Shown in pieces: positions 1 to 64,000 of a stretch of DNA of 64,000 nucleotides; position 1 is the first letter of the stretch, and each line of letters begins with the position of its first letter. Source of the stretch: Halobacteriovorax sp. JY17 (GTDB taxonomy: Bacteria > Bdellovibrionota > Bacteriovoracia > Bacteriovoracales > Bacteriovoracaceae); NCBI RefSeq assembly GCF_002753895.1, contig NZ_NJER01000001.1, positions 248,001-312,000 of the forward strand, written 5' to 3'. Below the pieces are notes generated by a model. The model did not search any database, was not told where the DNA came from, and saw nothing but the letters and a program-made list of their open reading frames with translations. A program made the position numbers and the translations under genes.

Positions 1-567
1 ATTGTTCTTAAAGAGAAGATGAGAAAGGATTTTATTCTCTGGGCAATTGTTTGCCTCATTGGTGGAGGACTTATTTCATACAACGATATTGCTTGGGGTT
101 TAAAAGAAGTTAATTTTGATAGAAGTCTTCTCGATCAAAAATTTCTCATTGGTTACGGACTGACATTCTTAGCGGTTTTTAGTTGGGGCTGCTCGACTGT
201 ATTTGGAAAGAAGCTCTCGAGCTGTGGATTCAAAGAGCAAGAAATTATGGCCGGAAGATTCTTCATGGGACTTATTTGTCTAATTCCCATTCTCCTTACA
301 GGAGAGATTCATATGGATTCAAATCCTCTTACTTGGGGTAAGATCCTTGCAATGGTCGTGATTTCAGGACTTCTTGGAATGTATTTCTACTATAAAGGTC
401 TAAAACTTGTTTCCGCAAGAGTGGGAGCGCTGGCAGAGATGTTCTTCCCATTTTGTGCAGTGATAGTTAATTGGATTTTCTTAAATCAGGCACTCACTTT
501 TCAACAGATTCTAGGTGGGGTATTATTACTTATCGGGTCAACTGTGATACAGTTACGCCATTATTGA
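1..567 (+). CDS. EamA/DMT-family transporter, 5'-truncated by window edge
   Basis: This is the C-terminal part of an inner-membrane drug/metabolite transporter of the EamA family. The reading frame is open from base 1, so the gene begins outside the window; the first ATG at 19 is probably internal. About five hydrophobic helices are visible, and the second EamA repeat covers roughly the last 135 residues, including a Trp-rich helix (FLAVFSWGCSTVFGKK) and a final helix ending in a short polar tail. The substrate cannot be told from sequence. It lies 19 bases upstream of an SDR gene in the same direction and may be co-transcribed with it. Confidence 0.85.
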   Translation: MVLKEKMRKDFILWAIVCLIGGGLISYNDIAWGLKEVNFDRSLLDQKFLIGYGLTFLAVFSWGCSTVFGKKLSSCGFKEQEIMAGRFFMGLICLIPILLTGEIHMDSNPLTWGKILAMVVISGLLGMYFYYKGLKLVSARVGALAEMFFPFCAVIVNWIFLNQALTFQQILGGVLLLIGSTVIQLRHY

Positions 568-586
568 ATAAATTCGGAGATATAGA

Positions 587-1558
587 ATGAGTACAAAGGT
601 ACAACTACCAACAACTCTTAAAGGAAAAACAATTCTTGTTGCAGGCGCTGCGGGATTTGTTCCATCAACTCTTTGCGAGTTCTACCTAAACCTTGATGCC
701 AAAGTGATAGGGCTTGATAATTTCATTACGGGTAGTAAATCAAATATTGAAATCTTAGAGAAATATGAAAACTTCACATTTCATGAATGTAATATTTATG
801 AATCTCTTCCTGACTTCTCGGGAATAGATATTGATTACGTCTTCTCACTAGCTTCTCCCGCGTCTCCAATTGACTTTGGATTAATTCCAATGGAAATCAT
901 GAGAGTCAATAGTGAAGGAACACTAGCTCTGCTAGAACTTTCCCTTGAGAAGAAAGCTAGATTTCTAGAGGCCTCTACAAGTGAAGTTTACGGTGATCCA
1001 GAAATTCACCCACAAACTGAAGACTATGTAGGTCACGTTAACACCCTTGGACCTAGAGGTTGCTATGATGAATCTAAGAGATTCGCTGAGGCAATGACTA
1101 TGAGCTTTCACAGAAAGTACGGGCTAGATACTCGTATCATACGTATCTTTAATACGTATGGACCAAGAATGAGAGCAAATGATGGAAGGGTAATTCCAAA
1201 TTTTATCAATCAGGCCATGAAGAACGAAGATATTACTGTCTACGGTGATGGTAGCCAGACAAGATCATTTTGCTTTGTTACTGACCTAGTCGATGCCATT
1301 CATAATGTTATGTTCTCAGATGATCCTACACCATTTAATTGTGGAAATCCTGATGAGTACACTATCTTAGAGACTGCAAAATTTATAATAGAGGCCCTTG
1401 GAAGTAAGTCTAAAATTGTTTTCTTAGATCTTCCAAAAGATGATCCTAAGAGAAGACGTCCAGATTTAACAAAACTTCAAAGCGTAAGTGACTATAGTCC
1501 AAAAATTAGCTTTGAAGAGGGAATTAGAAGAACGACAGAATTCTTCAAAACATTATAG
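587..1558 (+). CDS. NAD-dependent epimerase/dehydratase, UDP-glucuronate decarboxylase-like
   Basis: An extended short-chain dehydrogenase of 323 residues, most like UDP-glucuronate decarboxylase (UDP-xylose synthase). The nucleotide-binding loop near residues 20-27 reads GAAGFVPS, a variant of the usual GGAGFIGS that keeps the spaced glycines. The catalytic set is present: Ser/Thr near 130-131 and Tyr160-xxx-Lys164 in CYDESKR. The segment NTYGPRMRANDGRVIPNF and the later YGDGSQTRSFCFV are typical of this subfamily. It would supply a sugar nucleotide for surface polysaccharide, in keeping with the glycosyltransferase that starts 8 bases downstream. The exact sugar is an inference; a dTDP-glucose dehydratase-like role is less likely. 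Confidence 0.85.
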   Translation: MSTKVQLPTTLKGKTILVAGAAGFVPSTLCEFYLNLDAKVIGLDNFITGSKSNIEILEKYENFTFHECNIYESLPDFSGIDIDYVFSLASPASPIDFGLIPMEIMRVNSEGTLALLELSLEKKARFLEASTSEVYGDPEIHPQTEDYVGHVNTLGPRGCYDESKRFAEAMTMSFHRKYGLDTRIIRIFNTYGPRMRANDGRVIPNFINQAMKNEDITVYGDGSQTRSFCFVTDLVDAIHNVMFSDDPTPFNCGNPDEYTILETAKFIIEALGSKSKIVFLDLPKDDPKRRRPDLTKLQSVSDYSPKISFEEGIRRTTEFFKTL

Positions 1559-1565
1559 GTGTGAT

Positions 1566-2657
1566 TTGAAGATAGCCCTTAGTTGTGACGATTTACTAGT
1601 TAGAGATCATTATACTGAAATTGTAGAAACTCTTGGACTCGTCTACGAAGACTCTGAAATCTACACACTCGTGCATAAAGAAAAAGCAATGCTTGGAACA
1701 GTTGAGCTTAGAAAGATTCGCTCAACCTATCTCTCTCATAAAATTAAAGACCGAGAACATCTCGCTCGAAATTCATATCTTATTCCAAATGCAGCAAGTA
1801 ACCTCTTTATTCCTTGTTCAGTAGATCTCATCATCAATATTTCAAATGGTATGTCTCAAGGAATTAGAAAGTGTGAAAACACAAAGCTTATAACTTACTT
1901 CTATGATCACTATTATCTAAATAGAAAGAAGAAAGTTCTTAGAGAGAAACTCTTTAAATCGTATATAGCAAAGTGGTCTAAAGCGGCACTTTGTATGAGC
2001 GATGAGATCTGGGTTCCAAATAATAGTGTGAAAGACTTTGTAGAAAGTTTCTACGAGGGGCCTGTTCGTGTTATTGCTCCTCCTTTTAATATTGCGGATT
2101 ATCCTTTGACTCCAAAAGAGGGAAAGGAATTTAATTACTTTGCTATAAACGCACAGGGCATGAATGAAGAATGTGCGGAGAAGCTAGCTGAGTTTTTAAT
2201 TCAATATGATTTTAAATTTATTTTCTTCGGAGAAGATTCACACTTAGATAATATGAAGTATGGATCGGGAGATCCTCGTTTCTTAGGTGTTAAGTGCTCT
2301 GGAGAAATTGCTCCTGTTCTTGGGAATGCTAGGGCCATAATTGACGTAAGTGAAAATGCCTTTCCAGAAGAAGCTCTAAAAGGATTATCTAGTGGGAGAC
2401 CTGCGATCTTGAAAGAGAGTGAACACTATAAGAGTTACCTCGGAGATTATGGAATTCTATGGACTGATGGTAGTGCAGAGAGCTTAATCAACTCAGTTAA
2501 AGATATGAATAACCTCTTTCATACTTATGAGCGTAAGAAGCTCTATAATATTGCTACAGGGTTTCACGATATAAAATTTAAATCTGAAGTGAAGCGAAGA
2601 GTAGATCATTTAATGGGAAATACACATATTCATAATGGTAGTGATTGCTGCCAATAG
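1566..2657 (+). CDS. Glycosyltransferase (GT-B fold), TTG start
   Basis: A 363-residue glycosyltransferase-like protein with a GT-B appearance. The C-terminal half carries a donor-binding-like segment (FPEEALKGLSSGRPAIL) and an N-terminal half with alternating hydrophobic strands. An open frame reaches back to an ATG at 1488, but that start lies inside the preceding gene. I prefer TTG at 1566, which follows an AGGTG ribosome-binding site (1557-1561) and gives MKIALSCDD, a normal first strand for this fold. The UDP-sugar SDR gene sits directly upstream. Acceptor and sugar are unknown. Confidence 0.75.
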   Translation: MKIALSCDDLLVRDHYTEIVETLGLVYEDSEIYTLVHKEKAMLGTVELRKIRSTYLSHKIKDREHLARNSYLIPNAASNLFIPCSVDLIINISNGMSQGIRKCENTKLITYFYDHYYLNRKKKVLREKLFKSYIAKWSKAALCMSDEIWVPNNSVKDFVESFYEGPVRVIAPPFNIADYPLTPKEGKEFNYFAINAQGMNEECAEKLAEFLIQYDFKFIFFGEDSHLDNMKYGSGDPRFLGVKCSGEIAPVLGNARAIIDVSENAFPEEALKGLSSGRPAILKESEHYKSYLGDYGILWTDGSAESLINSVKDMNNLFHTYERKKLYNIATGFHDIKFKSEVKRRVDHLMGNTHIHNGSDCCQ

Positions 2658-2669
2658 AAAAGGTTCAGC

Positions 2670-3665
2670 ATGAAAACTTTAATACTCTTTTTCTTAATCT
2701 CTTTAACTACTCGAGCAAACACAATAGAGTCAATTAAAGAGAGAGGATTTCTAAACTGTGGAGTAAGTGAGGGACTTACTGGTTTCTCCACTCCTAATGC
2801 TAAGGGAGAGTGGAGTGGTTTTGACGTTGATATTTGTAAAGCGGTCGCTGTTTCTCTTTTTAATGATGCTTCAAAAGTTAAATACCTCCCAACTTCATTA
2901 AAGAATAGGTTCTCTCATCTTGAAGAAGGGAAGATCGATCTATTAAGTCGCAACACTTCTAGAACATTTTCAAGAGAGATTACAAATAATATTGAATTTG
3001 CTCCAGTCATTTACTTTGATGTTCAAGGAGTCTTAGTTGAAAAGAAGGGCGGAGTATCTAAGTTAGCAGACTTAGACAATAAGAAGATATGCGTAAAGAA
3101 TAATACGACAAGCCAAGAGAATATTATTGATTACTTTAAATTACACAATCTTCGTCTTAGAGAAGTTCGCTTTGACAATAACGACCAACTCTTCTTGGCG
3201 TTTCAAAAGAAGAGATGTGTCGCTGTAACTTCAGATATAACGACTCTCACTTCTGAGAGTCAGAAATTTCATTCCCCAAATTCCTATCGATTACTCAAAG
3301 AGAGAATTGAAAAGGAGCCTCTTGCTCCAGCTATCATTGCAGGAGATAAGCTCTGGAAGAATTTAGTCACATGGACTATTTACTCTCTAATTTGGGCCGA
3401 AGAGTTAGGGATCAATTCAACAAATATAGAATTGATGAAGAAAAGTCGTGACCCTAGAGTTGTAAGGTTTTTTGGTAAGTCTTTTAACTTTGAAAAAGCC
3501 CTTGGAGTCTCTAGTGGTTGGACAGGGGAAGTGATTTCTAAGGTTGGAAATTACCATGAGATTTTTCATCGAAACTTAGGTGAGAATAGCACCTTAAAAA
3601 TTAAGAGAGGATTGAACGAGCTTTGGTCTAAAGGCGGCCTTCTCTATTCTCCTCCTATGAAGTAA
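2670..3665 (+). CDS. Periplasmic amino-acid binding protein (SBP family 3, AapJ-like)
   Basis: An exported solute-binding protein of 331 residues. A signal peptide covers about residues 1-16. The mature start contains the AapJ/BztA-like hallmark GVSEGLTGFSTPNAKGEWSG followed by FDVDICKAVA, and an internal LADLDNKKICVKNNTTS strand-loop typical of general L-amino-acid binding proteins. No ABC permease or ATPase for it is present here, so it is an orphan component or works with a transporter encoded elsewhere. It starts 12 bases after the glycosyltransferase and ends 1 base before alkB, so it lies within the same run. Confidence 0.85.
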   Translation: MKTLILFFLISLTTRANTIESIKERGFLNCGVSEGLTGFSTPNAKGEWSGFDVDICKAVAVSLFNDASKVKYLPTSLKNRFSHLEEGKIDLLSRNTSRTFSREITNNIEFAPVIYFDVQGVLVEKKGGVSKLADLDNKKICVKNNTTSQENIIDYFKLHNLRLREVRFDNNDQLFLAFQKKRCVAVTSDITTLTSESQKFHSPNSYRLLKERIEKEPLAPAIIAGDKLWKNLVTWTIYSLIWAEELGINSTNIELMKKSRDPRVVRFFGKSFNFEKALGVSSGWTGEVISKVGNYHEIFHRNLGENSTLKIKRGLNELWSKGGLLYSPPMK

Positions 3666-3666
3666 T

Positions 3667-4260
3667 ATGACCCAGTTCTCTTTAAATTTTGGTAGAGAAG
3701 AAATTTCTTTTAATAATGGGGAAGTTCTCTACTACCCAAATTTCTTTTCTGAAAATTACTTTTCTGATTTAAGAAAAGAACTTCACTGGCATAGTGACAA
3801 GATAAAAATATTTGGAAAAATTCATCCTATTCCAAGACTGCATTGCTGGTATGGTGATCCTGGAATTACTTATGAGTATTCTGGGATTCATATTCCTCAT
3901 AATCATTGGAATCCACTCTTACTTAAGATACGAGAACTCATTCAAGATAACTTTTCTTATTCATTCAACGGAATGCTTGGAAATCTCTACCGAGGTGGTT
4001 CGGATTATGTGTCTTGGCATAGTGATGATGAAGAGTCTCTTGGGGAGGCGCCAGTTATTGCTTGCGGCAGTTTTGGTGAGGAGAGAGTATTTCTTCTTAG
4101 AAATAAGTTAACTAAAGAAACCATTCAAATAAAACTTGAAGATCGTAGTCTATTACTTATGCTTCCTCCGACGCAAGAGCTCTGGGAGCATCAAATAAGT
4201 AAGACTAAGTTATCAAAAGAAGAAAGGATTAGTTTAACATTTCGTTTTGTTCACCAATAA
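3667..4260 (+). CDS. alkB: AlkB-like 2-oxoglutarate/Fe(II) dioxygenase
   Basis: An alpha-ketoglutarate-dependent dioxygenase of 197 residues, closest in layout to ALKBH2/3-type DNA repair enzymes that remove methyl groups from 1-methyladenine and 3-methylcytosine. Visible iron ligands are His118-x-Asp120 (in YVSWHSDDE) and His175 (LWEHQI). The 2-oxoglutarate-binding arginines are Arg187 and Arg193 in the final RISLTFR strand. The NLYRGGSDYVSWHSD segment is characteristic of the family. The length is usual for short bacterial members. It starts one base after the stop of the upstream binding-protein gene. Confidence 0.9.
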   Translation: MTQFSLNFGREEISFNNGEVLYYPNFFSENYFSDLRKELHWHSDKIKIFGKIHPIPRLHCWYGDPGITYEYSGIHIPHNHWNPLLLKIRELIQDNFSYSFNGMLGNLYRGGSDYVSWHSDDEESLGEAPVIACGSFGEERVFLLRNKLTKETIQIKLEDRSLLLMLPPTQELWEHQISKTKLSKEERISLTFRFVHQ

Positions 4261-4263
4261 TTC

Positions 4264-4292
4264 TTGATTACGGTAGACAAGTCTTATACATT
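4264..4292 (+). promoter_or_regulatory. Putative sigma70-type promoter of the MerR-like gene
   Basis: TTGATT (4264-4269) and TACATT (4287-4292) are separated by 17 bases, 30 bases upstream of the regulator start. A short dyad AGAC-AA-GTCT lies in the spacer, where MerR-family proteins usually bind, so autoregulation is possible. The 17-base spacing is normal rather than the stretched 19 bases of classic MerR promoters. Confidence 0.4.
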
Positions 4293-4321
4293 ACTTAGAT
4301 ATTATTTTGGAGAAATAGGAA

Positions 4322-5245
4322 ATGAGTAAGTATAATATAAAAATAGCCTCAAATTTATCTGGAATTGGAACTCACACTCTTAGAGCTTGGGAGAAGAGAT
4401 ATTTAGCAGTTGTCCCTGCGAGAAGTAGTACAGGAAGACGTTTGTATAGTGATGAGGACATTGAAAAGCTGCAAGTTCTAAGTGAATTATGTTCTCTTGG
4501 AAATAGTATTGGTTCGATAGCAAATAAGAATATTGTTGAATTAAAAGATATGCTTGGAAAACTTGGTAGAGTTAAGCAAAATATTAAGCCTGTGAAGTAT
4601 AAAGTTAGCTCGTCTGTTGAGGTGAATAACTCTTTAAAGAAGTTACTTGAGGCGATTCAAAATTATCAAATAGAAGTTCTTTCAAAAGAGATAGGATATT
4701 TGAAAGGTTCTCTAAACTCACGAGATCTCGCCCTTAAGATTTTATCACCACTACTTTCTGAATTACGTCACAGAGTCGAATTGAAGAAACTTTCTGTGGC
4801 ACAAGAGCACGCTCTTCTTGCTATGGTGAAGTTTCATGTGGGAGATATTATTTATGAGAGCTATGAAAACAAGAATAAGAATCCAAGTTCAATTTCAATA
4901 GCCGCTCCTAGTGGGGAGTTAGATGAATTTGATATTATTCTCTTTTCTTTATTATGTTCTCACTACGGAGTAAAATTCTTCTATCTTGGAGTTAACCTTC
5001 CTTTGGCCCCATTAGTTGAGGCGACTAATTCTCTAGAAGCAAATATTGTTCTTCTATCAATTAAGAGCGACTCTTCAAAGAAATATATAGAAGACCTCTT
5101 TAAGAAAATTGGAAAATCTAGAGAACTCTGGGTAAGTGGGGCGGAGCATATAAGTAAGACTTCGTTAGCTAGTGAAGAAAAGTTTAGATCCATTACTGAT
5201 CTCTTTCATTTAGACACATGTCTAAAAGAATTGGGGCAAGTTTAG
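4322..5245 (+). CDS. MerR-family regulator with degenerate cobalamin-binding domain
   Basis: A 307-residue transcription regulator shaped like CarH/LitR photoreceptors. Residues 1-70 form a MerR winged helix-turn-helix (GIGTHTLRAWEKRY, then STGRRLYSDEDI). A helical segment at about 100-180 keeps the Glu162-His163 pair seen in CarH. The C-terminal Rossmann-like domain (190-300) contains PSGELDEFD at 196-204, where B12-dependent relatives have GExHExG; the histidine that ligates cobalt is Asp201 here. The domain may therefore not bind cobalamin, or may bind it differently. It is a single gene with its own likely promoter and ends 2 bases from the convergent bpt. Confidence 0.8.
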   Translation: MSKYNIKIASNLSGIGTHTLRAWEKRYLAVVPARSSTGRRLYSDEDIEKLQVLSELCSLGNSIGSIANKNIVELKDMLGKLGRVKQNIKPVKYKVSSSVEVNNSLKKLLEAIQNYQIEVLSKEIGYLKGSLNSRDLALKILSPLLSELRHRVELKKLSVAQEHALLAMVKFHVGDIIYESYENKNKNPSSISIAAPSGELDEFDIILFSLLCSHYGVKFFYLGVNLPLAPLVEATNSLEANIVLLSIKSDSSKKYIEDLFKKIGKSRELWVSGAEHISKTSLASEEKFRSITDLFHLDTCLKELGQV

Positions 5246-5247
5246 GC

Positions 5248-5943
5248 TTAGTTCTGCCATTTTTTTAAGGCCCAATTATAAAGCTGATGAGGCCTATACG
5301 ATGCCTTGTAGGCCATAGAAGGGTTACTCGCTATATAGTAACCTAAATAGTAATAAGTGAAGCTATTGGATTTAGCATATTCAATTTCTTTAAGTGCACC
5401 AAAATTTCCAAGACTTCTATTTGAATATTCGGGATTAAAAGCAAAGTAGACACTACTAATACTAGTCTCTCCCTCATCAAGAATTCCCCAAGCGATGACT
5501 TTATTTTCTAAAGAGTAGGTTAGAATAAAACTTGAACACGACCTAGAAAAGAACCCATCAATGAAGTCCTCTCTACTTTCAATTGTATCTTTTGACTTTT
5601 GAAATCTCTCCGAGTGTTGGAGATAAATTTGATAATACTCTTCTTTAAAACTAAGAGGTTCTTTTAAAATTTCTAAATCAGAATTCTTCTTTAATATTTT
5701 TCTCTGTCTTTTACTAAAAGCAAAGTTGTCTGTGAGAACACGAAGAGGGAGGCACTTGGAACAATTTGCGCACTTGGGCCTAAAGAAATAAAGACCAAAT
5801 TTTCTCCAACCATTTTCTAAAATTATATCTAATTCTTCTTTTTCTAAATTATTAGCGAAAAAGTATTCTTGAGTAAACTCCTCCCCATCAATGTAGGGAC
5901 AAAGTGAAGGAGGAGAGAGGGCAGGTTCTTTTAATAAATACAT
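5248..5943 (-). CDS. bpt: Aspartate/glutamate leucyltransferase or arginyltransferase (Bpt/Ate family)
   Basis: An aminoacyl-tRNA-protein transferase of 231 residues. It adds an amino acid (Leu in Bpt, Arg in Ate) to proteins with acidic N-termini, marking them for ClpS/ClpAP degradation under the N-end rule. Family marks are the N-terminal CPYIDGEEFTQEYF, the cysteine cluster RPKCANCSKCLPLRV (Cys58, Cys61, Cys64), the QRKILKKN helix and a C-terminal LGYYI segment followed by YKASYRPHQLYN. The length matches bacterial Bpt. Bpt versus Ate specificity cannot be settled from motifs alone. Confidence 0.88.
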   Translation of the reverse strand: MYLLKEPALSPPSLCPYIDGEEFTQEYFFANNLEKEELDIILENGWRKFGLYFFRPKCANCSKCLPLRVLTDNFAFSKRQRKILKKNSDLEILKEPLSFKEEYYQIYLQHSERFQKSKDTIESREDFIDGFFSRSCSSFILTYSLENKVIAWGILDEGETSISSVYFAFNPEYSNRSLGNFGALKEIEYAKSNSFTYYYLGYYIASNPSMAYKASYRPHQLYNWALKKWQN

Positions 5944-6078
5944 ACTTAATTATACTCATTTTGTCTGAAATAGATAAGCTGTGGACATTAATAGAATAAC
6001 TTATTTTCCCTAATAATCTTCTAAAATTTAAGAGTGAAAAAGCCGTTAGTGTAGGGCGATAATTATCTTTGAGGATCT

Positions 6079-6426
6079 ATGAATTCATTTTCTATTATAT
6101 CTTACTTCTTTATCTTGTCTCTCTTTATTTCTTGTGTAAGAAAATCGCCAGTAGATACTTATGAAGTAGGGCAATGTTTTAAGGAGAGTCACTCTAATTA
6201 TGCAAGTTACGTTAGCCAGGATGGACGTATTTATAGAATTGATGGTCTAACTGATAAAACATTAAAGGTTTCAATTTGGTATAGTCAGTATTGGCTCTAT
6301 CAAGGAGAGAAGAAGGGGAATTACTTCATTAATAGAAGTAATCTTCTTTACGAAGAAACGAATTGTCCAGGTTCAAGAAAGAGCGCTAGTATTACTGATA
6401 AAATTCAAGGAATTAATCTTAGGTAG
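6079..6426 (+). CDS. Small predicted lipoprotein, unknown function
   Basis: A 115-residue protein with a hydrophobic N-terminal stretch ending in LFISC, a plausible lipobox with the acylated cysteine near residue 19. The mature part has many aromatic and Ser/Thr residues arranged as short strands (YRIDGLTDKTLKVSIWYSQYW) and one further cysteine near the end. I do not recognise a family. The last 8 bases overlap the end of the convergent tapT gene. Confidence 0.7.
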   Translation: MNSFSIISYFFILSLFISCVRKSPVDTYEVGQCFKESHSNYASYVSQDGRIYRIDGLTDKTLKVSIWYSQYWLYQGEKKGNYFINRSNLLYEETNCPGSRKSASITDKIQGINLR

Positions 6427-6979
6427 ATAAAGACTTAAGGTTTTCAATAAACTTCTTAAACGAAGCTTCAAGTTCTTCTAATGTAATTTCTTTTTCAAAT
6501 TCTTTAAGAGTATAAGTGACCGACTCTAGAGTACTAAGACCACCAGATTTTTGTTTTCTTATTTGTGAATAGAGAGATTCTTCATTGAGTTCGATACTTA
6601 AGTGATTAATTTCTTTTAAGAATGAATTCAATTGTAAAATCTTATAGGCCTTCTTCCATGTGCCATCAATGAAAATAAAATTCTTCGCTCTTGATTCACT
6701 CTTTGGAGACTCACTTACTTTTAGAGATGTTTCGCTTGGAAAGAGTAGGTAATTATCCATTTCAGTTTTTAAAACTTCAGAGCTTGAGAAGATTTCACCG
6801 TCTAATAATTTAATATTAGAAAGAGAGAGGGCAAGTAGGGCCGCGGTACCCTTGATATTCTTTATTTCAGATGGGTGGCGCAGAATTGTAATGAAATTCT
6901 TATTCACTATAGGGACAGCGTATTTACATATACACCCCCTAAGCGCTCTCTTACATCTATTACAATAGGCCCTAGTCAT
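6419..6979 (-). CDS. tapT: DTW-domain tRNA-uridine aminocarboxypropyltransferase
   Basis: A DTW-domain protein of 186 residues. Family members transfer the 3-amino-3-carboxypropyl group of S-adenosylmethionine to uridine in tRNA (acp3U47 in E. coli TapT). The N-terminus has the zinc-binding-like pattern CNRCKRALRGCICK (Cys6, Cys9, Cys16, Cys18). The signature D-G-T-W occurs in FIFIDGTWKKAYKIL, and HPSEIKN-GTAALL matches the SAM-binding region. The product is slightly shorter than the E. coli protein. The 3' end overlaps the convergent lipoprotein gene. Confidence 0.85.
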   Translation of the reverse strand: MTRAYCNRCKRALRGCICKYAVPIVNKNFITILRHPSEIKNIKGTAALLALSLSNIKLLDGEIFSSSEVLKTEMDNYLLFPSETSLKVSESPKSESRAKNFIFIDGTWKKAYKILQLNSFLKEINHLSIELNEESLYSQIRKQKSGGLSTLESVTYTLKEFEKEITLEELEASFKKFIENLKSLST

Positions 6980-7134
6980 CTTAAATACTCACTTTCGTTA
7001 GCCATTATGAATAGAGCGATTTTGTCTAATTGTCTAGAATCTGATTAAATCTTACAATGGAAGTTGAGGAGCACTAACTATGTAAAATCAGTTAGATAAG
7101 TTTCAATGTATAAGATATGTTAATAGTTCTTACA

Positions 7135-7163
7135 TTGACTTTAAGAGATACTACTGGTATTCT
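7135..7163 (+). promoter_or_regulatory. Putative sigma70-type promoter of a 52-residue gene
   Basis: TTGACT (7135-7140) and TATTCT (7158-7163) stand 17 bases apart. Transcription from here would begin near 7170 and give a leader of about 68 bases. The leader holds a short inverted repeat (AGAACT at 7200, AGTTCT at 7218) just before the ribosome-binding site. The rest of 6980-7134 shows nothing I can assign. Confidence 0.55.
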
Positions 7164-7237
7164 AAATATCTTTGATTGAGTTAAAGTTTTTGTAATTTGA
7201 GAACTCACAAAGAAAGTAGTTCTAACAAGGAGTGATT

Positions 7238-7396
7238 ATGAGCTTAAAAGAAAGAATGAGACTGGAAGAAATCGAAAGTGACTCATTACTAAAGAAACCA
7301 CAATGGCATGTGAAAGAAGAAGAAAATGAAGCTGATATTGCTCTCATTGCTGATGCAGCTTTAACGGAAGATAAGAAAGCTCCTCTGTGTAAATAG
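7238..7396 (+). CDS. Small acidic protein of 52 residues, unknown
   Basis: A short frame starting MSLKERMRLEEIESDSLLKK and ending ALTEDKKAPLCK. It has an excellent ribosome-binding site (AAGGAG, 7228-7233) 4 bases before the ATG, a well-formed promoter at 7135-7163 and a terminator-like hairpin that begins inside its last codons, so it looks like a complete transcription unit. The product is hydrophilic, rich in Glu and Lys, probably helical, and has one tryptophan and one cysteine near the end. No family is recognised. Confidence 0.65.
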   Translation: MSLKERMRLEEIESDSLLKKPQWHVKEEENEADIALIADAALTEDKKAPLCK

Positions 7397-7413
7397 AGGA
7401 GATTATTTTAATT
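7380..7413 (+). terminator. Probable intrinsic terminator of the 52-residue gene
   Basis: CTCCTCT (7380-7386) and AGAGGAG (7395-7401) form a 7-bp stem with an 8-base loop, followed by ATTATTTTAATTT. The stop codon (7394-7396) lies within the hairpin. Confidence 0.55.
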
Positions 7414-7888
7414 TAGATTTTACGCAATTAGTGAGTTTCTTATCGTTCCATTGGTAAGAGTTCTCACACTCACTAAGAATATTTTCTGTATAAGACTCAC
7501 AAGTTTCAGTGCCATTAAATTTTGGATCTTTTCTCTTTTCCATGCAAAAGAACTTGAGGTTTTGATCAACTTCAATACGTTGCTCCTCTGGATTCGTAGG
7601 TATAATTGATGGTTTGGGTCTGGCCACTCTTGCTGGCTTTGCAGGTCTATAATACTTGCTAGGTTTAATATTTCTTATTCGAGTATTTCCCTTCTTCGTA
7701 TCTTCCCAATTTTCAAGTCTAAGCTGTCTATAGCGCTCGAGAGCATTTTCTCTTTCGATTTCTTCAAAGCTCTTATTCGTTTCGCTAGAGTATCTCTTAG
7801 GAGCCAGTTCTGTAACTCCTGAAGAGCACGAAACCAGACTGAGGGTGATAAGTAGGAGTATGGTTTTATTAAAAGTCATAGATAGCAT
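7403..7888 (-). CDS. Predicted lipoprotein, unknown function
   Basis: A 161-residue protein (158 if the second Met at 7879 is used) with a signal peptide ending LSLVSC-SS, a good lipobox. The mature region is basic and Pro/Arg-rich in the middle (SKYYRPAKPARVARPK) and has several cysteines towards the C-terminus (CMEKRK, TCESYT, SECENS, TNCVKS), which suggests disulphides in the periplasm. It overlaps the end of the endonuclease I gene by about 11-20 bases and is probably translationally coupled to it. No family is recognised. Confidence 0.7.
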   Translation of the reverse strand: MLSMTFNKTILLLITLSLVSCSSGVTELAPKRYSSETNKSFEEIERENALERYRQLRLENWEDTKKGNTRIRNIKPSKYYRPAKPARVARPKPSIIPTNPEEQRIEVDQNLKFFCMEKRKDPKFNGTETCESYTENILSECENSYQWNDKKLTNCVKSKLK

Positions 7889-8717
7889 TTATTAAGTCAG
7901 GTTCATCTATAAAAGGATTTCTGTTCTTTTGAAATTCAAAAATAGCTTGGTTTCTCATTCTTTCTTCTTCGTCAACAGGGTCTTCTTCATTCCAAATTCT
8001 AAGATATTTCTCTTGGATTGAATCAATTGGCATTTTAAATCTGACGGAAAAATAGAACATAGCTCTTGCTACATTTCCTTTGTGATTTACTGGGGGTTCA
8101 AAGGACGTTACACCTGTTCCAATTGCAGTGCCTCTCATTGAAGCCGTACAATCATTATTCACTACTCTTCCATTAACTTCTGCAAACGGATGATTACTTC
8201 TAGAGCTATTGGCCCTATTATTTACTGGGTAGAGGTGATGAAGATCGGTTTTTTGGAGAGACTTACTTAGGTTAGGGTTGAACTTACTCTGTGGCCAGGT
8301 ATGCTCACAATTCATAAAAGAAGCCGATGGAATTTTTCCTGGTCCAATCCCTTGTGCTCTTCCATAATTATTTTCACAGTAGAGATCTTTTACAAAGTAT
8401 TGACCACGGCTATCTTTTCTTAAGTGAAGATTTCCAAAAAGTTCAATTCTTGCCTCTTTGTAACTAACGGTTCTCTTTTGCGAGTAGCACTTTTGATTCT
8501 TTTGGCACTTCTCTGTAATGAGATCTTTATTATTTGTTTTTACGTGAAAGTAGCTTAGGACCTTAAAGAGCTCATCTTTGATTTGATCAGAGTTCAACTT
8601 CTCGCTCTCAATTTTTTCAATGAGAGAGCTTGGGTAGTAATCGTAGTCTTTTAGCGCAGCAAAAGAGGTAAGATTAAAAAGAAAGGTTGAGCAAATTAAT
8701 AAGCTTTTAAAATTCAT
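7869..8717 (-). CDS. endA: Exported endonuclease I (EndA/NucM family)
   Basis: A secreted non-specific nuclease of the endonuclease I family, 282 residues from the ATG at 8717. An upstream TTG at 8756 is open, but the ATG has a strong AAGGATGG site and gives a clean signal peptide (MNFKSLLICSTFLFNLTSFA). Catalytic features are MNCEHTWPQSKF and TDLHHLYPVNNRANSSRSNHPF, the His/Asn motif that holds the metal. The C-terminal EEDPVDEEERMRNQAIFEFQKNRNPF is shared by the family. The enzyme would act in the periplasm or outside the cell; in a predator it could digest prey DNA. A second paralogue lies at 20116-21159. Confidence 0.9.
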   Translation of the reverse strand: MNFKSLLICSTFLFNLTSFAALKDYDYYPSSLIEKIESEKLNSDQIKDELFKVLSYFHVKTNNKDLITEKCQKNQKCYSQKRTVSYKEARIELFGNLHLRKDSRGQYFVKDLYCENNYGRAQGIGPGKIPSASFMNCEHTWPQSKFNPNLSKSLQKTDLHHLYPVNNRANSSRSNHPFAEVNGRVVNNDCTASMRGTAIGTGVTSFEPPVNHKGNVARAMFYFSVRFKMPIDSIQEKYLRIWNEEDPVDEEERMRNQAIFEFQKNRNPFIDEPDLINAIYDF

Positions 8718-8812
8718 TATCCATCCTTGGAATGATTCTTTTCTAAAGTCTAACAAAGCTTTTTCCTATGGCCAAGAAATTATCCTATTTATTTTCTTAC
8801 ATTTCTTTCTAT

Positions 8813-8840
8813 TTGCACGAATCGATTGTCCTGTTATTAT
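8813..8840 (+). promoter_or_regulatory. Putative sigma70-type promoter of fabH
   Basis: TTGCAC (8813-8818) and TATTAT (8835-8840) with a 16-base spacer lie 37 bases upstream of the chosen fabH start. Confidence 0.45.
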
Positions 8841-8877
8841 TAAGTTACTCTGTTTTTAAATAAAATAAGGAATGGCT

Positions 8878-9891
8878 ATGGCATTTAATAGTAGAATTAC
8901 GGGCGTTGGATCTTTTGTTCCACCAAAAATCTATACTAACCATGATTTAGAAAAGATGATGGATACTTCAGATGAGTGGATTATTCAAAGAACTGGAATC
9001 GAGCAAAGACACTGGGTGGATGAGAGTACATCGACTTCAGACCTAGCTCTTGAAGCTTCTAATATCGCTATTGCTGATGCGGGACTTAAGGCATCTGATA
9101 TTGATATGATTGTCTTTGCAACGCTTAGTCCTGATCACGACTTCCCTGGAACAGGCTGTTTCTTACAAGCAAAATTAGGTATTCCCAATATTTGTGTTTT
9201 TGATGTTAGACAGCAGTGTACTGGTTTTCTCTACGGACTAAGTCTTGCGGATAAATTTGTGCAGTCAGGTAGTCATAAGAATATTCTAGTGGTTGGTGCA
9301 GAAGTTCATTCAAAAGGACTAGATAAGACTCCTAAAGGTAGAGCTGTCTCTGTACTCTTTGGAGATGGTGCCGGAGCTGTTGTTGTTTCAAGAACGGAAG
9401 TAAAAGATAAAAATAAAGACGCTCACGTGATGATTACTAATCTTCACGCAGATGGATCATACGCAAAAGAGCTTTGGGTTCCTGCTCCAGGTACTGCTGT
9501 GGGTCCTGATAGGATGAGCCATGGTTTAATTGATGAAGGTCTTCACTTCCCTGAAATGAATGGGAAAACAGTCTTCGTTCACGCGGTAAAGCGTATGGCC
9601 GAAACTCTGACTCAATCTTGCAAGGAAATGGGAGTGACTGTGAACGATATTGATCTCTTTCTCTTTCATCAAGCAAATTTAAGAATTAATTCTAAGGTTG
9701 CTGAAGTGTTACAAATTCCTGAGGAGAAAATTTACAATACAATTCAAAAGTATGGAAATACTACTGCCGCTACAATTCCTCTGGGAATGCATGACGCAAT
9801 TAAAGAAGGAAAGCTAAAAGAGGGAATGCTGGTTGCTAGTGCTGCTTTTGGAAGTGGTTTTACTTGGGGTTCTGCTCTTTGGAGATACTAA
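8878..9891 (+). CDS. fabH: 3-oxoacyl-ACP synthase III
   Basis: Beta-ketoacyl-ACP synthase III, the enzyme that condenses an acyl-CoA with malonyl-ACP to begin fatty-acid synthesis. The catalytic triad is visible: Cys114 in RQQCTGF, His264 in FHQANLRI and Asn294 in YGNTTAAT. The DTSDEWIIQRTGIEQRHW stretch and the final AAFGSGFTWGSALWRY are family hallmarks. Two in-frame ATGs exist at 8872 and 8878; the AAGGA site at 8867-8871 touches the first, so 8878 (6 bases away) is the better start. It is a stand-alone gene with a hairpin downstream, away from other fab genes, so it may be one of several copies (for example for odd- or branched-chain primers). Confidence 0.9.
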   Translation: MAFNSRITGVGSFVPPKIYTNHDLEKMMDTSDEWIIQRTGIEQRHWVDESTSTSDLALEASNIAIADAGLKASDIDMIVFATLSPDHDFPGTGCFLQAKLGIPNICVFDVRQQCTGFLYGLSLADKFVQSGSHKNILVVGAEVHSKGLDKTPKGRAVSVLFGDGAGAVVVSRTEVKDKNKDAHVMITNLHADGSYAKELWVPAPGTAVGPDRMSHGLIDEGLHFPEMNGKTVFVHAVKRMAETLTQSCKEMGVTVNDIDLFLFHQANLRINSKVAEVLQIPEEKIYNTIQKYGNTTAATIPLGMHDAIKEGKLKEGMLVASAAFGSGFTWGSALWRY

Positions 9892-9899
9892 GGGATTAG

Positions 9900-9936
9900 A
9901 GAACCTCTCCCTTGTGAAGAGGTTCTAGATTTCTTA
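9900..9936 (+). terminator. Probable terminator of fabH
   Basis: A perfect 9-bp stem, AGAACCTCT (9900-9908) with AGAGGTTCT (9918-9926), is followed by a T-rich stretch (AGATTTCTT). It sits between fabH and the convergent gene at 9934-10548. Confidence 0.6.
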
Positions 9937-10548
9937 TAAACTTTTTTCTTCTGCGTAATCAAAGATATATTGTCTAAATGCTAGAATACTTTTGTGGTTT
10001 AAAAGATCAATTACATTATTAGTTGATGGGATCACATCATAAATTAAATGCTCCATTGAAAATTGAATTGTCTGCATTCCAATATAGAGATTAGTAAAGA
10101 AGTCGATATCTCCTCTTTGCCAAAATTGGATGAGTTCAGCTACATCTTGATGATTTTCACAGCAAGGGCAACCTGGACAAAGTCCTTTATTCTCTATGAA
10201 ACTTAAGTGATGTTGTGTTTGCTCAGCAATCATTCTCTCTCGCTCATCTGAGTCATCAGCAAAACGGTCGATTAAAGGAATAGCAACATCATTATTCTCT
10301 TTAACAGCTATCAATAACTCTTCATAGAAGGTTGCGTAGAGCGAAGTGAAGATACAATCTTCCATTAGAAAGTAGAAGAGCTCTTCCTGACTACTTGCCG
10401 ATGCTTTTAAATTATCATAGGCCTTCAGTGCTAGAGTGAAAGGGAAGTCGGGACTGCCTTCTAAGTCGTGAAAGTAATTTGCTAGTGAAACTGGTTCAGA
10501 TTCAGGAGATGCTTTTGAATCTTTAAAAAATCTTTCAATCATTGACAT
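9934..10548 (-). CDS. Unknown 204-residue protein with CxxCxCC motif
   Basis: A soluble, probably all-helical protein that I cannot place in a family. Its most notable feature is a cluster of cysteines at 124-130 (LCPGCPCCENHQD) followed by histidine, which could bind a metal. There is also a TQHHLSF segment just before it. The N-terminal 20 residues are polar and probably flexible. The ATG at 10548 has an AAGGATAG site upstream. Its convergent neighbour is fabH; the upstream region to 10693 holds only AT-rich sequence. Confidence 0.6.
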   Translation of the reverse strand: MSMIERFFKDSKASPESEPVSLANYFHDLEGSPDFPFTLALKAYDNLKASASSQEELFYFLMEDCIFTSLYATFYEELLIAVKENNDVAIPLIDRFADDSDERERMIAEQTQHHLSFIENKGLCPGCPCCENHQDVAELIQFWQRGDIDFFTNLYIGMQTIQFSMEHLIYDVIPSTNNVIDLLNHKSILAFRQYIFDYAEEKSL

Positions 10549-10652
10549 GTGTACTATCCTTGTTACGCATACAATAAACTTATTTTAATTCATTTTCTAA
10601 TATTTATCTAAAAAATAAATAAAATCTCTCTTCCTTGTCGGATAAATATCAA

Positions 10653-10670
10653 TTTTTAATAGATTAAAAA
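10653..10670. repeat. AT-only inverted repeat
   Basis: TTTTTAAT and ATTAAAAA flank a 2-base centre, a perfect 8-bp dyad made only of A and T. It lies between the end of tas and the start of the unknown Cys-rich gene, both on the minus strand. It could be a weak U-rich terminator for tas or a protein-binding site. Confidence 0.35.
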
Positions 10671-10693
10671 CTGACTAGGCAATTGTATCTCCT

Positions 10694-11731
10694 TTAGGGA
10701 GCGGGGTTTGAGAATTTTCGATGTACTTGATTGATTCGATCAAGTTCTTCCCAGCCTAATTGATGATTAACACTACTTATATTCTCACGGAGCTGATTCA
10801 TATTAGTTGCTCCAATGATATTACTTGTTAGAAACGGTCTAGAGTTTACAAAGGAAAGGGCCAAAGTCGTAGGGCTAATTCCAAAGTCTTTTGCAATTTG
10901 TGCGTACATTTTAGTGGCCGCTAGAGACTCATCACTAGAGTATCTATTGTAATGAGGCCATTTCGTTATTCTGGCCTCCTCTGGAGAATTACCATCTAGA
11001 TACTTTCCAGTAAGCATTCCAAAACCTAGTGGAGAGTAGGCAAGTAAGCCAATATTTTCTCTATGGCTAACTTCAGCTAGATTGATTTCATAAGTTCTAT
11101 TTAAGAGGTTATAAGGATTTTGAATACTCTGCATTCTTGCAAGGCCTTCTTGTTCACTAAGCGAGAGATACTTCATCACTCCCCAAGAGGTCTCATTTGA
11201 GACACCTATCTCTCTAATCTTTCCATCTTTTTTTAAAGTAGTAAGGGCTTCAAGAATTTCTTCTAAAGGAACCATCTCTTCATTAGCATCATGAATATAA
11301 TCTTTCTTTCCAAAGTAATTTGTATTTCTATCTGGCCAGTGAAGTTGGTAGAGGTCGATATAGTCTGTTCCAAGTCTTTCTAGAGAAGCATCGAGTGCCT
11401 TGATAATATGCTCTTTTTTTAATCTTGGACCACCTCTAATATGCTTCATAAATTCACCAGGGCCAACAACTTTTGAGGCCATGATAATCTTGTCTCTATT
11501 CTTTTTAAATAAATCCCAATTCCCTAGAATTTCTTCTGTCCTATGAACTGTTCTTGGCTTTGGAGGAATTGGGTACATTTCAGCCGTATCGTAGAAGTTA
11601 ATTCCTTGATCGAAGGCATAGTCGAGCATTTCAAAAGCTTCTGTTTCTGTATTTTGTTCACCATAAGTCATAGTTCCCATACAAATTAAGCTGACATCAA
11701 TATCTGTATTTCCAAGTTTTTTAAATTTCAT
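10694..11731 (-). CDS. tas: NADP(H)-dependent aldo-keto reductase, Tas-like
   Basis: A 345-residue aldo-keto reductase very like E. coli Tas. The catalytic tetrad can be read as Asp48 and Tyr53 (FYDTAEMYP), Lys87 (MASKVVG) and His in YQLHWPDR. The Tas-specific stretches MYPIPPKPRTVHRTEEILGNW and DRNTNYFGKKDY are both present. The natural substrate is not known for Tas. The stop is at 10694, and the gene lies 7 bases downstream of a VC0807-type membrane gene, so the two probably form an operon. Confidence 0.9.
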   Translation of the reverse strand: MKFKKLGNTDIDVSLICMGTMTYGEQNTETEAFEMLDYAFDQGINFYDTAEMYPIPPKPRTVHRTEEILGNWDLFKKNRDKIIMASKVVGPGEFMKHIRGGPRLKKEHIIKALDASLERLGTDYIDLYQLHWPDRNTNYFGKKDYIHDANEEMVPLEEILEALTTLKKDGKIREIGVSNETSWGVMKYLSLSEQEGLARMQSIQNPYNLLNRTYEINLAEVSHRENIGLLAYSPLGFGMLTGKYLDGNSPEEARITKWPHYNRYSSDESLAATKMYAQIAKDFGISPTTLALSFVNSRPFLTSNIIGATNMNQLRENISSVNHQLGWEELDRINQVHRKFSNPAP

Positions 11732-11738
11732 AAATTCC

Positions 11739-12434
11739 TTACTGTCTTAAGATAGATTCAATCTCTAAATCAGTATTCTTTTTAATAGTCATTACTAAGT
11801 AGCCAATAATGAGACCCACCATAATAACCATTGGTACTGATATGACTGGGAAACTAAGAGCAGTCATCTTTCCTAGGCTCTCGTTGAATTCTACTGTTCC
11901 CGGCTCACCAACTAAGATCTTAATAGCGAGTATATAATTTAAAAGGGCCGAAATAAAGAATGTCCCACCGAGACAAAGTGAAGCAACTTTTAAATTCTTT
12001 TCAAAGAGACCAACATGGCCATGATCTTTGAAAGACTTATCAATGAGATCGATATCAATCATCTGACCTAAGAAAGTTTTCACAAGTGGTTTGGTCGTAA
12101 ACTGACTAATTATCACGGCTATTCCCATTAGAAGTGGAATTCCTGTCTCTTTTGCAACCATCCAATCTCTATTTAGATTGAAGAGTCCAATGCCGCCAGT
12201 CATGATAACTGAGAAAAGTCCTAGGGCGGAGAAGAAGTTAATTTTTCTTTGCTTAAAGTAGTCGTAAGCCCCATAACCAATAGGGAAACTCAGTGCGAGT
12301 ATCAAGCTATAAACTTGTCCTAAATGTTGATCTGAACTAAATTTAGTAAGGATTACTGAGGGAATAATCACATTTAGAGCAATGTTTAAAAAGGAGTTTT
12401 CCTGTTTCTTCTTTGGCGCAGTTTCAGCGTTCAT
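11739..12434 (-). CDS. VC0807-family integral membrane protein
   Basis: A 231-residue inner-membrane protein with about six hydrophobic helices and a lysine-rich cytoplasmic N-terminus. The segments NVIIPSVILTKFS, YGAYDYFKQRKINFFSALGLFSV and GIGLF are what I associate with the VC0807 family of uncharacterised membrane proteins. A conserved polar loop (FKDHGHVGLFEKNL) lies in the middle. The function is unknown. It precedes tas on the same strand. Confidence 0.65.
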   Translation of the reverse strand: MNAETAPKKKQENSFLNIALNVIIPSVILTKFSSDQHLGQVYSLILALSFPIGYGAYDYFKQRKINFFSALGLFSVIMTGGIGLFNLNRDWMVAKETGIPLLMGIAVIISQFTTKPLVKTFLGQMIDIDLIDKSFKDHGHVGLFEKNLKVASLCLGGTFFISALLNYILAIKILVGEPGTVEFNESLGKMTALSFPVISVPMVIMVGLIIGYLVMTIKKNTDLEIESILRQ

Positions 12435-12551
12435 CTTATTCCTTATTTTAAAGATAACAAAATCTTACAGACTTTTTTTTACCTTGTCAGATGATTTTGT
12501 GTCTGGAAAAGTATAAATACGGAAATTTATTTAACTATCAAGGATGATGTT

Positions 12552-13832
12552 ATGAAAAAAGTTATTTTATCGTGCGCTCTTGCACTGACATTTGGCACTG
12601 CCGCCGCTTCTCAAGACTTCAATGGATATATTGTAAAGTTTAAGAAAGGTTCTAATCTTTTAGAGCAAAAATCTTTTAAATCAATTGGAAATTTTGAAAA
12701 ATTAAGCCTTTCATTTGGTGATTTCGCCAAGCTAACAAATGTTAACCTTTCAAATAAAGCTATTTCTGAGCTAGCTAATAACCCAGAGATTGAATACGTT
12801 GAGCCAAATTGGATTATTAAAGTTGACCCAGTTGATAATTCTGAAGTTGCCGCAGATCCTAAGTATTCTCAGCAGTGGGGACTTATTAACACAGGTAAGA
12901 ATTCTGGTGGTTGGTTTTCTCCTGGAAAAGCAGGTGAAGATGTTAATGCTGAAAAGGCATGGGAAATTACTAAGGGTAGTAAAGATATTATCGTAGCAGT
13001 TATTGATACTGGAATTGATTATCGTCACCCAGACTTAAAAGAAAATCTTTGGACTAACGATGCTGAGTTAAATGGTATTGAAGGTGTTGATGATGATGGG
13101 AACGGATACGTCGATGATATTTATGGGTATGACTTTGCAAATAATGATGCTGATCCTGTAGATGGGCATAGCCACGGTACTCATTGTGCTGGTGTTATTG
13201 GAGCTTCACATAACTCAATTGGTGTAAAAGGTGTTATGGCCAATGTTAAGCTTATGGGAATTAAATTCTTAAGTGATAGTGGTTCAGGAGAAACTATTGG
13301 TGCGATCAAGTCAATTGAGTACGCAACTAAGATGGGTGCACATATTACTTCAAACTCTTGGGGTGGTGGAGCTAAGTCAGAAGCATTAAAAGAGGCTATT
13401 CAAGCTGCTTATGATGCAGGAACTATGTTTGTTGCAGCTGCTGGAAATTCAAGAGCAGATAATGATGCAAAACCAAGTTACCCAGCATCTTACGCTGTTG
13501 ATGGTATTGTTACTGTTGGAGCGATGGATGGAAAGGGAAATAGATCGAGCTTTTCAAACTACGGTAAGACAAGTGTTCACGTATTTGCTCCAGGATCGAA
13601 TATTCTTTCAACTGTAAAGAATGGTTCTTATAAGAAAATGTCAGGGACTTCAATGGCAACTCCATTTGTATCTGGTGTTCTAGGGCTTTTACTTGCGAAT
13701 GAGCCAGGGATTACAATTAAAGAAGCAAAAGAGAGACTAATGGAATCAACAGTTTTAAATAGCTCCCTTTCAAATTATGCAGCTTCTGGAAGAGTTGATG
13801 CTTATAGAATGCTAATGAACGAAAGAAATTAG
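12552..13832 (+). CDS. Secreted subtilisin-like serine protease (S8)
   Basis: A 426-residue subtilase. Residues 1-19 are a signal peptide. An inhibitor I9-type propeptide follows (about 22-95, with GYIVKFKKG and NNPEIEYVEPNW). The catalytic domain shows Asp152 (VIDTGIDYRHPDL), His208 (HSHGTHCAGVIG), the oxyanion Asn299 (AAAGNSRADN) and Ser367 (SGTSMATPFVSG). There is no C-terminal extension, so the protease is the minimal secreted kind. An AGGATG site precedes the ATG, and a strong terminator follows. A degradative exoenzyme is expected; in a predator it may act on prey proteins. Confidence 0.95.
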   Translation: MKKVILSCALALTFGTAAASQDFNGYIVKFKKGSNLLEQKSFKSIGNFEKLSLSFGDFAKLTNVNLSNKAISELANNPEIEYVEPNWIIKVDPVDNSEVAADPKYSQQWGLINTGKNSGGWFSPGKAGEDVNAEKAWEITKGSKDIIVAVIDTGIDYRHPDLKENLWTNDAELNGIEGVDDDGNGYVDDIYGYDFANNDADPVDGHSHGTHCAGVIGASHNSIGVKGVMANVKLMGIKFLSDSGSGETIGAIKSIEYATKMGAHITSNSWGGGAKSEALKEAIQAAYDAGTMFVAAAGNSRADNDAKPSYPASYAVDGIVTVGAMDGKGNRSSFSNYGKTSVHVFAPGSNILSTVKNGSYKKMSGTSMATPFVSGVLGLLLANEPGITIKEAKERLMESTVLNSSLSNYAASGRVDAYRMLMNERN

Positions 13833-13860
13833 TAGAAATTACATCCACATATTTACACAA

Positions 13861-13890
13861 GAAAAGGGGAGCGATTGCTCCCTTTTTTTA
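13861..13890 (+). terminator. Strong intrinsic terminator after the S8 protease
   Basis: GGGAGC (13867-13872) and GCTCCC (13877-13882) form a GC-rich stem with a GATT loop, extended by A/T pairs and followed by TTTTTTT. The matching A run on the left makes it work in both directions, so it also serves the convergent gene ending at 13888. Confidence 0.9.
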
Positions 13891-15021
13891 TTTTAACTTC
13901 TCTAGCGAATGATTAATTATCCAGAACATCGGGTTCTTCTTTGTATAAACCCCATGACCAAAGATTGTAAGGAAAGAATTTGGAATCTTTGAATTGTCTT
14001 TAAAATCTACTAAGAAATGTTCCCCATGATCATGTAGTCTCTTTTTAAATTTAATATTTCTTTGCAGAAGCTTTACATCACTTCCTGTTCCTAAGATTAA
14101 ATCGAGTTCTTCATTTAGAATTTGATCATCTCTAACAGGACTCTTTGAATCACTACCAGCGACTGCCCACTGTTGAATATAGTCACCACTTCTAGTTGTG
14201 ATTGAGCTTGTGAGTCCTCCACCAATTGGAATCGTTCCTCTATGATTTATAAAGTGGAGAAGCTTTGCCTTTGGGAAACTACTTGTATTCCACGGATATC
14301 TTACAGGGGTTCCTAAGGTTACAAAATCAAACCTTCTCTTCTTGCAGGCCATAATTAATTCTTCCATTTCCTTAGGCTGAATTTCGCTCTTATAAAGGAG
14401 AGACTTTAATTGTAGACCTAGAGGGCTTTTTGAACAGAGTTGACTCATTAGTGTAAAGAGTTGACCTGCGTGTGAGTGCCCATAGAGAAGAACTCTCTCT
14501 CCTTCTCTTGTTTGAAGAGCTATAGAATTCATAAGCTGAATGGCGCCTCGAAGTCTTGCGATATGATGATTAGAAGAAGACCAAGTGAAGTTTGAAAACT
14601 CTACGCCATCTGGGCAAATCTCTTTTAATCGAAGAATTAAATTTGGATGAAAATTTCCAAGTTCTCTTACTATTAAGTTTTGACCACTTTTAATTTGAAG
14701 TTTAACTCTCTCTATAATAGTGCCCGAAAGACTTGGAAAGGCCCTTTCTATGAAGGAGAGTATATCAAAGGGATCATCTCCAACAAAGGTTCCATGGATA
14801 AAGTAAATATGATTAACTCTTAGTCTTTCTATGTGGGCCTTTATTTCTAAGTTTTGAGTTTCAGTGTATTCAAATTTTTCAAAGTGGTAGGAAGTTGTTT
14901 TTGGAATAGTTGAGCTATAATCTAGCTCAATAGATTTCTTCTTTTCACCAATGATCCACTGGATAAAGAGTAGAATAGAGAAGAGAATATGTAAGAAAGT
15001 AATTATTATCAAAAGGATCAT
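13888..15021 (-). CDS. Membrane-anchored alpha/beta hydrolase (lipase-like)
   Basis: A 377-residue protein with one N-terminal membrane helix (2-24) and a lipase-like alpha/beta hydrolase domain. The nucleophile elbow is Gly-His-Ser183-His-Ala-Gly, and an oxyanion strand FIHGTF is at 74-79. Possible acid and base residues are in the later GSDSKSP and FGHGVY segments, but I cannot assign them with certainty. The substrate could be lipids or esters; none is shown by the sequence. It ends inside the bidirectional terminator of the protease gene. Confidence 0.65.
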   Translation of the reverse strand: MILLIIITFLHILFSILLFIQWIIGEKKKSIELDYSSTIPKTTSYHFEKFEYTETQNLEIKAHIERLRVNHIYFIHGTFVGDDPFDILSFIERAFPSLSGTIIERVKLQIKSGQNLIVRELGNFHPNLILRLKEICPDGVEFSNFTWSSSNHHIARLRGAIQLMNSIALQTREGERVLLYGHSHAGQLFTLMSQLCSKSPLGLQLKSLLYKSEIQPKEMEELIMACKKRRFDFVTLGTPVRYPWNTSSFPKAKLLHFINHRGTIPIGGGLTSSITTRSGDYIQQWAVAGSDSKSPVRDDQILNEELDLILGTGSDVKLLQRNIKFKKRLHDHGEHFLVDFKDNSKIPNSFLTIFGHGVYTKKNPMFWIINHSLEKLK

Positions 15022-15067
15022 AGGGCAAATTATAGCTAATATTTACTCAATGTGATAGAAGAGGCAC

Positions 15068-15499
15068 ATGTTTAAGAAGATTTTTCAAAATATATTTCCA
15101 AAGAAGCTCAAGGAAGAAGATATAACTGCTTATCTACTCATTGGGGAAGAGAAAGGGATTGATAAATTGGTAGAGAAATTCTACTACTACATGGATCATC
15201 TACCCGAAGCAAAGAATTGTAGAGATCTTCACGGCAAGAGCTTGGAAGGTTCTAAGCAGAAACTCAAAATGTTTCTCTCTGGTTGGTTCGGTGGTCCATC
15301 TCTCTATATTGAAAAGTATGGTCATCCGAGAATGAGAGCTAGGCATTTACCATTTGCTATTTCTTCTACGGAGAGAGAGGAGTGGCTCTTGTGTATGAGA
15401 AAATCGATGGATGATTTAAAGCTTAATAAAGATTTTGATGGCTACTTATGGAATAGCTTTACAAGCTTTGCTGAACATATGAGAAATCAAGATAGGTAG
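15068..15499 (+). CDS. Group II truncated haemoglobin
   Basis: A 143-residue globin of the trHbO/YjbI type. The diagnostic run GWFGGPSLYIEKYGHPRMR at 72-90 is followed by ARHLPFAI with the proximal His93 and by the conserved Trp106 (G8 position, REEWLLCM). Such proteins bind oxygen and are linked to oxygen or nitric-oxide handling. The N-terminal extension of about 15 Lys/Phe-rich residues is a little longer than usual. Its last 13 bases overlap the convergent DUF309 gene. Confidence 0.9.
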   Translation: MFKKIFQNIFPKKLKEEDITAYLLIGEEKGIDKLVEKFYYYMDHLPEAKNCRDLHGKSLEGSKQKLKMFLSGWFGGPSLYIEKYGHPRMRARHLPFAISSTEREEWLLCMRKSMDDLKLNKDFDGYLWNSFTSFAEHMRNQDR

Positions 15500-15948
15500 A
15501 GTTTTATCTCTACAAATTTTTCTTCTTTCCACAGATAACAAACTTCAATGAGCTCTTTCGGAGTGATTCCAAGAAAGAGATCTTTTTCAAGTAAAGGTGT
15601 GAAGAGTTCAATCGCTCTATCTAGATGTCCTAGAAAAGCTTCGTTGGAACCAAGTCTATACTTTAAAGCTCCTGCGCTCATTTTTATTAAAGCTTTGCAG
15701 AAATCTGCTTCAATACCAACTCTATTATGAGCATTCCAGATCGCTTCTAGGTATACATGGGCTTCCCAGTAATATTGATGATTCATTAAATCAATAGAGT
15801 AGAGGTAGTCTTGATTTTCTTTTTTTAGATGAGTTGAAACTATTTCAGGTTGGCCGAAGAAGTGACCACCTTTTTTATTTGGGTGTGTATTTAAACCAGG
15901 AGTGAAAGCGTAGCTAGGGAAGCTACGCTCTGGTATATAGCGATTCAT
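15487..15948 (-). CDS. DUF309-family protein
   Basis: A 153-residue protein with the DUF309 pattern: a helical centre containing YYWEAHVYLEAIWNAH and later KMSAGALKYRLG. The N-terminal third (YIPERSFPSYAFTPGLNTHPNKKGGH) is proline- and glycine-rich. Function is unknown for the family. It starts two bases after the DnaQ-like exonuclease gene ends, so the two are probably translated from one mRNA. Confidence 0.75.
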   Translation of the reverse strand: MNRYIPERSFPSYAFTPGLNTHPNKKGGHFFGQPEIVSTHLKKENQDYLYSIDLMNHQYYWEAHVYLEAIWNAHNRVGIEADFCKALIKMSAGALKYRLGSNEAFLGHLDRAIELFTPLLEKDLFLGITPKELIEVCYLWKEEKFVEIKLYLS

Positions 15949-15950
15949 TA

Positions 15951-16721
15951 TTATTCAACAAACCAATCAAATTCGTATCCAAGTTTTCCTTCTTCGATAA
16001 GAAGTCTATGGACAAATTTAGACCAAGTTTTATTTGATGGGTTCCAAGAGAATCTAGCTCTTGAAACTTTACTCTTCACTTTATTAAAGTCATCAACATC
16101 TTTTTGATTCTTCCAATTAGGAGCTTGGAGGTCCGCTATGATTCTTACTTTCGGAGAGCTTGCAAGTGCTGCGATTCTTTCAAAGTCATAGTGGGATGCA
16201 ATCTTTAGCATAGAGAGAACATCTGTGACCGCTCTATGTGGAAAAGGATTTATAAACCCATGAGCATGCTCTAGGGCTGAGAGAGAGTTCGCAATAATTC
16301 TCTTTGGAAATTCAATATCAGTTTTAGAGTCAATCCACTTCATTTCAGGAAAAGGAACTTTAAATCTTTCAAAGAGTGCTCTTAGCATTGGGATGTCATA
16401 ATTTGGACCGTTGTGGGCCATGATGAAATCTGCTTTCTTCATAATGATGGAAAGTCTTTCAAGGCCCATCTTTATTTCTTCACCCTTGAGTCCGTACTTG
16501 ATTAACATAATATCATTAATGCCTGTGAGTTCTTCGATTTCATCGGAAATTGGAAGCCTGTCTTCTTCATGAATTAGTTCAGAATAGATCTTAATTGGCT
16601 GATTGAATTCAGTGTCCCAAAGAACTGCGCCGATTTCAGTCACTCTATCTTTTGCTAGATTGACCCCATTTTCTACGAGGTTCTCATTCATTCCTTCTAA
16701 ATCAATTCCAAGAATTAGCAT
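15951..16721 (-). CDS. DnaQ-like 3'-5' exonuclease (DEDDh)
   Basis: A 256-residue protein with an RNase T/DnaQ exonuclease domain over residues 1-175. The four acidic residues and the histidine are present: Asp7 and Glu9 (GIDLEG), Asp109 (HNGPNYD), His162 and Asp167 (HRAVTD). The remaining 80 residues are unusual, with a KSKVSRARFSWNPSNKTWSKF segment that may bind nucleic acid. It could be a repair or RNA-processing exonuclease rather than the polymerase III proofreading subunit. An AAGGA site precedes the ATG. Confidence 0.8.
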   Translation of the reverse strand: MLILGIDLEGMNENLVENGVNLAKDRVTEIGAVLWDTEFNQPIKIYSELIHEEDRLPISDEIEELTGINDIMLIKYGLKGEEIKMGLERLSIIMKKADFIMAHNGPNYDIPMLRALFERFKVPFPEMKWIDSKTDIEFPKRIIANSLSALEHAHGFINPFPHRAVTDVLSMLKIASHYDFERIAALASSPKVRIIADLQAPNWKNQKDVDDFNKVKSKVSRARFSWNPSNKTWSKFVHRLLIEEGKLGYEFDWFVE

Positions 16722-16942
16722 TTCTGTCCTTTATATATAATGATAACAATGAGTTGAAGTTATATCGGCCGTATCACCTCTTTACAATTGTCTTTTACAA
16801 GAGATGGGGCTTATTCGTTTAATTATTGCTATTTAGCAAGATAAGACTTTGAAATTATGGATTATTTATCCTAGTATAATGACTAAAAATTGACCTTTAG
16901 CCGACATAAGAAAATACTTAATAAGATAATTTAAGACAGAGA

Positions 16943-18547
16943 ATGAAATTATACTTAGTCCTTATATTTACAGCAATCTCCATGGCCTTTGCTACAGGCT
17001 ATGTGTCTCTACTTTTAAAAGGGACTTATACTTCAACACCTGAAGACGAAGAAAATATCACTAGATTGAAATTAAATTTTCAAAAGTCAGTTGCACCAAA
17101 ATCAATCATTAACTTTAATTCTCTCTATTATTCCCCAGAGCAATTTCAACTTATCGATCCTATTTATACTCTGCCTGAGCCTGGCTCAGATAAGAGTGTT
17201 CAGTATTTTTCAAGTCGTGGGTGTTTTACAGGCCTGAAGTCTCTTCTAAGCCGTATGAATTTTGAGAAAGTTTGGGTTTGGGAAGAGTACCGCTGCGGAA
17301 AAATAACTAATATCAATGACAGCTTCTTTAGAGAAGCCCCTTATATGCATCCGAGTGGAAAGAGTTATGCTTATCTGGCCTATCTCTTAAATAAGAATCA
17401 TAAGAATAATCGAGATTGGGTTCTAAGCAATCTTCCATACTTTCATGTTACAGAACTTTCGCTGATCACTAAATCAATAGGTGATCTTGGTGGAAAGTTT
17501 GCGATGCTAGCAAAACTTGATACAGATTCCCTTCGAAAAGTTTCAAGAGGGAGAGGAACAATTCTGACTGAAGATTTCCTCCTCGCAAGAATCACTTACC
17601 CCTCTTTCTTTTCTATTTTAGAGTATAGGTTTTATTCAAGAGACGATCTTGAAAGTTTTCTAAAAGACTCACCTTACTTTCTTCATAATCATAGGTTTGG
17701 AAGAAGTTGTTTTTATCAGGATGGGCAGCTTTGTTGGGAGTACAGAGTCGGTCATATTCTCACTATTGCCAATAAGGGAACGATTATTTTCTTATTTGGT
17801 TTAGTTCTCATTTGTGTGATTGTTGTAAGACTCTTAATTATTAGGTTGCAAAATCAAAAGCATGAGGATGAGAAGAGACGGCTTGCTCTAAGAGTGCTTG
17901 GACATGAATTTAGAACGCCAATTACTAGTATGCTACTCCTTATGGAGAAGCTGAATAAGAAATATGACTCTATGGAAGATGAAGTTCAAGAAACATTTCT
18001 TCGGATGTCTAATGAAGTTTATCGACTCCAGAGACTAACTGAAACATCTAGACACTACTTAAAGGCAAATAAAGGGAAGAAGCTAATTCATTTAAACTGC
18101 GAAGAAGTTGGATCAATGAATGAGTTTCTCTATGAAATAGCCCTTCCTTTCATTGATGAACACGGCGATGATATGGTTTTAAATTTGCCGGTGGAAGATA
18201 AGAGTTTTAATTTAGATTCTTATTGGACACAAATTGTCTTAAAGAATTTAATTGGTAATGCTTTCTTTCATGGAAAGGCTCCAGTTGAAGTTAGAGTTGA
18301 ATATATTAAAGATGCTGTAGAAGTTTGTGTCATTGATAACGGAGAATGTCAGTTTCATTCCTTCGACGAAATGTCAGAAGAATTTGCTAAAGGAAATAAG
18401 AGTTCAGGGACTGGGCTTGGATTAAATATTGTAAAACAAGTTGTTAAAGAAATGGGGGGAGAGATTAGCTTCTTTTCAAATCCTACAACTTTCCGTGTTG
18501 TCTTAAAGAAGAGACGTCCTCAAAAGGAAAAGGTGAATCATGAGTAA
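16943..18547 (+). CDS. Sensor histidine kinase with large periplasmic domain
   Basis: A 534-residue two-component kinase. Membrane helices at about 4-25 and 278-300 bracket a periplasmic domain of some 250 residues with four cysteines (SRGCFTG, EYRCGK, GRSCFYQ, QLCWEY). The dimerisation domain has the phosphoacceptor His321 (LGHEFRTPITS), and the ATPase domain has LKNLIGNAFFHG, VIDNGE and SSGTGLGLNIV. The sensor segment EAPYMHPSGKSYAYLAYL reminds me of DUF3404/VxrA-type sensors, but I am not sure of this. The 3' end overlaps the response regulator by 8 bases, so they form a cognate pair. Confidence 0.9.
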   Translation: MKLYLVLIFTAISMAFATGYVSLLLKGTYTSTPEDEENITRLKLNFQKSVAPKSIINFNSLYYSPEQFQLIDPIYTLPEPGSDKSVQYFSSRGCFTGLKSLLSRMNFEKVWVWEEYRCGKITNINDSFFREAPYMHPSGKSYAYLAYLLNKNHKNNRDWVLSNLPYFHVTELSLITKSIGDLGGKFAMLAKLDTDSLRKVSRGRGTILTEDFLLARITYPSFFSILEYRFYSRDDLESFLKDSPYFLHNHRFGRSCFYQDGQLCWEYRVGHILTIANKGTIIFLFGLVLICVIVVRLLIIRLQNQKHEDEKRRLALRVLGHEFRTPITSMLLLMEKLNKKYDSMEDEVQETFLRMSNEVYRLQRLTETSRHYLKANKGKKLIHLNCEEVGSMNEFLYEIALPFIDEHGDDMVLNLPVEDKSFNLDSYWTQIVLKNLIGNAFFHGKAPVEVRVEYIKDAVEVCVIDNGECQFHSFDEMSEEFAKGNKSSGTGLGLNIVKQVVKEMGGEISFFSNPTTFRVVLKKRRPQKEKVNHE

Positions 18548-19214
18548 AGTTTTACTAGTTGAAGATGATGATAGTTTAGGGTCTTCTCTTCAGAGTTATT
18601 TAACAGGAGAGGGACACGAAGTTGTGTGGGCCCAATCTCTTACAATGGCGAGAGAGCTTAAGGGCGACGAAGAAATTATTATTCTCGATTGGATGCTACC
18701 AGATGGTCAGGGAGTAGATTTCTTAAAAGAGCTAAGAGAAGCAGAAGTAAGTAAGCCTGTGATTATGCTAACTGCTAGAACTGATTTAATCGATAAAGTT
18801 ATTGGCCTTGAAGCTGGTGCAAATGATTATATGACAAAGCCATTTGAGCCAAGAGAGTTGATAGCTAGAATTCGTGTGCAATTAAGAGATCATCACAAGA
18901 AAGATCACGACTCAAATGATGGCATAATGACACGAGGAGAGCTTGTTATTAATCAAAATGAACGTGAGATTCGTTGGCACGACGAAGTTATAGAATTTAC
19001 AAAAATGGAATTTGATTTTCTCTCTCTGCTTGCTGAGAGTCCAAATAGGGCCTTCTCTAGAGAGGAAATTTTAAATAAAGTTTGGGGTTATGAGAATTAC
19101 CCATCAACTCGAACAGTTGATACTCACGTTCTTCAAATTAGACAGAAGTTAAGCGATGAGCTTATTGAAACTGTTAGAGGTATTGGATACCGCTTTAGGT
19201 TTAATGACAATTAA
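18540..19214 (+). CDS. OmpR/PhoB-family response regulator
   Basis: A 224-residue response regulator. The receiver domain has the acidic pair Asp9/Asp10, the phosphoacceptor Asp50 (IIILDWMLPDG), Thr in MLTART and Lys in MTKPFEP. The C-terminal winged-helix domain contains FTKMEFDFLSLLAESPNRAFSREEILNKVWG and the usual RTVDTHVLQIRQKL recognition helix. It is translated from the same mRNA as the upstream kinase. Its targets are not known; the DsbA-like lipoprotein gene 73 bases downstream has its own upstream elements but could be among them. Confidence 0.93.
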   Translation: MSKVLLVEDDDSLGSSLQSYLTGEGHEVVWAQSLTMARELKGDEEIIILDWMLPDGQGVDFLKELREAEVSKPVIMLTARTDLIDKVIGLEAGANDYMTKPFEPRELIARIRVQLRDHHKKDHDSNDGIMTRGELVINQNEREIRWHDEVIEFTKMEFDFLSLLAESPNRAFSREEILNKVWGYENYPSTRTVDTHVLQIRQKLSDELIETVRGIGYRFRFNDN

Positions 19215-19232
19215 CTGAGAATTTACATCAAT

Positions 19233-19279
19233 TTGACATAACAAAAATTTCCTGTGGTTTAATAAATCTAAGCCACAGG
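19233..19279 (+). promoter_or_regulatory. TTGACA element and hairpin before the DsbA-like gene
   Basis: A perfect TTGACA (19233-19238) is followed at 19 bases by TTTAAT, an imperfect promoter. CCTGTGG (19251-19257) and CCACAGG (19273-19279) form a 7-bp stem with a 15-base loop whose right arm overlaps the ribosome-binding site AGGGGA of the next gene. It could be a weak terminator for the kinase/regulator operon, an operator, or a translation control hairpin. Confidence 0.35.
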
Positions 19280-19287
19280 GGAAAACT

Positions 19288-20079
19288 ATGAAAAAACAAT
19301 TAATACTTTTAACTCCACTCCTTCTCTTTGCCTCGTGTACAACACAAGAGAGATTCGAAGCAAGACTTGAGAAAACTCTTGTGGATAAGCCTGAAATACT
19401 CACTCGTATCATTGAAAAAAATCCAGATCAATTTGTTATAGCTTTTCAAAATGCCGTCAAGCAAGGGCAGCAGAAAATTGTAGAGCAAAGAAAATTAGAT
19501 GAAGAAATTCAGCTAAAAAAGGCCCTCGATAATCCATTTAGACCTACTATTCGAAAAGATGAACTTATTCGAGGAACGAAAGGAGCTCCGATTACGATTG
19601 TTGAATACAGTGATTTTGAGTGTCCATATTGCTCTAGAGGGTTTACTACTGTTAAAGCATTGTTAAAGAAGTACGATGGGAAAATTCAATTTATTTATAA
19701 ACATCTTCCTCTAAGTTTTCATCAAAATGCATTAGCCGCATCTAAGTACTACGAAGCGATAAGACTTCAAAGTGAGGATATGGCCGTTCGTTTTCATGAT
19801 TCCTTATTCACAAATCAAAGTAAGTTAAAGAGCGGGGAAAAGTTCTTAAAGTCCTTAAGCAAGAAACTTGGGGCAGATATGACAAGGTTAAGTAGAGATC
19901 TAGATTCTGAAGCTGTTAAGCTTAGAATTGCAGAGGATCTTGCTGAGGCTTCTCGATTTGGAATGGAGGGGACTCCTGGTTTTCTCCTCAATGGAGTTCC
20001 AATTCGAGGAGCCTATCCTGTTGAGCATTTTGATTCAATAATTTCAAAGTTGATAAAAAAAGGAAGCTTGAAGATATAG
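19288..20079 (+). CDS. DsbA-like thioredoxin-fold lipoprotein
   Basis: A 263-residue lipoprotein with a signal peptide ending LLFASC17. A charged helical region (20-85) leads to a DsbA-type thioredoxin domain with the active site Cys112-Pro-Tyr-Cys115 in SDFECPYCSRG and a cis-proline in EGTPGFLLNG. Proteins of this Thioredoxin_4 layout make or reshuffle disulphides in the periplasm. The CPYC dipeptide is more like DsbG/thiol reductase centres than DsbA's CPHC. It follows a two-component operon on the same strand. Confidence 0.85.
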   Translation: MKKQLILLTPLLLFASCTTQERFEARLEKTLVDKPEILTRIIEKNPDQFVIAFQNAVKQGQQKIVEQRKLDEEIQLKKALDNPFRPTIRKDELIRGTKGAPITIVEYSDFECPYCSRGFTTVKALLKKYDGKIQFIYKHLPLSFHQNALAASKYYEAIRLQSEDMAVRFHDSLFTNQSKLKSGEKFLKSLSKKLGADMTRLSRDLDSEAVKLRIAEDLAEASRFGMEGTPGFLLNGVPIRGAYPVEHFDSIISKLIKKGSLKI

Positions 20080-20105
20080 TGTCCGAATACAGAAGTACTC
20101 GGACA
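20080..20105. terminator. Probable bidirectional terminator
   Basis: TGTCCGA (20080-20086) and TCGGACA (20099-20105) form a 7-bp stem, extended by a few more pairs after one mismatch, right between two convergent stop codons. The T-run after it is weak (TAGCATTTAATT). Confidence 0.45.
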
Positions 20106-20115
20106 TAGCATTTAA

Positions 20116-21159
20116 TTAGAAGTCGCTAACTAGGTCAACAAGTTCAGGGTAATCCACGAATGGATTTCTATTGTGTTGAACAGAGAAGACTTCATCATTT
20201 CTCTTTCTCTCTTCATCACTTACTGGGTCTAGCTTGTGCCACTCTCTTAGAACATTCTCTTGCTCAGTATCAATATTCATAACTTCAGGCTTCTTATAAT
20301 TGAAGTATCTAGCAGACATGTAGAACATTGCTCTAGCAATATCACCTTTTACCTCATCAGGGGCCTCTATGTAGTTCTTGTTATTCTTTGTAAAAACAAG
20401 AGCGTCAGATGTGTCGCAGTACTGCGAGAAATCATTTGTAATGGTTGCATCTGGTGTTACATTTCCAAATGGATAATTCCATCTCTCTTGATTTGTCTTA
20501 ACAAAAGAAGGTGAGAGGTTATGAAGATCAGAAAGCTTTAAATTGTAGAAGTCAGAGTCTTTCACTTCTTCAAATTTACTTCTTGGCCAAATATGTTCAG
20601 CGTTGATTGTATTGTAGTCAGGTCTCTTCATCACGCCAATCGAGTACTGTGGATTCGCCAGATCATTTGTTGTAAAAACTTTTTGGCAGTAAAGAGTATC
20701 AAGAGCGTATTCTCCAGCATCATTTTTAAAGAGATGAATTTTTCCGTAGAGATATGTTCTCGCTCTTTGATAGTCTCTATAAGTATCAAAGTCATGTGAG
20801 TAGCAGCTCTCTGATTCTGGAGCATTATTTGGACATCTGTCAGTAGTATCTCTTTTTCCCTGAACTCTTGTGTGTTCCCACTTTAGAACCTTATTTAATT
20901 CTGACTTTAGATTTTGTAGGTCTTTAGCCGTAATTGAAGATGGGTTTGAAAGTTTGGATAAGTACTTCGCGTGAATATTATCATTATAGTAATCAGATGG
21001 ATTATCATGAGCAGTGATTAAGATGACTTCCTTCAGATTTTGATTTCCTGTTTGGTTAAAAGTTCCTGAGTTTCCAGAATTTGGAGAGTCAAAGGTATGT
21101 TTATCTGCGCACGAACCTAATAGAGTGAGCGCTAAAATGAGTATGAGTGATTGTTTCAT
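20116..21159 (-). CDS. Endonuclease I-family lipoprotein (second paralogue)
   Basis: A 347-residue nuclease of the same family as the 7869-8717 gene, but made as a lipoprotein: the signal peptide ends LLGSC17-AD. A linker of about 45 residues rich in Ser/Asn/Gly follows. Catalytic motifs are NAEHIWPRSKF and SDLHNLSPSFVKTNQERWNYPFG, with the family C-terminus DPVSDEERKRNDEVFSVQHNRNPF. Compared with the first copy, the HH of TDLHHLYP is HN here. Membrane anchoring suggests action at the cell surface or in the periplasm. It is a single gene. Confidence 0.9.
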   Translation of the reverse strand: MKQSLILILALTLLGSCADKHTFDSPNSGNSGTFNQTGNQNLKEVILITAHDNPSDYYNDNIHAKYLSKLSNPSSITAKDLQNLKSELNKVLKWEHTRVQGKRDTTDRCPNNAPESESCYSHDFDTYRDYQRARTYLYGKIHLFKNDAGEYALDTLYCQKVFTTNDLANPQYSIGVMKRPDYNTINAEHIWPRSKFEEVKDSDFYNLKLSDLHNLSPSFVKTNQERWNYPFGNVTPDATITNDFSQYCDTSDALVFTKNNKNYIEAPDEVKGDIARAMFYMSARYFNYKKPEVMNIDTEQENVLREWHKLDPVSDEERKRNDEVFSVQHNRNPFVDYPELVDLVSDF

Positions 21160-21255
21160 TTCTTCCCCTAGAGTTTTTTGAAAAAGTAAAACACTTCATA
21201 TAAAGAGTCTAGGGAGCATGTAAGTGTTACCTAACAAGATTCTGTTAGAGTCGAG

Positions 21256-22581
21256 TTAGGCGATAGGAACAAGAGACGACTTAACTAGTCGAAACTTAAA
21301 GAAGAATACGCAGCTTAACCCTACTGACATTATGGTTAGACCAATGGCAAGTCCGGCCCAGAGTCCAGCAGCTTCCATTCCTTTAGCTGTGGCTAGCCAG
21401 TAGCCTATTGGAATTCCTACACACCAGTTAAAAATAAGTGAGAGTATCATCGGATGCTTAGTTTCCTCTAGTCCTCTTAATATTCCCCAAAGGGTCACCT
21501 GGATTCCATCTGGTATTTGAAAAAGTCCAACGTAGAGAAGAAGTCCAGCGCTATAGCTTATAAGTTCTGGATCATCAGTGGCAAATCTTACGAGAATATT
21601 TGGAAGGGATAAGTACATAATACATGTTCCAATCATAATGATTGCAACCATAATAATTGATGAAAGTGAGTAGCGAAGGATTCCTTGTTGATTTCCAGCC
21701 CCGTATTCTTTGCCGACTTTTACCGATGCAGCACTGGAGATGGCAAGTGGAATCATGAAGGTACAGCTTGCGAGGTTTATGACAATATTGTGAGAAGCTG
21801 AAGCAATAATAGACATCTTCCCAATGAGAACTGTTACCGCCGAGAACATGAGAACTTCACTTAGTGTTCCAAGTCCAATAGGAATTCCAAATTTATAAAT
21901 TCTTTTAAAGAGAATTTTATTAAAACTCCAATCTATTTCAAACTTTGATTTGGCGTAGAAGAATAATGCCACAAACATTAGTGTTCTTGAAATCAGTGTT
22001 GCTAGAGCAGCTCCTTTGATTCCCATTTCTGGTAAGCCAAATTCACCAAAGATAAAAATATAGTTCATGAGAATATTAACAACATTAAAAAAGAGAATGA
22101 GAAAGTTTGAGAAAATATTTTTGTCCCACGCTTGAAGATATTCCTTAGAGATTTGAAAGAGAATTGCAGGAATAACACTTGGTCCAGCAATTAAGATATA
22201 GTCCATAATCAGCGGAGAAATATTTGGGTTGAAGTTAAATACTGGGAGGGCAAGTATAAGTCCTCCGATAGCGCAGAGAACGACTACGCTTATTGCAAGC
22301 ATTAAGTAGTGTGCATTTGCAAAGAGGGAGTTGTCTTTTTCTTTCTTTCCTCTAAATTGACTTGAGAGAGGGCCTACTGCGAAAGTTATTCCAAGTCCAA
22401 ACATGAGTAGAGGAGCAAGGAGTCCGTTGGCCACCCCAAGGGCCGCCACTACATCATTAGAGTAGCGCCCAGCAACCACAATATCTCCAATTCCAAACAG
22501 CATTTGACCAATTTGTCCTGCTATTAAGGGAATAGAGAAGATGAAAATCTCTTTTATAGTTGCGAAGTAGCTCTTTTTCAT
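21256..22581 (-). CDS. MATE-family multidrug efflux transporter
   Basis: A 441-residue inner-membrane protein with twelve predicted helices in two similar halves. The N-terminal half has IFSIPLIAGQIGQMLFGIGDIVVAGRYS, the MATE signature, and the second half restarts with FGIPIGLGTLSEVLMFSAVTVLIG. Members export cationic drugs and metabolites using Na+ or H+ gradients. The length is typical. It is transcribed divergently from the MMPL-type exporter, with 104 bases between them. No clear ribosome-binding site precedes the ATG. Confidence 0.93.
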   Translation of the reverse strand: MKKSYFATIKEIFIFSIPLIAGQIGQMLFGIGDIVVAGRYSNDVVAALGVANGLLAPLLMFGLGITFAVGPLSSQFRGKKEKDNSLFANAHYLMLAISVVVLCAIGGLILALPVFNFNPNISPLIMDYILIAGPSVIPAILFQISKEYLQAWDKNIFSNFLILFFNVVNILMNYIFIFGEFGLPEMGIKGAALATLISRTLMFVALFFYAKSKFEIDWSFNKILFKRIYKFGIPIGLGTLSEVLMFSAVTVLIGKMSIIASASHNIVINLASCTFMIPLAISSAASVKVGKEYGAGNQQGILRYSLSSIIMVAIIMIGTCIMYLSLPNILVRFATDDPELISYSAGLLLYVGLFQIPDGIQVTLWGILRGLEETKHPMILSLIFNWCVGIPIGYWLATAKGMEAAGLWAGLAIGLTIMSVGLSCVFFFKFRLVKSSLVPIA

Positions 22582-22685
22582 GAAAATCGTTTATCAGTAG
22601 AGTTGTTATTATGCAATCAATAGAAGATAATTGTGTAAAACAACAATCTCATTGATTTAACTAACTATAAATATAGAGTAAAAAA

Positions 22686-24974
22686 GTGAATAATCAAATA
22701 AGAAATAGACTTGTCGACTTCGCTGTCCTTCATAAATATAAGTGTCTAACCATTGCTTTAATTATCTTCTTATCTGGACTTCCATTTCTTTCAAATACGG
22801 CAATGGATTTCTCTGCTAAAGTTTGGTTTGCCAGCCATGATCCAAATATAAAAACCTTAGAAACGTTTGAGAAGACTTTTGGAAATGATGAAGCAGCAAC
22901 ATTAATTATTGAATCAGAGAGTGATATATTTAACCCAAAATTCATGAATATGCTGAGTGACCTTACTGAGAAAATGTGGAAGGTCCCCGAGGTCATGAGG
23001 GTTCATTCTTTAACCAACTTCTATTGGACGAGATCATTTGAAGATGAAATTCTTACTGAGGAATTTCTATACTCTGAAAAAATAAATGATCCAATATATC
23101 TCACGAAAAAAAGAGAAGAGGCCTTAGCTCATAAAGTTATTCCTGGTTACTATGTAAGCGAAGATGGAAAGAGCGCCTCTATATATGCCTATATTTCTCA
23201 CAATCCTGATCAGCACCCTGATTATGCGAAAATAACACAAGGCTTGAAAGAAGTTACAAAGGATTATGATAACGAGGCTGGAATTACGTTTCACTATATG
23301 GGGCAGCCCCCGCTATCGGATAGGTTTCAAAAAGTTTCATTTGATGACCTTTTTACGATGTCTCCGCTGCTTATGCTTCTTGTTATTGTCTACCTCGTTT
23401 TCTGCTTTAGAACTTTTATAGGTGTTTTAATTCCAACAGTCGTAATTATCCTCTCTTTGGTGTCGACTACTTGTTTAATAGGAGTTTTTGGCTACACAGT
23501 TAATAGTTTAACTTTCGTTCTTCCTTCAATTCTGATTGCCATTTCGGTGGCAGACTCTGTTCACTTAATGGCCGCCTTCTATGATGAATTTGCTAAAACA
23601 GGGGATCGCTTTCACTCATGTACTCACTCTCTTCGAAAGAATTTATGGCCAATTTTCTTGACGACTTTTTCTACGATGATTGGTTTCTTCTCTCTTTATT
23701 CAAGTGATATAAAACCTGTTGCAGACTTGGGAGTTCTTGCGGGAATTGGAACTGCACTTGCTTTTCTCTACACTTATTTAATTACTATTCCTTTCTTATT
23801 AATTTTTAATAAGAATAAAACGAAAGAGAGCTTGAATGCGAAAGCTCTTCCTGAAAATGCTGTTAGAGCGTATCTAAACTTTGTACGAAAATATAGACTG
23901 TTTATAATTGTAGGGTGTTGTCTTATTTCTGGGACATTTACTTACCTTGCCGCAATGAATGAAATTAATTCTGACCCCTATACATACTTCTCAAAAGATG
24001 ACCCCATTTCTAAAGGGAATAGATTTGTTTTAAACACCTATGGTGGAGTGGGAGGTCCTGAACTGATTGTCGATTCTGGAGTTCCTGGAGGGATAACAAG
24101 CCCTGAATTTCTCTATAAAGTAGAGGAGTTTCAAGATTGGTTAGAAGAGAAGGAATATGTAAATAAGACGGTTAGCATAACTAATATCGTTAAAGAGATG
24201 AATCAATCATTGAATGAAGGGAAGAAAGAGTTCTTTAGGATTCCTGAGAAGAAAGATCTCATTGCTCAAGAATTATTTATGTATACCATGTCTCTCCCCG
24301 TGGGAATGGATTTGAATAATAGAATGGATCTTGCTCAACAAAAACTTCGATTATCTATTCTCTGGTCACTGCAGACTTCAAAGGACTCTTTAAAAGGAGT
24401 TGAAGACTATGAGAAGAAAGCAAAAGAGATAGGACTCAATGTAAAGACTACAGGAAAGCCAATTCTCTTTCATAGAATGAATAGCTATGTTGTCTACACA
24501 TTCTTTACTTCAATTGCCATGGCGCTACTGCTTATTACTGGCATAATGATTTTTATCTTTAAGGATATTAGACTCGGACTTCTAAGTTTAATTCCAAATG
24601 TGTTGCCTATCATTTTTGGAGCGGGAGCTTTGACCTTACTTAGTAAGCCCATAGATATTGGCTGTGCAATCGTAGCTAGCGTGACTCTTGGAATCGCAGT
24701 TGATGATACGATACATTTTTTGAGCCACTATAATCTTCTTAGAAGAAATGGAATGAATGTCTACGACTCTATGGTAAAGGTTTTTACATCGACGGGGCTG
24801 GCCTTAATTGTGACAACGGTTATTCTCGTTTCTTGCTTTGGACTTTTTATGTTCGCAAACCTTACTCCTAATATAAATTTTGGAATCCTTTGCGCCCTTG
24901 TTCTAAGTATTGCTCTGGTATGTGATCTCTTACTTCTGCCAGCAATAATTTTTTGCTTTAAAGACCAAGAGTAG
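22686..24974 (+). CDS. RND/MMPL-superfamily exporter
   Basis: A 762-residue membrane protein with GTG start and the MMPL/HAE3 layout: one N-terminal helix, a periplasmic loop (about 45-215), five or six helices, and the same again. The signature ISVADSVHLMAAFYDEF in the first half is mirrored by GIAVDDTIHFLSHYNLL in the second, the RND helix-4 motif whose acidic residues carry protons. Relatives export lipids, hopanoids or fatty acids. No membrane-fusion or outer-membrane partner lies next to it. Its last 17 bases overlap the convergent PilZ gene. Confidence 0.9.
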   Translation: MNNQIRNRLVDFAVLHKYKCLTIALIIFLSGLPFLSNTAMDFSAKVWFASHDPNIKTLETFEKTFGNDEAATLIIESESDIFNPKFMNMLSDLTEKMWKVPEVMRVHSLTNFYWTRSFEDEILTEEFLYSEKINDPIYLTKKREEALAHKVIPGYYVSEDGKSASIYAYISHNPDQHPDYAKITQGLKEVTKDYDNEAGITFHYMGQPPLSDRFQKVSFDDLFTMSPLLMLLVIVYLVFCFRTFIGVLIPTVVIILSLVSTTCLIGVFGYTVNSLTFVLPSILIAISVADSVHLMAAFYDEFAKTGDRFHSCTHSLRKNLWPIFLTTFSTMIGFFSLYSSDIKPVADLGVLAGIGTALAFLYTYLITIPFLLIFNKNKTKESLNAKALPENAVRAYLNFVRKYRLFIIVGCCLISGTFTYLAAMNEINSDPYTYFSKDDPISKGNRFVLNTYGGVGGPELIVDSGVPGGITSPEFLYKVEEFQDWLEEKEYVNKTVSITNIVKEMNQSLNEGKKEFFRIPEKKDLIAQELFMYTMSLPVGMDLNNRMDLAQQKLRLSILWSLQTSKDSLKGVEDYEKKAKEIGLNVKTTGKPILFHRMNSYVVYTFFTSIAMALLLITGIMIFIFKDIRLGLLSLIPNVLPIIFGAGALTLLSKPIDIGCAIVASVTLGIAVDDTIHFLSHYNLLRRNGMNVYDSMVKVFTSTGLALIVTTVILVSCFGLFMFANLTPNINFGILCALVLSIALVCDLLLLPAIIFCFKDQE

Positions 24975-25695
24975 GATTATTTAAAATTCTACTCAAGTGA
25001 AACTTCTCAATGAATGAGATGCTTTTAAAGTGTAGTCCAATGCCAGAAGGGTAATTTCCTTTGGCATTTGCTTTTCTCACAACAGAGGCCTGGCAGTGAA
25101 ATTCAACATCATCCTTATCTCCAATAAGTATTTTAACTTCTTTACCTAATTCTAATTCTCTTTCTAACTCTTGATTTGCTCCGTTGACTGTTGAAATAAA
25201 TGTTCCAGTTTTAGAGAGATCAAAAGTATGAGCGAGAACACATTGGTTATCATCTAGCACAACCCAAATAGGTAGAGTCTTTTGAAATCTCTTTGGTATA
25301 AGCCACCATCGCTTCTCTTGGTTCTTCATTGTAAAACGTACACTCTTATTAAACATAAAGAGTATGGCGATGGCCGTGCAAATTAGAGAGGCTACAACTG
25401 GTGTATACCACTGAGTGTGTAGAGCATACTTAAAAACAAAGTAATTATTAATATGAATGGCCATAAGGAGAGGGACGATAGAATAGCCTAGGAGCTTATG
25501 CCCATTAATAGTGAGAACCATCGTAGATAAACATGCGAGAATAACAAACCAATTGAAAATAGTAATTTGGTTTAAAAGAATACTATAGTTAATTGCAGTC
25601 ACATCACTTTGCAAAAGAATTTGTAGTGGAATCGATACGACTATTCCTACTAGGACAATACAAGTCATAATTAGAAGTCTAGGACGCTCTCTCAT
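24958..25695 (-). CDS. Membrane protein with C-terminal PilZ domain
   Basis: A 245-residue protein with about five N-terminal membrane helices (10-120) and a cytoplasmic PilZ domain (about 130-240). The PilZ signature appears as FDLSKTGTFIST (the D/N-x-S-x-x-G motif) after a basic stretch EKRWWLIPKRFQK; the usual RxxxR pair is not clean, so cyclic-di-GMP affinity is uncertain. The closing CQASVVRKANAKG-YPSGIGLHF strand pair is typical. It lies 3 bases downstream of the lytic transglycosylase gene. Confidence 0.8.
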   Translation of the reverse strand: MRERPRLLIMTCIVLVGIVVSIPLQILLQSDVTAINYSILLNQITIFNWFVILACLSTMVLTINGHKLLGYSIVPLLMAIHINNYFVFKYALHTQWYTPVVASLICTAIAILFMFNKSVRFTMKNQEKRWWLIPKRFQKTLPIWVVLDDNQCVLAHTFDLSKTGTFISTVNGANQELERELELGKEVKILIGDKDDVEFHCQASVVRKANAKGNYPSGIGLHFKSISFIEKFHLSRILNNPTLGL

Positions 25696-25698
25696 TTC

Positions 25699-26757
25699 TT
25701 ATTCCTTGTCGATAGCATATTGTCGGCAATAGCTCTTTACTTTATATACGTACTTTCTTGCTTCTTTTAATTCGTTTGCCTCAAGCCAGTACATTCCATT
25801 CTTTAAGAGATTTCTCTTTACTCTGCTTGGTCCTGAATTATAACTAGCAAGAATAACGGAAGTGATTTCTTCACTATTACTTTTTAAAGAGTCGGGGAGT
25901 GCTTCAATATTTTGAGGCTTCTTCCAATAATTTGATATATATTCAAGGTAGTCAAATCCGCCTTGAATAGAATCACTGGGGTTTAACTTCCAATCATTAG
26001 TCTTATTAATTTTTCCTGTTTCTATATAATTCTTTAAGACAGAAGCAGGAAGACGACCCCACTTTGGATAGGAGTTATATTCTTTACTCTCAAGTAATTG
26101 CTTTTCTGCCACAGGTGTAATTTGTGTAAGGCCAACTGCTTTTGCCCAGCTAACTGCCTTGGGATTAAAGCTCGACTCCTGCTCTATAAGACCTGCCATA
26201 AGCGCAGAGTTTAAATGACTTTTCTTTGCAATATTCTTTAAAGCCGTTTTCACTGATACCCTTGCTCGTATCTTGGCTGCTGAGAGTATGGGAGTGTCGT
26301 GAATATCGCAATTAGGAAAAGGATAAGTTCGTCCAATGGGACTGGCCTGTGGAGAGCTCTTGTAGATCACACTGAAATTGTGAGACTCAATTGGAGGAAG
26401 AGTTAGATTGTCTATTTTATAAATAATTCTATCGTTGGATTTTTGAATAAGTGATATGCTTTCAACTTGGGGCGTAATATCTTTATCGTTATAAAAAAAA
26501 TAAACACTTTCCTCTTTAGAAGAAGCTCCTAAAGCTCTCTTTATATCAATTGTAAAATTTCTACTTTCATGAAGAACTTGGTACTTAGGAGAGAAAGTTA
26601 TATTACTGCTTTGATCTGTTTCTAGAGGGGATTCCTCCTTATCTCCAGAAAAGATATCATGGCTCAATTGTGGAATAGAGTACTTAGAACCAAAAGGATG
26701 GTAAGGGCCAGCACAGCTTGTAATCATGAATGTTAGAATTAGGTATATTAATTTCAA
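25699..26757 (-). CDS. Lytic transglycosylase lipoprotein (SLT domain)
   Basis: A 352-residue lipoprotein with a signal peptide ending FMITSC15-AG. Residues 55-150 form a beta-rich domain of unknown type. The SLT domain (about 170-340) has the catalytic Glu194 in LIEQESSFNPKAVS, then AKAVGLTQITP and YNSGPSRVKR. Such enzymes cleave peptidoglycan glycan strands and leave anhydro ends. In a predator they can serve septation, envelope machines or prey-wall remodelling. The PilZ protein gene follows directly. Confidence 0.9.
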   Translation of the reverse strand: MKLIYLILTFMITSCAGPYHPFGSKYSIPQLSHDIFSGDKEESPLETDQSSNITFSPKYQVLHESRNFTIDIKRALGASSKEESVYFFYNDKDITPQVESISLIQKSNDRIIYKIDNLTLPPIESHNFSVIYKSSPQASPIGRTYPFPNCDIHDTPILSAAKIRARVSVKTALKNIAKKSHLNSALMAGLIEQESSFNPKAVSWAKAVGLTQITPVAEKQLLESKEYNSYPKWGRLPASVLKNYIETGKINKTNDWKLNPSDSIQGGFDYLEYISNYWKKPQNIEALPDSLKSNSEEITSVILASYNSGPSRVKRNLLKNGMYWLEANELKEARKYVYKVKSYCRQYAIDKE

Positions 26758-26917
26758 ATTACTTCCTTTTTTAGGAGGTCAGTAGTTGGAAAGGTTATTC
26801 AGTCACTATATCAATTTGTCTGAGTAAATCTCTCAAAAACGTCATCTTCGTATTATTAGAGGCTTATGTGATAGAATTGGCCCTAAAATTTGGCATTTCT
26901 CAAACTAAATAAAAGAA

Positions 26918-26941
26918 TTTTGCCTAGAAAATAGGCCAAAA
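26918..26941 (+). other. Hairpin in the leader of the moxR operon
   Basis: TTTTGCCTA and TAGGC-C-AAAA flank a short GAAAA loop, a stem broken by one bulged C. It lies 51 bases before the moxR start. It lacks a T-run, so it is more likely an operator or leader structure than a terminator. The rest of 26758-26917 shows no feature I can assign. Confidence 0.35.
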
Positions 26942-26991
26942 GTTACACCTAATTGGATTTCTTCTATAGAATAGAAGTATCAGGAGAATTC

Positions 26992-27921
26992 GTGAAAACA
27001 TCTACTTACTTAAATGATAAAGTTCAGCATGCATTTGATACATGTAATTCAATTTTTCTAGGAAAAGAAGAACAATTGAAAATTGCTTTCATCAGTATGC
27101 TCTCTAAAGGTCATCTCTTAATTGAAGATGTTCCGGGAGTGGGGAAGACGACTCTTGTCTATTTACTCTCACATATTTTTGGATTGAATCTCTCTAGAAT
27201 TCAATTTACTAATGATCTACTGGCTTCAGATATTCTAGGAACATCAATATTTGATACGCAGACTTCTAGTTTTGTTTTTAATCGTGGTCCCATATTTAGT
27301 AGAATGGTTCTAGGAGATGAGCTTAATAGGGCGTCTCCAAAAACACAGAGTGCTCTCTTGCAAGCAATGGAGGAAAGGTATATTACAGTTGATGGTGGAG
27401 AGTATCAGCTAGAAGAGCCTTTTATCGTTGTTGCAACTCAAAATCCATTAGACCAAATCGGAACGAATCCTTTACCTGAATCTCAATTAGATAGATTTTT
27501 TATGAGTCTGACTATAGGTCTTCCTGATCGTGAATTTGAAAAGAAGATTCTTCTTGGGGAAAATATACGCGAGCAAATAAATGGACTTCATTCATTTGTT
27601 AACTTAGAAGAGTATCTATCCATTAATAAAATGATTCAAAAAATTCATATTGAAGATCAGCTTATAAACTATGTTTTAAATCTCTTAGAGTATGCACGCA
27701 CGAATTTATCTAGTGGTGTGAAGCTCTCATTAAGGGCCGGGCGTGATTTATTACTGGCATCTAAGGCATGTGCATTTTTTGAAAAGAGAGATTATGTAAC
27801 TCCAAGTGATGTGAAGACAGTTGCTCCCTATGTCCTCTCTCATAGATTAAACTTGCGAGACGGACTAACTGTATCGCAGGATAAAATTAGGGAAGTCTTA
27901 GAGAGTGTTGCAATTAGATAG
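26992..27921 (+). CDS. MoxR-type AAA+ ATPase
   Basis: A 309-residue AAA+ ATPase of the MoxR family, a chaperone-like remodeler usually encoded with DUF58 and VWA proteins. The Walker A motif is in IEDVPGVGKTTLVY, Walker B is MVLGDELNRASPKTQSALLQAMEE, and VVATQNPLDQIGTNPLPESQLDRF holds sensor 1 and the arginine finger. The open frame extends to a TTG at 26953, but the GTG at 26992 follows an AGGAGA site and begins the conserved part, so I take it. It is the first gene of a six-gene operon. Confidence 0.92.
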   Translation: MKTSTYLNDKVQHAFDTCNSIFLGKEEQLKIAFISMLSKGHLLIEDVPGVGKTTLVYLLSHIFGLNLSRIQFTNDLLASDILGTSIFDTQTSSFVFNRGPIFSRMVLGDELNRASPKTQSALLQAMEERYITVDGGEYQLEEPFIVVATQNPLDQIGTNPLPESQLDRFFMSLTIGLPDREFEKKILLGENIREQINGLHSFVNLEEYLSINKMIQKIHIEDQLINYVLNLLEYARTNLSSGVKLSLRAGRDLLLASKACAFFEKRDYVTPSDVKTVAPYVLSHRLNLRDGLTVSQDKIREVLESVAIR

Positions 27922-28812
27922 ATGAAATCTCCTTCTTCTCGAACATATATTATTCCTACAGGTCTAGGCTTTATCCTTGGAATAATTATTTTTCTTGCCT
28001 TTATTATTGCCGTTACATTTGGTCACCCATTTTCTTACTTTATAACTTTCTTTTCTGTGGCAATTGTTATTGTTTGCGCTTTTCATACAAATTATTCAAT
28101 AGCTCGGTTGAAAACGTTCTATTTTAGAGATGAATTTATTGAGAGTGGAAAAGAATGTGAGATATCTTTTGAGGTTTCTTCAAAAGAAGTAATAAGTGCA
28201 AAGGCAGTATTTACAAGAGTTGATGGAAGTAAGAAGGTTAGATACTCGGTTATTAGTAGGGAAAGTTCGAGGTTAAGATCTATCATTTATAGAGATAGGT
28301 GCGGTGTGTTTAAAACTCCAAGAATTAGAATTCATACGACTTATCCTTTAGGGTTATTTAGAGCATGGAAGTATGTTGAAGCGAAGAATAATTTAATCGT
28401 TTATCCTAAACGTATTTCAGGGCACGAGTCCTATAGTGACACTAATATTATTCAACACTCAGATACTGTTTTTAGGCAGAATTTAGAAACGAAAGAAGAG
28501 TTCTTAGATCATAGACGTTTTCGTGAAACAGATTCTTGGAAACATATTGATTGGAAAGCATATGCAAGAGGTAAGGGACTTTTAACAAAGAATTTTTCTG
28601 GCAATGAGTCTGTTGTCGTTACGTTAGAGGTGAGAAGTAGTTCATCGCTTGACGTTTTAGGACTTGTTACTGAAGAGCTTTTTAGAAATTATGAATTATC
28701 AAAGGATACTATCTTTGTCTTAGACGATGAAGTGATTTCTAGAGGTGGTAATCAGTTGCATTTACATAAGTGTTTGCGAGTATTGAGTTTACTAGGAGGA
28801 AATCGTGAGTAA
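27922..28812 (+). CDS. DUF58-domain protein
   Basis: A 296-residue protein with two N-terminal membrane helices (10-55) and a DUF58 domain. The signature is EEFLDHRRFRETDSWKHIDWKAYARGKGLLTKNF near 190-225, which is characteristic, and a von Willebrand-like fold is implied for the following strands. In many bacteria it is the client of the MoxR ATPase. It directly abuts the moxR stop codon and overlaps the next gene by 8 bases. Confidence 0.9.
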   Translation: MKSPSSRTYIIPTGLGFILGIIIFLAFIIAVTFGHPFSYFITFFSVAIVIVCAFHTNYSIARLKTFYFRDEFIESGKECEISFEVSSKEVISAKAVFTRVDGSKKVRYSVISRESSRLRSIIYRDRCGVFKTPRIRIHTTYPLGLFRAWKYVEAKNNLIVYPKRISGHESYSDTNIIQHSDTVFRQNLETKEEFLDHRRFRETDSWKHIDWKAYARGKGLLTKNFSGNESVVVTLEVRSSSSLDVLGLVTEELFRNYELSKDTIFVLDDEVISRGGNQLHLHKCLRVLSLLGGNRE

Positions 28813-30724
28813 TTTATTTACGAAAATCTCCCTTGTCTTTTATATCATTCTAACCTTATTCTTTCTGCCATATTTCTCTTATTCGGCAATTAGTCTCTTT
28901 GGTTCAATTATCTTAGTTATTCTAGTTCATAAACAGACGAAGTTTCGTTTTCTTACATATTTGAGATTTCCATTTCTACTCATTTCTATTTTTATCATTT
29001 ATAAAGAGTATGGAACATGGAGAGGTTTTGAGCCTGCGAGTATTCTTTTTTCTACACTAGTTTTACTAAAGATATTCGAGTTGAAGTCTAAGAGAGATAT
29101 TTACTCTTTAATTTTAATTCAATTCCTCCAGATTCTTTCTTTGAGTTTACTCGTCGAAGATTTCTACTATCTTTTTATTATTTTCATGAGTCTAATTATT
29201 TGTTTTTGTAATTTATATATTGTTCAACAGATCTCAATTGATAAGTTTCTCTTTAAGAAGAGTGTGAAAAAAATTATTCAATTTACACTTTACGGTGCAC
29301 CTATCGTTATAATCCTCTTTCTTGCATTTCCAAGATATAATTTCGGAGGATTTCTCTTTGCTACCAATACAGCTTCAACAGGATTTAATGAAGACTTAAA
29401 GCCTGGCGATATTGCTGAAATAATAAAAGACCCTGCACTTGTCTTTCATGTGAGTTTTTCAAGAAGAATTAAGAGGCTTGATATGTACTGGAGGGGACAA
29501 ATCCTTGCCAAGAATGACCTCTTTAATTGGTCTAAAGCGAAACTTCCGGAGATGAGAAACCATCAGCCAATTTACAAGAAATATGATTATCTCGTTACTC
29601 ATGACAGTTTATCTAGCGGGCATTTGTTTACTTTAGAAAGAACTAGGAAAGTTGTTTTAAACTCTCTTGGTTCTCTGATTAACCTAAAGGGAAATCTCTA
29701 TTACTCAAATCCAATAATGAATCAAAAATCCAGATACAAAGGGTGGCTTGGCCCTGAATTACCGGCAAAGTTATTAAAAGGTTTTGAAAGCACTTATCTA
29801 CAGACAAATATTCCAAAGAATTCAGAAACATTGAAGTTTGTAGAGGTGAATAAAGAATTAAAGGGGAGACCCACGGATGTCGCTAGGTTTTTAAAAGAAT
29901 TCTTTCGGAAGAGTTTTACTTATTCAACGTCACCAGGACTTTATGAGAGTGAAAACCCTTTAGATGAGTTTTTATTTAAGAGGCAAGTGGGATTTTGTGG
30001 ACACTATGCTTCTGCCAGTGCCACGCTCTTTAGGCTTTTTGGAGTACCCTCTAGAGTTGTCGTAGGTTATCAAGGGGGCCTTTATAATGATATAGGAGAT
30101 TTCTATATCATTACTAAGAAAGATGCTCACTCTTGGGTTGAGTATTTAGGAGAAGATGAAGTTTGGACAAGATTTGACGCTGTAAATGTTGTTTCTCCTG
30201 AACGAATTCTTTACGGAGCTGATGCCTACTTTGAATTTGAGAAGTTAAAAAGCAGAGGAAGAAATATTGAAGAATTCATTTCAAGCCGAAGTGGTGTTAT
30301 GTCTGACTGGAGACAGTTTATTCAAAATATTTACTATAAAACGGGAACTCTCTTTTTTAATTATGACCTAGAGGCGCAAAAGAACTTATTTAAGAATATT
30401 TTAAAGTTTAATTACTCTAAATCTCTTATTGTATTCTATCTCCCTTACTTCATTATAATTTGTCTCTTATTAGTTGCTTTCTTTTTTAAGAGGAAGATTC
30501 AAGGTTTGTTGATCTTTGCTTGCATTAATAAGTATCACTCTCTTTCGTGGAAGAGGTTTATTACACTCTCTGAGTCTCAATTAATTGAAATTATAGAAGA
30601 GAGGTCAGAGAATTTAGAAAATCTTATTATGATCTACCAAAGTCTAAGCTATAGTCGCAATGAGTCAATCTTTAAAGAGTTGTCATTCTTTCCACTGGCC
30701 TTTAAAATTTTAATCTATGGCTAA
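28805..30724 (+). CDS. TgpA-like membrane transglutaminase
   Basis: A 639-residue protein with several membrane helices at the N-terminus (about 10-180) and one near 550, and a periplasmic transglutaminase-like domain between. The catalytic residues are Cys398 (VGFCGHYASASATLFR), His442 (DAHSWVEYLG) and Asp458 (TRFDAVN). This is the DUF3488/TgpA layout found beside MoxR and DUF58 genes. GTG start with an AGGAGG site. Substrates of the family are unknown; a role in envelope proteins is likely. Confidence 0.9.
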   Translation: MSNLFTKISLVFYIILTLFFLPYFSYSAISLFGSIILVILVHKQTKFRFLTYLRFPFLLISIFIIYKEYGTWRGFEPASILFSTLVLLKIFELKSKRDIYSLILIQFLQILSLSLLVEDFYYLFIIFMSLIICFCNLYIVQQISIDKFLFKKSVKKIIQFTLYGAPIVIILFLAFPRYNFGGFLFATNTASTGFNEDLKPGDIAEIIKDPALVFHVSFSRRIKRLDMYWRGQILAKNDLFNWSKAKLPEMRNHQPIYKKYDYLVTHDSLSSGHLFTLERTRKVVLNSLGSLINLKGNLYYSNPIMNQKSRYKGWLGPELPAKLLKGFESTYLQTNIPKNSETLKFVEVNKELKGRPTDVARFLKEFFRKSFTYSTSPGLYESENPLDEFLFKRQVGFCGHYASASATLFRLFGVPSRVVVGYQGGLYNDIGDFYIITKKDAHSWVEYLGEDEVWTRFDAVNVVSPERILYGADAYFEFEKLKSRGRNIEEFISSRSGVMSDWRQFIQNIYYKTGTLFFNYDLEAQKNLFKNILKFNYSKSLIVFYLPYFIIICLLLVAFFFKRKIQGLLIFACINKYHSLSWKRFITLSESQLIEIIEERSENLENLIMIYQSLSYSRNESIFKELSFFPLAFKILIYG

Positions 30725-31313
30725 ACGAATCATTATTTTATTTCTTATTACTACATGCTCTATTTTTGCAGATACTAAGGTTCTCTTTATAGGGGACTCT
30801 CTAACTGAAGGTTATGGTATTGCTAAGGAGAAGGCCTATCCTTATCTTCTCAGGGATATATTGGAAAAGAAGTACTCGAAGAAGATTGAGGTTATAAATG
30901 GTAGCGTTTCGGGTTCGACAACGGCCAGTGGGGCCTCCCGTCTTAAGTGGTTTCTTCGTTCAAAACCAGAAGTCCTAATTCTTGCTCTTGGGGCAAATGA
31001 TGGACTAAGGGGAATAGATTTAACTTCTTCTAAAAAGAACCTCGCAGCGATTATTTCTATGGCAAAGAGTAAAGATATGAAAGTTATTTTGGCCGGTATG
31101 TATATGCCGCCAAACTACGGACGTGACTACACTAAGAAGTTTAGAGATATGTTTGTAGAACTTAAGAAAGAATATAGTGTGACACTTATACCATTTCTAC
31201 TTGAGGGAGTCGCCGCAAAGAAAGCGCTGAATTTGTCAGATGGAATCCACCCAAATGAGTTAGGACATAAGAAGATGGCCGAAAACTTATTACCTTACTT
31301 TAGGTCTTTATAA
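30717..31313 (+). CDS. tesA: SGNH-hydrolase esterase, TesA-like
   Basis: A 198-residue periplasmic GDSL/SGNH esterase like E. coli TesA. A signal peptide ends near FA18. Block I has Ser28 (FIGDSLTEGYG), block III is GANDG, and block V is DGIHPN with the catalytic Asp and His. Family members hydrolyse acyl-CoA, lysophospholipid and aryl esters. It overlaps the transglutaminase gene by 8 bases and shares one base with the ABC gene that follows. The tesA-ybbA-ybbP order is conserved in E. coli. Confidence 0.93.
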   Translation: MAKRIIILFLITTCSIFADTKVLFIGDSLTEGYGIAKEKAYPYLLRDILEKKYSKKIEVINGSVSGSTTASGASRLKWFLRSKPEVLILALGANDGLRGIDLTSSKKNLAAIISMAKSKDMKVILAGMYMPPNYGRDYTKKFRDMFVELKKEYSVTLIPFLLEGVAAKKALNLSDGIHPNELGHKKMAENLLPYFRSL

Positions 31314-31993
31314 TGATTTTAGAATGCAATAATTTATATAAGAATTTTATTCAGGGAACAAATACTATAAATGTTCTTAAAGGGGCCTCGCTTTCTTTAG
31401 ATATTAGAGATACTCTCGCCATTGTGGGAAAATCTGGAAGTGGAAAGTCTACTCTCTTATCTATACTTAGTGGAATTGAAAGTGTTGATAAGGGCTCCAT
31501 TAAATTTTTAAACGAAGATATAACTCATTTTTCTCAGAAACAAATGACTGAACTTCGCTCTCACTCTATTGGGGTCGTTTTTCAACAATTTCATTTAATT
31601 GAACATTTGAGCGCTCTTGAAAACGTCATGTTGCCACTTGAAATATCTAATTCTCCAGATGCAAAGACTATAGCAATGGATCTCTTAAGTAAGGTTGGTC
31701 TCGCGGATAGGGGAGATCACTTCCCGAGTCAATTAAGTGGTGGTGAAAAACAGAGAGTGGCCATAGCCAGGGCGATGTCTAATCGGCCTAAGCTCATCTT
31801 GGCAGATGAACCAAGTGGAAGTTTGGATGAAGAGACTGGTGCGAGTATTATGAACCTTTTATTTGATTTAGTAGAAAAAGAAGATATGGGGCTTATTCTA
31901 GTTACACACGAGCTTCAATTGGCCGCTAGGTGTAAGAGATCCCTAATTTTAAAGCAGGGGATTCTACAAGACGGAAGTTTGAATGATTCTTAA
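31313..31993 (+). CDS. ybbA: ABC transporter ATP-binding protein, YbbA/LolD-like
   Basis: A 226-residue ABC ATPase of the MacB/LolD group. It shows Walker A (VGKSGSGKSTLLSIL), Q-loop (VFQQFHLIEHLSALENV), signature (QLSGGEKQRVAIARAM) and Walker B (LILADEPSGSLDEE). Its TAATG overlap with tesA and the 11-base overlap with the permease gene show tight coupling. Known YbbA/YbbP pairs are thought to move or extract material in the envelope, but the substrate is not known. Confidence 0.93.
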   Translation: MILECNNLYKNFIQGTNTINVLKGASLSLDIRDTLAIVGKSGSGKSTLLSILSGIESVDKGSIKFLNEDITHFSQKQMTELRSHSIGVVFQQFHLIEHLSALENVMLPLEISNSPDAKTIAMDLLSKVGLADRGDHFPSQLSGGEKQRVAIARAMSNRPKLILADEPSGSLDEETGASIMNLLFDLVEKEDMGLILVTHELQLAARCKRSLILKQGILQDGSLNDS

Positions 31994-34487
31994 GCTTATT
32001 TATAGAGAGCTTAGGAGTTCCCCGAAGTTTGTTCTAATTTTTATTTTAAATTTAGCGATAGGATTGATTGGATTAGTTTCAATTCAGAGTTTTAAAACAT
32101 CTTTTTCAGAGGAGCTAAGGAATAGGTCAAAGTCAATTCTAGGTGCTGATCTTGCAATTTCTTCAAGACAAGAAATTGATTTAGAGACGATATCATCAGT
32201 AATTAAATATAGTGATTACTCAAAGAATATAAGACTCTTCTCTATGGCGGGCTCGGGAGAGTTTTCACGACTTGCTAGTGTAAGAGTCATGGAGAATAAG
32301 TTTCCATTCTATGGTCATATCCTTCTTGAAAACGATCAGAAGTTAAAATTTTCAAACGATAGCGAAGCCTATATTTATCCGGAGCTTCTACGGCAATTAA
32401 AAATCTCGGTTGGAGATCAAATCACTCTTGGAGATGCAAAATTTAAAGTCGCAGGAGTTGTTATTGATGATGGTCAGCAAAGTTTCCAAATGGGAGGAAT
32501 TGCTCCCAGAGTTTATATTACTCCTGTTGGGCTTGAGAGAGCGAAGCTTATTAAAGAGGGAAGTACCTTTACTAATTCCTATGCTTTTAAAGTTAAAGAG
32601 AAAATTACAAAAGAGCAGCTTAAGGAGTTAAGTCTCTCTATTAACGATAGTAGTGCAAGAGTAGTGACTCCTGAGAAGTCATCTCAACAGGTCAGTCGTA
32701 TTCTTAACTACCTAAATGATTTTCTAGGACTTGTTAGTCTTAGTGGGTTATTTCTCGCAACAATGGCAATGATGTACCTCTTTAGAAGTTTTCTCTATAA
32801 AAGAAGAAAAGAAATTGCGATTTTTCAATTTCTTGGACTTAAGAAGTCTTCTGTCTTTCTTATTCTTATTGGGCAGCTCCTGGTTCTAAGTCTTATAAGT
32901 ACTCTTGTTGCAGTTTCTTTTGGACCAATCGTCCTTCCTATGATCATTAAGCTATTTAATGAACAGCTTGGTTATAACCTACAGCTTTCTTACACTTTTT
33001 CTTCTCTTGTTCTACCTCTGATTATTGGTCTTTTAAGTCCAATGTTTATTGGGATTGCTCTTATTCACCCGTACTTAAATATTGATTACAACTTTCTCTT
33101 TTCTCACGACGATGAGGGAGAAAGTAAGGTTTCTTCTCATTTAATTTATATCCCTTGGATTATTTTCTTCTATATTATTTCAATAGTGATTAGTCATTCG
33201 ATAATAATAGGTTCTATCTTTGCTTCCTTTCTCTTTCTCTCCCTTGGAATACTCTTTGTTGGAGGAAGTTATGCTTTAAAGAAGTTAAGCTTTCTCTCTT
33301 CCAGAGGAAAATTGACGTCTAAATTAGCGTGGGGTTTTCTTACAAGATATAGAGCATCGACACTATTTATTTTTTCAAGTCTTATGATTTCAACGACTAT
33401 GATTACACTCATTCCAACTCTTCGAAATGTTCTTCTCTCTGAATTAGAAGGACCGCTTAAAGGGGATGGACCATCTCTCTTTCTCTTTGATATTCAGCCT
33501 GAGCAAGTAGAAGGACTAAGTTCTTTCTTTAAAGCTCAAAAAGATAGTGACATCCAAGTGATGGCGCCAATGATCAGATCAAGAATCTCTAAAATTAAGG
33601 GCGAATCTATTGAGTCTTCTGTTGAAGATTCAATGACAAGAGAGCAAGAGCGCGCCGTTAGGATGAGAAATCGAGGGGTGAATTTAAGCTACCGTGATGG
33701 TCTTGATATTTCAGAGAAATTAATTGAAGGAAGGCTTACGGAGGGAACTTATTCTCCAGATAAAGATAAGTTCGCTGAAGTAACTCTTGAGCATCGGTAC
33801 GCATCAAGGCTAGGAGTTCAGGTTGGGGATACTCTAGAATTTGAAATTTTTGGAATCCCTCTTCCTACGAAGATTGTAGGCCTACGTGAAGTTAAGTGGA
33901 CAAGCTTTAGACCGAATTTCTTCATTCAATTTCAAAAGGGTGTTCTAGATGATGCTCCAAAAACTTTCGTTTCGGCGCTTAGTTCAAAGAAAGAGAGAAT
34001 TGAAGATATTCAACAACAACTCTTTTCTAAATTTCCAAACGTATCAGTAGTAGATATTACGAGAGCAATTGAGAGAGTTACAAATATTATGGAGAGTATG
34101 GTACTCATCTTAGGTTCTATGACTCTGCTTGTTTTCTTTGTTGGTATTTTTGTTCTCTATTCTCTTATTGGGCATCAGTTAATTTTAAGATTAAGGGACT
34201 TAAACCTATTGAAAATTTTGGGGCTGAGTGATTCTAGTATTATTAGGATAGTTCTCACTGAGACCTCTTTAATCGCAGTCTTCTCTTCTGCCTTTGGAGG
34301 AATCTTGAGCTTACTCTTAGGTGGAATCATTTCTAAAGTGGCCTTTCAATCTAGTTTTGTCTTCGATTTTAAGCTTCTTATTCTGCCTATTGTCGTGGTG
34401 ACTCTAATAAGTATATTTATCACTTACTTTACGACAAAGAATATGCTTGGTAAGAACGCGGCAGATGTCTTCGGTGAAATTAATTAG
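31983..34487 (+). CDS. ybbP: ABC transporter permease, YbbP/FtsX-like
   Basis: An 834-residue inner-membrane permease of the YbbP type. It has an N-terminal helix, a large periplasmic MacB-like domain, three helices of an FtsX core (about 245-350), further helices near 380-440, a second periplasmic domain and a second FtsX core at the C-terminus (about 700-820). The duplicated core and length fit YbbP. It is the last gene of the moxR operon; the final four bases overlap the convergent VWA gene. Confidence 0.92.
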   Translation: MILKLIYRELRSSPKFVLIFILNLAIGLIGLVSIQSFKTSFSEELRNRSKSILGADLAISSRQEIDLETISSVIKYSDYSKNIRLFSMAGSGEFSRLASVRVMENKFPFYGHILLENDQKLKFSNDSEAYIYPELLRQLKISVGDQITLGDAKFKVAGVVIDDGQQSFQMGGIAPRVYITPVGLERAKLIKEGSTFTNSYAFKVKEKITKEQLKELSLSINDSSARVVTPEKSSQQVSRILNYLNDFLGLVSLSGLFLATMAMMYLFRSFLYKRRKEIAIFQFLGLKKSSVFLILIGQLLVLSLISTLVAVSFGPIVLPMIIKLFNEQLGYNLQLSYTFSSLVLPLIIGLLSPMFIGIALIHPYLNIDYNFLFSHDDEGESKVSSHLIYIPWIIFFYIISIVISHSIIIGSIFASFLFLSLGILFVGGSYALKKLSFLSSRGKLTSKLAWGFLTRYRASTLFIFSSLMISTTMITLIPTLRNVLLSELEGPLKGDGPSLFLFDIQPEQVEGLSSFFKAQKDSDIQVMAPMIRSRISKIKGESIESSVEDSMTREQERAVRMRNRGVNLSYRDGLDISEKLIEGRLTEGTYSPDKDKFAEVTLEHRYASRLGVQVGDTLEFEIFGIPLPTKIVGLREVKWTSFRPNFFIQFQKGVLDDAPKTFVSALSSKKERIEDIQQQLFSKFPNVSVVDITRAIERVTNIMESMVLILGSMTLLVFFVGIFVLYSLIGHQLILRLRDLNLLKILGLSDSSIIRIVLTETSLIAVFSSAFGGILSLLLGGIISKVAFQSSFVFDFKLLILPIVVVTLISIFITYFTTKNMLGKNAADVFGEIN

Positions 34488-35341
34488 AAGCCATAAAAGA
34501 ATCCGCCTGATTCTTTGGCAAGCTCTCTTAGAAAGACTGAAGCCTTGGTGCTAGAATTCATTGAGAAGGCGGCACCTACACCGATTGTATTAATTTGAAT
34601 CTTCTTGTAATTATTCTTTCGGACCTCTTGTAAGATGTCGTCAATATCTTCATACTTACTTGAATTTGAACCCGTAGGGGCTCCGTCGGAGAGAAGAACT
34701 ATATCTGTCACATCAGAGTATCTTGTCATCGCGTAATTTAGGACACTTCTAGTTGGAGTTGCCCCGTTAGGCCTTAATTGATTAAGAAATCTATAGACCT
34801 CTTTCTTTTGATTTTCTCCAAGCTTTTGAGTATAGCTCCAAAGAGAGTAGTAATTTGCTTTATTCTTTCCTGGAAATTGAATGACATCAATTTCAAATTC
34901 TCTAGGCATAGAAGTAATAAGCATTTTTAGTCCGGCCTTTACTTGTCCCATTTTATCGAGGGTTTTCATTGAACCAGATACATCAACTAGAAAAACTATT
35001 TTCTTACCTTTAAATTTGAATCCAACATCAACATCTAGTATTCCCTCTTTTACCTCTTGGACGACTTCAGCTTTAACAATTTCTTTAGGAGGCTCTACAA
35101 CTAATTCAGGAGGTGTTTTCTTGTCAATATTGGCGAGCTTTATTTCGAGAGATTTAATTTTAGCCTTCAAGGATTGATTCTTTGCCAGAAGTTCTCTTTC
35201 TTGTGATGGGGGCTTTGGAAGTTTTTTCTCTTGTTTTGCTTTGGGGACAGCAACGAAGAGAATAATCACGGCACCCAGAGCACCAGAGAGAAGATCTAGA
35301 AAAGAAATATTGAATGCATTAATTTCTCTCTTAGAACCCAT
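34484..35341 (-). CDS. VWA-domain protein with MotB/ExbD-like membrane anchor
   Basis: A 285-residue protein with a single N-terminal helix (about 13-33) that carries an aspartate at its start (Asp16 in ISFLDLLSGALGAVIILF), as in ExbD, TolR and MotB. A helical coiled-coil-like stretch (47-75) and a Pro-rich linker lead to a von Willebrand A domain from about 112 with a full MIDAS: Asp120-x-Ser122-x-Ser124 (LVDVSGSM), Thr in NGATPTRS and Asp in LLSDGAP. The VWA domain should lie in the periplasm, in place of MotB's peptidoglycan-binding OmpA domain. Its start codon overlaps the stop of the MotA/TolQ-like gene, so the two proteins are almost certainly partners in a proton-driven complex. Confidence 0.85.
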   Translation of the reverse strand: MGSKREINAFNISFLDLLSGALGAVIILFVAVPKAKQEKKLPKPPSQERELLAKNQSLKAKIKSLEIKLANIDKKTPPELVVEPPKEIVKAEVVQEVKEGILDVDVGFKFKGKKIVFLVDVSGSMKTLDKMGQVKAGLKMLITSMPREFEIDVIQFPGKNKANYYSLWSYTQKLGENQKKEVYRFLNQLRPNGATPTRSVLNYAMTRYSDVTDIVLLSDGAPTGSNSSKYEDIDDILQEVRKNNYKKIQINTIGVGAAFSMNSSTKASVFLRELAKESGGFFYGF

Positions 35342-36087
35342 TATTCAATCTCAATTCTATTGATTAAATTTTCTATTACGTGGTCTTTGATTTTTGCGTG
35401 TAGTAGGTCAAGTTCCTTTTGTAAGCTATGGTAATACCACATGATGATAATACTTAGGAGAAGGCTCACAAGTGTTGTGTCGAAGGCGACTCCTAATGTT
35501 GCAGTAATGAGGTTCATATCACCACTATTCGCTATCATTAGGGCCTGTGAAATTCCAAGAACAGTTCCTACAAAACCAATCGATGGGATAACCCAAGTAA
35601 GGTATCTAATATTTGATTGATCAGACTCTGATAGCTCTTTATTGATGTCTGTTTGAATACTAATTATTTCGATCATTTCTGGAATTGACTTTGTTGCTCT
35701 AAATTTAAGACAGGCCTTCGTGATCATTTTAAAAAGTAGTAACTCTTTTCTCTTATCTAGTGAAGTTACTTTTAAATGAATATCACTAACTTCGGCCGGA
35801 AGAATTAAATGCTTTTCTTCCGTTGGAAGTAATTTAACTTTAAAGGCCTTATTCTCTTTTACAATTTTCTTTAATAGATCTCGTATTTCAAAGAAGGCCC
35901 AAAAGAATGCAATATAGGTGAAGCATTGAATATAGCCTCCGCCTAGAAAGTCTCCTCCTAGAAGAATAAAGAATCTGTGAACGATACTATCACTAGTGAA
36001 GTGAAATCCGATGGCCATACAGAAAGTAAAGAGAATTGATATTGTCGCAGCTTTCGTTAAATCAATAAGCTTTTCATTAATTTTCAT
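35341..36087 (-). CDS. MotA/TolQ/ExbB-like proton channel protein
   Basis: A 248-residue inner-membrane protein. Four hydrophobic helices at about 14-31, 51-68, 163-185 and 195-219 give a MotA-like layout, with a cytoplasmic loop of about 90 residues between helices 2 and 3. The segment WVIPSIGFVGTVLGISQAL followed by TLGVAFDTTLVSLLLSI is the TolQ/ExbB/MotA channel signature. The open frame extends to 36117, but ATG 36087 has a TAAGGA site at a proper distance, so I prefer it. A small palindrome (AAGTAT-tag-ATACTT, 36097-36111) lies just upstream. It is followed by the VWA gene. Confidence 0.85.
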   Translation of the reverse strand: MKINEKLIDLTKAATISILFTFCMAIGFHFTSDSIVHRFFILLGGDFLGGGYIQCFTYIAFFWAFFEIRDLLKKIVKENKAFKVKLLPTEEKHLILPAEVSDIHLKVTSLDKRKELLLFKMITKACLKFRATKSIPEMIEIISIQTDINKELSESDQSNIRYLTWVIPSIGFVGTVLGISQALMIANSGDMNLITATLGVAFDTTLVSLLLSIIIMWYYHSLQKELDLLHAKIKDHVIENLINRIEIE

Positions 36088-36152
36088 AAAATCCTTAAGT
36101 ATTAGATACTTTTCCATTTTAATCTAGAATAGCATTTTGAAAAAGGGGGAAA

Positions 36153-39100
36153 TTAGGAAAAGAGAAAGACAAGATCACTTGAATCTATATCCTTTAGTAC
36201 TGTTGAATTTGAGAAGAAGAGATTATCTATGAGCTTCTTCTTTCTCTTTTGCATTTCGACGATTTTTTCTTCAACTGTATTCTCGCTGAGAAGTTTTATG
36301 GCGTAGACTTCGCTTTTTTGACCAATTCTGTGAATTCTGTCGATTGCTTGGCCTTCAACTGCTGGATTCCACCAAGGGTCTAGAAGAAAACAGTATTTGG
36401 CCTCTGTTAGGTTAAGTCCGTATCCTCCCGCTTTAAGTGAGATGAGAAAGGCCGTCTTCTTAGGATTTTCTTTGAATTCATCTATAACTTCTTCTCTATT
36501 ATTGGTCTGACCATCTAAGTAGGAGAATTCGATTCCTTCTAATTGAAGTCTTTCTTGAACAATTTTTAGAAACTTTGTGAATTGACTAAAGACGAGGGCT
36601 TTTTCTCCAGACTTTGCAATAACTTTGAGCTTTTCAATTAAAATCTCAAGTTTAGAACTTTCGCTGTCCTTGTAAATAGGATTGATGAGTCCTGGATGGC
36701 AAGCTGCTTGTCTAAGTCTTAGTAGCGCCTCTAAAATATGAACTTTACTTTTTTTAATGCCAACCTTTTGAACTTTATCCATCAATTTGGTTCGATAATG
36801 TTCTTTTAATTCATTGTAGATTTTATTCTGATCTTCAGAGAGAACGACAGGAAGAATTGACTCATACTTCTCAGGAAGATCTCTTAGAACATCAGATTTT
36901 AATCTTCTAAGTATTAGCGGTCTTAGACCTTTTAAAATATTTTCAACAACGCTCTCATTTCCGTCTGTTAGATTTTCTTTAGAAATTTTTTGCTGGTTAA
37001 AGACTTTAGGGGATAAGAACCTAAAGAGAGTGAAGAGTTCACTTAAACTATTCTCAATAGGTGTTCCCGTTACAATGAATCGACTTCTAGAATTAAGTAA
37101 GAGAACGCTCTTAGAAGTTAGAGAGCTCTCATTCTTTATGTGTTGAGCCTCATCTAGAATAATTGTATCAAACCTTGTATCTTTTAAGATTTCGTAGTCA
37201 TTCCTTGTGATTCCATAAGTACAGAACATTATATCGAAGTCTTCTTCGAGAAGTTTAACTCTTGAGTCTCTTTGTCCCTCGTAAATCACAGTTTTTATTT
37301 CGGGGCAAAATTTTGCAGCTTCTTTTCTCCAATTGTGAATTAGAGATTTTGGAACAATAATGAGATGCTTTGTCCTTCCTTGTATTCTTAGTATTTCAAG
37401 ATGACAAAGTATTTGAATTGTTTTACCAAGCCCCATTTCATCAGCAAGGCAGCCTCCGAGTGAGAGAGAGTCAATGAAATTTAGCCACTGAACACCTTCT
37501 CTTTGATAATCTCTCAAAGTTCCAGTAAATGTTTTAGGAATATTTAAGAGGGGAGCTTCTTTTGCGTGCTTGAGTTTTTCTAAGAGAATACTATAGCTTG
37601 GAGTATCAGTTTTAAGAAGCTTCTCTTCAAATAATAAATCCATATAGAGAACATGATCCTTTGCGATCATTAATTTCTCATCTGCTATATAGCTCATATG
37701 TTCGAGTCTTAAATGTTTTCTTAGCCAATCAAGGGGAGCAAGTCCTAATGTTCCATTTTTTAGAGGAATAAGTGCTTGTGAATCTTTTGCCATGGCAAGT
37801 ATTTTTGGTGTATGAAAACTTTCTTCATCGAACTCTAAGTTTGATTTAACTTCAAACCAATCATCTTCAGTTTTTAAAGTTATTCCCATACTCTTTGGAA
37901 CGGAAACTCTCTTATTCTTAGCATAGACTTCGATTTTTAAGTTTATGAGTTTTTCAATCTTATCATTGAAGTTATCAGCAGATATTTCAATTTTTCTACT
38001 AAAGTCTTTATTGGCAAGATTGAGATTTAAAATTTCTGCAATGCTCACAAGAAGCTCTTCTTCTTTTAGGGTATTCTTTACTCTTAGTATTCTTTGATCT
38101 ACCTGATTTAAAGGGAGAGGGCTTAGTGGTGAGTGCCAATTCTCTTCAAAGGTACAAATGATCTGTGCCCATATAATAGGACCTAGAGGACCTGAGGATA
38201 TATCAAGGTTCATTCTTATTATTGGGTCTACTTCCTCTCGGTCAATTTTTATACTCTTAGGTATCTCAAGATTAGCGAGAGTCGGGTGCTTTGAAATAAA
38301 ACTCTTTAGATCTTTCTTTTGGAGCTCTTCTTTTTTGAAGCTGGTTTTGCCCTCTAAAAATTCAGTAAATAATGGTTTTAAACCTCTATAGTTGACTTTT
38401 AAAATTGAGCCTTTGAAAATAGCGAGGTCAATTCCAGAGATGATTGTTACTTCTCCTATTTCTAGAACTTCTCCGTTTAGGTTAAAGAAAGGAACAAAAT
38501 TCCAATCAGTTGAATCATCGAGTTTACTGTGAGCAACTAAGCTTTCTTTAATATTAAAGTTAAGCTTTCTGTCACCTGAATCAACTAGAGAAGACTTGCT
38601 CACAAGAGGAAGTAGGTAGTCTATACTTTCTATAGGAATTTCAAAGAATGAATTCTTTCCACGAATATTTTTTCTCTGCCAATATGTCTTAGAGTGAATT
38701 GTGGTCATACGTCTGAAAATTTCAACAAGCCCTCTATCGGAACTTGTAAGCGTATCAATGAGCTTATCTGTTACTTGAACAATTCTTCCATCAACTGTGA
38801 ATTCAATTCTAAGGAAACCCTCTTGCATTGGATATTTTTCAAAAATCTTAAAGCCTAATGACTTTTCCTTTTCTTCTTCCAGTGAATACTTTGTCTCAAA
38901 GTCTAGTCTCTGTTTCTCAAAGGCTTCATCTAATTTGTGGAGAATATCAGAGCCGTGTCTTTTAAAAGGATCAATATTAGTATCAGTAAAAGAGCTAATA
39001 AACTCGACTTTTTGAAGGCTTTGTCCAAGCTCTGGGAAGAGCTCACTATTTGCTGCGAGAATAGTTGCCCATAGATGAGGGCAAGCCTCGGTTATTTGAA

Positions 39101-39329
39101 ATTCATTGCAATCACAACTGGCCTTGGTGGCCTGATAGGACTTAAACTGTATCCATTCAAGGGAGATATTATGAATCTTCTCCCCGAGAGTATAGGCCTT
39201 GATTTCATTGGCCTGTGAGTGAGAAATACGTACTAATTTGCTAGACAGGAGTGATTCACCAATTTTTTTTTGATTATTGTTGAAGTAATAGGCACATTTA
39301 TTAGAAAAACTCACAAGATTTGATACCAT
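36153..39329 (-). CDS. SWIM zinc-finger SNF2-family helicase
   Basis: A 1058-residue ATPase. A SWIM zinc-finger sits near the N-terminus (Cys72-x-Cys74, Cys83, His85). The middle 400 residues are of unclear fold. The SNF2 motor fills about 600-1050: motif I CLADEMGLGKTIQ, motif II ILDEAQ, motif III VTGTPIENS, and motifs V and VI in GGYGLNLTEAKYCFLLDPWWN and QAIDRIHRIGQ. Such proteins translocate on double-stranded DNA. The layout is common in free-standing bacterial SNF2 proteins. It lies 65 bases upstream of the MotA/TolQ-like gene on the same strand with no terminator between them. Confidence 0.93.
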   Translation of the reverse strand: MVSNLVSFSNKCAYYFNNNQKKIGESLLSSKLVRISHSQANEIKAYTLGEKIHNISLEWIQFKSYQATKASCDCNEFQITEACPHLWATILAANSELFPELGQSLQKVEFISSFTDTNIDPFKRHGSDILHKLDEAFEKQRLDFETKYSLEEEKEKSLGFKIFEKYPMQEGFLRIEFTVDGRIVQVTDKLIDTLTSSDRGLVEIFRRMTTIHSKTYWQRKNIRGKNSFFEIPIESIDYLLPLVSKSSLVDSGDRKLNFNIKESLVAHSKLDDSTDWNFVPFFNLNGEVLEIGEVTIISGIDLAIFKGSILKVNYRGLKPLFTEFLEGKTSFKKEELQKKDLKSFISKHPTLANLEIPKSIKIDREEVDPIIRMNLDISSGPLGPIIWAQIICTFEENWHSPLSPLPLNQVDQRILRVKNTLKEEELLVSIAEILNLNLANKDFSRKIEISADNFNDKIEKLINLKIEVYAKNKRVSVPKSMGITLKTEDDWFEVKSNLEFDEESFHTPKILAMAKDSQALIPLKNGTLGLAPLDWLRKHLRLEHMSYIADEKLMIAKDHVLYMDLLFEEKLLKTDTPSYSILLEKLKHAKEAPLLNIPKTFTGTLRDYQREGVQWLNFIDSLSLGGCLADEMGLGKTIQILCHLEILRIQGRTKHLIIVPKSLIHNWRKEAAKFCPEIKTVIYEGQRDSRVKLLEEDFDIMFCTYGITRNDYEILKDTRFDTIILDEAQHIKNESSLTSKSVLLLNSRSRFIVTGTPIENSLSELFTLFRFLSPKVFNQQKISKENLTDGNESVVENILKGLRPLILRRLKSDVLRDLPEKYESILPVVLSEDQNKIYNELKEHYRTKLMDKVQKVGIKKSKVHILEALLRLRQAACHPGLINPIYKDSESSKLEILIEKLKVIAKSGEKALVFSQFTKFLKIVQERLQLEGIEFSYLDGQTNNREEVIDEFKENPKKTAFLISLKAGGYGLNLTEAKYCFLLDPWWNPAVEGQAIDRIHRIGQKSEVYAIKLLSENTVEEKIVEMQKRKKKLIDNLFFSNSTVLKDIDSSDLVFLFS

Positions 39330-39369
39330 ATTAACTAGAAACTGTCCTAACTTTTACGACGAGGAATTT

Positions 39370-39762
39370 ATGTCAAATAATACAGCGATGGGCGAATTAT
39401 CATTAAGAACACTAGCAATGCCGGCAGATACAAATCCAAATGGAGATATCTTTGGTGGTTGGCTAATGTCCCAAATGGATATTGCAGGAAGTATCTTTGC
39501 TATGAAGCATTGCGGCGGAAGAGTCGTCACAGTGGCCGTCGATTCTATGGTTTTCCATTCTCCAGTTCATGTTGGGGATATAGTTTGTTGCTACTCGGAA
39601 CTTATTAAACAGGGAAATACTTCGCTTACAATTAAAATTGAAGTTTTCGTTGTAAAGAGATTCCAAGATATACGAACGAAGGTTACTGAAGGACAATTTA
39701 CTTACGTGAGAATTGATGAACGTGGAAAGCCGACGGCAATTGATAAATTAAGGAATTCATAA
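39370..39762 (+). CDS. yciA: Acyl-CoA thioesterase, YciA-like
   Basis: A 130-residue hotdog-fold thioesterase. The signature MPADTNPNGDIFGGWLMSQMDIAGSIFA contains the catalytic Asn-x-x-Gly-Asp loop of YciA enzymes, which hydrolyse a range of acyl-CoAs. The length is normal. GAGGAA precedes the ATG. The downstream ABC gene starts on the very next base, so they are co-translated. Confidence 0.93.
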   Translation: MSNNTAMGELSLRTLAMPADTNPNGDIFGGWLMSQMDIAGSIFAMKHCGGRVVTVAVDSMVFHSPVHVGDIVCCYSELIKQGNTSLTIKIEVFVVKRFQDIRTKVTEGQFTYVRIDERGKPTAIDKLRNS

Positions 39763-40470
39763 ATGATTATTGCAGAAAATATTTCAAAGAAATATGGAAG
39801 TCATATTGCTCTTAAGAATGTGAGCTTAAATGTAAAAAGAGGCGAGGTCTTTGCTTTGCTTGGACCAAATGGAGCAGGGAAGACGACTTTTGTAAAAGCT
39901 CTCTTAGGACTTGTGAATTTATCTGAGGGAAAAATTCTCTTAGCAGATAGGGAAGTAAGTGATCCTAAAAGTCGTGAAGGAGTGGGCTACTTACCTGAGA
40001 AATTTTCTTTTCATCACTACTACACTGTCTATGGTTGCGTGGAATTCTTTGGAAAAATGAACGGCTTTAGTGGAAGTGATTTACGAGAGCGTACTCTCTC
40101 TGCTTTAGATAAAGTAGGAATAAACGACCTTGCAATGAAGAAATTAGATGAAATCTCTAAAGGGCAGATGCAAAGAACTGGGATTGCGACTCTATTAGTT
40201 GCAGACAATCAATTAATTATTCTGGATGAACCTTTTTCAGGGCTTGATCCAATGGCAATAAAAGAGCTTAAGGATATTATTGCTGGACTTGCAAAGGATG
40301 ATGAAAAAACTGTTTTCATCAACTCTCATATCCTCTCAGAAATGGAAAAAATCTGTGACTCAATGGCAATTCTAAATAAGGGAGAACTCATTGTAAGTGG
40401 TAAAATTTCAGAGCTTATTCAGAGTGAAAGTTTAGAGGAATACTTTTATAAATTAGTAAAGGAAAGTTAA
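39763..40470 (+). CDS. ABC transporter ATP-binding protein (ABC-2/NosF type)
   Basis: A 235-residue ABC ATPase with Walker A (LLGPNGAGKTTFVKALL), a signature variant ISKGQMQRTGIA in place of LSGGQ, Walker B (LIILDEPFSGLDPMA) and the switch His in FINSHILSEME. The SKGQ signature and YLPEKFSFHHYYTVYGCVEFF segment are like NosF or other ABC-2 exporters. It overlaps by one base with the permease gene. No nos genes are nearby, so a nitrous-oxide reductase role is not supported. Confidence 0.92.
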   Translation: MIIAENISKKYGSHIALKNVSLNVKRGEVFALLGPNGAGKTTFVKALLGLVNLSEGKILLADREVSDPKSREGVGYLPEKFSFHHYYTVYGCVEFFGKMNGFSGSDLRERTLSALDKVGINDLAMKKLDEISKGQMQRTGIATLLVADNQLIILDEPFSGLDPMAIKELKDIIAGLAKDDEKTVFINSHILSEMEKICDSMAILNKGELIVSGKISELIQSESLEEYFYKLVKES

Positions 40471-41282
40471 TGAATTTTTCAATTATAAGAATACTAACAG
40501 AGAATACAATAGCAAAGGAATATAGAAATAAGGCACTACTCTTTATTTTTATTTTTACTCTTGGAGTAATAACTCTCGCCAATATATTATTAGACTTTAT
40601 TAATACAAATTTTAATATTGGAGGAGCTGCAGGTCTTGGGGACAAAGGGTTCTTTATTATGTTCTTTGTGATTTCTTCCATCTCAACAATCACCTCAATT
40701 CTTCTTGGCCTCGGCTGTATTAAATCAGACTTTGAGTCATCTTCAATTTCTCAGATTCTAGCCTTTCCGATTAGAAGAATTGAATTTCTTATTTCAAGAG
40801 TTTTAGGAGCGTGGATTATTGCTCTCCTATTTTTTCTTCTCTCTGTTGGTTACACAGTTCTCCTATTCTCTTTGACGACCTCAACTTCATTTATTAATGG
40901 ATCACTTTTCTTTGCCACTATTTCAATGGGAGCAAATATGCTCACATTAATTACTTTCTCTGCTCTTATTTCTCTCTATGTTCCAAAGCTCTATGCGTTT
41001 ATTATTTTGATGTTCTTTAGAACTTATACTGCGGCAACAGGCTCTTATTTAGTCAGCCAGGGCCCAGAAGCCCTCTTTACAGACCTCTCCTTTATGAAGG
41101 TGATTAACTTGTCTCTCTACTTCTTCTTTCCAAGAATGCAGGTGATGGATGCTTACTCAAAAGAGTTCTTAGCGGGAGCAAGTTTTACTATGGATAGTCT
41201 CGCTTTCTTTAGTCATTACTTTGTAACTTTCATTATTCTCTTCGCTATTTTTGGAGCGCTCTTTTCTAGAAAAGAAGTTTAG
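40470..41282 (+). CDS. ABC-2 type transporter permease
   Basis: A 270-residue inner-membrane protein with about six helices, starting one base before the stop of its ATPase gene. The region FESSSISQILAFPIRRIEFLISRVLGAW resembles the coupling helix of NosY/ABC-2 permeases. The exported substrate is unknown. It ends 1 base before a convergent gene. Confidence 0.88.
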   Translation: MNFSIIRILTENTIAKEYRNKALLFIFIFTLGVITLANILLDFINTNFNIGGAAGLGDKGFFIMFFVISSISTITSILLGLGCIKSDFESSSISQILAFPIRRIEFLISRVLGAWIIALLFFLLSVGYTVLLFSLTTSTSFINGSLFFATISMGANMLTLITFSALISLYVPKLYAFIILMFFRTYTAATGSYLVSQGPEALFTDLSFMKVINLSLYFFFPRMQVMDAYSKEFLAGASFTMDSLAFFSHYFVTFIILFAIFGALFSRKEV

Positions 41283-41283
41283 A

Positions 41284-41643
41284 CTATCTTGTAAGAACAA
41301 ACTCTAGCTTATTATGAGAAATAGAGTTTGTTCTGGCGGTAAAAGTAATGGTCTTAATATGTTTTTTACTGAGAGACCATTTTCCTATTTCCTCTCCATT
41401 CATTTTCTTTATATCTAAGACTAAGAAAGTGCCATCAGAGAATTCCAAATATATTTCTTTAATCGTAATACTCTTGGTCGACTTTACAGTTAGGTGATTT
41501 ATTGACTTGGCCCTTATGGAAAAGGTTTTAGTTATAGGGAGGTTGATCTGCTCTAGATTTGCCTGTAGGTGAAAGTTCTCCCTAATCGCTCCTATGGAGG
41601 CGAGACTGAAGAAAAACAATAATAAACAGATTCGTTTTGACAC
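41284..41643 (-). CDS. Small exported protein, unknown function
   Basis: A 119-residue protein with a signal peptide (ICLLLFFFSLASIGA). The rest looks like a single beta-sandwich domain of short alternating strands with many Thr and Ile residues and no cysteine. No family is recognised. It is a lone gene that ends beside the convergent ABC permease. The 126 bases upstream of it hold no gene that I can support. Confidence 0.6.
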   Translation of the reverse strand: MSKRICLLLFFFSLASIGAIRENFHLQANLEQINLPITKTFSIRAKSINHLTVKSTKSITIKEIYLEFSDGTFLVLDIKKMNGEEIGKWSLSKKHIKTITFTARTNSISHNKLEFVLTR

Positions 41644-41769
41644 TACTTCTACTCTTTAAAAATATGGTAGATTAATTAGAGCAATAATAGTGCCACAGTT
41701 GTTCTTGTGAAATTAGCTACTAGATGCGATGCGTTTTGAATGCAAAGTGAAACCAATGCCCTTATGGCA

Positions 41770-42819
41770 CTAGTCTTTCACGTCTATTGTCCACTCTCGT
41801 TTTTTCTCAGGAACAGAGCTAATCGAGAAATCTACTCTTCCAATTTCTCTATTATCTGAGCTCATGACCTTTGCTCTCCAGAAACCATTGGTGTAATTCT
41901 TCTTGTAAGCATAGGCCCTGTAACCCCAAGTATTGCCCCCCTGAATGGAAAGAGGAATGCGGTCACTTATTTTCCAAATCTTGTCCCACTTCTCCCATTG
42001 AATATAGAGCTTCTCACTAAGTCCTTTAGGGGCGAATACTCTTGCAAAGACGTAGACGCTGTCGCCCGGTTGGGCCTTAAAGCTTGTGTCACTAAAACCA
42101 AAGAAGTTGGTAAAAGAGCTTTCACTGTAGAGATTATAAGAATTTTCTAGTTTTACAATTTTATGATAGACGCCAATTTCCTTCACACTGAGAGGAACAG
42201 GAGGGAGAATATTAGTAAAGTAACCAATGATTAAAAAAACACTCATAGCAGCTGAAATAATTTTAGATTCGTTAGTCGCTGGATGTTTTAGTCTTTGCAA
42301 GAGGATTGGAAGAGTTATCGCCGCGAGAGTAATTGTTAAAAAGAAAATAAAACTCCCTATAAAACCAATGAGTACAGGAATATAGATTATAAAATAGGCA
42401 CTAATGCAAAATTGAACAAGGGTTAACTTTATAAGGCTTCCTCTTGCTTGGAAGAGGGGGGATTCATTGGCAAGAAGAATCAGCAGGACAATGACGATGA
42501 ATATTCCAGAACTAGAAAGAGAGCTACTCTTAAAAAAGAAAATAGCAAAACCACTCAATAGCCCTCCCGCTAGAAAATGAAAAATATCTCTTTGATATTC
42601 TGAAAACTTCTGAAGCCAAGACTTCTTGTACTCTTTCTCAAGGTAGACATAACTTAGAATAAGGAGTGACAAGTAGATAGTGTGACCTAGGAAGTTTCCA
42701 AATTCATCAACTTGTCCAAGTGTGGCCACATCGAAGAGAAATCCTGATATGAAGAAAATGGCGATCAATAAGTTCGGGTATTTCTGGTGAAAGTCTTTGC
42801 TCTTTTGGATAAATTTCAT
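41770..42819 (-). CDS. Polytopic membrane protein with C-terminal DUF2914 domain
   Basis: A 349-residue protein with about seven membrane helices in residues 15-215 and a periplasmic C-terminal DUF2914 domain (about 235-345). The DUF2914 run is recognisable from YVFARVFAPKGLSEKLYIQWEKWDK, IPLSIQGGNTWGYRAYAYK and GFWRAKVMSSDNREIGRVDF. The family's function is unknown. It lies divergently next to the HD-GYP-like gene. Confidence 0.8.
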   Translation of the reverse strand: MKFIQKSKDFHQKYPNLLIAIFFISGFLFDVATLGQVDEFGNFLGHTIYLSLLILSYVYLEKEYKKSWLQKFSEYQRDIFHFLAGGLLSGFAIFFFKSSSLSSSGIFIVIVLLILLANESPLFQARGSLIKLTLVQFCISAYFIIYIPVLIGFIGSFIFFLTITLAAITLPILLQRLKHPATNESKIISAAMSVFLIIGYFTNILPPVPLSVKEIGVYHKIVKLENSYNLYSESSFTNFFGFSDTSFKAQPGDSVYVFARVFAPKGLSEKLYIQWEKWDKIWKISDRIPLSIQGGNTWGYRAYAYKKNYTNGFWRAKVMSSDNREIGRVDFSISSVPEKKREWTIDVKD

Positions 42820-42879
42820 AAATCTTATTGTAATCTAAGAATTTAGTTAAAATGAATATTTCTTGGCGCTGAATTATAC

Positions 42880-42885
42880 TATAAT
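42880..42885 (+). promoter_or_regulatory. Perfect -10 box giving a near-leaderless mRNA
   Basis: TATAAT (42880-42885) is followed after only six bases by the ATG of the HD-GYP-like gene, and no ribosome-binding site is present. If this box is used, transcription starts at or next to the start codon. The -35 position (TATTTC) is poor. Confidence 0.5.
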
Positions 42886-42891
42886 ACTAAT

Positions 42892-44250
42892 ATGTTAAAA
42901 TTATTACTAATTGAGTCTAACGATAGAGTTTTAAAGTTGCTTGGTGACGGGTTGTCGTTAGACTTTGATGCCAAAATTCTAAGTACTTATAAGACTTTCG
43001 ATGCCAAGCAGATTATTGATCATGAAAGACCTAATCTCATTATCGTAAGAAATAAATTTAAAGTTGATGATGAAAGTATTGAAATGGCCAATACGATAAT
43101 GAATTATCTCTATGATATTCGCTCTAAAATTCCTGTCATTGTGTTGGGAGACTTTGAGTTTCCTTCTGGTATTTTTGAAGTACTTCCTGATCGTTTTCGT
43201 ATTGAAGAGTTGAAGCGATTAATCATTAAATTATTAAAAATTAGTCCAGATCAGCTAAGACAGATGAAGTTACCAGATTATGTTCCTCTGGCAATTCAAA
43301 ACTTTTATCTAATGGATATTGCCTCTTGTGATATTTATATAAAATTGCAAACAAAGACTGAAGAGAAATTTATTAAGAGAATTAATAAAGATGATTCTAT
43401 TGATAAGTCCGCAGTTCAAAAGTATGAGGAAAATAATGTTCAGTTCTTTTATATTAGAAAAGAAGAGCATACTCACTTGTTAAATGAACTACTCCAGCAG
43501 TCACTTGAAAAAATTGTGAATGTTGCTAAGAGCGGGCGTAGTGTTCACGAAATTAATTCAGATACCTATAGCATTAGTCAAAATCTTATTGATGCAGTAG
43601 GAGTAACTGATCATACTGTTCGACTTTCAAATGTTGCCATAGCTGCAATGTCGAAGTCTATTGAGGGACATAGAGAGATGTCTGGTTTGATAAAAGATAT
43701 TTTAGATAATCCGGGAAGCTATGCTTATAAGAGAAATTATCTGACTTCTGCTCTTTGCCATGAGGTTGCTCCTCTAATGGACTGGGGAACTGGGGAGCAA
43801 CTTAGTTTACAACAAGAGAAGATGACATACTTAAGCTTCTTTCACGATATTTATTTGAGAAACGAATCTCATCTAAAGATATTCTCTAATGAAGATGTGA
43901 AGAATCTCGAATTAGAGGCAGGAGATCTTGTTTTAAACCATGCGAATATGGCCGCGAATTTAATTCAGTCTTTCCCAAAAACGCCATCAGGAGTGGATAT
44001 TCTTATTAAGCAGCATCATGGAACAACAACTGGTGTAGGGTTTGCTGGAAATTATTCTGCCGGAATATCTCCAATGGCGATTGTGTTTATTGTTATTGAA
44101 AAATACGCTTATCATATCTTGGAGCATAGTTCTGAAGAATTAGAAGATATTGTCACGAGGAAAGGTATCTTTCACAGACTCTATGAAGAGTTTAAATTAC
44201 CTAGTTACAAGAGAATTGTTGATATTTTAAATAAACTCTCAATAACCTAA
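42892..44250 (+). CDS. Pseudo-receiver plus degenerate HD-GYP-like protein
   Basis: A 452-residue protein with three parts. Residues 1-118 look like a receiver domain (LLLIESND start), but the phosphoacceptor place is Arg53-Asn54, so it is a pseudo-receiver. Residues 125-205 are the small domain often found before HD-GYP modules in Bdellovibrio relatives. Residues 225-440 are an HD domain in which the metal ligands are all present (His290, His318-Asp319, His350, His377-His378), but the HHExxDGxGYP motif reads HHGTTTGVGF. It may therefore bind cyclic-di-GMP without cutting it or have a changed substrate. It overlaps the convergent MipA gene by 4 bases. Confidence 0.8.
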   Translation: MLKLLLIESNDRVLKLLGDGLSLDFDAKILSTYKTFDAKQIIDHERPNLIIVRNKFKVDDESIEMANTIMNYLYDIRSKIPVIVLGDFEFPSGIFEVLPDRFRIEELKRLIIKLLKISPDQLRQMKLPDYVPLAIQNFYLMDIASCDIYIKLQTKTEEKFIKRINKDDSIDKSAVQKYEENNVQFFYIRKEEHTHLLNELLQQSLEKIVNVAKSGRSVHEINSDTYSISQNLIDAVGVTDHTVRLSNVAIAAMSKSIEGHREMSGLIKDILDNPGSYAYKRNYLTSALCHEVAPLMDWGTGEQLSLQQEKMTYLSFFHDIYLRNESHLKIFSNEDVKNLELEAGDLVLNHANMAANLIQSFPKTPSGVDILIKQHHGTTTGVGFAGNYSAGISPMAIVFIVIEKYAYHILEHSSEELEDIVTRKGIFHRLYEEFKLPSYKRIVDILNKLSIT

Positions 44251-44975
44251 TTAAATCGATAAGTAATTCCGGAAACCATTGTTAAGTACCAATCTCTAGC
44301 GACAGTTGGAGAGTCTTTGATTTCACTTTCTAAGAAAGTTGCCTTTGCTGAGTTGAACCAACTCCAATTCTTATTGATGAGCCATATGGGGCTTAGGGCA
44401 AAGCTATTTGTTCCACTTGCTCCAGGTGAATAGAAAGGGCGAGTTGTCGTCACTTCGTTTGTCTTTACACCATAGTAGTAATTAGTAAATTTTCGGTCAT
44501 AAAATGAGTGAGAGAAAGTATAGTTTAAGATAACCGGTCCAAGAAAAAATCTTCCATTATAGGCAAGATCAATGACTTCTCCGTGGGAGCGACTTTGTAC
44601 ATCTCTAGAGTAGGAGAGTTTGAACATCATGACATTAAGTCCTGCCTCTACAAACCATGAGTCTTTTCTCCAATCCATACCTGGACCATAGTATCTCTCT
44701 CCAGATCTCTTCACTGCGATATAGGGAGAGATAAATTTATAGCTTGGAAGATCAACTTTTACATTGGGACCTGCAATGGAGACTGGACCTAATTTTATCT
44801 GTGCCATTGGGATAGCACGTATCTCAGTATTCTTATCTGATTTATCATATTGATTATCATTTCTAATATTTTGTTTAAAGGCGACTCCGCCTCCGAGAGA
44901 AAAAGAATAAGTAGACCTCTCCTGAGCGAATAGTGTCTGCGAAAATAAGATGATAATTAAGATCAATTTTTTCAT
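44247..44975 (-). CDS. MipA/OmpV-family outer-membrane protein
   Basis: A 242-residue protein with a signal peptide ending LFA and a beta-barrel-like mature part. It ends in a final aromatic strand (GITYRFN) as outer-membrane barrels do. The features GGGVAFKQNIRN, the repeated aromatic strands and the closing WSWFNSAKATFLESEIKDSPTV are typical of MipA/OmpV. MipA scaffolds murein enzymes in E. coli, but that role is not shown here. Confidence 0.75.
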   Translation of the reverse strand: MKKLILIIILFSQTLFAQERSTYSFSLGGGVAFKQNIRNDNQYDKSDKNTEIRAIPMAQIKLGPVSIAGPNVKVDLPSYKFISPYIAVKRSGERYYGPGMDWRKDSWFVEAGLNVMMFKLSYSRDVQSRSHGEVIDLAYNGRFFLGPVILNYTFSHSFYDRKFTNYYYGVKTNEVTTTRPFYSPGASGTNSFALSPIWLINKNWSWFNSAKATFLESEIKDSPTVARDWYLTMVSGITYRFN

Positions 44976-45055
44976 ATAGATATTATGTGTTTAAAAAAAC
45001 TTAACTACAAGAGGGTAAGTTTTCTTTTAGAGTTTTCTTATGTAAGATAGAGAAA

Positions 45056-45763
45056 ATGGTTAAGGAGATTAAGTTGTTTAGCGATACAAGAATGCTTGGA
45101 CATAGAGGCGCAAAGGGTGAAAGACCTGAGAATACAATTGATGGTATTAAATACGCTTTAGATCTTGGACTTAGTGCTATTGAGATTGATATTCACTTAA
45201 GTGCTGATAATCGACTCGTTGTCATTCACGATGATACTTTAGATCGGACAACGAATGGGACGGGACTTGTTAGAGAGGCCTCTAGTGTAGACATGAGAGA
45301 GCTAGACGCTGGAAATGGAGAGAGGATTCCTTATCTTGAAGAAGTTTTAGATCTTTTAAATGATTATTCTTTTACTCTCTTTATAGAAGTTAAAGCAGTT
45401 GGTTGTGAGAAATTATTAACTACATTAATTAGTGAAAGAGAGATTCATCAAAAGATAATTGTTAAGTCTTTTAATCATAGGATCATAAAGAAAGTAAAAG
45501 AGATCGATCCAAAAATAAGAACAGCTTGTCTTCTTTATGGACTTCCTGTGAATGCTGTAAATATCATTGAGAATGCAAGAGCTGATGGGATTTCAATTTC
45601 TGTTTCAACTGTAGACCAGGCTCTAGTTGAACTCTGTCATCATCATAATTATAAAGTGACAGTTTGGAACGTGAATAAGGTTGAAGAGCTAGAGGCATTC
45701 GTTCAAATGGGCGTGGATTTTATCGGAACGGACTTTCCATCAATTGTTACTCTGCCGCGATAA
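45056..45763 (+). CDS. ugpQ: Glycerophosphodiester phosphodiesterase
   Basis: A 235-residue GDPD enzyme that frees glycerol-3-phosphate from glycerophosphodiesters. The active-site signature HRGAKGERPENT is near 16-27, Glu and Asp metal ligands are in IEIDIHLSADNRLVVIHDDTLDRTTNGTG, and Lys is in LFIEVKAVG. No signal peptide is present, so it is cytosolic and UgpQ-like. Its last 17 bases overlap a small convergent frame. Confidence 0.9.
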   Translation: MVKEIKLFSDTRMLGHRGAKGERPENTIDGIKYALDLGLSAIEIDIHLSADNRLVVIHDDTLDRTTNGTGLVREASSVDMRELDAGNGERIPYLEEVLDLLNDYSFTLFIEVKAVGCEKLLTTLISEREIHQKIIVKSFNHRIIKKVKEIDPKIRTACLLYGLPVNAVNIIENARADGISISVSTVDQALVELCHHHNYKVTVWNVNKVEELEAFVQMGVDFIGTDFPSIVTLPR

Positions 45764-45890
45764 TTGAAAAAGAGTTTGGGTCACCACTTTCAATAAGTAG
45801 ACAAAATTCTTCGTCTCTCTTATCAAGAGTCAAAAGAATATAGGTGCATAGCTCTAAAATGTAATGGTAAAGTGTTGCCAGAAAATTCAT
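45747..45890 (-). CDS. Possible small protein of 47 residues, unknown
   Basis: A short frame with a good ribosome-binding site (GGGGAGT) 3 to 9 bases before its ATG. The product MNFLATLYHYILELCTYILL begins with a single hydrophobic helix and then becomes acidic (TLDKRDEEFCLLIESGDP). It ends inside the 3' end of the convergent ugpQ gene. It may be a small membrane peptide; there is no family to name. Support is the ribosome-binding site and the helix alone. Confidence 0.45.
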   Translation of the reverse strand: MNFLATLYHYILELCTYILLTLDKRDEEFCLLIESGDPNSFSIIAAE

Positions 45891-45980
45891 ATAACTCCCC
45901 TTAAAAGCTTCTCTACAATATAGATTCTACTAGATCATTATGTGGTCTGAATGAGTTCTTTATTTGATTTGTGTTATTTG

Positions 45981-47264
45981 TTATCCAACCTTAGGCATAT
46001 TGCTTAGATTTTTCACTGTAATAGCGGGGATTGTTATAACAAAAGTCGTTGCCTCTACACTAGTATCCAGCGAGAGCTCGCCGCCAAGATTTGAGATATT
46101 ATTCTTACTAATACTAAGTCCTAGACCTGTTCTATGAGACTTGTCTGTATAGAAAGGATTGAATATCTTATCTACTTCTGTACTTTGTATTCCTTGTCCA
46201 CTATCACTAATTCTAAATTCAAGTAGGGCATCAATTTTTCTAATATTAATTTCTATCCACTTCTTGTCGACTTCTAAGACAGCGTCATAGGCATTATTCA
46301 CTATATTTAAAATGACATGCCCGAGCTGAATTGGGATTTGATATTGATCCATATTCTCAACTTTATTAACCAACTTGAATTGAATATTGGAATACTTCAT
46401 CTTTGTTTCACATAGAGTAAGAACGCTCTCAAATATATAAGAGAAAGTTTCTCTAGCGATTGTCTTTTCATCAATTTGAGATTTAGATAAATTCTTCATT
46501 GATTTTACAATCTTACCAATTCTCTCGGTCATATTAATTATTTTCTCTATTAAGTCTCTTACTTCAGCATCATCTTGCTTAAGTGATTTTAGTTTTCTTG
46601 CCTTCACTTTTACAACAGTAAGAGGATTATTGATTTCATGGGCAATGCTGGAAGCGAGCTCCCCAAGTTCTGTATTTCTAGAAGAGCTAAGAATATTAAT
46701 TCTCTGCTCATCTAACTTCTTTCTCATTTCGCTTCTCTTTTTTTCATGGGTAAGACAGAAGGTAGTACTTATAAGAATAACTGATGAATAGATAAGTATT
46801 TTAGAAGCAGTATTGAGTATTTCTGCTGTCATATGAAGATGATCAACAAGAGAGAATTGAGACGTTAGAATGATTGAGAATACTGATATGGCACAAATAA
46901 TATACGTATGTTTTCTTGTAAGTATAAAGGAAGAAATTATTGGAACAACTGGATACCATGCCATGGCGGGAGAAGAGAAACCTCCAGTTAGACTTGCTCT
47001 AGAGAAAATAAAAGTGAAGGAGAAGATTAAAGTGTAGAAGACGGCATTTTCATATTTTTTTGCTTTTTTCACATAGAGATATAGGCAAAGAAAAACAAAT
47101 GCAGAAAAAAGGGTGATATAATAGGATTTTGAATTAGACTGTACAAAGAGCGTCTCAGTTAGAAACCTGATGAAGAGAACGACAGTTGCCACACCTATTC
47201 CAAATAGGGTCGCTTTCTTCTTCCAAACTTCTTCTTTGATTGATTCTACTGTTATGTCTTCCAT
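45981..47264 (-). CDS. Membrane-bound sensor histidine kinase
   Basis: A 427-residue kinase with about six membrane helices in residues 18-175 and no large periplasmic domain. The phosphoacceptor histidine is in LASSIAHEINNPLTVVK, followed by the ATPase motifs HVILNIVNNAYDAV, ISDSGQGI, and HRTGLGLSISKNN. The pattern is the NtrB/PAS-less type that senses through the membrane. No response regulator gene lies next to it, so it is an orphan. It is divergent from the thiolase gene with about 78 bases between the starts. Confidence 0.9.
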   Translation of the reverse strand: MEDITVESIKEEVWKKKATLFGIGVATVVLFIRFLTETLFVQSNSKSYYITLFSAFVFLCLYLYVKKAKKYENAVFYTLIFSFTFIFSRASLTGGFSSPAMAWYPVVPIISSFILTRKHTYIICAISVFSIILTSQFSLVDHLHMTAEILNTASKILIYSSVILISTTFCLTHEKKRSEMRKKLDEQRINILSSSRNTELGELASSIAHEINNPLTVVKVKARKLKSLKQDDAEVRDLIEKIINMTERIGKIVKSMKNLSKSQIDEKTIARETFSYIFESVLTLCETKMKYSNIQFKLVNKVENMDQYQIPIQLGHVILNIVNNAYDAVLEVDKKWIEINIRKIDALLEFRISDSGQGIQSTEVDKIFNPFYTDKSHRTGLGLSISKNNISNLGGELSLDTSVEATTFVITIPAITVKNLSNMPKVG

Positions 47265-47342
47265 ACTAACTTATCGGTGTATGGATGAAATTTATTGATA
47301 AAAAATACTACTATTAAAACTATAGTTATTTACGAGGTTATT

Positions 47343-48617
47343 ATGTCTGAAATTAAAAAAGTTTGTATTATTGATGGAGCAAGAATTCCATTTTGCCGCT
47401 CAGGTTCTAAGTATATGGGACTTTCTAATAAGGAATTAATGAGTACTGCATTAAAAGCCTTGGTTAAAAAACTCTCTCTTGAAGGAAAAGCTGTTGGTGA
47501 AGTTTCTCTTGGAGCTGTGTCAAAGCACGCGGCTGATTTCTCTCTAGCTAGAGAGTGTGCGATAGAGAGTGGTCTCTCTTTTTCTACTCCGGCCTTTGAC
47601 GTTCAAATGGCCTGTGGAACTTCACTAGAAGCAGCTATTCTTCTAGGAAATAAAATTGCTCTCGGCCAAATCGATTGCGCTATTGCTGGTGGCGTAGATA
47701 CAAATAGTGATGTGCCAATTGAGTTCTCTAAGAAATTTTCTGATAGATTACTTCGCTTAAATGGAGCGAAGACTATGGGACAAAAACTTTCAGTCTTAAA
47801 AGGCTTCTCTCCAAAAGAGCTTCTACCAAAGCTCCCTGCTGTGAAAGAGGCGAGAACAGGTAAGTCTATGGGAGAGAGTTGTGAAGATATGGCAAAGAGA
47901 TGGCAGATTTCTCGCTTTGAACAAGATCAACTAGCATTTGAGTCACATCAAAAAGCAGAAGCCGCTTATCAAGAAGGTTTCTTTGATGACTTAATCACAC
48001 CGTGTGCAGGAACGAAGAAAGATAATATCGTGCGCGGTGATACATCGCTAGAGAAATTAAATAAGCTAAGAACCGCCTTTGATAAGAGTGCAAATGGAAC
48101 TTTGACTGCTGGGAATAGTTCTCCTCTCTCTGATGGAGCTTCATGTATTTTTCTTTGTAGTGAGGAGTACGCAAAAGAAAATAACTTAAAGGTGATGGCC
48201 TACTTAACTTATTCACAATCTGCAGCTGTAAATTATATTGATGATGAAGGACTACTAATGGCACCGGCCTACGCAGTTCCAAAGATGTTAAAAAATGCAG
48301 GAATGACTCTGCAAGATTTTGATTTCTACGAAATTCATGAAGCCTTCTCTGCTCAAGTTCTCTGTACTCTTAAGGCCTGGGAAGATGAAGCTTTCTGCAA
48401 GGAGAAGCTAGGTCTAGACTCGGCACTTGGTTCAATCGATAGAGCTAAACTAAATGTAAAGGGTGGAAGTGTTGCTCTAGGGCATCCTTTCGCAGCAACA
48501 GGGACTCGAATTGTAACGTCTCTAGCAAAAATGTTAGATCAAAAAGGCTCAGGTAAGGGACTTATCTCAATTTGTACCGCAGGTGGAATGGGCGTTACGG
48601 CAATTTTGGAAAAATAA
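47343..48617 (+). CDS. Acetyl-CoA acyltransferase/thiolase
   Basis: A 424-residue thiolase, likely the FadI/FadA type for fatty-acid beta-oxidation or acetoacetyl-CoA formation. The nucleophile Cys91 is in VQMACGTSLEA, the His loops are EIHEAFSAQ and LGHPFAATGTR, and the second Cys is in SICTAGGMG. The open frame extends to 47295, but ATG 47343 has a GAGG site and opens with MSEIKKVCIIDGARIPF, the usual start. No partner beta-oxidation gene is next to it. Confidence 0.92.
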   Translation: MSEIKKVCIIDGARIPFCRSGSKYMGLSNKELMSTALKALVKKLSLEGKAVGEVSLGAVSKHAADFSLARECAIESGLSFSTPAFDVQMACGTSLEAAILLGNKIALGQIDCAIAGGVDTNSDVPIEFSKKFSDRLLRLNGAKTMGQKLSVLKGFSPKELLPKLPAVKEARTGKSMGESCEDMAKRWQISRFEQDQLAFESHQKAEAAYQEGFFDDLITPCAGTKKDNIVRGDTSLEKLNKLRTAFDKSANGTLTAGNSSPLSDGASCIFLCSEEYAKENNLKVMAYLTYSQSAAVNYIDDEGLLMAPAYAVPKMLKNAGMTLQDFDFYEIHEAFSAQVLCTLKAWEDEAFCKEKLGLDSALGSIDRAKLNVKGGSVALGHPFAATGTRIVTSLAKMLDQKGSGKGLISICTAGGMGVTAILEK

Positions 48618-48625
48618 GATAATAG

Positions 48626-48644
48626 GCCCTCCACTTTGGAGGGC
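48626..48644 (+). terminator. Perfect short hairpin after the thiolase gene
   Basis: GCCCTCCA (48626-48633) and TGGAGGGC (48637-48644) form an 8-bp GC-rich stem with a 3-base loop. No T-run follows (AATAAAGAG), so it may be an mRNA-stabilising end or a factor-dependent terminator. Confidence 0.5.
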
Positions 48645-48727
48645 AATAAAGAGCATATTTAAGTTTCTTCAAAGAAGTGTGTTAAAATATAGTGAGGCAG
48701 ATTAGCCAATCTCAAGCGTTGGGCTTT

Positions 48728-49279
48728 ATGGATATCGAACAGATATTTTTTCACTTAACTTATGCATTTCTTCTTATAAGTGCGATGACTAAATTACCTC
48801 CTTTCGCGCGGTTTCTTCAGATACTTTCAGTATTGACCCTCGGTTCATTTCTAACTCTCTCTTCAAAAGATGGATATATGTGGCAAGTTTGGTCAAGTGG
48901 TGTGGTGCTCTTTCACCTTTTTTTCTGGAAGAATTATCACTCGGTCGCAAGTCGTTATGAAGAGTATGAATTAGATATTTGGAATGAGTACTTTCACGAT
49001 GTTTCTGATGAAGATTTTCAGCTATTGCTAGACTCTTCCGACTGGAGAAAGTTCAACTTCAGTGGAACGATTTCAGCGGATAAAGATTACTTTGTACTAA
49101 AGTACACACAAGAGGAAAAGAGTTGGCAAAAGCTTATGCCTTCACAAACACTCATCAATACGAAAGGTGATCTTAAATTATTCGTCGATAGAGAAGCCCT
49201 TCGAGAGGCTAATCCACTCCTTGAAACGAGTATCTTACATCTTCTTACAGAGATGCCGCGCACAAGCTTAGCTTCTTAA
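48728..49279 (+). CDS. Popeye-like membrane protein (putative cyclic-nucleotide domain)
   Basis: A protein of 183 residues from the ATG at 48728, or 195 from the GTG at 48692; neither has a clear ribosome-binding site. About three membrane helices fill the first 65 residues. The rest resembles a Popeye (POPDC) cAMP-binding domain: YFHDVSDEDFQLLLDSSDWRKFNFSGTISADKDYFVLKY has the layout of the F-x-x-L-x-x-x-x-x-W-R-x-x start and barrel strands. The three-helix plus cyclic-nucleotide-like layout is also that of Popeye proteins. This is by eye only. If right, it is a bacterial relative of a family best known from animals. Confidence 0.5.
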   Translation: MDIEQIFFHLTYAFLLISAMTKLPPFARFLQILSVLTLGSFLTLSSKDGYMWQVWSSGVVLFHLFFWKNYHSVASRYEEYELDIWNEYFHDVSDEDFQLLLDSSDWRKFNFSGTISADKDYFVLKYTQEEKSWQKLMPSQTLINTKGDLKLFVDREALREANPLLETSILHLLTEMPRTSLAS

Positions 49280-49335
49280 AATATTTTAGTATATCTCTCT
49301 GGTACTAGGGTCTTCACACATGTTACCATTTTACT

Positions 49336-51249
49336 ATGACAGACTCTAATCAACAGGAAAATTTAAGTTTTTCATTTTTCAACTCTGACCAATATAAGAG
49401 CAGCGCTCTTGAAGTCTTAAAGACAGTCTTTGGTCATAGCGAATTTCGTCATCATCAAGAGAAAATTATTACTGAAATTTTGGAGGGGCGAGATGTGCTG
49501 GCCCTTATGCCAACTGGTGGTGGAAAATCTCTATGTTACCAGATTCCGGCCCTCGTTAGAGATGGTGTGGGAATTGTTATCTCTCCTCTTATTTCTTTAA
49601 TGGAAGATCAAGTATCTACTCTTAACGAAATGGGTGTGAGAGCAGCTTACTTAAATAGCTCTCTCTCAAGAGATGAGGGAAGAATGATTGAAGAGGAGCT
49701 GATCAATGAAGAGATTGATCTTCTCTATCTCGCTCCAGAGCGCTTACTACAACCTTATACTTTAAAACTTCTCTCATCACTAAAAGTTTCTGTAATCGCC
49801 ATTGACGAAGCTCACTGCGTATCAAAGTGGGGCCCTGACTTTAGACCAGAGTATATGAACCTCTCGGTTTTAAAGCAGGCATTTGAAAGTGTTCCTAGAA
49901 TTGCTCTCACGGCAACGGCCGATATTGATTCAAGAAAAACTATCGCCAGAGAATTATCTCTAGAAAATGCGAGGGTTTTCTTAAGTAGTTTTGATAGAGA
50001 GAATATCTCCTACGAAATTGAATTAAAGAATGATGACCCACAAATACAGCTTCTAAATTTTCTCGAACGATTTGATGTTGATGATGCTGGAATTATCTAC
50101 TGTCTCTCTAGAAGAAAAGTTGAAGAGACTGCGGCTTTTCTAGTTGAAAACGGTTTCACCGCCTATGGCTATCATGCGGGAATGAGTGCTGTGAAAAGAC
50201 GAAAGGTTCAACATGAATTCTTGTCCAATGAGGGAGTGATTATTGTTGCAACCATTGCTTTTGGAATGGGGATAGATAAACCAGACGTTCGCTTTGTGGC
50301 CCATATGGATCTTCCCAAGAGCGTTGAGTCCTATTATCAAGAAACGGGAAGGGCCGGAAGAGATGGACTTAGTGCCTGTGCATGGATGGTCTACTGCAAG
50401 AGAGACGCCGCGGTTTTAAAGCACCTCATTCGAAAGGGCACTAGAAGTATTGTTCAAAGAAGAGTGGAAGAGCATCATATTGATCTAATGCTAGGACTCT
50501 GTGAAACAACGAGATGCCGAAGAGAAGTGGTTCTAAACTTCTTAGATGAAGACTACCCTGAATATTGTGGGAATTGCGATATTTGCCAAGGGGCCTTAGA
50601 GGGAAAGGAATTATTAGATATTACTGATGAGATGATTCTCTACCTAAGCTCTATTTATAGACTTGATCAGAGAATGAATATTGAAATTATTTTTTCTTTC
50701 TTATTGGGTGAGGAGGACTTTAAATTTAAAGACTATATGAGTCTCGCTCACTTCGGACAAGGTTCTGGAGTTAGTATTCTAAAGTGGAGAGATATTCATA
50801 GAGTAGCTCTTGCCTCGGGGCTTGTAGAGGTAAGGTTTGATAAGGGTTCTGCTGTTAAGCTAACTAAGAGGAGTCTTAGAGTTCTTGAAGGAGAAGATAA
50901 GGTCTTTATGCGAACAGATCTCTCTAGGACAACACCTCCAAGAGCAAAGAAGGCCACAAAGAAAGTTAGAAAGAAGAGAGCTCCCAGGGTAAGAAAGGTA
51001 AAGAGTTATACTGCGAGTCCTGCAATCTCTCTAGACTCTGAAGAGAGACGCTTATTTGATAAGCTTAGGGAGTTAAGAAGATCAATAGCAAAGACTAAGA
51101 AAGTTCCGGCCTATAAGATATTTCACGATACAACTTTATTAGAAATCGTAAAGCAGAGACCAACGTCAGTAGAGGAGTTCTCTGAATTGCACGGGGTAGG
51201 TAGAGCGAAACTAAAGAAATATAGTAAGAAATTTATGGAAATTCTCTAA
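49336..51249 (+). CDS. recQ: ATP-dependent DNA helicase RecQ
   Basis: A 637-residue RecQ. Helicase motifs are ALMPTGGGKSLCYQIPAL (I), AIDEAHCVSKWGPDFR (II with the aromatic-rich loop), ALTATAD (III) and QETGRAGRDG (VI). Four zinc-binding cysteines are in TRCRREVV and YCGNCDICQG. The RQC winged helix follows, then a highly basic linker (RAKKATKKVRKKRAPRVRKV) and a C-terminal HRDC domain. RecQ unwinds recombination and stalled-fork intermediates. The start has no clear ribosome-binding site. The linker is unusually Lys/Arg-rich. Confidence 0.95.
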   Translation: MTDSNQQENLSFSFFNSDQYKSSALEVLKTVFGHSEFRHHQEKIITEILEGRDVLALMPTGGGKSLCYQIPALVRDGVGIVISPLISLMEDQVSTLNEMGVRAAYLNSSLSRDEGRMIEEELINEEIDLLYLAPERLLQPYTLKLLSSLKVSVIAIDEAHCVSKWGPDFRPEYMNLSVLKQAFESVPRIALTATADIDSRKTIARELSLENARVFLSSFDRENISYEIELKNDDPQIQLLNFLERFDVDDAGIIYCLSRRKVEETAAFLVENGFTAYGYHAGMSAVKRRKVQHEFLSNEGVIIVATIAFGMGIDKPDVRFVAHMDLPKSVESYYQETGRAGRDGLSACAWMVYCKRDAAVLKHLIRKGTRSIVQRRVEEHHIDLMLGLCETTRCRREVVLNFLDEDYPEYCGNCDICQGALEGKELLDITDEMILYLSSIYRLDQRMNIEIIFSFLLGEEDFKFKDYMSLAHFGQGSGVSILKWRDIHRVALASGLVEVRFDKGSAVKLTKRSLRVLEGEDKVFMRTDLSRTTPPRAKKATKKVRKKRAPRVRKVKSYTASPAISLDSEERRLFDKLRELRRSIAKTKKVPAYKIFHDTTLLEIVKQRPTSVEEFSELHGVGRAKLKKYSKKFMEIL

Positions 51250-51252
51250 GTT

Positions 51253-51861
51253 GTGATTAAGTTAAAAAAGGCTATAGCTCTTCTTCTCATTCTCCTATTA
51301 AATTCTTCGTGCTCGATATTTAATGCTGGAACAGCTCATTTGAAATATTCTGATATTGATGCAGGTCTTGAGGGCAATAAGTATGAACTGAAAGAAAAGC
51401 TAGGAAGTATATCTGCTTCTATTAGGCAATTAGAACATCCTAAGGGTTATAGGAGCTGGGACTATATTGTTAAACTCTCTCCTAGTATTCATTTGGACCG
51501 CTTTGAGTTCCAAGCAGGAGTGGCGGCAACTAGCCCGACAACAACGACTAATGTGTATGATCTAAAATATAGACGTCTTTCTGGGCTTGGAAACTTAAAG
51601 ATTGAGTTCTTTACCCCTGGGGGACAGCTCGTTTTTACCGCAGGTTTTGGGGGAGCGATCTATAGGCTTGATGATGGGCATGGGCTAAAGACGACAAAGA
51701 CTAGAGAAGTTCGAAAATTTGATATCGCTTATAGTGTCTTTCTAACAGATCGAATTTTTCTAATGATGGGGCCAAGATATTATAAAACTGCATTTGAGCA
51801 ATATACTTTTACTTTTAGAGTTGGCTACTTTTGGGGAGATGTCCCTAGGGGGTTAAAATAA
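51253..51861 (+). CDS. Predicted lipoprotein, beta-rich, unknown function
   Basis: A 202-residue protein with GTG start and a signal peptide ending LNSSC-SIF, a lipobox. The mature part has amphipathic strands and ends in FTFRVGYFWGDVP, so it might be a small outer-membrane barrel, though a lipoprotein barrel is unusual. No family is recognised. It is 3 bases downstream of recQ, with the 3' end overlapping the sirtuin gene by 17 bases. Confidence 0.6.
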   Translation: MIKLKKAIALLLILLLNSSCSIFNAGTAHLKYSDIDAGLEGNKYELKEKLGSISASIRQLEHPKGYRSWDYIVKLSPSIHLDRFEFQAGVAATSPTTTTNVYDLKYRRLSGLGNLKIEFFTPGGQLVFTAGFGGAIYRLDDGHGLKTTKTREVRKFDIAYSVFLTDRIFLMMGPRYYKTAFEQYTFTFRVGYFWGDVPRGLK

Positions 51862-52591
51862 TTTTCACGAGTCTTGGCACTTGAATACTTGATTCTCCCG
51901 TTAATTGAGAATCAAAGGATCTAGAAAGATTTGTTGAAGTAAGGTTTTGCTCAATAGTCATAGCACCACTTTCCTTGGCCGCGGCTACAAACGTTGCTGC
52001 AGGATAGACTTCTCCCGACGTTCCTATTGATATAAATAAGTCACACTCTTCTAGAAGTTCACTAATCTCATCTAAGCGGTAAGGTATCTCACCAAACCAA
52101 ACGATATGAGGTCTTAAATTTCCTGACTGCTTACAGCAAGAGCAAATTGTACTTTCATTTAGAACTCCCTCTATACTGTAGACTTTGAGAGTTTTAATAC
52201 AATGCATTTTTAAAAGCTCTCCGTGCATATGAATAATATTCTGAGAGCCAGCTCTCTCATGTAGATCGTCTACATTTTGAGTGATGATTGTGACTTTGCC
52301 TTGAAACTTATTTTCAAGCTCTGCTAGAGCAAGGTGAGCTGGGTTTGGGGAGACTTCTGGAGTTTGTAATTGTGCTCTTCTAGCATTGTAGAAATTGAAG
52401 ACTAATTCGGGATTATTTTTAAAACCATTTATTGAAGCAACATCCATAATATCGTACTCTTCCCAAAAACCATTGTGGTCTCTGAAAGTTTTTATTCCTG
52501 ACTCAGCAGATATTCCTGCTCCAGTTAGAATGACAATATTTTTGATATTATTTGGTATAATCATTTCTATGATATTATCAAATAAATACAT
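51845..52591 (-). CDS. cobB: NAD-dependent sirtuin deacylase, CobB-like
   Basis: A 248-residue SIR2-family enzyme that removes acyl groups from lysines using NAD. Landmarks are LTGAGISAESGIKTFRD, the TQNVDDLHERAG loop, the catalytic His in IHMHGELLK, and LRPHIVWFGE. The Tyr-x-x-Arg motif in FYNARRAQ, shared with E. coli CobB, is linked to desuccinylase activity. The zinc site is incomplete as in CobB (MHC then CSCC). The first Met is 52591; the second, at 52564, is also possible. The gene ends within the convergent lipoprotein gene. Confidence 0.92.
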   Translation of the reverse strand: MYLFDNIIEMIIPNNIKNIVILTGAGISAESGIKTFRDHNGFWEEYDIMDVASINGFKNNPELVFNFYNARRAQLQTPEVSPNPAHLALAELENKFQGKVTIITQNVDDLHERAGSQNIIHMHGELLKMHCIKTLKVYSIEGVLNESTICSCCKQSGNLRPHIVWFGEIPYRLDEISELLEECDLFISIGTSGEVYPAATFVAAAKESGAMTIEQNLTSTNLSRSFDSQLTGESSIQVPRLVKIILTP

Positions 52592-52606
52592 ACATATCGA
52601 GAGCTA

Positions 52607-52930
52607 ATGAGTGAGATAGAAGAAAATTTAGAATTAAAAGAGAGGAAGAAATTCTTCCTCTATAAGAGAAGTACATTATTTAACTGTATTTTTACAATTT
52701 TCTTATTTATGGCAAATCTCTTAATTGGTCTCCATCTGAGATTATTACTACTTAAGAGTTTCGATTTACTCCTCCTCTTAAGTCTCGTTTTCCTAATCAC
52801 TTTTTTGGAGAAAATGATTCTCAGAAGGTTTCAGTACTCCTTAAATAAAGTAGGAGTATTACTTATTCAATTCTCCATTGTTGTGGAAATGATCTACTTT
52901 ATTTTAAAGATTGAAAGCTTCCTAAATTGA
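52607..52930 (+). CDS. Small membrane protein, unknown function
   Basis: A 107-residue protein with a charged N-terminus (about 20 residues, Glu/Lys-rich) and about three hydrophobic helices rich in Leu, Phe and Ile. No motif or family is recognised. It is divergent from the sirtuin gene by 15 bases, and its 3' end overlaps a small convergent lipoprotein gene by 32 bases. A GAGAG element precedes the ATG. Confidence 0.6.
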   Translation: MSEIEENLELKERKKFFLYKRSTLFNCIFTIFLFMANLLIGLHLRLLLLKSFDLLLLLSLVFLITFLEKMILRRFQYSLNKVGVLLIQFSIVVEMIYFILKIESFLN

Positions 52931-53039
52931 TAGAAGAAATACTCGTTGGACCGAGGTCTTTTATTTTCGCATTCCTTAGCGCTTTATTCGTCGTACATGA
53001 TGCACTCATTACTAGGATAAATAGGCATAAAATCTTCAT
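52899..53039 (-). CDS. Small lipoprotein of 46 residues
   Basis: A short gene with a near-perfect AGGAGG ribosome-binding site 5 bases before its ATG. The product begins MKILCLFILVMSASC and continues TTNKALRNAKIKDLGPTSIS; Cys15 lies in a lipobox-like context (M-S-A-S-C), with Ser at -3 where Leu is common. The mature part of about 30 residues is Ser/Lys-rich. Small lipoproteins like this are easily missed. Nothing else is visible upstream between 53040 and 53160. Its partner or function is unknown. Confidence 0.6.
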   Translation of the reverse strand: MKILCLFILVMSASCTTNKALRNAKIKDLGPTSISSINLGSFQSLK

Positions 53040-53160
53040 GACTTCCTCCTTTAGGCATCTTGCCTATTTCATGGATTAATTTTGCTAAATTGATGCCAAT
53101 TTATGGAGTGTTATTTCAGTGTGTTAGATGGAGCGTATTGTCACTAGGTCATAACGCACC

Positions 53161-53196
53161 TATTTGGAAAACTATTTGAGAAAGTATTTGACGAAA
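53161..53196 (+). repeat. Three 12-bp direct repeats (iteron-like)
   Basis: TATTTGGAAAAC, TATTTGAGAAAG and TATTTGACGAAA follow one another with exact 12-base spacing (starts at 53161, 53173 and 53185). The first six bases are invariant. The third copy contains the -35 box of the DnaA-like gene's likely promoter, so a protein bound here would affect that gene. Confidence 0.6.
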
Positions 53197-53215
53197 TATT
53201 ATAAGTGACTAAAAT
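53188..53215 (+). promoter_or_regulatory. Putative sigma70-type promoter of the DnaA-like gene
   Basis: TTGACG (53188-53193) and TAAAAT (53210-53215) with a 16-base spacer, 51 bases before the start codon. The -35 box sits in the third of three direct repeats. Confidence 0.5.
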
Positions 53216-53266
53216 CATAAACCTTGGAAAGCGCCCCCAGTTAAAGAAGTATTGAATTAAGGATAT

Positions 53267-54439
53267 ATGGCAAACAGACACAATAGCCCTAGAGCAACAT
53301 TGATTAATAAAGAGCTGGTAAGAAATAAGACTCAAGATGAGAGTCAACTAGACCTTCTTTCTTATATTTCTAATGAGTCGCTCTCAATTTCAGCTCCACA
53401 TAATGTTAGAAGTATTCGCTCGGCCAAGAGTCCAAGGGTAATTTCTCAAAATAGAAAATACTCTCTACCTATAAATGTGGATAGAAGTAAGCTCTTTAAG
53501 AATTTCATTTGTGGAGAGTCTAATAATAGGGCGTTTAAGATTTTAGAGGCCATGACTAAGCAGACATCCTTAGAGTTTCCAATTATCTATATCTGCTCTT
53601 TAAGTGGGCTAGGTAAGAGCCACTTACTCTATGGGGCGGCGAACGCATTATTTGAAAAGACTTCTAAGAAAATTTGCTACTTTCATGGTAAGGAATTTAT
53701 CTACAATTTTGATGGGGAAATGGAGGATATCTCTTCGATTCATACTGTCTTTATAGATGATCTAGATGAAATTACTTATGACCTTGGTTTACAAGATAAA
53801 TTTACACGTAACTTTGATCTCTTAAAGAGAAGTGGTGTACAAATTGTGATGGCGGGATCTGTTCTTCCAAAACATATGAAAATGACCTCTCCTAAGTTTG
53901 CTACAAGAGCGGGTAGTGCTCTCGTTGAAAAAATTAATAAAATTGATAGAGATTTAGCTTCTAAAATTTTAGATAATCTCTCTTATATTCATAAGTATGA
54001 TTTGAGTCCAGATGTAAAAGACCTATTAGTTGATTGCTTTCACTACCATGTTTACGGACTTGAGAGTGCATTATTGAAACTTAAGAGTTATAGCGAAACA
54101 TTTAGCAGTAATGTTGATATTAAGATTGCTTTGAAAGAGCTTAAAATTCTTGGGCCAGTGTTAGATAAGACTATTAATTCTAAGAAAATAATTGCTCGTG
54201 TTTGTGAGTTCTATAAAGTTGATATTGAGGATCTCTTTTCAAAGAATAGAAAGAAAGAAGTCTCTTTTGCTCGTCACGTCTGTATGTATATTTTAAAAGA
54301 CCGAAATGGTCTCTCCCTTTCTAGAATTGCGAGACTCTTTAACCGAGATCACACATCTGTTCTCTATGGTGTTAATAAGATCATGGCAGAGATTCAAGGT
54401 AATAAGAGTATTAGAAAAGACATTCACGAGTTAGTTTAA
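53267..54439 (+). CDS. DnaA-like AAA+ protein with domain IV
   Basis: A 390-residue relative of the replication initiator DnaA. Residues 1-70 are polar and low in order, in place of DnaA's domain I. The AAA+ core has Walker A SLSGLGKSHLL (111-121, first Gly changed to Ser), Walker B FIDDLDE (163-168) and an arginine-finger-like Arg214. The sensor II arginine of DnaA (VRELEGAL) is Tyr263 here (VYGLESAL). The C-terminal domain IV is well kept: KKEVSFARHVCMYIL, LSLSRIARLFNRDHTSVLYG. It thus should bind DnaA-box-like DNA but may handle ATP differently. It is shorter than standard DnaA (about 450 residues). An AAGGA site is 4 bases before the ATG. Confidence 0.85.
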   Translation: MANRHNSPRATLINKELVRNKTQDESQLDLLSYISNESLSISAPHNVRSIRSAKSPRVISQNRKYSLPINVDRSKLFKNFICGESNNRAFKILEAMTKQTSLEFPIIYICSLSGLGKSHLLYGAANALFEKTSKKICYFHGKEFIYNFDGEMEDISSIHTVFIDDLDEITYDLGLQDKFTRNFDLLKRSGVQIVMAGSVLPKHMKMTSPKFATRAGSALVEKINKIDRDLASKILDNLSYIHKYDLSPDVKDLLVDCFHYHVYGLESALLKLKSYSETFSSNVDIKIALKELKILGPVLDKTINSKKIIARVCEFYKVDIEDLFSKNRKKEVSFARHVCMYILKDRNGLSLSRIARLFNRDHTSVLYGVNKIMAEIQGNKSIRKDIHELV

Positions 54440-54466
54440 AAAAAGACCTTCATCCTTGAAGGTCTA
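54437..54466 (-). terminator. Strong terminator of the Glt-like operon
   Basis: AGACCTTC (54444-54451) and GAAGGTCT (54458-54465) form an 8-bp stem with a 6-base loop. Read on the minus strand it is followed by a run of seven T residues, so it ends the long operon. It also lies just after the DnaA-like stop codon. Confidence 0.88.
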
Positions 54467-54473
54467 CAATCAA

Positions 54474-56348
54474 TTAAATTTTAGATTTTTCTGAAAGGAA
54501 GTTAAGAGGTTGCTTAACATCTACAACTCCGCCACCTTTAGGCTTTGGAAATTGAATCATTTGAAGTACTCCTGTCATACAGTTTGTACCTTTGTCAGAG
54601 AATTTTGATCCCTTTGTCTTGATCTTCATTCTCTGTGCTTTACCTTGAGAGTTAATTCTAAAGTGTAGGTCCATAACACCTTTGGCATGCTCGTTTCTAT
54701 ACTCAAGCTCTTGTTGGTAGCAGTGCTTAAATTGTGGAAGGTACTCTCTTAGAATTTTTCTTAAAAGCTCTGGGTCCATTGAACCAAGAACAACAGCTTT
54801 TTGATCAGTATAAGTGGTGTCAATTCCTGACTTATTAGCAAGTCCTTTTGAACCTGATGAGGAATCAAAGCTTCCTTTAAAGTCTTGTCCAAGTCCTGAA
54901 GCGGCATTACTGTTGGCCGCTTTTATATCAGAAGTTGTCGCACTCTTTGCTGAGTTTCCAAGAGCAGCAGCATTGGAATTTGAGTTCTTAACAACCTTTG
55001 CCGAGTTAGAACCTGTGCTTCCAAAGAATGAGGCCATTGATTTATTCATTTTGAATTTGAATGATTTCATCTGTCTTTTGCTTTTAACATTCTTTGACTT
55101 AGCGGCCGCTTTCATTTGCTCTTTCACTGGCTTTGATGCTTGTTTTGTCTTACTTGGTTTTTGTGTGTCTTGCTTCTTCGCAAATTGTGGCTTCTTGTCG
55201 TCTTGCTTTTCTTTCTTTACTCCAGTGTCAACTTCAGTCTTACTAACTTCACTTGAAGTCTTAGAGTTATTCTTTTCTTCTGCTTTTACTGCAGGTCTGT
55301 AGATAACGGCAACTTTCTTCTCTTCTTCTTGCTCCGGAAGATCAATGAATAGAAGAAGTAACATTAAACTCATAGCTACTGAGAAGACTTTTGCTGTTTG
55401 CTTTTTAAATTCTCTATCTCTACCAAAGAAAGGAGTGTTTCTAAGGTGTGGAGGGGCATCAGAAATTTGGATAAGAACCTGTGTGGTTCCATGATCGTAA
55501 GAAATTATTTCATCTTGCTTTAAATGGTAGTTGTTCTCAATGGCCTCTCCAGTTAATAGAGAAGAGCATTTGTGGTCTTTGATTTCCTTAATAAGAATTT
55601 TACTATCTGAAATATCTAGGAAAGGAATATTTTCTTCGCTATCAAAACTTGGAAGTTGGAAGGTATCTTTCTTTCTATCATGGGCCGAAACTCTGAGCTC
55701 CCCACTCTTTAATGGAAAGTAGTCAATTGATAAGGCCGTTCCCATAGAGAGTACTGTAATTTGAACAGCTTTAGCATCATTCTTTCTCGCTATAGGAGTA
55801 AATTCTTTCGTCTCATCGACTTCAATGAAATTGTCTGTGTCGAGATTATCCATGAGGCTGAGTTTTTGAATAGGAGTATAATCCTCTTCATCAAATTTAA
55901 TATCACAATATTCCCCATCAATAATAACAAGGCCAGGAACTGGAGGTAAAACCGGGGTAGGGTGTTGTCCCTCCAATTCCTGGATTGTTTGAATATCCAT
56001 ATCCTCATCTTCAATGATCGCATCATTCCGTTGAATTTCATCAATGATTTCATCTAAATTAAATATTTCATTAGAAAATTGAATATGGTCACCTGGATAG
56101 GCAACACCACTTTCAACTCTCTCTGAATTGATAAATGTTCCATTATTACTTTCAAGATCAATTATTTTTGCTCCACCTTCAAGGTTGAGAATTAAGATAG
56201 CGTGGTATGCAGAGATACTACTATCTTCAATGATGATGTCACATTTCTCACTTGAACCAACAAGAAGCTTCTTCTTGGTTAAAGTGAACTCAAGATTGTG
56301 ACCGATTAACTTTAGTCGACTGTAGTCTTTAGTTTTTGACAGCAACAC
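54474..56348 (-). CDS. FHA-domain protein with TM helix and AgmX/PglI-type C-terminus (GltG/GltJ-like)
   Basis: A 624-residue protein that spans the inner membrane. The N-terminal FHA domain (about 15-100) binds phosphothreonine in known relatives: Gly31-Ser, SSISAYHA and LESNNGTFIN are visible. A second cytoplasmic beta-rich domain (about 190-310) leads to one membrane helix (320-337). A long Lys/Ala/Ser/Asn-rich periplasmic linker (345-500) leads to a C-terminal domain (about 515-624: LRKILREYLPQFKHCYQQELEY, GVMDLHFRINSQG, a Cys pair). That domain looks like the AgmX/PglI/TonB-like end of Myxococcus GltG and GltJ. It is the last gene of a Glt-like operon, overlapping the TPR lipoprotein gene by 20 bases. 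Confidence 0.85.
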   Translation of the reverse strand: MLLSKTKDYSRLKLIGHNLEFTLTKKKLLVGSSEKCDIIIEDSSISAYHAILILNLEGGAKIIDLESNNGTFINSERVESGVAYPGDHIQFSNEIFNLDEIIDEIQRNDAIIEDEDMDIQTIQELEGQHPTPVLPPVPGLVIIDGEYCDIKFDEEDYTPIQKLSLMDNLDTDNFIEVDETKEFTPIARKNDAKAVQITVLSMGTALSIDYFPLKSGELRVSAHDRKKDTFQLPSFDSEENIPFLDISDSKILIKEIKDHKCSSLLTGEAIENNYHLKQDEIISYDHGTTQVLIQISDAPPHLRNTPFFGRDREFKKQTAKVFSVAMSLMLLLLFIDLPEQEEEKKVAVIYRPAVKAEEKNNSKTSSEVSKTEVDTGVKKEKQDDKKPQFAKKQDTQKPSKTKQASKPVKEQMKAAAKSKNVKSKRQMKSFKFKMNKSMASFFGSTGSNSAKVVKNSNSNAAALGNSAKSATTSDIKAANSNAASGLGQDFKGSFDSSSGSKGLANKSGIDTTYTDQKAVVLGSMDPELLRKILREYLPQFKHCYQQELEYRNEHAKGVMDLHFRINSQGKAQRMKIKTKGSKFSDKGTNCMTGVLQMIQFPKPKGGGVVDVKQPLNFLSEKSKI

Positions 56349-57213
56349 GTTTTACCCCTTTTTTGACATTTGCATCCTTGCTGTCCTTCTCTTCCTTAAT
56401 TCTTTCTAACTCAATATTTATTTTATTTGAAAGTGCATTTGTAGCAGATTTAATTTCTTCAATAATAGTGGCCCTTTGTCCACCAATGATCGCTTTCGCC
56501 TCTTCGTACCTTTTTAGCTCATAGTAGAGTAGAGCAACGTAGAGAGAAATATCTTCTCTCTTTAAGTTCTCATCGTTAAATCTCTTTGCCCACGAGTAAG
56601 CTTTAGTGAAATTTCCCTCTGCAATTTCAATTGTCATCATTGAAAGGATGAGGTCTATATCGTTTGGGTTACTTGTTACAAGAGGGTGAATAAGAGTTCT
56701 TGCTTTTTCAAGATGATTAAATTTTATATAGACTTGGGCCAAGTTGTATTTTGGCACTTTAGAGTTTGGAGAGAGTTTAATCGACTTCTCTAAGAGTGTG
56801 TGAGCATCTTCAAAGTTACTCGATTTAAGAGCAACAAGAGCTTTGTTATTATAAATAGAAGCTTGTATTAAGTTCTCTCCCGAAAGAGCATAGTCGTAGA
56901 AGTAATTTGCTTTTAACTGGTTGCCATAGAGCTGGTAACAAATACCAATGAAGAGCCAATACTTCTTATCCTCTCTATACTTATTAATATTACTCTGCAG
57001 GTCTTGTAGAGAGCTTTTGAAATCTCCATTATAACACTTTGAAAGAGACTTATTTAAGAAGTTCTCTTCACTTATTTTACTTAAGCGAGTATTACCAAAC
57101 CTCATAAAAGATTCTTCAGAGAAAGCATCATTCTTAGATTGAAGATGGCTATTAATCTTGTGTGAACCACAACTAACAGCTAAGAATATCGTAAGTAGAA
57201 TCGCCACTTTCAT
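56329..57213 (-). CDS. TPR-repeat lipoprotein (GltE/AglT-like)
   Basis: A 294-residue lipoprotein with a signal peptide ending LAVSC15-GS. Tetratricopeptide repeats fill about 55-240 (for example KYWLFIGICYQLYGNQLKANYFYDYAL, ASIYNNKALVALKSSNFEDAHTLLEKSI). The C-terminal tail is charged and basic. TPR lipoproteins of this kind link inner- and outer-membrane parts of the Agl/Glt motility machine in Myxococcus. It overlaps the neighbours on both sides, so it is in one operon. Confidence 0.8.
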   Translation of the reverse strand: MKVAILLTIFLAVSCGSHKINSHLQSKNDAFSEESFMRFGNTRLSKISEENFLNKSLSKCYNGDFKSSLQDLQSNINKYREDKKYWLFIGICYQLYGNQLKANYFYDYALSGENLIQASIYNNKALVALKSSNFEDAHTLLEKSIKLSPNSKVPKYNLAQVYIKFNHLEKARTLIHPLVTSNPNDIDLILSMMTIEIAEGNFTKAYSWAKRFNDENLKREDISLYVALLYYELKRYEEAKAIIGGQRATIIEEIKSATNALSNKINIELERIKEEKDSKDANVKKGVKRVAVKN

Positions 57214-60074
57214 TATTTAATCCCTTGATTATCTAGAGATATTACTAATTGTGATGCAGGGTATCTCATTAGTATTTCTGATTTAAAGTCTTGATCGTCA
57301 AATAATCTATAGTTTTCATAGGAGAGAATGTTATTTCCTGAAATAGTCTTAGTGGTTTGTTTATTAAATGAATTCACTTCATTTTCTACTTTCGAATAAA
57401 GTGGAGTCATTTGCTTTAAAAACATTGCTGTTTCTTCTTTATTAAATCCATTGGGACGGAAGGCCTTAACTTCTTTTAAGAAGTCTTTATATTGATTAGC
57501 TATAAAGTGACTAACCTTTGGTGTGATAATTGGATGTTTTAGCTTCTGAATTTCTAGACCAGAATTTACAATTTGCTTTATTTTAGAGAAATTATTTTCA
57601 ATTTCCTTACTAAATAGATCTCCATTGAAAGTTCCCCCTGAAAAAGAGTACTTAGAATTTCTAAATTTTAGTAGGTAGGCGTTATAGGCCATTATTTTAT
57701 AGATGGCTGGAGATTGATAGAGTTTCAATATATCTAGCATCTTCTTCGCCTGTGCCTCTTGATTTTTAGCATTTGCCTGCCAGTAATGATTTTCAGCAAT
57801 AGTCGTAATCAGCGAGCTTTGAATGAAGCGAGGAAATTTTCTCATGTAGAACGTTAGCTTCTTAATATTTCCCTCAATGGCAAATTCTCTTGAAAATCTT
57901 TCAATATCCTTTGCAATAATATTTTCATCAATACCACATTTTCTTTGTGTGTTTTGTAATGTATCAATGGCCTTATAATTATTCTCTACGATGGCAAATG
58001 TAATAGCTTTCTTATATAGACTATTTTTTAATGGGAAATTATTACTACAGTATTTTGCAATTGCTCTATAGCTAAGAGATAGGGCTTTTTTAAATTCTTG
58101 AGCTTGTGCATATTCAGTGATTATTTTGTCTATTGTTGTGATCTCTTTGAAAATTTCACCTTGATTATCAATCTTTAAGCTGTACTTTAGCCACTTCCAC
58201 GATTGATTAATATTAGTGATTTTTAGGCTTAATAGTGAAAGTCTAAAAGCTGTCTGTATTTTAATTTTAAGTGGGTAACTCTCATTTTCTAAAATACTTA
58301 AGTAGCTCTTCTCTGCAGAGGCGTAATCTTTAGCATCAACCTTCTTATCTATCTCGTTAAAGAGAAGTCCAGCAAGGATAACTACAGACTTCTTAATATA
58401 AACTTTTTCAAAAGATAAAAAACCTTTGTTAAACTCCCCAATCCAATAAGAAATCTTTTGAATATCTTTCTTTGATACATAGTAATCAAATACTTTTGCA
58501 AACATTCCTTTTTGAGACTTTAAGTCTGCAGGGAAGTTTTGATTATAGGCCTTTACTACATTTACTGAATTTAGTATTTTTAAATTCTTAAAGTAGAGTG
58601 TAAATAGCTTTGGATAAATAAGTTGACTCTTTTGGTCTTTAGGCCAAAGACTTACATGATTACTATAGACATAAGTCTTATACTTATAATTAGATAATCC
58701 TTCTTCTTCTAGCTTTGTAAGAGTAGCAAGTAGTGAATTAATCACTTTCTTAGAGAAAACTTCGTTCCATACTTTCTTTTGTTTTTCTTTCTTGATAATT
58801 TCTAGAACTAAAGAGTACTTCTTATAAGCTCTTTGAAATAATTTAACAGAATAAAGAGTTTCACCTTGAAAAAAGAGATACTCATTCTTATTTTCTCTAT
58901 CGATATTAATAAGGATATTGAAGTAAGTTAGAACATTATTTAATTTTTCGTCATTCAATGAAGCACTTGTAAATTGGTCTCTTTTCGCTAGTTTTACTTG
59001 AAGAAAACCAACATATGACTTAATTGATTTAACAGATATTTCTAATTCTTCTCCAGTTAAATGCTTTAAGTTAAAAATATTAGAAAGGGCCTTAGAGGCT
59101 TCTAAGTGTAGTGACTCTTGTTTGTAAGTTCTATAAAACTCCAATTGATAGTTATAGTAGAGTACTTGCTCGTCAAACTGCTTTCTCTCTTTTGCTGCAT
59201 TTAATCCTCTAACAACAATATTATTCACTTCTGGAAATTTCTTTGCTGTCTGCGCTCTTGTGGCCATCTTTGTAATATATTCACCAGGTTTAACTACATT
59301 CTCTAAGTAGAACGTAACACCTTCGTCAATTTTATCATTTTGAATATAGAATATACTGATTGCATCGAGTACTTGAGATTCGACAGTAACGTATCTTGGA
59401 CTCTTACTAATCTGATAAGCTTTTAGAATATGATCTAGTCCCATTGCTAGTTTCTTAACTTTTAAAAGACACCATGCAAAGTTGTAATGGTGCTTTGCAT
59501 ACCATTCATCACCTTCATTTTTGATGACATCAACATAGTACTTGATCGCTTTTCTATATTTCTTATCATTATAGTAGAGCTCTGCAAGGGCAGTTTTTAT
59601 ACTGTGGACAATAGGTGAGGCATGAGGAGCGACTCTCAATGACTTTAAAAGATAGTACTCAGTTTTCTTACTCTTGTTAAAATCTCTCTCATTGAGAGCA
59701 AGTGTGTAGAAAATAGCTCCATTACTTCTATAGTTTGGCCATTTCTTAGTAATATAGAGTCCTAGTTTTTCTACTTTCTTATTAAGTGAAACTGATTGCT
59801 TAAAGAAGTAGGATTTCTTTAATTTTGGATTCTTATTTTTTAAGAAGTTGTTATTCTCTTCTTCTTTGATAATTTTTAAATTTTCTGAATAGAGCTCTAG
59901 CAGTCTATACTCTAGATTTGGTCCTCTTCTACCAATTTTCTTAATTGTCTTAATTTCTCCGTGAATCATATTAATAAGCTTATTTCTCTTTTGTTTTTCA
60001 AAAGAGGCCTTCTGCTCTCCATAAGCAGGAAAGCAAAGAGTGATAATGAATGTGATCACTAGAAGATACTTCAT
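57213..60074 (-). CDS. Large exported TPR-repeat protein
   Basis: A 953-residue protein with a signal peptide (residues 1-19, ending AYG). The rest is helical with many TPR-like repeats (for example LYYNDKKYRKAIKYYVDVIK, EWYAKHHYNFAWCLLKVKKLAMGLDHILKAY). It is Lys-rich and has no other known domain. Its size and place resemble the large periplasmic TPR proteins of the Glt machine (GltD or GltI type), but I cannot decide which. It begins 3 bases after the second TolR-like gene. Confidence 0.75.
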   Translation of the reverse strand: MKYLLVITFIITLCFPAYGEQKASFEKQKRNKLINMIHGEIKTIKKIGRRGPNLEYRLLELYSENLKIIKEEENNNFLKNKNPKLKKSYFFKQSVSLNKKVEKLGLYITKKWPNYRSNGAIFYTLALNERDFNKSKKTEYYLLKSLRVAPHASPIVHSIKTALAELYYNDKKYRKAIKYYVDVIKNEGDEWYAKHHYNFAWCLLKVKKLAMGLDHILKAYQISKSPRYVTVESQVLDAISIFYIQNDKIDEGVTFYLENVVKPGEYITKMATRAQTAKKFPEVNNIVVRGLNAAKERKQFDEQVLYYNYQLEFYRTYKQESLHLEASKALSNIFNLKHLTGEELEISVKSIKSYVGFLQVKLAKRDQFTSASLNDEKLNNVLTYFNILINIDRENKNEYLFFQGETLYSVKLFQRAYKKYSLVLEIIKKEKQKKVWNEVFSKKVINSLLATLTKLEEEGLSNYKYKTYVYSNHVSLWPKDQKSQLIYPKLFTLYFKNLKILNSVNVVKAYNQNFPADLKSQKGMFAKVFDYYVSKKDIQKISYWIGEFNKGFLSFEKVYIKKSVVILAGLLFNEIDKKVDAKDYASAEKSYLSILENESYPLKIKIQTAFRLSLLSLKITNINQSWKWLKYSLKIDNQGEIFKEITTIDKIITEYAQAQEFKKALSLSYRAIAKYCSNNFPLKNSLYKKAITFAIVENNYKAIDTLQNTQRKCGIDENIIAKDIERFSREFAIEGNIKKLTFYMRKFPRFIQSSLITTIAENHYWQANAKNQEAQAKKMLDILKLYQSPAIYKIMAYNAYLLKFRNSKYSFSGGTFNGDLFSKEIENNFSKIKQIVNSGLEIQKLKHPIITPKVSHFIANQYKDFLKEVKAFRPNGFNKEETAMFLKQMTPLYSKVENEVNSFNKQTTKTISGNNILSYENYRLFDDQDFKSEILMRYPASQLVISLDNQGIK

Positions 60075-60077
60075 ATC

Positions 60078-60605
60078 TTAATTTCCACCCTTTACAATAA
60101 ATTTAAACTTTGGAAATCCTGCTGTTGCACTTGCATGCATAACTTTTTGCATATCTGCATATGAGAGAGTTTGATCTAGGACAATATTTATCTGCTTATT
60201 TGACTTTTCCTTACTCTTTATTAGGTCTTGCTCAACCGAAGAGAGGTTTCTAGACTTAAATTCTTTTAACTCTTTATCTCCCTGATCTTTTAATTCTTTT
60301 AACTTCTTCTCTAAGAAAGAAATATTTGAGCTAGATTTTGATATTTTACCGATTTCTTTATTATTGATGAAAACGGCCCTGTTCTTATTGACTTGAATTG
60401 TCACAGATTGATTACCATGAAGAGTGGAAATTGAATCTGGAAGCTCTAGGTTCTTTGTTAAATCAAGCTTAAGATCTGACGGGTTATAGCTCTTAAGTAA
60501 GAAAACGAGAAGAATAACTAAGATATCAAGTAGAGAAGTGATATCTATATCTAACTCTTTCTTCTTCTTTAAAATTACAGATCTTCTTTTCTTCTTTGTA
60601 GTCAT
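60078..60605 (-). CDS. ExbD/TolR-family protein, second copy
   Basis: A 175-residue protein with a basic N-terminus (TTKKKRRSVILKKKK) and one helix (about 21-37) that carries Asp27 (DITSLLDILVILLVFLL). That aspartate is the proton-carrying residue of ExbD, TolR and MotB. The periplasmic part includes VTIQVNKNRAVFINNKEIG and a final SYADMQKVMHASATAGFPKFKFIV, as in ExbD. It follows the first TolR-like gene by 9 bases. Two TolR-like proteins per TolQ is the AglQ/AglS arrangement. Confidence 0.88.
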   Translation of the reverse strand: MTTKKKRRSVILKKKKELDIDITSLLDILVILLVFLLKSYNPSDLKLDLTKNLELPDSISTLHGNQSVTIQVNKNRAVFINNKEIGKISKSSSNISFLEKKLKELKDQGDKELKEFKSRNLSSVEQDLIKSKEKSNKQINIVLDQTLSYADMQKVMHASATAGFPKFKFIVKGGN

Positions 60606-60614
60606 TGCTAATTC

Positions 60615-61127
60615 CTAGATTACAGTTTCAAAAATGATTTGATCGAATAAAGTCTTCGTTCTTACAATTTTTCCTTTCTTTGATTTCGCCGAAAGCTCTG
60701 GAACTTCTTTTCCAACACCTGTTACTGAATCCATGATTTTTACAATTTCTTTGTAATTTACGTTCTTATTTGGACTTATGATAATTGATCTCTCATCAAT
60801 ATTTGCTAACTTAATATTGATGAGTATTTTCTTTAGTTTTCCAAGATCAAAATCTTCACCAAGCTTTGTAATTGTTGATTGAACCGAGCCTTCAACACCT
60901 GTTTTTACTTCAATAGTTGAACTAGTAATTTTAAGTGTTAAATTGAGGGGCTTTTCATCACTCTTTTCTGTGTCAATTGTTGCAATGGCAGGAGCGTCAC
61001 TTCCTATTTCATAGATCTCAACAAATTGAGCACTCATTAGTAAAAAGAAGATAAATATGAATACCGCATCCAAGATTGGAATAAGGTTTAGTTTTGGTAT
61101 TTCTTTCTTTTCTTTTCTTGTTCTCAT
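60615..61127 (-). CDS. ExbD/TolR-family protein, first copy
   Basis: A 170-residue protein with a basic N-terminus and one helix carrying Asp20 (LNLIPILDAVFIFIFFLLM), the proton-relay residue. The periplasmic part includes INIKLANIDERSIIISPNKNVNYKEIVKIMD, the ExbD pattern. It lies 20 bases after the TolQ-like gene. It probably forms a heteromeric plug with the second copy in the channel. Confidence 0.88.
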   Translation of the reverse strand: MRTRKEKKEIPKLNLIPILDAVFIFIFFLLMSAQFVEIYEIGSDAPAIATIDTEKSDEKPLNLTLKITSSTIEVKTGVEGSVQSTITKLGEDFDLGKLKKILINIKLANIDERSIIISPNKNVNYKEIVKIMDSVTGVGKEVPELSAKSKKGKIVRTKTLFDQIIFETVI

Positions 61128-61147
61128 TTCTACCCCTAGAAAATCAA

Positions 61148-61849
61148 TTAAGCTGCTTCAGATGTACTCTTTGGTACTGGTGGCATTTTTCTCTTCTTTG
61201 TCCCCAGTAAATCAACTAATTTAAGAGAGTACTCTTCAATTTCAGCGATGATCTTCTCACTCTTATTAGAGAGAATATTGTGAATAACCATAATACTAAT
61301 CGCAGAGATTAATCCAAAGGCGGTGGTATTCATGGCCTTAGAAATACCAAGTGCGAGGAGTTTCGCTTTTGATGATGGGTCGGCATTGGCAACAGCAGCA
61401 AATGACTCAATCAAACCGTAGATAGTTCCTAGAAGTCCTATTAGTGTTGATACGTTTGCAACAAGACCAAGGTAGCTCATTCTCTTATCAACTTTAGGTG
61501 TAACTTCCAAAATTGTAGAGTCAACAGCATCTTGTATTTGATCCTTATCTTGATTTGCTCTCTTTAATCCTGACTTTAAAACCATTGGTAATATCGCTTT
61601 TGAGTTTGAGCAACTCTGGATAGCTTTTTCCACATCGTTATTTAAAACGTGCTTCTTAATCATATTCATAAGAGAGTTGCCATCGATGTCATAACTAAAG
61701 AGAGACTTGATTCTCTCTAATGAGATGGCGATTCCAAAAGTCCATGTGGCGAGAATAATCCACATGAAAATCCCACCCTCATCCATAAAGATTGCTAAGG
61801 TTTGTAAGAATGATTGGTCTGTTACGGCCTGAGCCACTTGATTTTCCAT
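61148..61849 (-). CDS. TolQ/ExbB-like proton channel protein (AglR-like)
   Basis: A 233-residue inner-membrane protein with three helices at about 30-45, 133-158 and 170-190, the TolQ/ExbB layout. The signature VANVSTLIGLLGTIYGLIESF and TTAFGLISAISIMVIHNIL lines the channel. It should form a pentamer around two TolR-like subunits and use proton flow to drive movement of envelope parts. Position and partners match AglR of Myxococcus gliding. Confidence 0.92.
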   Translation of the reverse strand: MENQVAQAVTDQSFLQTLAIFMDEGGIFMWIILATWTFGIAISLERIKSLFSYDIDGNSLMNMIKKHVLNNDVEKAIQSCSNSKAILPMVLKSGLKRANQDKDQIQDAVDSTILEVTPKVDKRMSYLGLVANVSTLIGLLGTIYGLIESFAAVANADPSSKAKLLALGISKAMNTTAFGLISAISIMVIHNILSNKSEKIIAEIEEYSLKLVDLLGTKKRKMPPVPKSTSEAA

Positions 61850-61859
61850 TGTCTACCCC

Positions 61860-62102
61860 TTATCTCAAATTTCTGATGTCTTTCTTTGATTCTGTATTAA
61901 AGTCAAATCTTTCATAGAGCGCTCTTTCAAAAACTTTTCTGTCTCGTTCCTTAACAGAGAGGTCTCCTGGAGCGAGTAATTGACCTTTGACTTCTAAATT
62001 CCCGAGGTCAAAACTCTCATATTTCTTATACTCAACAATGACATTCTTTCCTTGAGCAAGTGTTGAGATACTTATTAAAAAAATCATTAGATATTTCATC
62101 AT
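61860..62102 (-). CDS. Small exported protein of the TolQR operon
   Basis: An 80-residue protein with a signal peptide ending LAQG. The mature part is VIVEYKKYESFDLGNLEVKG followed by LLAPGDLSVKERDRKVFERALYER, a pattern I associate with small proteins next to TolQR genes in delta-proteobacteria-type organisms. The role is unknown. It shares a base with the upstream TPR gene and lies 10 bases before the TolQ-like gene. Confidence 0.7.
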   Translation of the reverse strand: MMKYLMIFLISISTLAQGKNVIVEYKKYESFDLGNLEVKGQLLAPGDLSVKERDRKVFERALYERFDFNTESKKDIRNLR

Positions 62103-63538
62103 TACCTCTTGCTCACTTTCTTATTTATTTTAACCGCTGCGCAGTTTGACTTAAGACCATAAGAGTAATCACCTAATTCATCGGCCCAGAATGCACCGTC
62201 AAAGTTCCAGAAGTCATCATCGATTGTTCTTTTTACATTTTCTAAACTTCCTCGACTTCTATTTGAGATAAGAGTTTTATTACTATAAAGTAGGTCTCTT
62301 TTCTTCGACATGATTTCAAGCTTGATATTGAACATCTCGTAGCTATACTTATGAATATCATTTATGAAAGTGAACATTTCTTTTTTTACATAGTGATTTA
62401 AGTGTTGAGTTCTCCAGCTAATTGATCTTTCTACTTGCTGAATAAGGTACTTTGTAAATTCACTCTGTTTTCTCTTGTTAAGGTATCTAAGTTCATTCTT
62501 AGCTTTCTTGAAACTTACTAAATCAACACTGAATTTTACTTTCTTTCTTATTTGGGTAACAAGATTTCTAATATATGGATTCAGGTTTTCAGTTTCTTTT
62601 AAAGAGCTAAATACAAGGTTAATAAAGTAAGTGTGAGAGTTCTTATTTGGAAGAACAATATTCTTTAGTTCATCACTCTTAGATTTATAAACTTTATAAT
62701 ATTGATCAATTGTCGCAAGACTATCGTCATAGAGACAAAGTCTGAAATAATTTAATGAATTCAAGACTTCTGACTCTGGAAAGAAGTAACTTGATAGAAG
62801 AGGTGATCTATACGTGACAACAAGCCCAAGAGATCTATTGAAGTCTTCTAAATAGTAGTTTGCCCAAGCTTTTTCGATTAATGTGTAAGGCCATCTATAT
62901 GATGTCTTTGGAATTTCATTGTAAGTTGCTATGGCCTTGGCAAATTGTTTTTGCTTATAGTAGAGTCTTGCAATATGCATAGTACAAGACTCACTTAATA
63001 CAGTGTAGTATCTCTTGAGCTTTTCTTTATCTGCTCGCCCCATGAAATCTTTAGAGACTTTAATACACTTATCAAATCTATCCTTTGCTCTCGATATGTC
63101 TCCAAGAATTTCTCTCGAAGTTCCTGCAACATAGAGAGCTTCAGGAGAAAATCTATTATTTAGAGGAATTCTCTCCGCTACTGTCATTGCATTTTTATAG
63201 TGCTGCATTCTAAACATTTTTAGAGCATAGATAAGTTGCAAAGTCGGTGAGTTATGCTTAATTAGGTCTTTATTTGAAAGACCTGCTAGCGAGTTCGTAC
63301 CAGACTTTAGAACAAGAATTTCCAATTTCTCTTCAAAATCTTTATCAAGTTTGTCGGCCTCAATAATATGTTCCGCCGCAAATGGAAGAGAAGAGAAATA
63401 ATACTTAGATTTAAATAGTTCATTAAAAATAGTAATATTTCTATCTTTTCCTTTTGAAAAGTAAACTTTTTCAGCTACTCCGAAGTGAGCTTTAGCTGAA
63501 AATGTAAATAGTATAACTAGTGCTATAATTATTTTCAT
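62102..63538 (-). CDS. Exported TPR-repeat protein
   Basis: A 478-residue protein with a signal peptide (residues 1-17). Residues 75-260 contain TPR-like repeats (APEALYVAGTSREILGDISRAKDRFDKCI, HIARLYYKQKQFAKAIATYNEI). The rest is helical and Lys/Tyr-rich and has no known domain. It has the layout of TPR proteins in the Myxococcus glt cluster. It follows the outer-membrane barrel gene by 9 bases and overlaps the small gene that follows. Confidence 0.75.
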   Translation of the reverse strand: MKIIIALVILFTFSAKAHFGVAEKVYFSKGKDRNITIFNELFKSKYYFSSLPFAAEHIIEADKLDKDFEEKLEILVLKSGTNSLAGLSNKDLIKHNSPTLQLIYALKMFRMQHYKNAMTVAERIPLNNRFSPEALYVAGTSREILGDISRAKDRFDKCIKVSKDFMGRADKEKLKRYYTVLSESCTMHIARLYYKQKQFAKAIATYNEIPKTSYRWPYTLIEKAWANYYLEDFNRSLGLVVTYRSPLLSSYFFPESEVLNSLNYFRLCLYDDSLATIDQYYKVYKSKSDELKNIVLPNKNSHTYFINLVFSSLKETENLNPYIRNLVTQIRKKVKFSVDLVSFKKAKNELRYLNKRKQSEFTKYLIQQVERSISWRTQHLNHYVKKEMFTFINDIHKYSYEMFNIKLEIMSKKRDLLYSNKTLISNRSRGSLENVKRTIDDDFWNFDGAFWADELGDYSYGLKSNCAAVKINKKVSKR

Positions 63539-63547
63539 TTTATTTCC

Positions 63548-64000
63548 TTAGAAGCTAAAACCAACCGAGAGTATTGCGTCTGTTGTTCCTCTTAATTTCG
63601 TAGTCGAGGCTTCTCCATTTATAACTGGACCTGGGGCTTTATACATTGATCTTTGAAGATCAATTCCAATAAACCATCTCTTAGAAGCATGAATTCTAAG
63701 TCCTGTCTTTGCTACTGCACCAGTGTAAGATTCAGCTTGAAACGTAGAAGATAGATTAGGATCAGATACTGTATCTTTATTTGATTCTGTATCAATTTTT
63801 GCTACACCTAAACCAAAGCTCCAGTCGAAGTAAATGATTTTGTTAAATGTATTGATCTTTCCATAGAATGGAGACCAGATACCCATCAATCCATATGAAG
63901 AAGTTAATCTTCTTATGAATGGAACACTTTGATTAATTCTTTGTAAGTTATCATAAGCATCATTATTCTTATTAGAGTAGCTATTGTAGAAACCTTCAAT
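63548..64000 (-). CDS. Outer-membrane beta-barrel protein of the Glt-like operon, 5'-truncated by window edge
   Basis: The last 150 residues of an outer-membrane barrel protein. The frame has no stop up to base 64000, so the gene starts outside the window; the Met at 63889 is internal. The readable part begins IEGFYNSYSNKNNDAYDNLQ, then PFIRRLTSSYGLMGIWSPFYGKINTFN and IIYFDWSFGLGVAKID, and ends in a C-terminal barrel strand (TDAILSVGFSF). This is the pattern of the Myxococcus-type outer-membrane barrel family (GltA/GltB-like). It is the first visible gene of the operon. Confidence 0.75.
   Translation of the reverse strand: MEGFYNSYSNKNNDAYDNLQRINQSVPFIRRLTSSYGLMGIWSPFYGKINTFNKIIYFDWSFGLGVAKIDTESNKDTVSDPNLSSTFQAESYTGAVAKTGLRIHASKRWFIGIDLQRSMYKAPGPVINGEASTTKLRGTTDAILSVGFSF

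Follow-up and report, generated by a model that had tools for sequence, protein, structure and literature searches.

A DnaA paralog with a conserved clamp-binding-type motif, a candidate regulator of replication initiation in Halobacteriovorax

The paralog gene and its genomic setting

The window analyzed here, a stretch of 64,000 nucleotides from Halobacteriovorax sp. JY17, carries a gene for a DnaA-like protein of 390 amino acids, at the position where a preliminary description of this DNA had placed it. The gene and its immediate setting comprise the following features.

51845 to 52591, minus strand: Sir2-family gene, a neighbor that marks the ancestral locus (context, from locus comparison)
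53188 to 53215, plus strand: conserved sigma70-type promoter, TTGACG-N16-TAAAAT (kept in the sister species; a TTGACC-N16-TAAACT-like form in other genera)
53267 to 54439, plus strand: DnaA paralog gene (open reading frame of 390 amino acids, Pfam matches, clade in the tree)

The product matches two Pfam families, PF00308 (Bac_DnaA, the AAA+ module) over residues 73 to 217 (1.6e-15) and PF08299 (Bac_DnaA_C, domain IV) over residues 306 to 372 (1.1e-22; 80.3 bits versus 31.5). Its scores against the curated models for DnaA (TIGR00362, 207.5 bits) and for Hda (TIGR03420, 73.6 bits) lie below the respective cutoffs of 343.9 and 194.8, and by these models the protein is neither DnaA nor Hda. Membership in an anti-phage defense family was rejected, as a search with PADLOC gave no match. 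An origin from a phage or plasmid was likewise rejected: the best matches listed from phage and plasmid collections were all DnaA-like proteins with at most 26% identity. A scan of genome contigs with this single paralog protein had one match, a DnaA-like locus from Bacilli at 22% identity.

The preliminary description had proposed looking for a standard dnaA elsewhere in the genome and had named a sole dnaA as a finding that would speak against its reading. A standard dnaA is present on a contig other than that of the paralog (526 amino acids; G000:C2:1-1581), so the paralog is not the only dnaA of the genome. The standard gene is followed by dnaN, confirmed by Pfam, and then by genes that we read as recF, gyrB, and gyrA. 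In a relative from the same genus (G001), the record opens with dnaA, and the paralog is found at 1.34 Mb. The 706-bp intergenic region between dnaA and dnaN (L072:1582-2287, on contig C2 of G000) contains about nine 9-mers that resemble the DnaA box (TTATCCACA) with at most one mismatch, and this region is likely oriC. No exact DnaA box was found in the promoter of the paralog or near the gene, and the whole window contains only three.

Repeats upstream of the gene (53161 to 53196) had been put forward in the preliminary description as sites of interest. They are not retained in the sister species and they overlap the conserved promoter, and we therefore discarded the idea that they are DnaA-like iterons. 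The minus strand upstream of the paralog also holds a small unlisted open reading frame (window positions 52899 to 53039) of about 46 amino acids, with a ribosome-binding site and a lipoprotein-type signal (MKILCLFILVMSASC); its start region appears to be kept in the sister species. On the other side of the paralog, the minus strand carries a conserved run of genes (window positions 54474 to 61852) for an FHA-domain protein, two TPR-like proteins, and a MotA/TolQ/ExbB protein, a run that we take to resemble gliding-motility (Agl/Glt) clusters.

The AAA+ module and domain IV

The central and C-terminal parts of the protein contain the features listed here, with the corresponding residue numbers of Escherichia coli DnaA, which were assigned from motifs, in brackets.

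53597 to 53620, plus strand: Walker A motif SLSGLGKS, amino acids 111 to 118, with Lys117 (178) kept (alignment)
53687 to 53737, plus strand: shortened initiator-specific insert between Walker A and Walker B (alignment and structure model)
53744 to 53761, plus strand: Walker B motif, with Asp164-Asp165 (235-236) kept (alignment)
53858 to 53860, plus strand: sensor I position, Ser198 instead of Asp (269) (alignment)
53906 to 53908, plus strand: arginine-finger position, Arg214 (285) (alignment)
54053 to 54055, plus strand: sensor II position, Tyr263 instead of Arg (334) (alignment)
54182 to 54382, plus strand: domain IV, the DnaA-box-binding helix-turn-helix (Pfam, alignment, and structural match)

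Walker A and Walker B are 45 residues apart in the paralog and 56 apart in the standard DnaA, and the structure model places a single helix (residues 141 to 147) ahead of the Walker B strand. Tyrosine at the sensor II position, reported in the preliminary description, was borne out by the alignment. Among the 20 intact paralogs that we identified (see below), 15 have Tyr here, 3 have His, and 2 divergent members have Arg, and the sensor I Asp is retained in 3; for the most divergent proteins (G009, G036, and G102), the alignment of the sensor residues is less sure because the paralog evolves fast. In E. coli DnaA, the sensor II residue Arg334 is required for ATPase activity and is dispensable for the formation of initiation complexes (PMC5742627). 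The arginine-finger position, which had been described as kept in this protein, is Arg in 13 of the 20 paralogs, including all five from Halobacteriovorax, and is Lys in the other 7, all from sister genera. The box VII Arg (281) corresponds to Lys210. The first Walker A residue, Ser111, had been counted among the altered ATPase residues. The residue is indeed a serine; however, serine also occupies this position in the standard DnaA of this genome and in the majority of the family's standard DnaAs, so the argument fails, and Ser111 is excluded as a paralog-specific change. The earlier account did not include the missing sensor I Asp, the shortened insert, or the tail motif QLDLL described in the next section.

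Domain IV is well preserved, in agreement with that account. It has the RDHTSV signature, and the contact residues Arg328 (399), Asp361, His362, and Thr363 (433 to 435) are kept; the domain is retained in all full-length paralogs. From these residues we predict, with good confidence, that the paralog binds DnaA boxes. Comparison of the structure model with known structures identified DnaA as the nearest fold (8btg, Z = 25.7, RMSD = 6.6 over 316 residues; 2z4r, Z = 25.0), with Hda next (5x06, Z = 19.1, RMSD = 4.9 over 218 residues), and domain IV matched the box-bound domain IV of DnaA closely (1j1v, Z = 16.1, RMSD = 1.3 over 88 residues). Elsewhere, the C terminus of a transposase-like protein (L119, G048:C206; IS200/REP type by eye) gave a match to the DnaA domain IV model.

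A pentapeptide in the N-terminal tail and the spread of the paralog

The remaining feature lies in the N-terminal part of the protein.

53345 to 53359, plus strand: QLDLL, a beta-clamp-binding-type motif, amino acids 27 to 31, in a disordered N-terminal tail (alignment of 20 paralogs)

No domain I can be aligned in the paralog, and approximately 66 residues form an N-terminal tail, of which residues 1 to 61 have a pLDDT under 50 in the structure model, indicating disorder. The preliminary description had domain I replaced by a polar tail; domain I is indeed absent, but the tail is not mere filler, as it contains an invariant clamp-type motif. Q27 and L31 are present in all 20 paralogs, L28 and L30 in 19, and residue 29 is D in 15, whereas no column outside the motif up to residue 70, the start Met excepted, is conserved in more than 13 of the 20. 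Q[LM]x[LF][LFI] is matched by 20/20 intact paralogs versus 0/28 standard DnaAs, and when the tail of each paralog was shuffled, this pattern arose in approximately 0 to 1.3% of shuffles. The motif is near-invariant across paralogs that share 24 to 81% identity, and its codons differ between species through synonymous variation that leaves the residues constant. The DinB protein encoded by the same genome ends in RQLKLI; in other bacteria, DinB carries a clamp site at its C terminus. Bacterial clamp-binding motifs have the consensus QL(S/D)LF (PMC9690074); QLDLL matches it, with L at the end where the commonest form has F. Hda of E. coli (QLSLPL) and HdaA of Caulobacter (QFKLPL) carry such motifs at the N terminus, bind the clamp through them, and need them for function (PMC3836487). 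From this agreement with the consensus we predict, again with good confidence, that the paralog binds the clamp.

Orthologs of the paralog are present in 5/5 Halobacteriovorax genomes at 60 to 81% identity. Intact paralogs were found in 20 of the 129 family genomes searched, spread over 7 genera. G109 has a 21st copy (L113, G109:C119), in which a stop breaks the reading frame and the motif is still present as QLALF. Another interrupted extra DnaA-like gene was recorded at L112 (G065:C35). The 20 paralogs form a single clade with support of 100/100, whether the full alignment is used or is trimmed to begin at the AAA+ domain. In this tree, which took in no Hda sequences, the family's own standard DnaAs are the sister group of the clade (92/96 with the full alignment and 97/96 with the trimmed one). 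Within the genus, dS was saturated and yielded no clean dN/dS ratio.

The Sir2-family gene adjoins the paralog in four genera (g1, g10, g33, and g8), and a gene for an FHA protein lies on the other side in three of them, adjacent in g1 and g10 and approximately 5 kb away in g33. The syntenic locus of G010 lacks the paralog and has an unrelated 200-amino-acid open reading frame in its place. The paralog is absent from most genera of the family, although in draft genomes absence is weak evidence of loss. The shared locus, together with the G010 locus, is consistent with a single old duplication and later losses, and the absence of the paralog from most genera indicates that it is not essential across the family at large.

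Proposed function and relation to known regulators

The paralog resembles Hda and HdaA, the proteins of the RIDA system, in having a DnaA-derived AAA+ module and a short tail with an N-terminal clamp-type motif, in lacking DnaA domain I, and, in Halobacteriovorax, in keeping the arginine finger. Unlike Hda, it has a DNA-binding domain IV, a Tyr at sensor II, and a pentapeptide (QLDLL) instead of the hexapeptide QLSLPL; it is also sister to the DnaAs of its own family, in the tree without any Hda, and scores below the Hda cutoff. No Hda above the curated cutoff was found in 39 genomes searched, this genome included. With the DnaA initiator, the paralog shares the AAA+ module with its Walker A and B motifs and domain IV with its signature; in contrast to the initiator, it lacks domain I, has lost sensors I and II, has a shorter insert, and coexists with a standard DnaA. 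SeqA, which recognizes hemimethylated GATC, is an unrelated protein, and the likeness lies solely in the proposed effect, a delay of re-initiation at freshly replicated origin DNA; the paralog would find its targets through the clamp and DnaA boxes. SeqA sequesters newly replicated oriC and thereby delays re-initiation (PMC5742627).

A separate DnaA-like protein occurs in four genomes of another Bdellovibrionota family, f7 (L125 to L128, in G056, G151, G042, and G152). Like the paralog, it has a clamp-type hexapeptide before the AAA+ domain (QVSLPL, QLSIQL, QIHMPL, or QLAMSF). Unlike the paralog, it lies on a separate branch of the tree, its motif is preceded by a long N-terminal part, and its domain IV signature is DPS. 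If this second lineage is real, clamp-linked derivatives of DnaA would have arisen repeatedly in the phylum.

We propose, with moderate confidence, that the paralog is a clamp-tethered, DnaA-box-binding regulator, Hda-like or origin-sequestering in action, that restrains re-initiation. QLDLL would dock it on the DnaN sliding clamp, which remains behind the fork on nascent DNA, and there the paralog would act on DnaA and on just-replicated DnaA boxes, such as those of oriC or of DnaA-controlled promoters. It could do so in one mode by occupying the boxes with its domain IV and in another by capping DnaA filaments with its AAA+ module and promoting the turnover of DnaA-ATP, as Hda does. In Halobacteriovorax, the paralog may hydrolyze its own nucleotide slowly and still offer its arginine finger to DnaA. 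Since 7 of the 20 paralogs have Lys at the finger, hydrolysis of the Hda type cannot be general; box occupancy would be the more general mode because domain IV, and not the arginine finger, is present in all full-length members. The net effect would be that re-initiation is held back while forks are active. That control is negative could well be the case, by analogy with Hda and given the loss of domain I and the partial loss of the unwinding insert. Most likely, an initiator was converted into a replisome-linked regulator after one old duplication in the family. By its sequence, the paralog has lost domain I, which recruits the helicase, most of the residues that sense ATP, and part of the strand-opening insert, and a nucleotide-binding pocket remains.

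The preliminary description had envisaged a box-binding regulator without the usual ATP switch. Much of this fits our results, namely, the second dnaA, the kept domain IV, the lost sensors, and conservation throughout the genus; the arguments from Ser111 and from the upstream repeats do not stand. With the invariant QLDLL in the tail, the favored model is no longer a free competitor but a regulator tethered to the replisome. The older picture would hold if QLDLL were not a clamp site, leaving an untethered competitor for DnaA boxes or a poison of heterofilaments. The case for the clamp is a sequence pattern throughout, and kept box residues with a broken ATP switch are what an untethered competitor would have. 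However, a five-residue site that is near-invariant amid an unconserved, disordered tail, that fits a known consensus, and that is absent from 28 standard DnaAs makes this improbable. Docking and box reading might instead serve transcription, with the paralog as a replication-coupled transcription factor that reaches promoter DnaA boxes via the clamp and alters the expression of a gene set, not initiation at oriC. Retention of domain IV in all full-length members is compatible with such a role, and in other bacteria DnaA itself works as a transcription factor (PMC8203912); nothing points to target promoters, however, given the scarcity of exact DnaA boxes in the window and their absence near the gene, and we regard this role as unlikely. 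The paralog might also be linked to the clamp in order to assist DNA repair or the restart of replication, with an AAA+ task unrelated to initiation control. Such a role would be in keeping with the many clamp-motif proteins that work in repair (PMC9690074) and with the clamp loaders among AAA+ relatives, which match at the level of the fold only. Yet repair has no need of the DnaA-box-reading residues that the paralog keeps, and the RecQ-like helicase gene at the locus is not an immediate neighbor, lying two genes past the sirtuin, and stays in the G010 locus that lacks the paralog; we therefore consider a repair role very unlikely.

The tethered regulator that we favor may, tentatively, represent a new kind of initiation regulator, in which one protein joins clamp docking, as in Hda, to the reading of DnaA boxes and so combines the roles of Hda and SeqA; its origin would be a DnaA of predatory Bdellovibrionota, alongside the second clamp-motif lineage in f7. 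We found no published description of the paralog under the terms that we tried in open-access literature, and its novelty is provisional. Predators of the Bdellovibrio type keep replication off during hunting and make many chromosome copies inside their prey. A 2023 review describes Bdellovibrio bacteriovorus as being without any identified regulator of replication initiation (PMC11318664). In Halobacteriovorax, a related predator, the paralog offers a concrete candidate for such a regulator, and its five-residue motif can be targeted by mutation. If the proposal is true, coupling of DnaA control to the clamp can arise from DnaA itself in a lineage other than Hda, with the DNA-binding domain retained.
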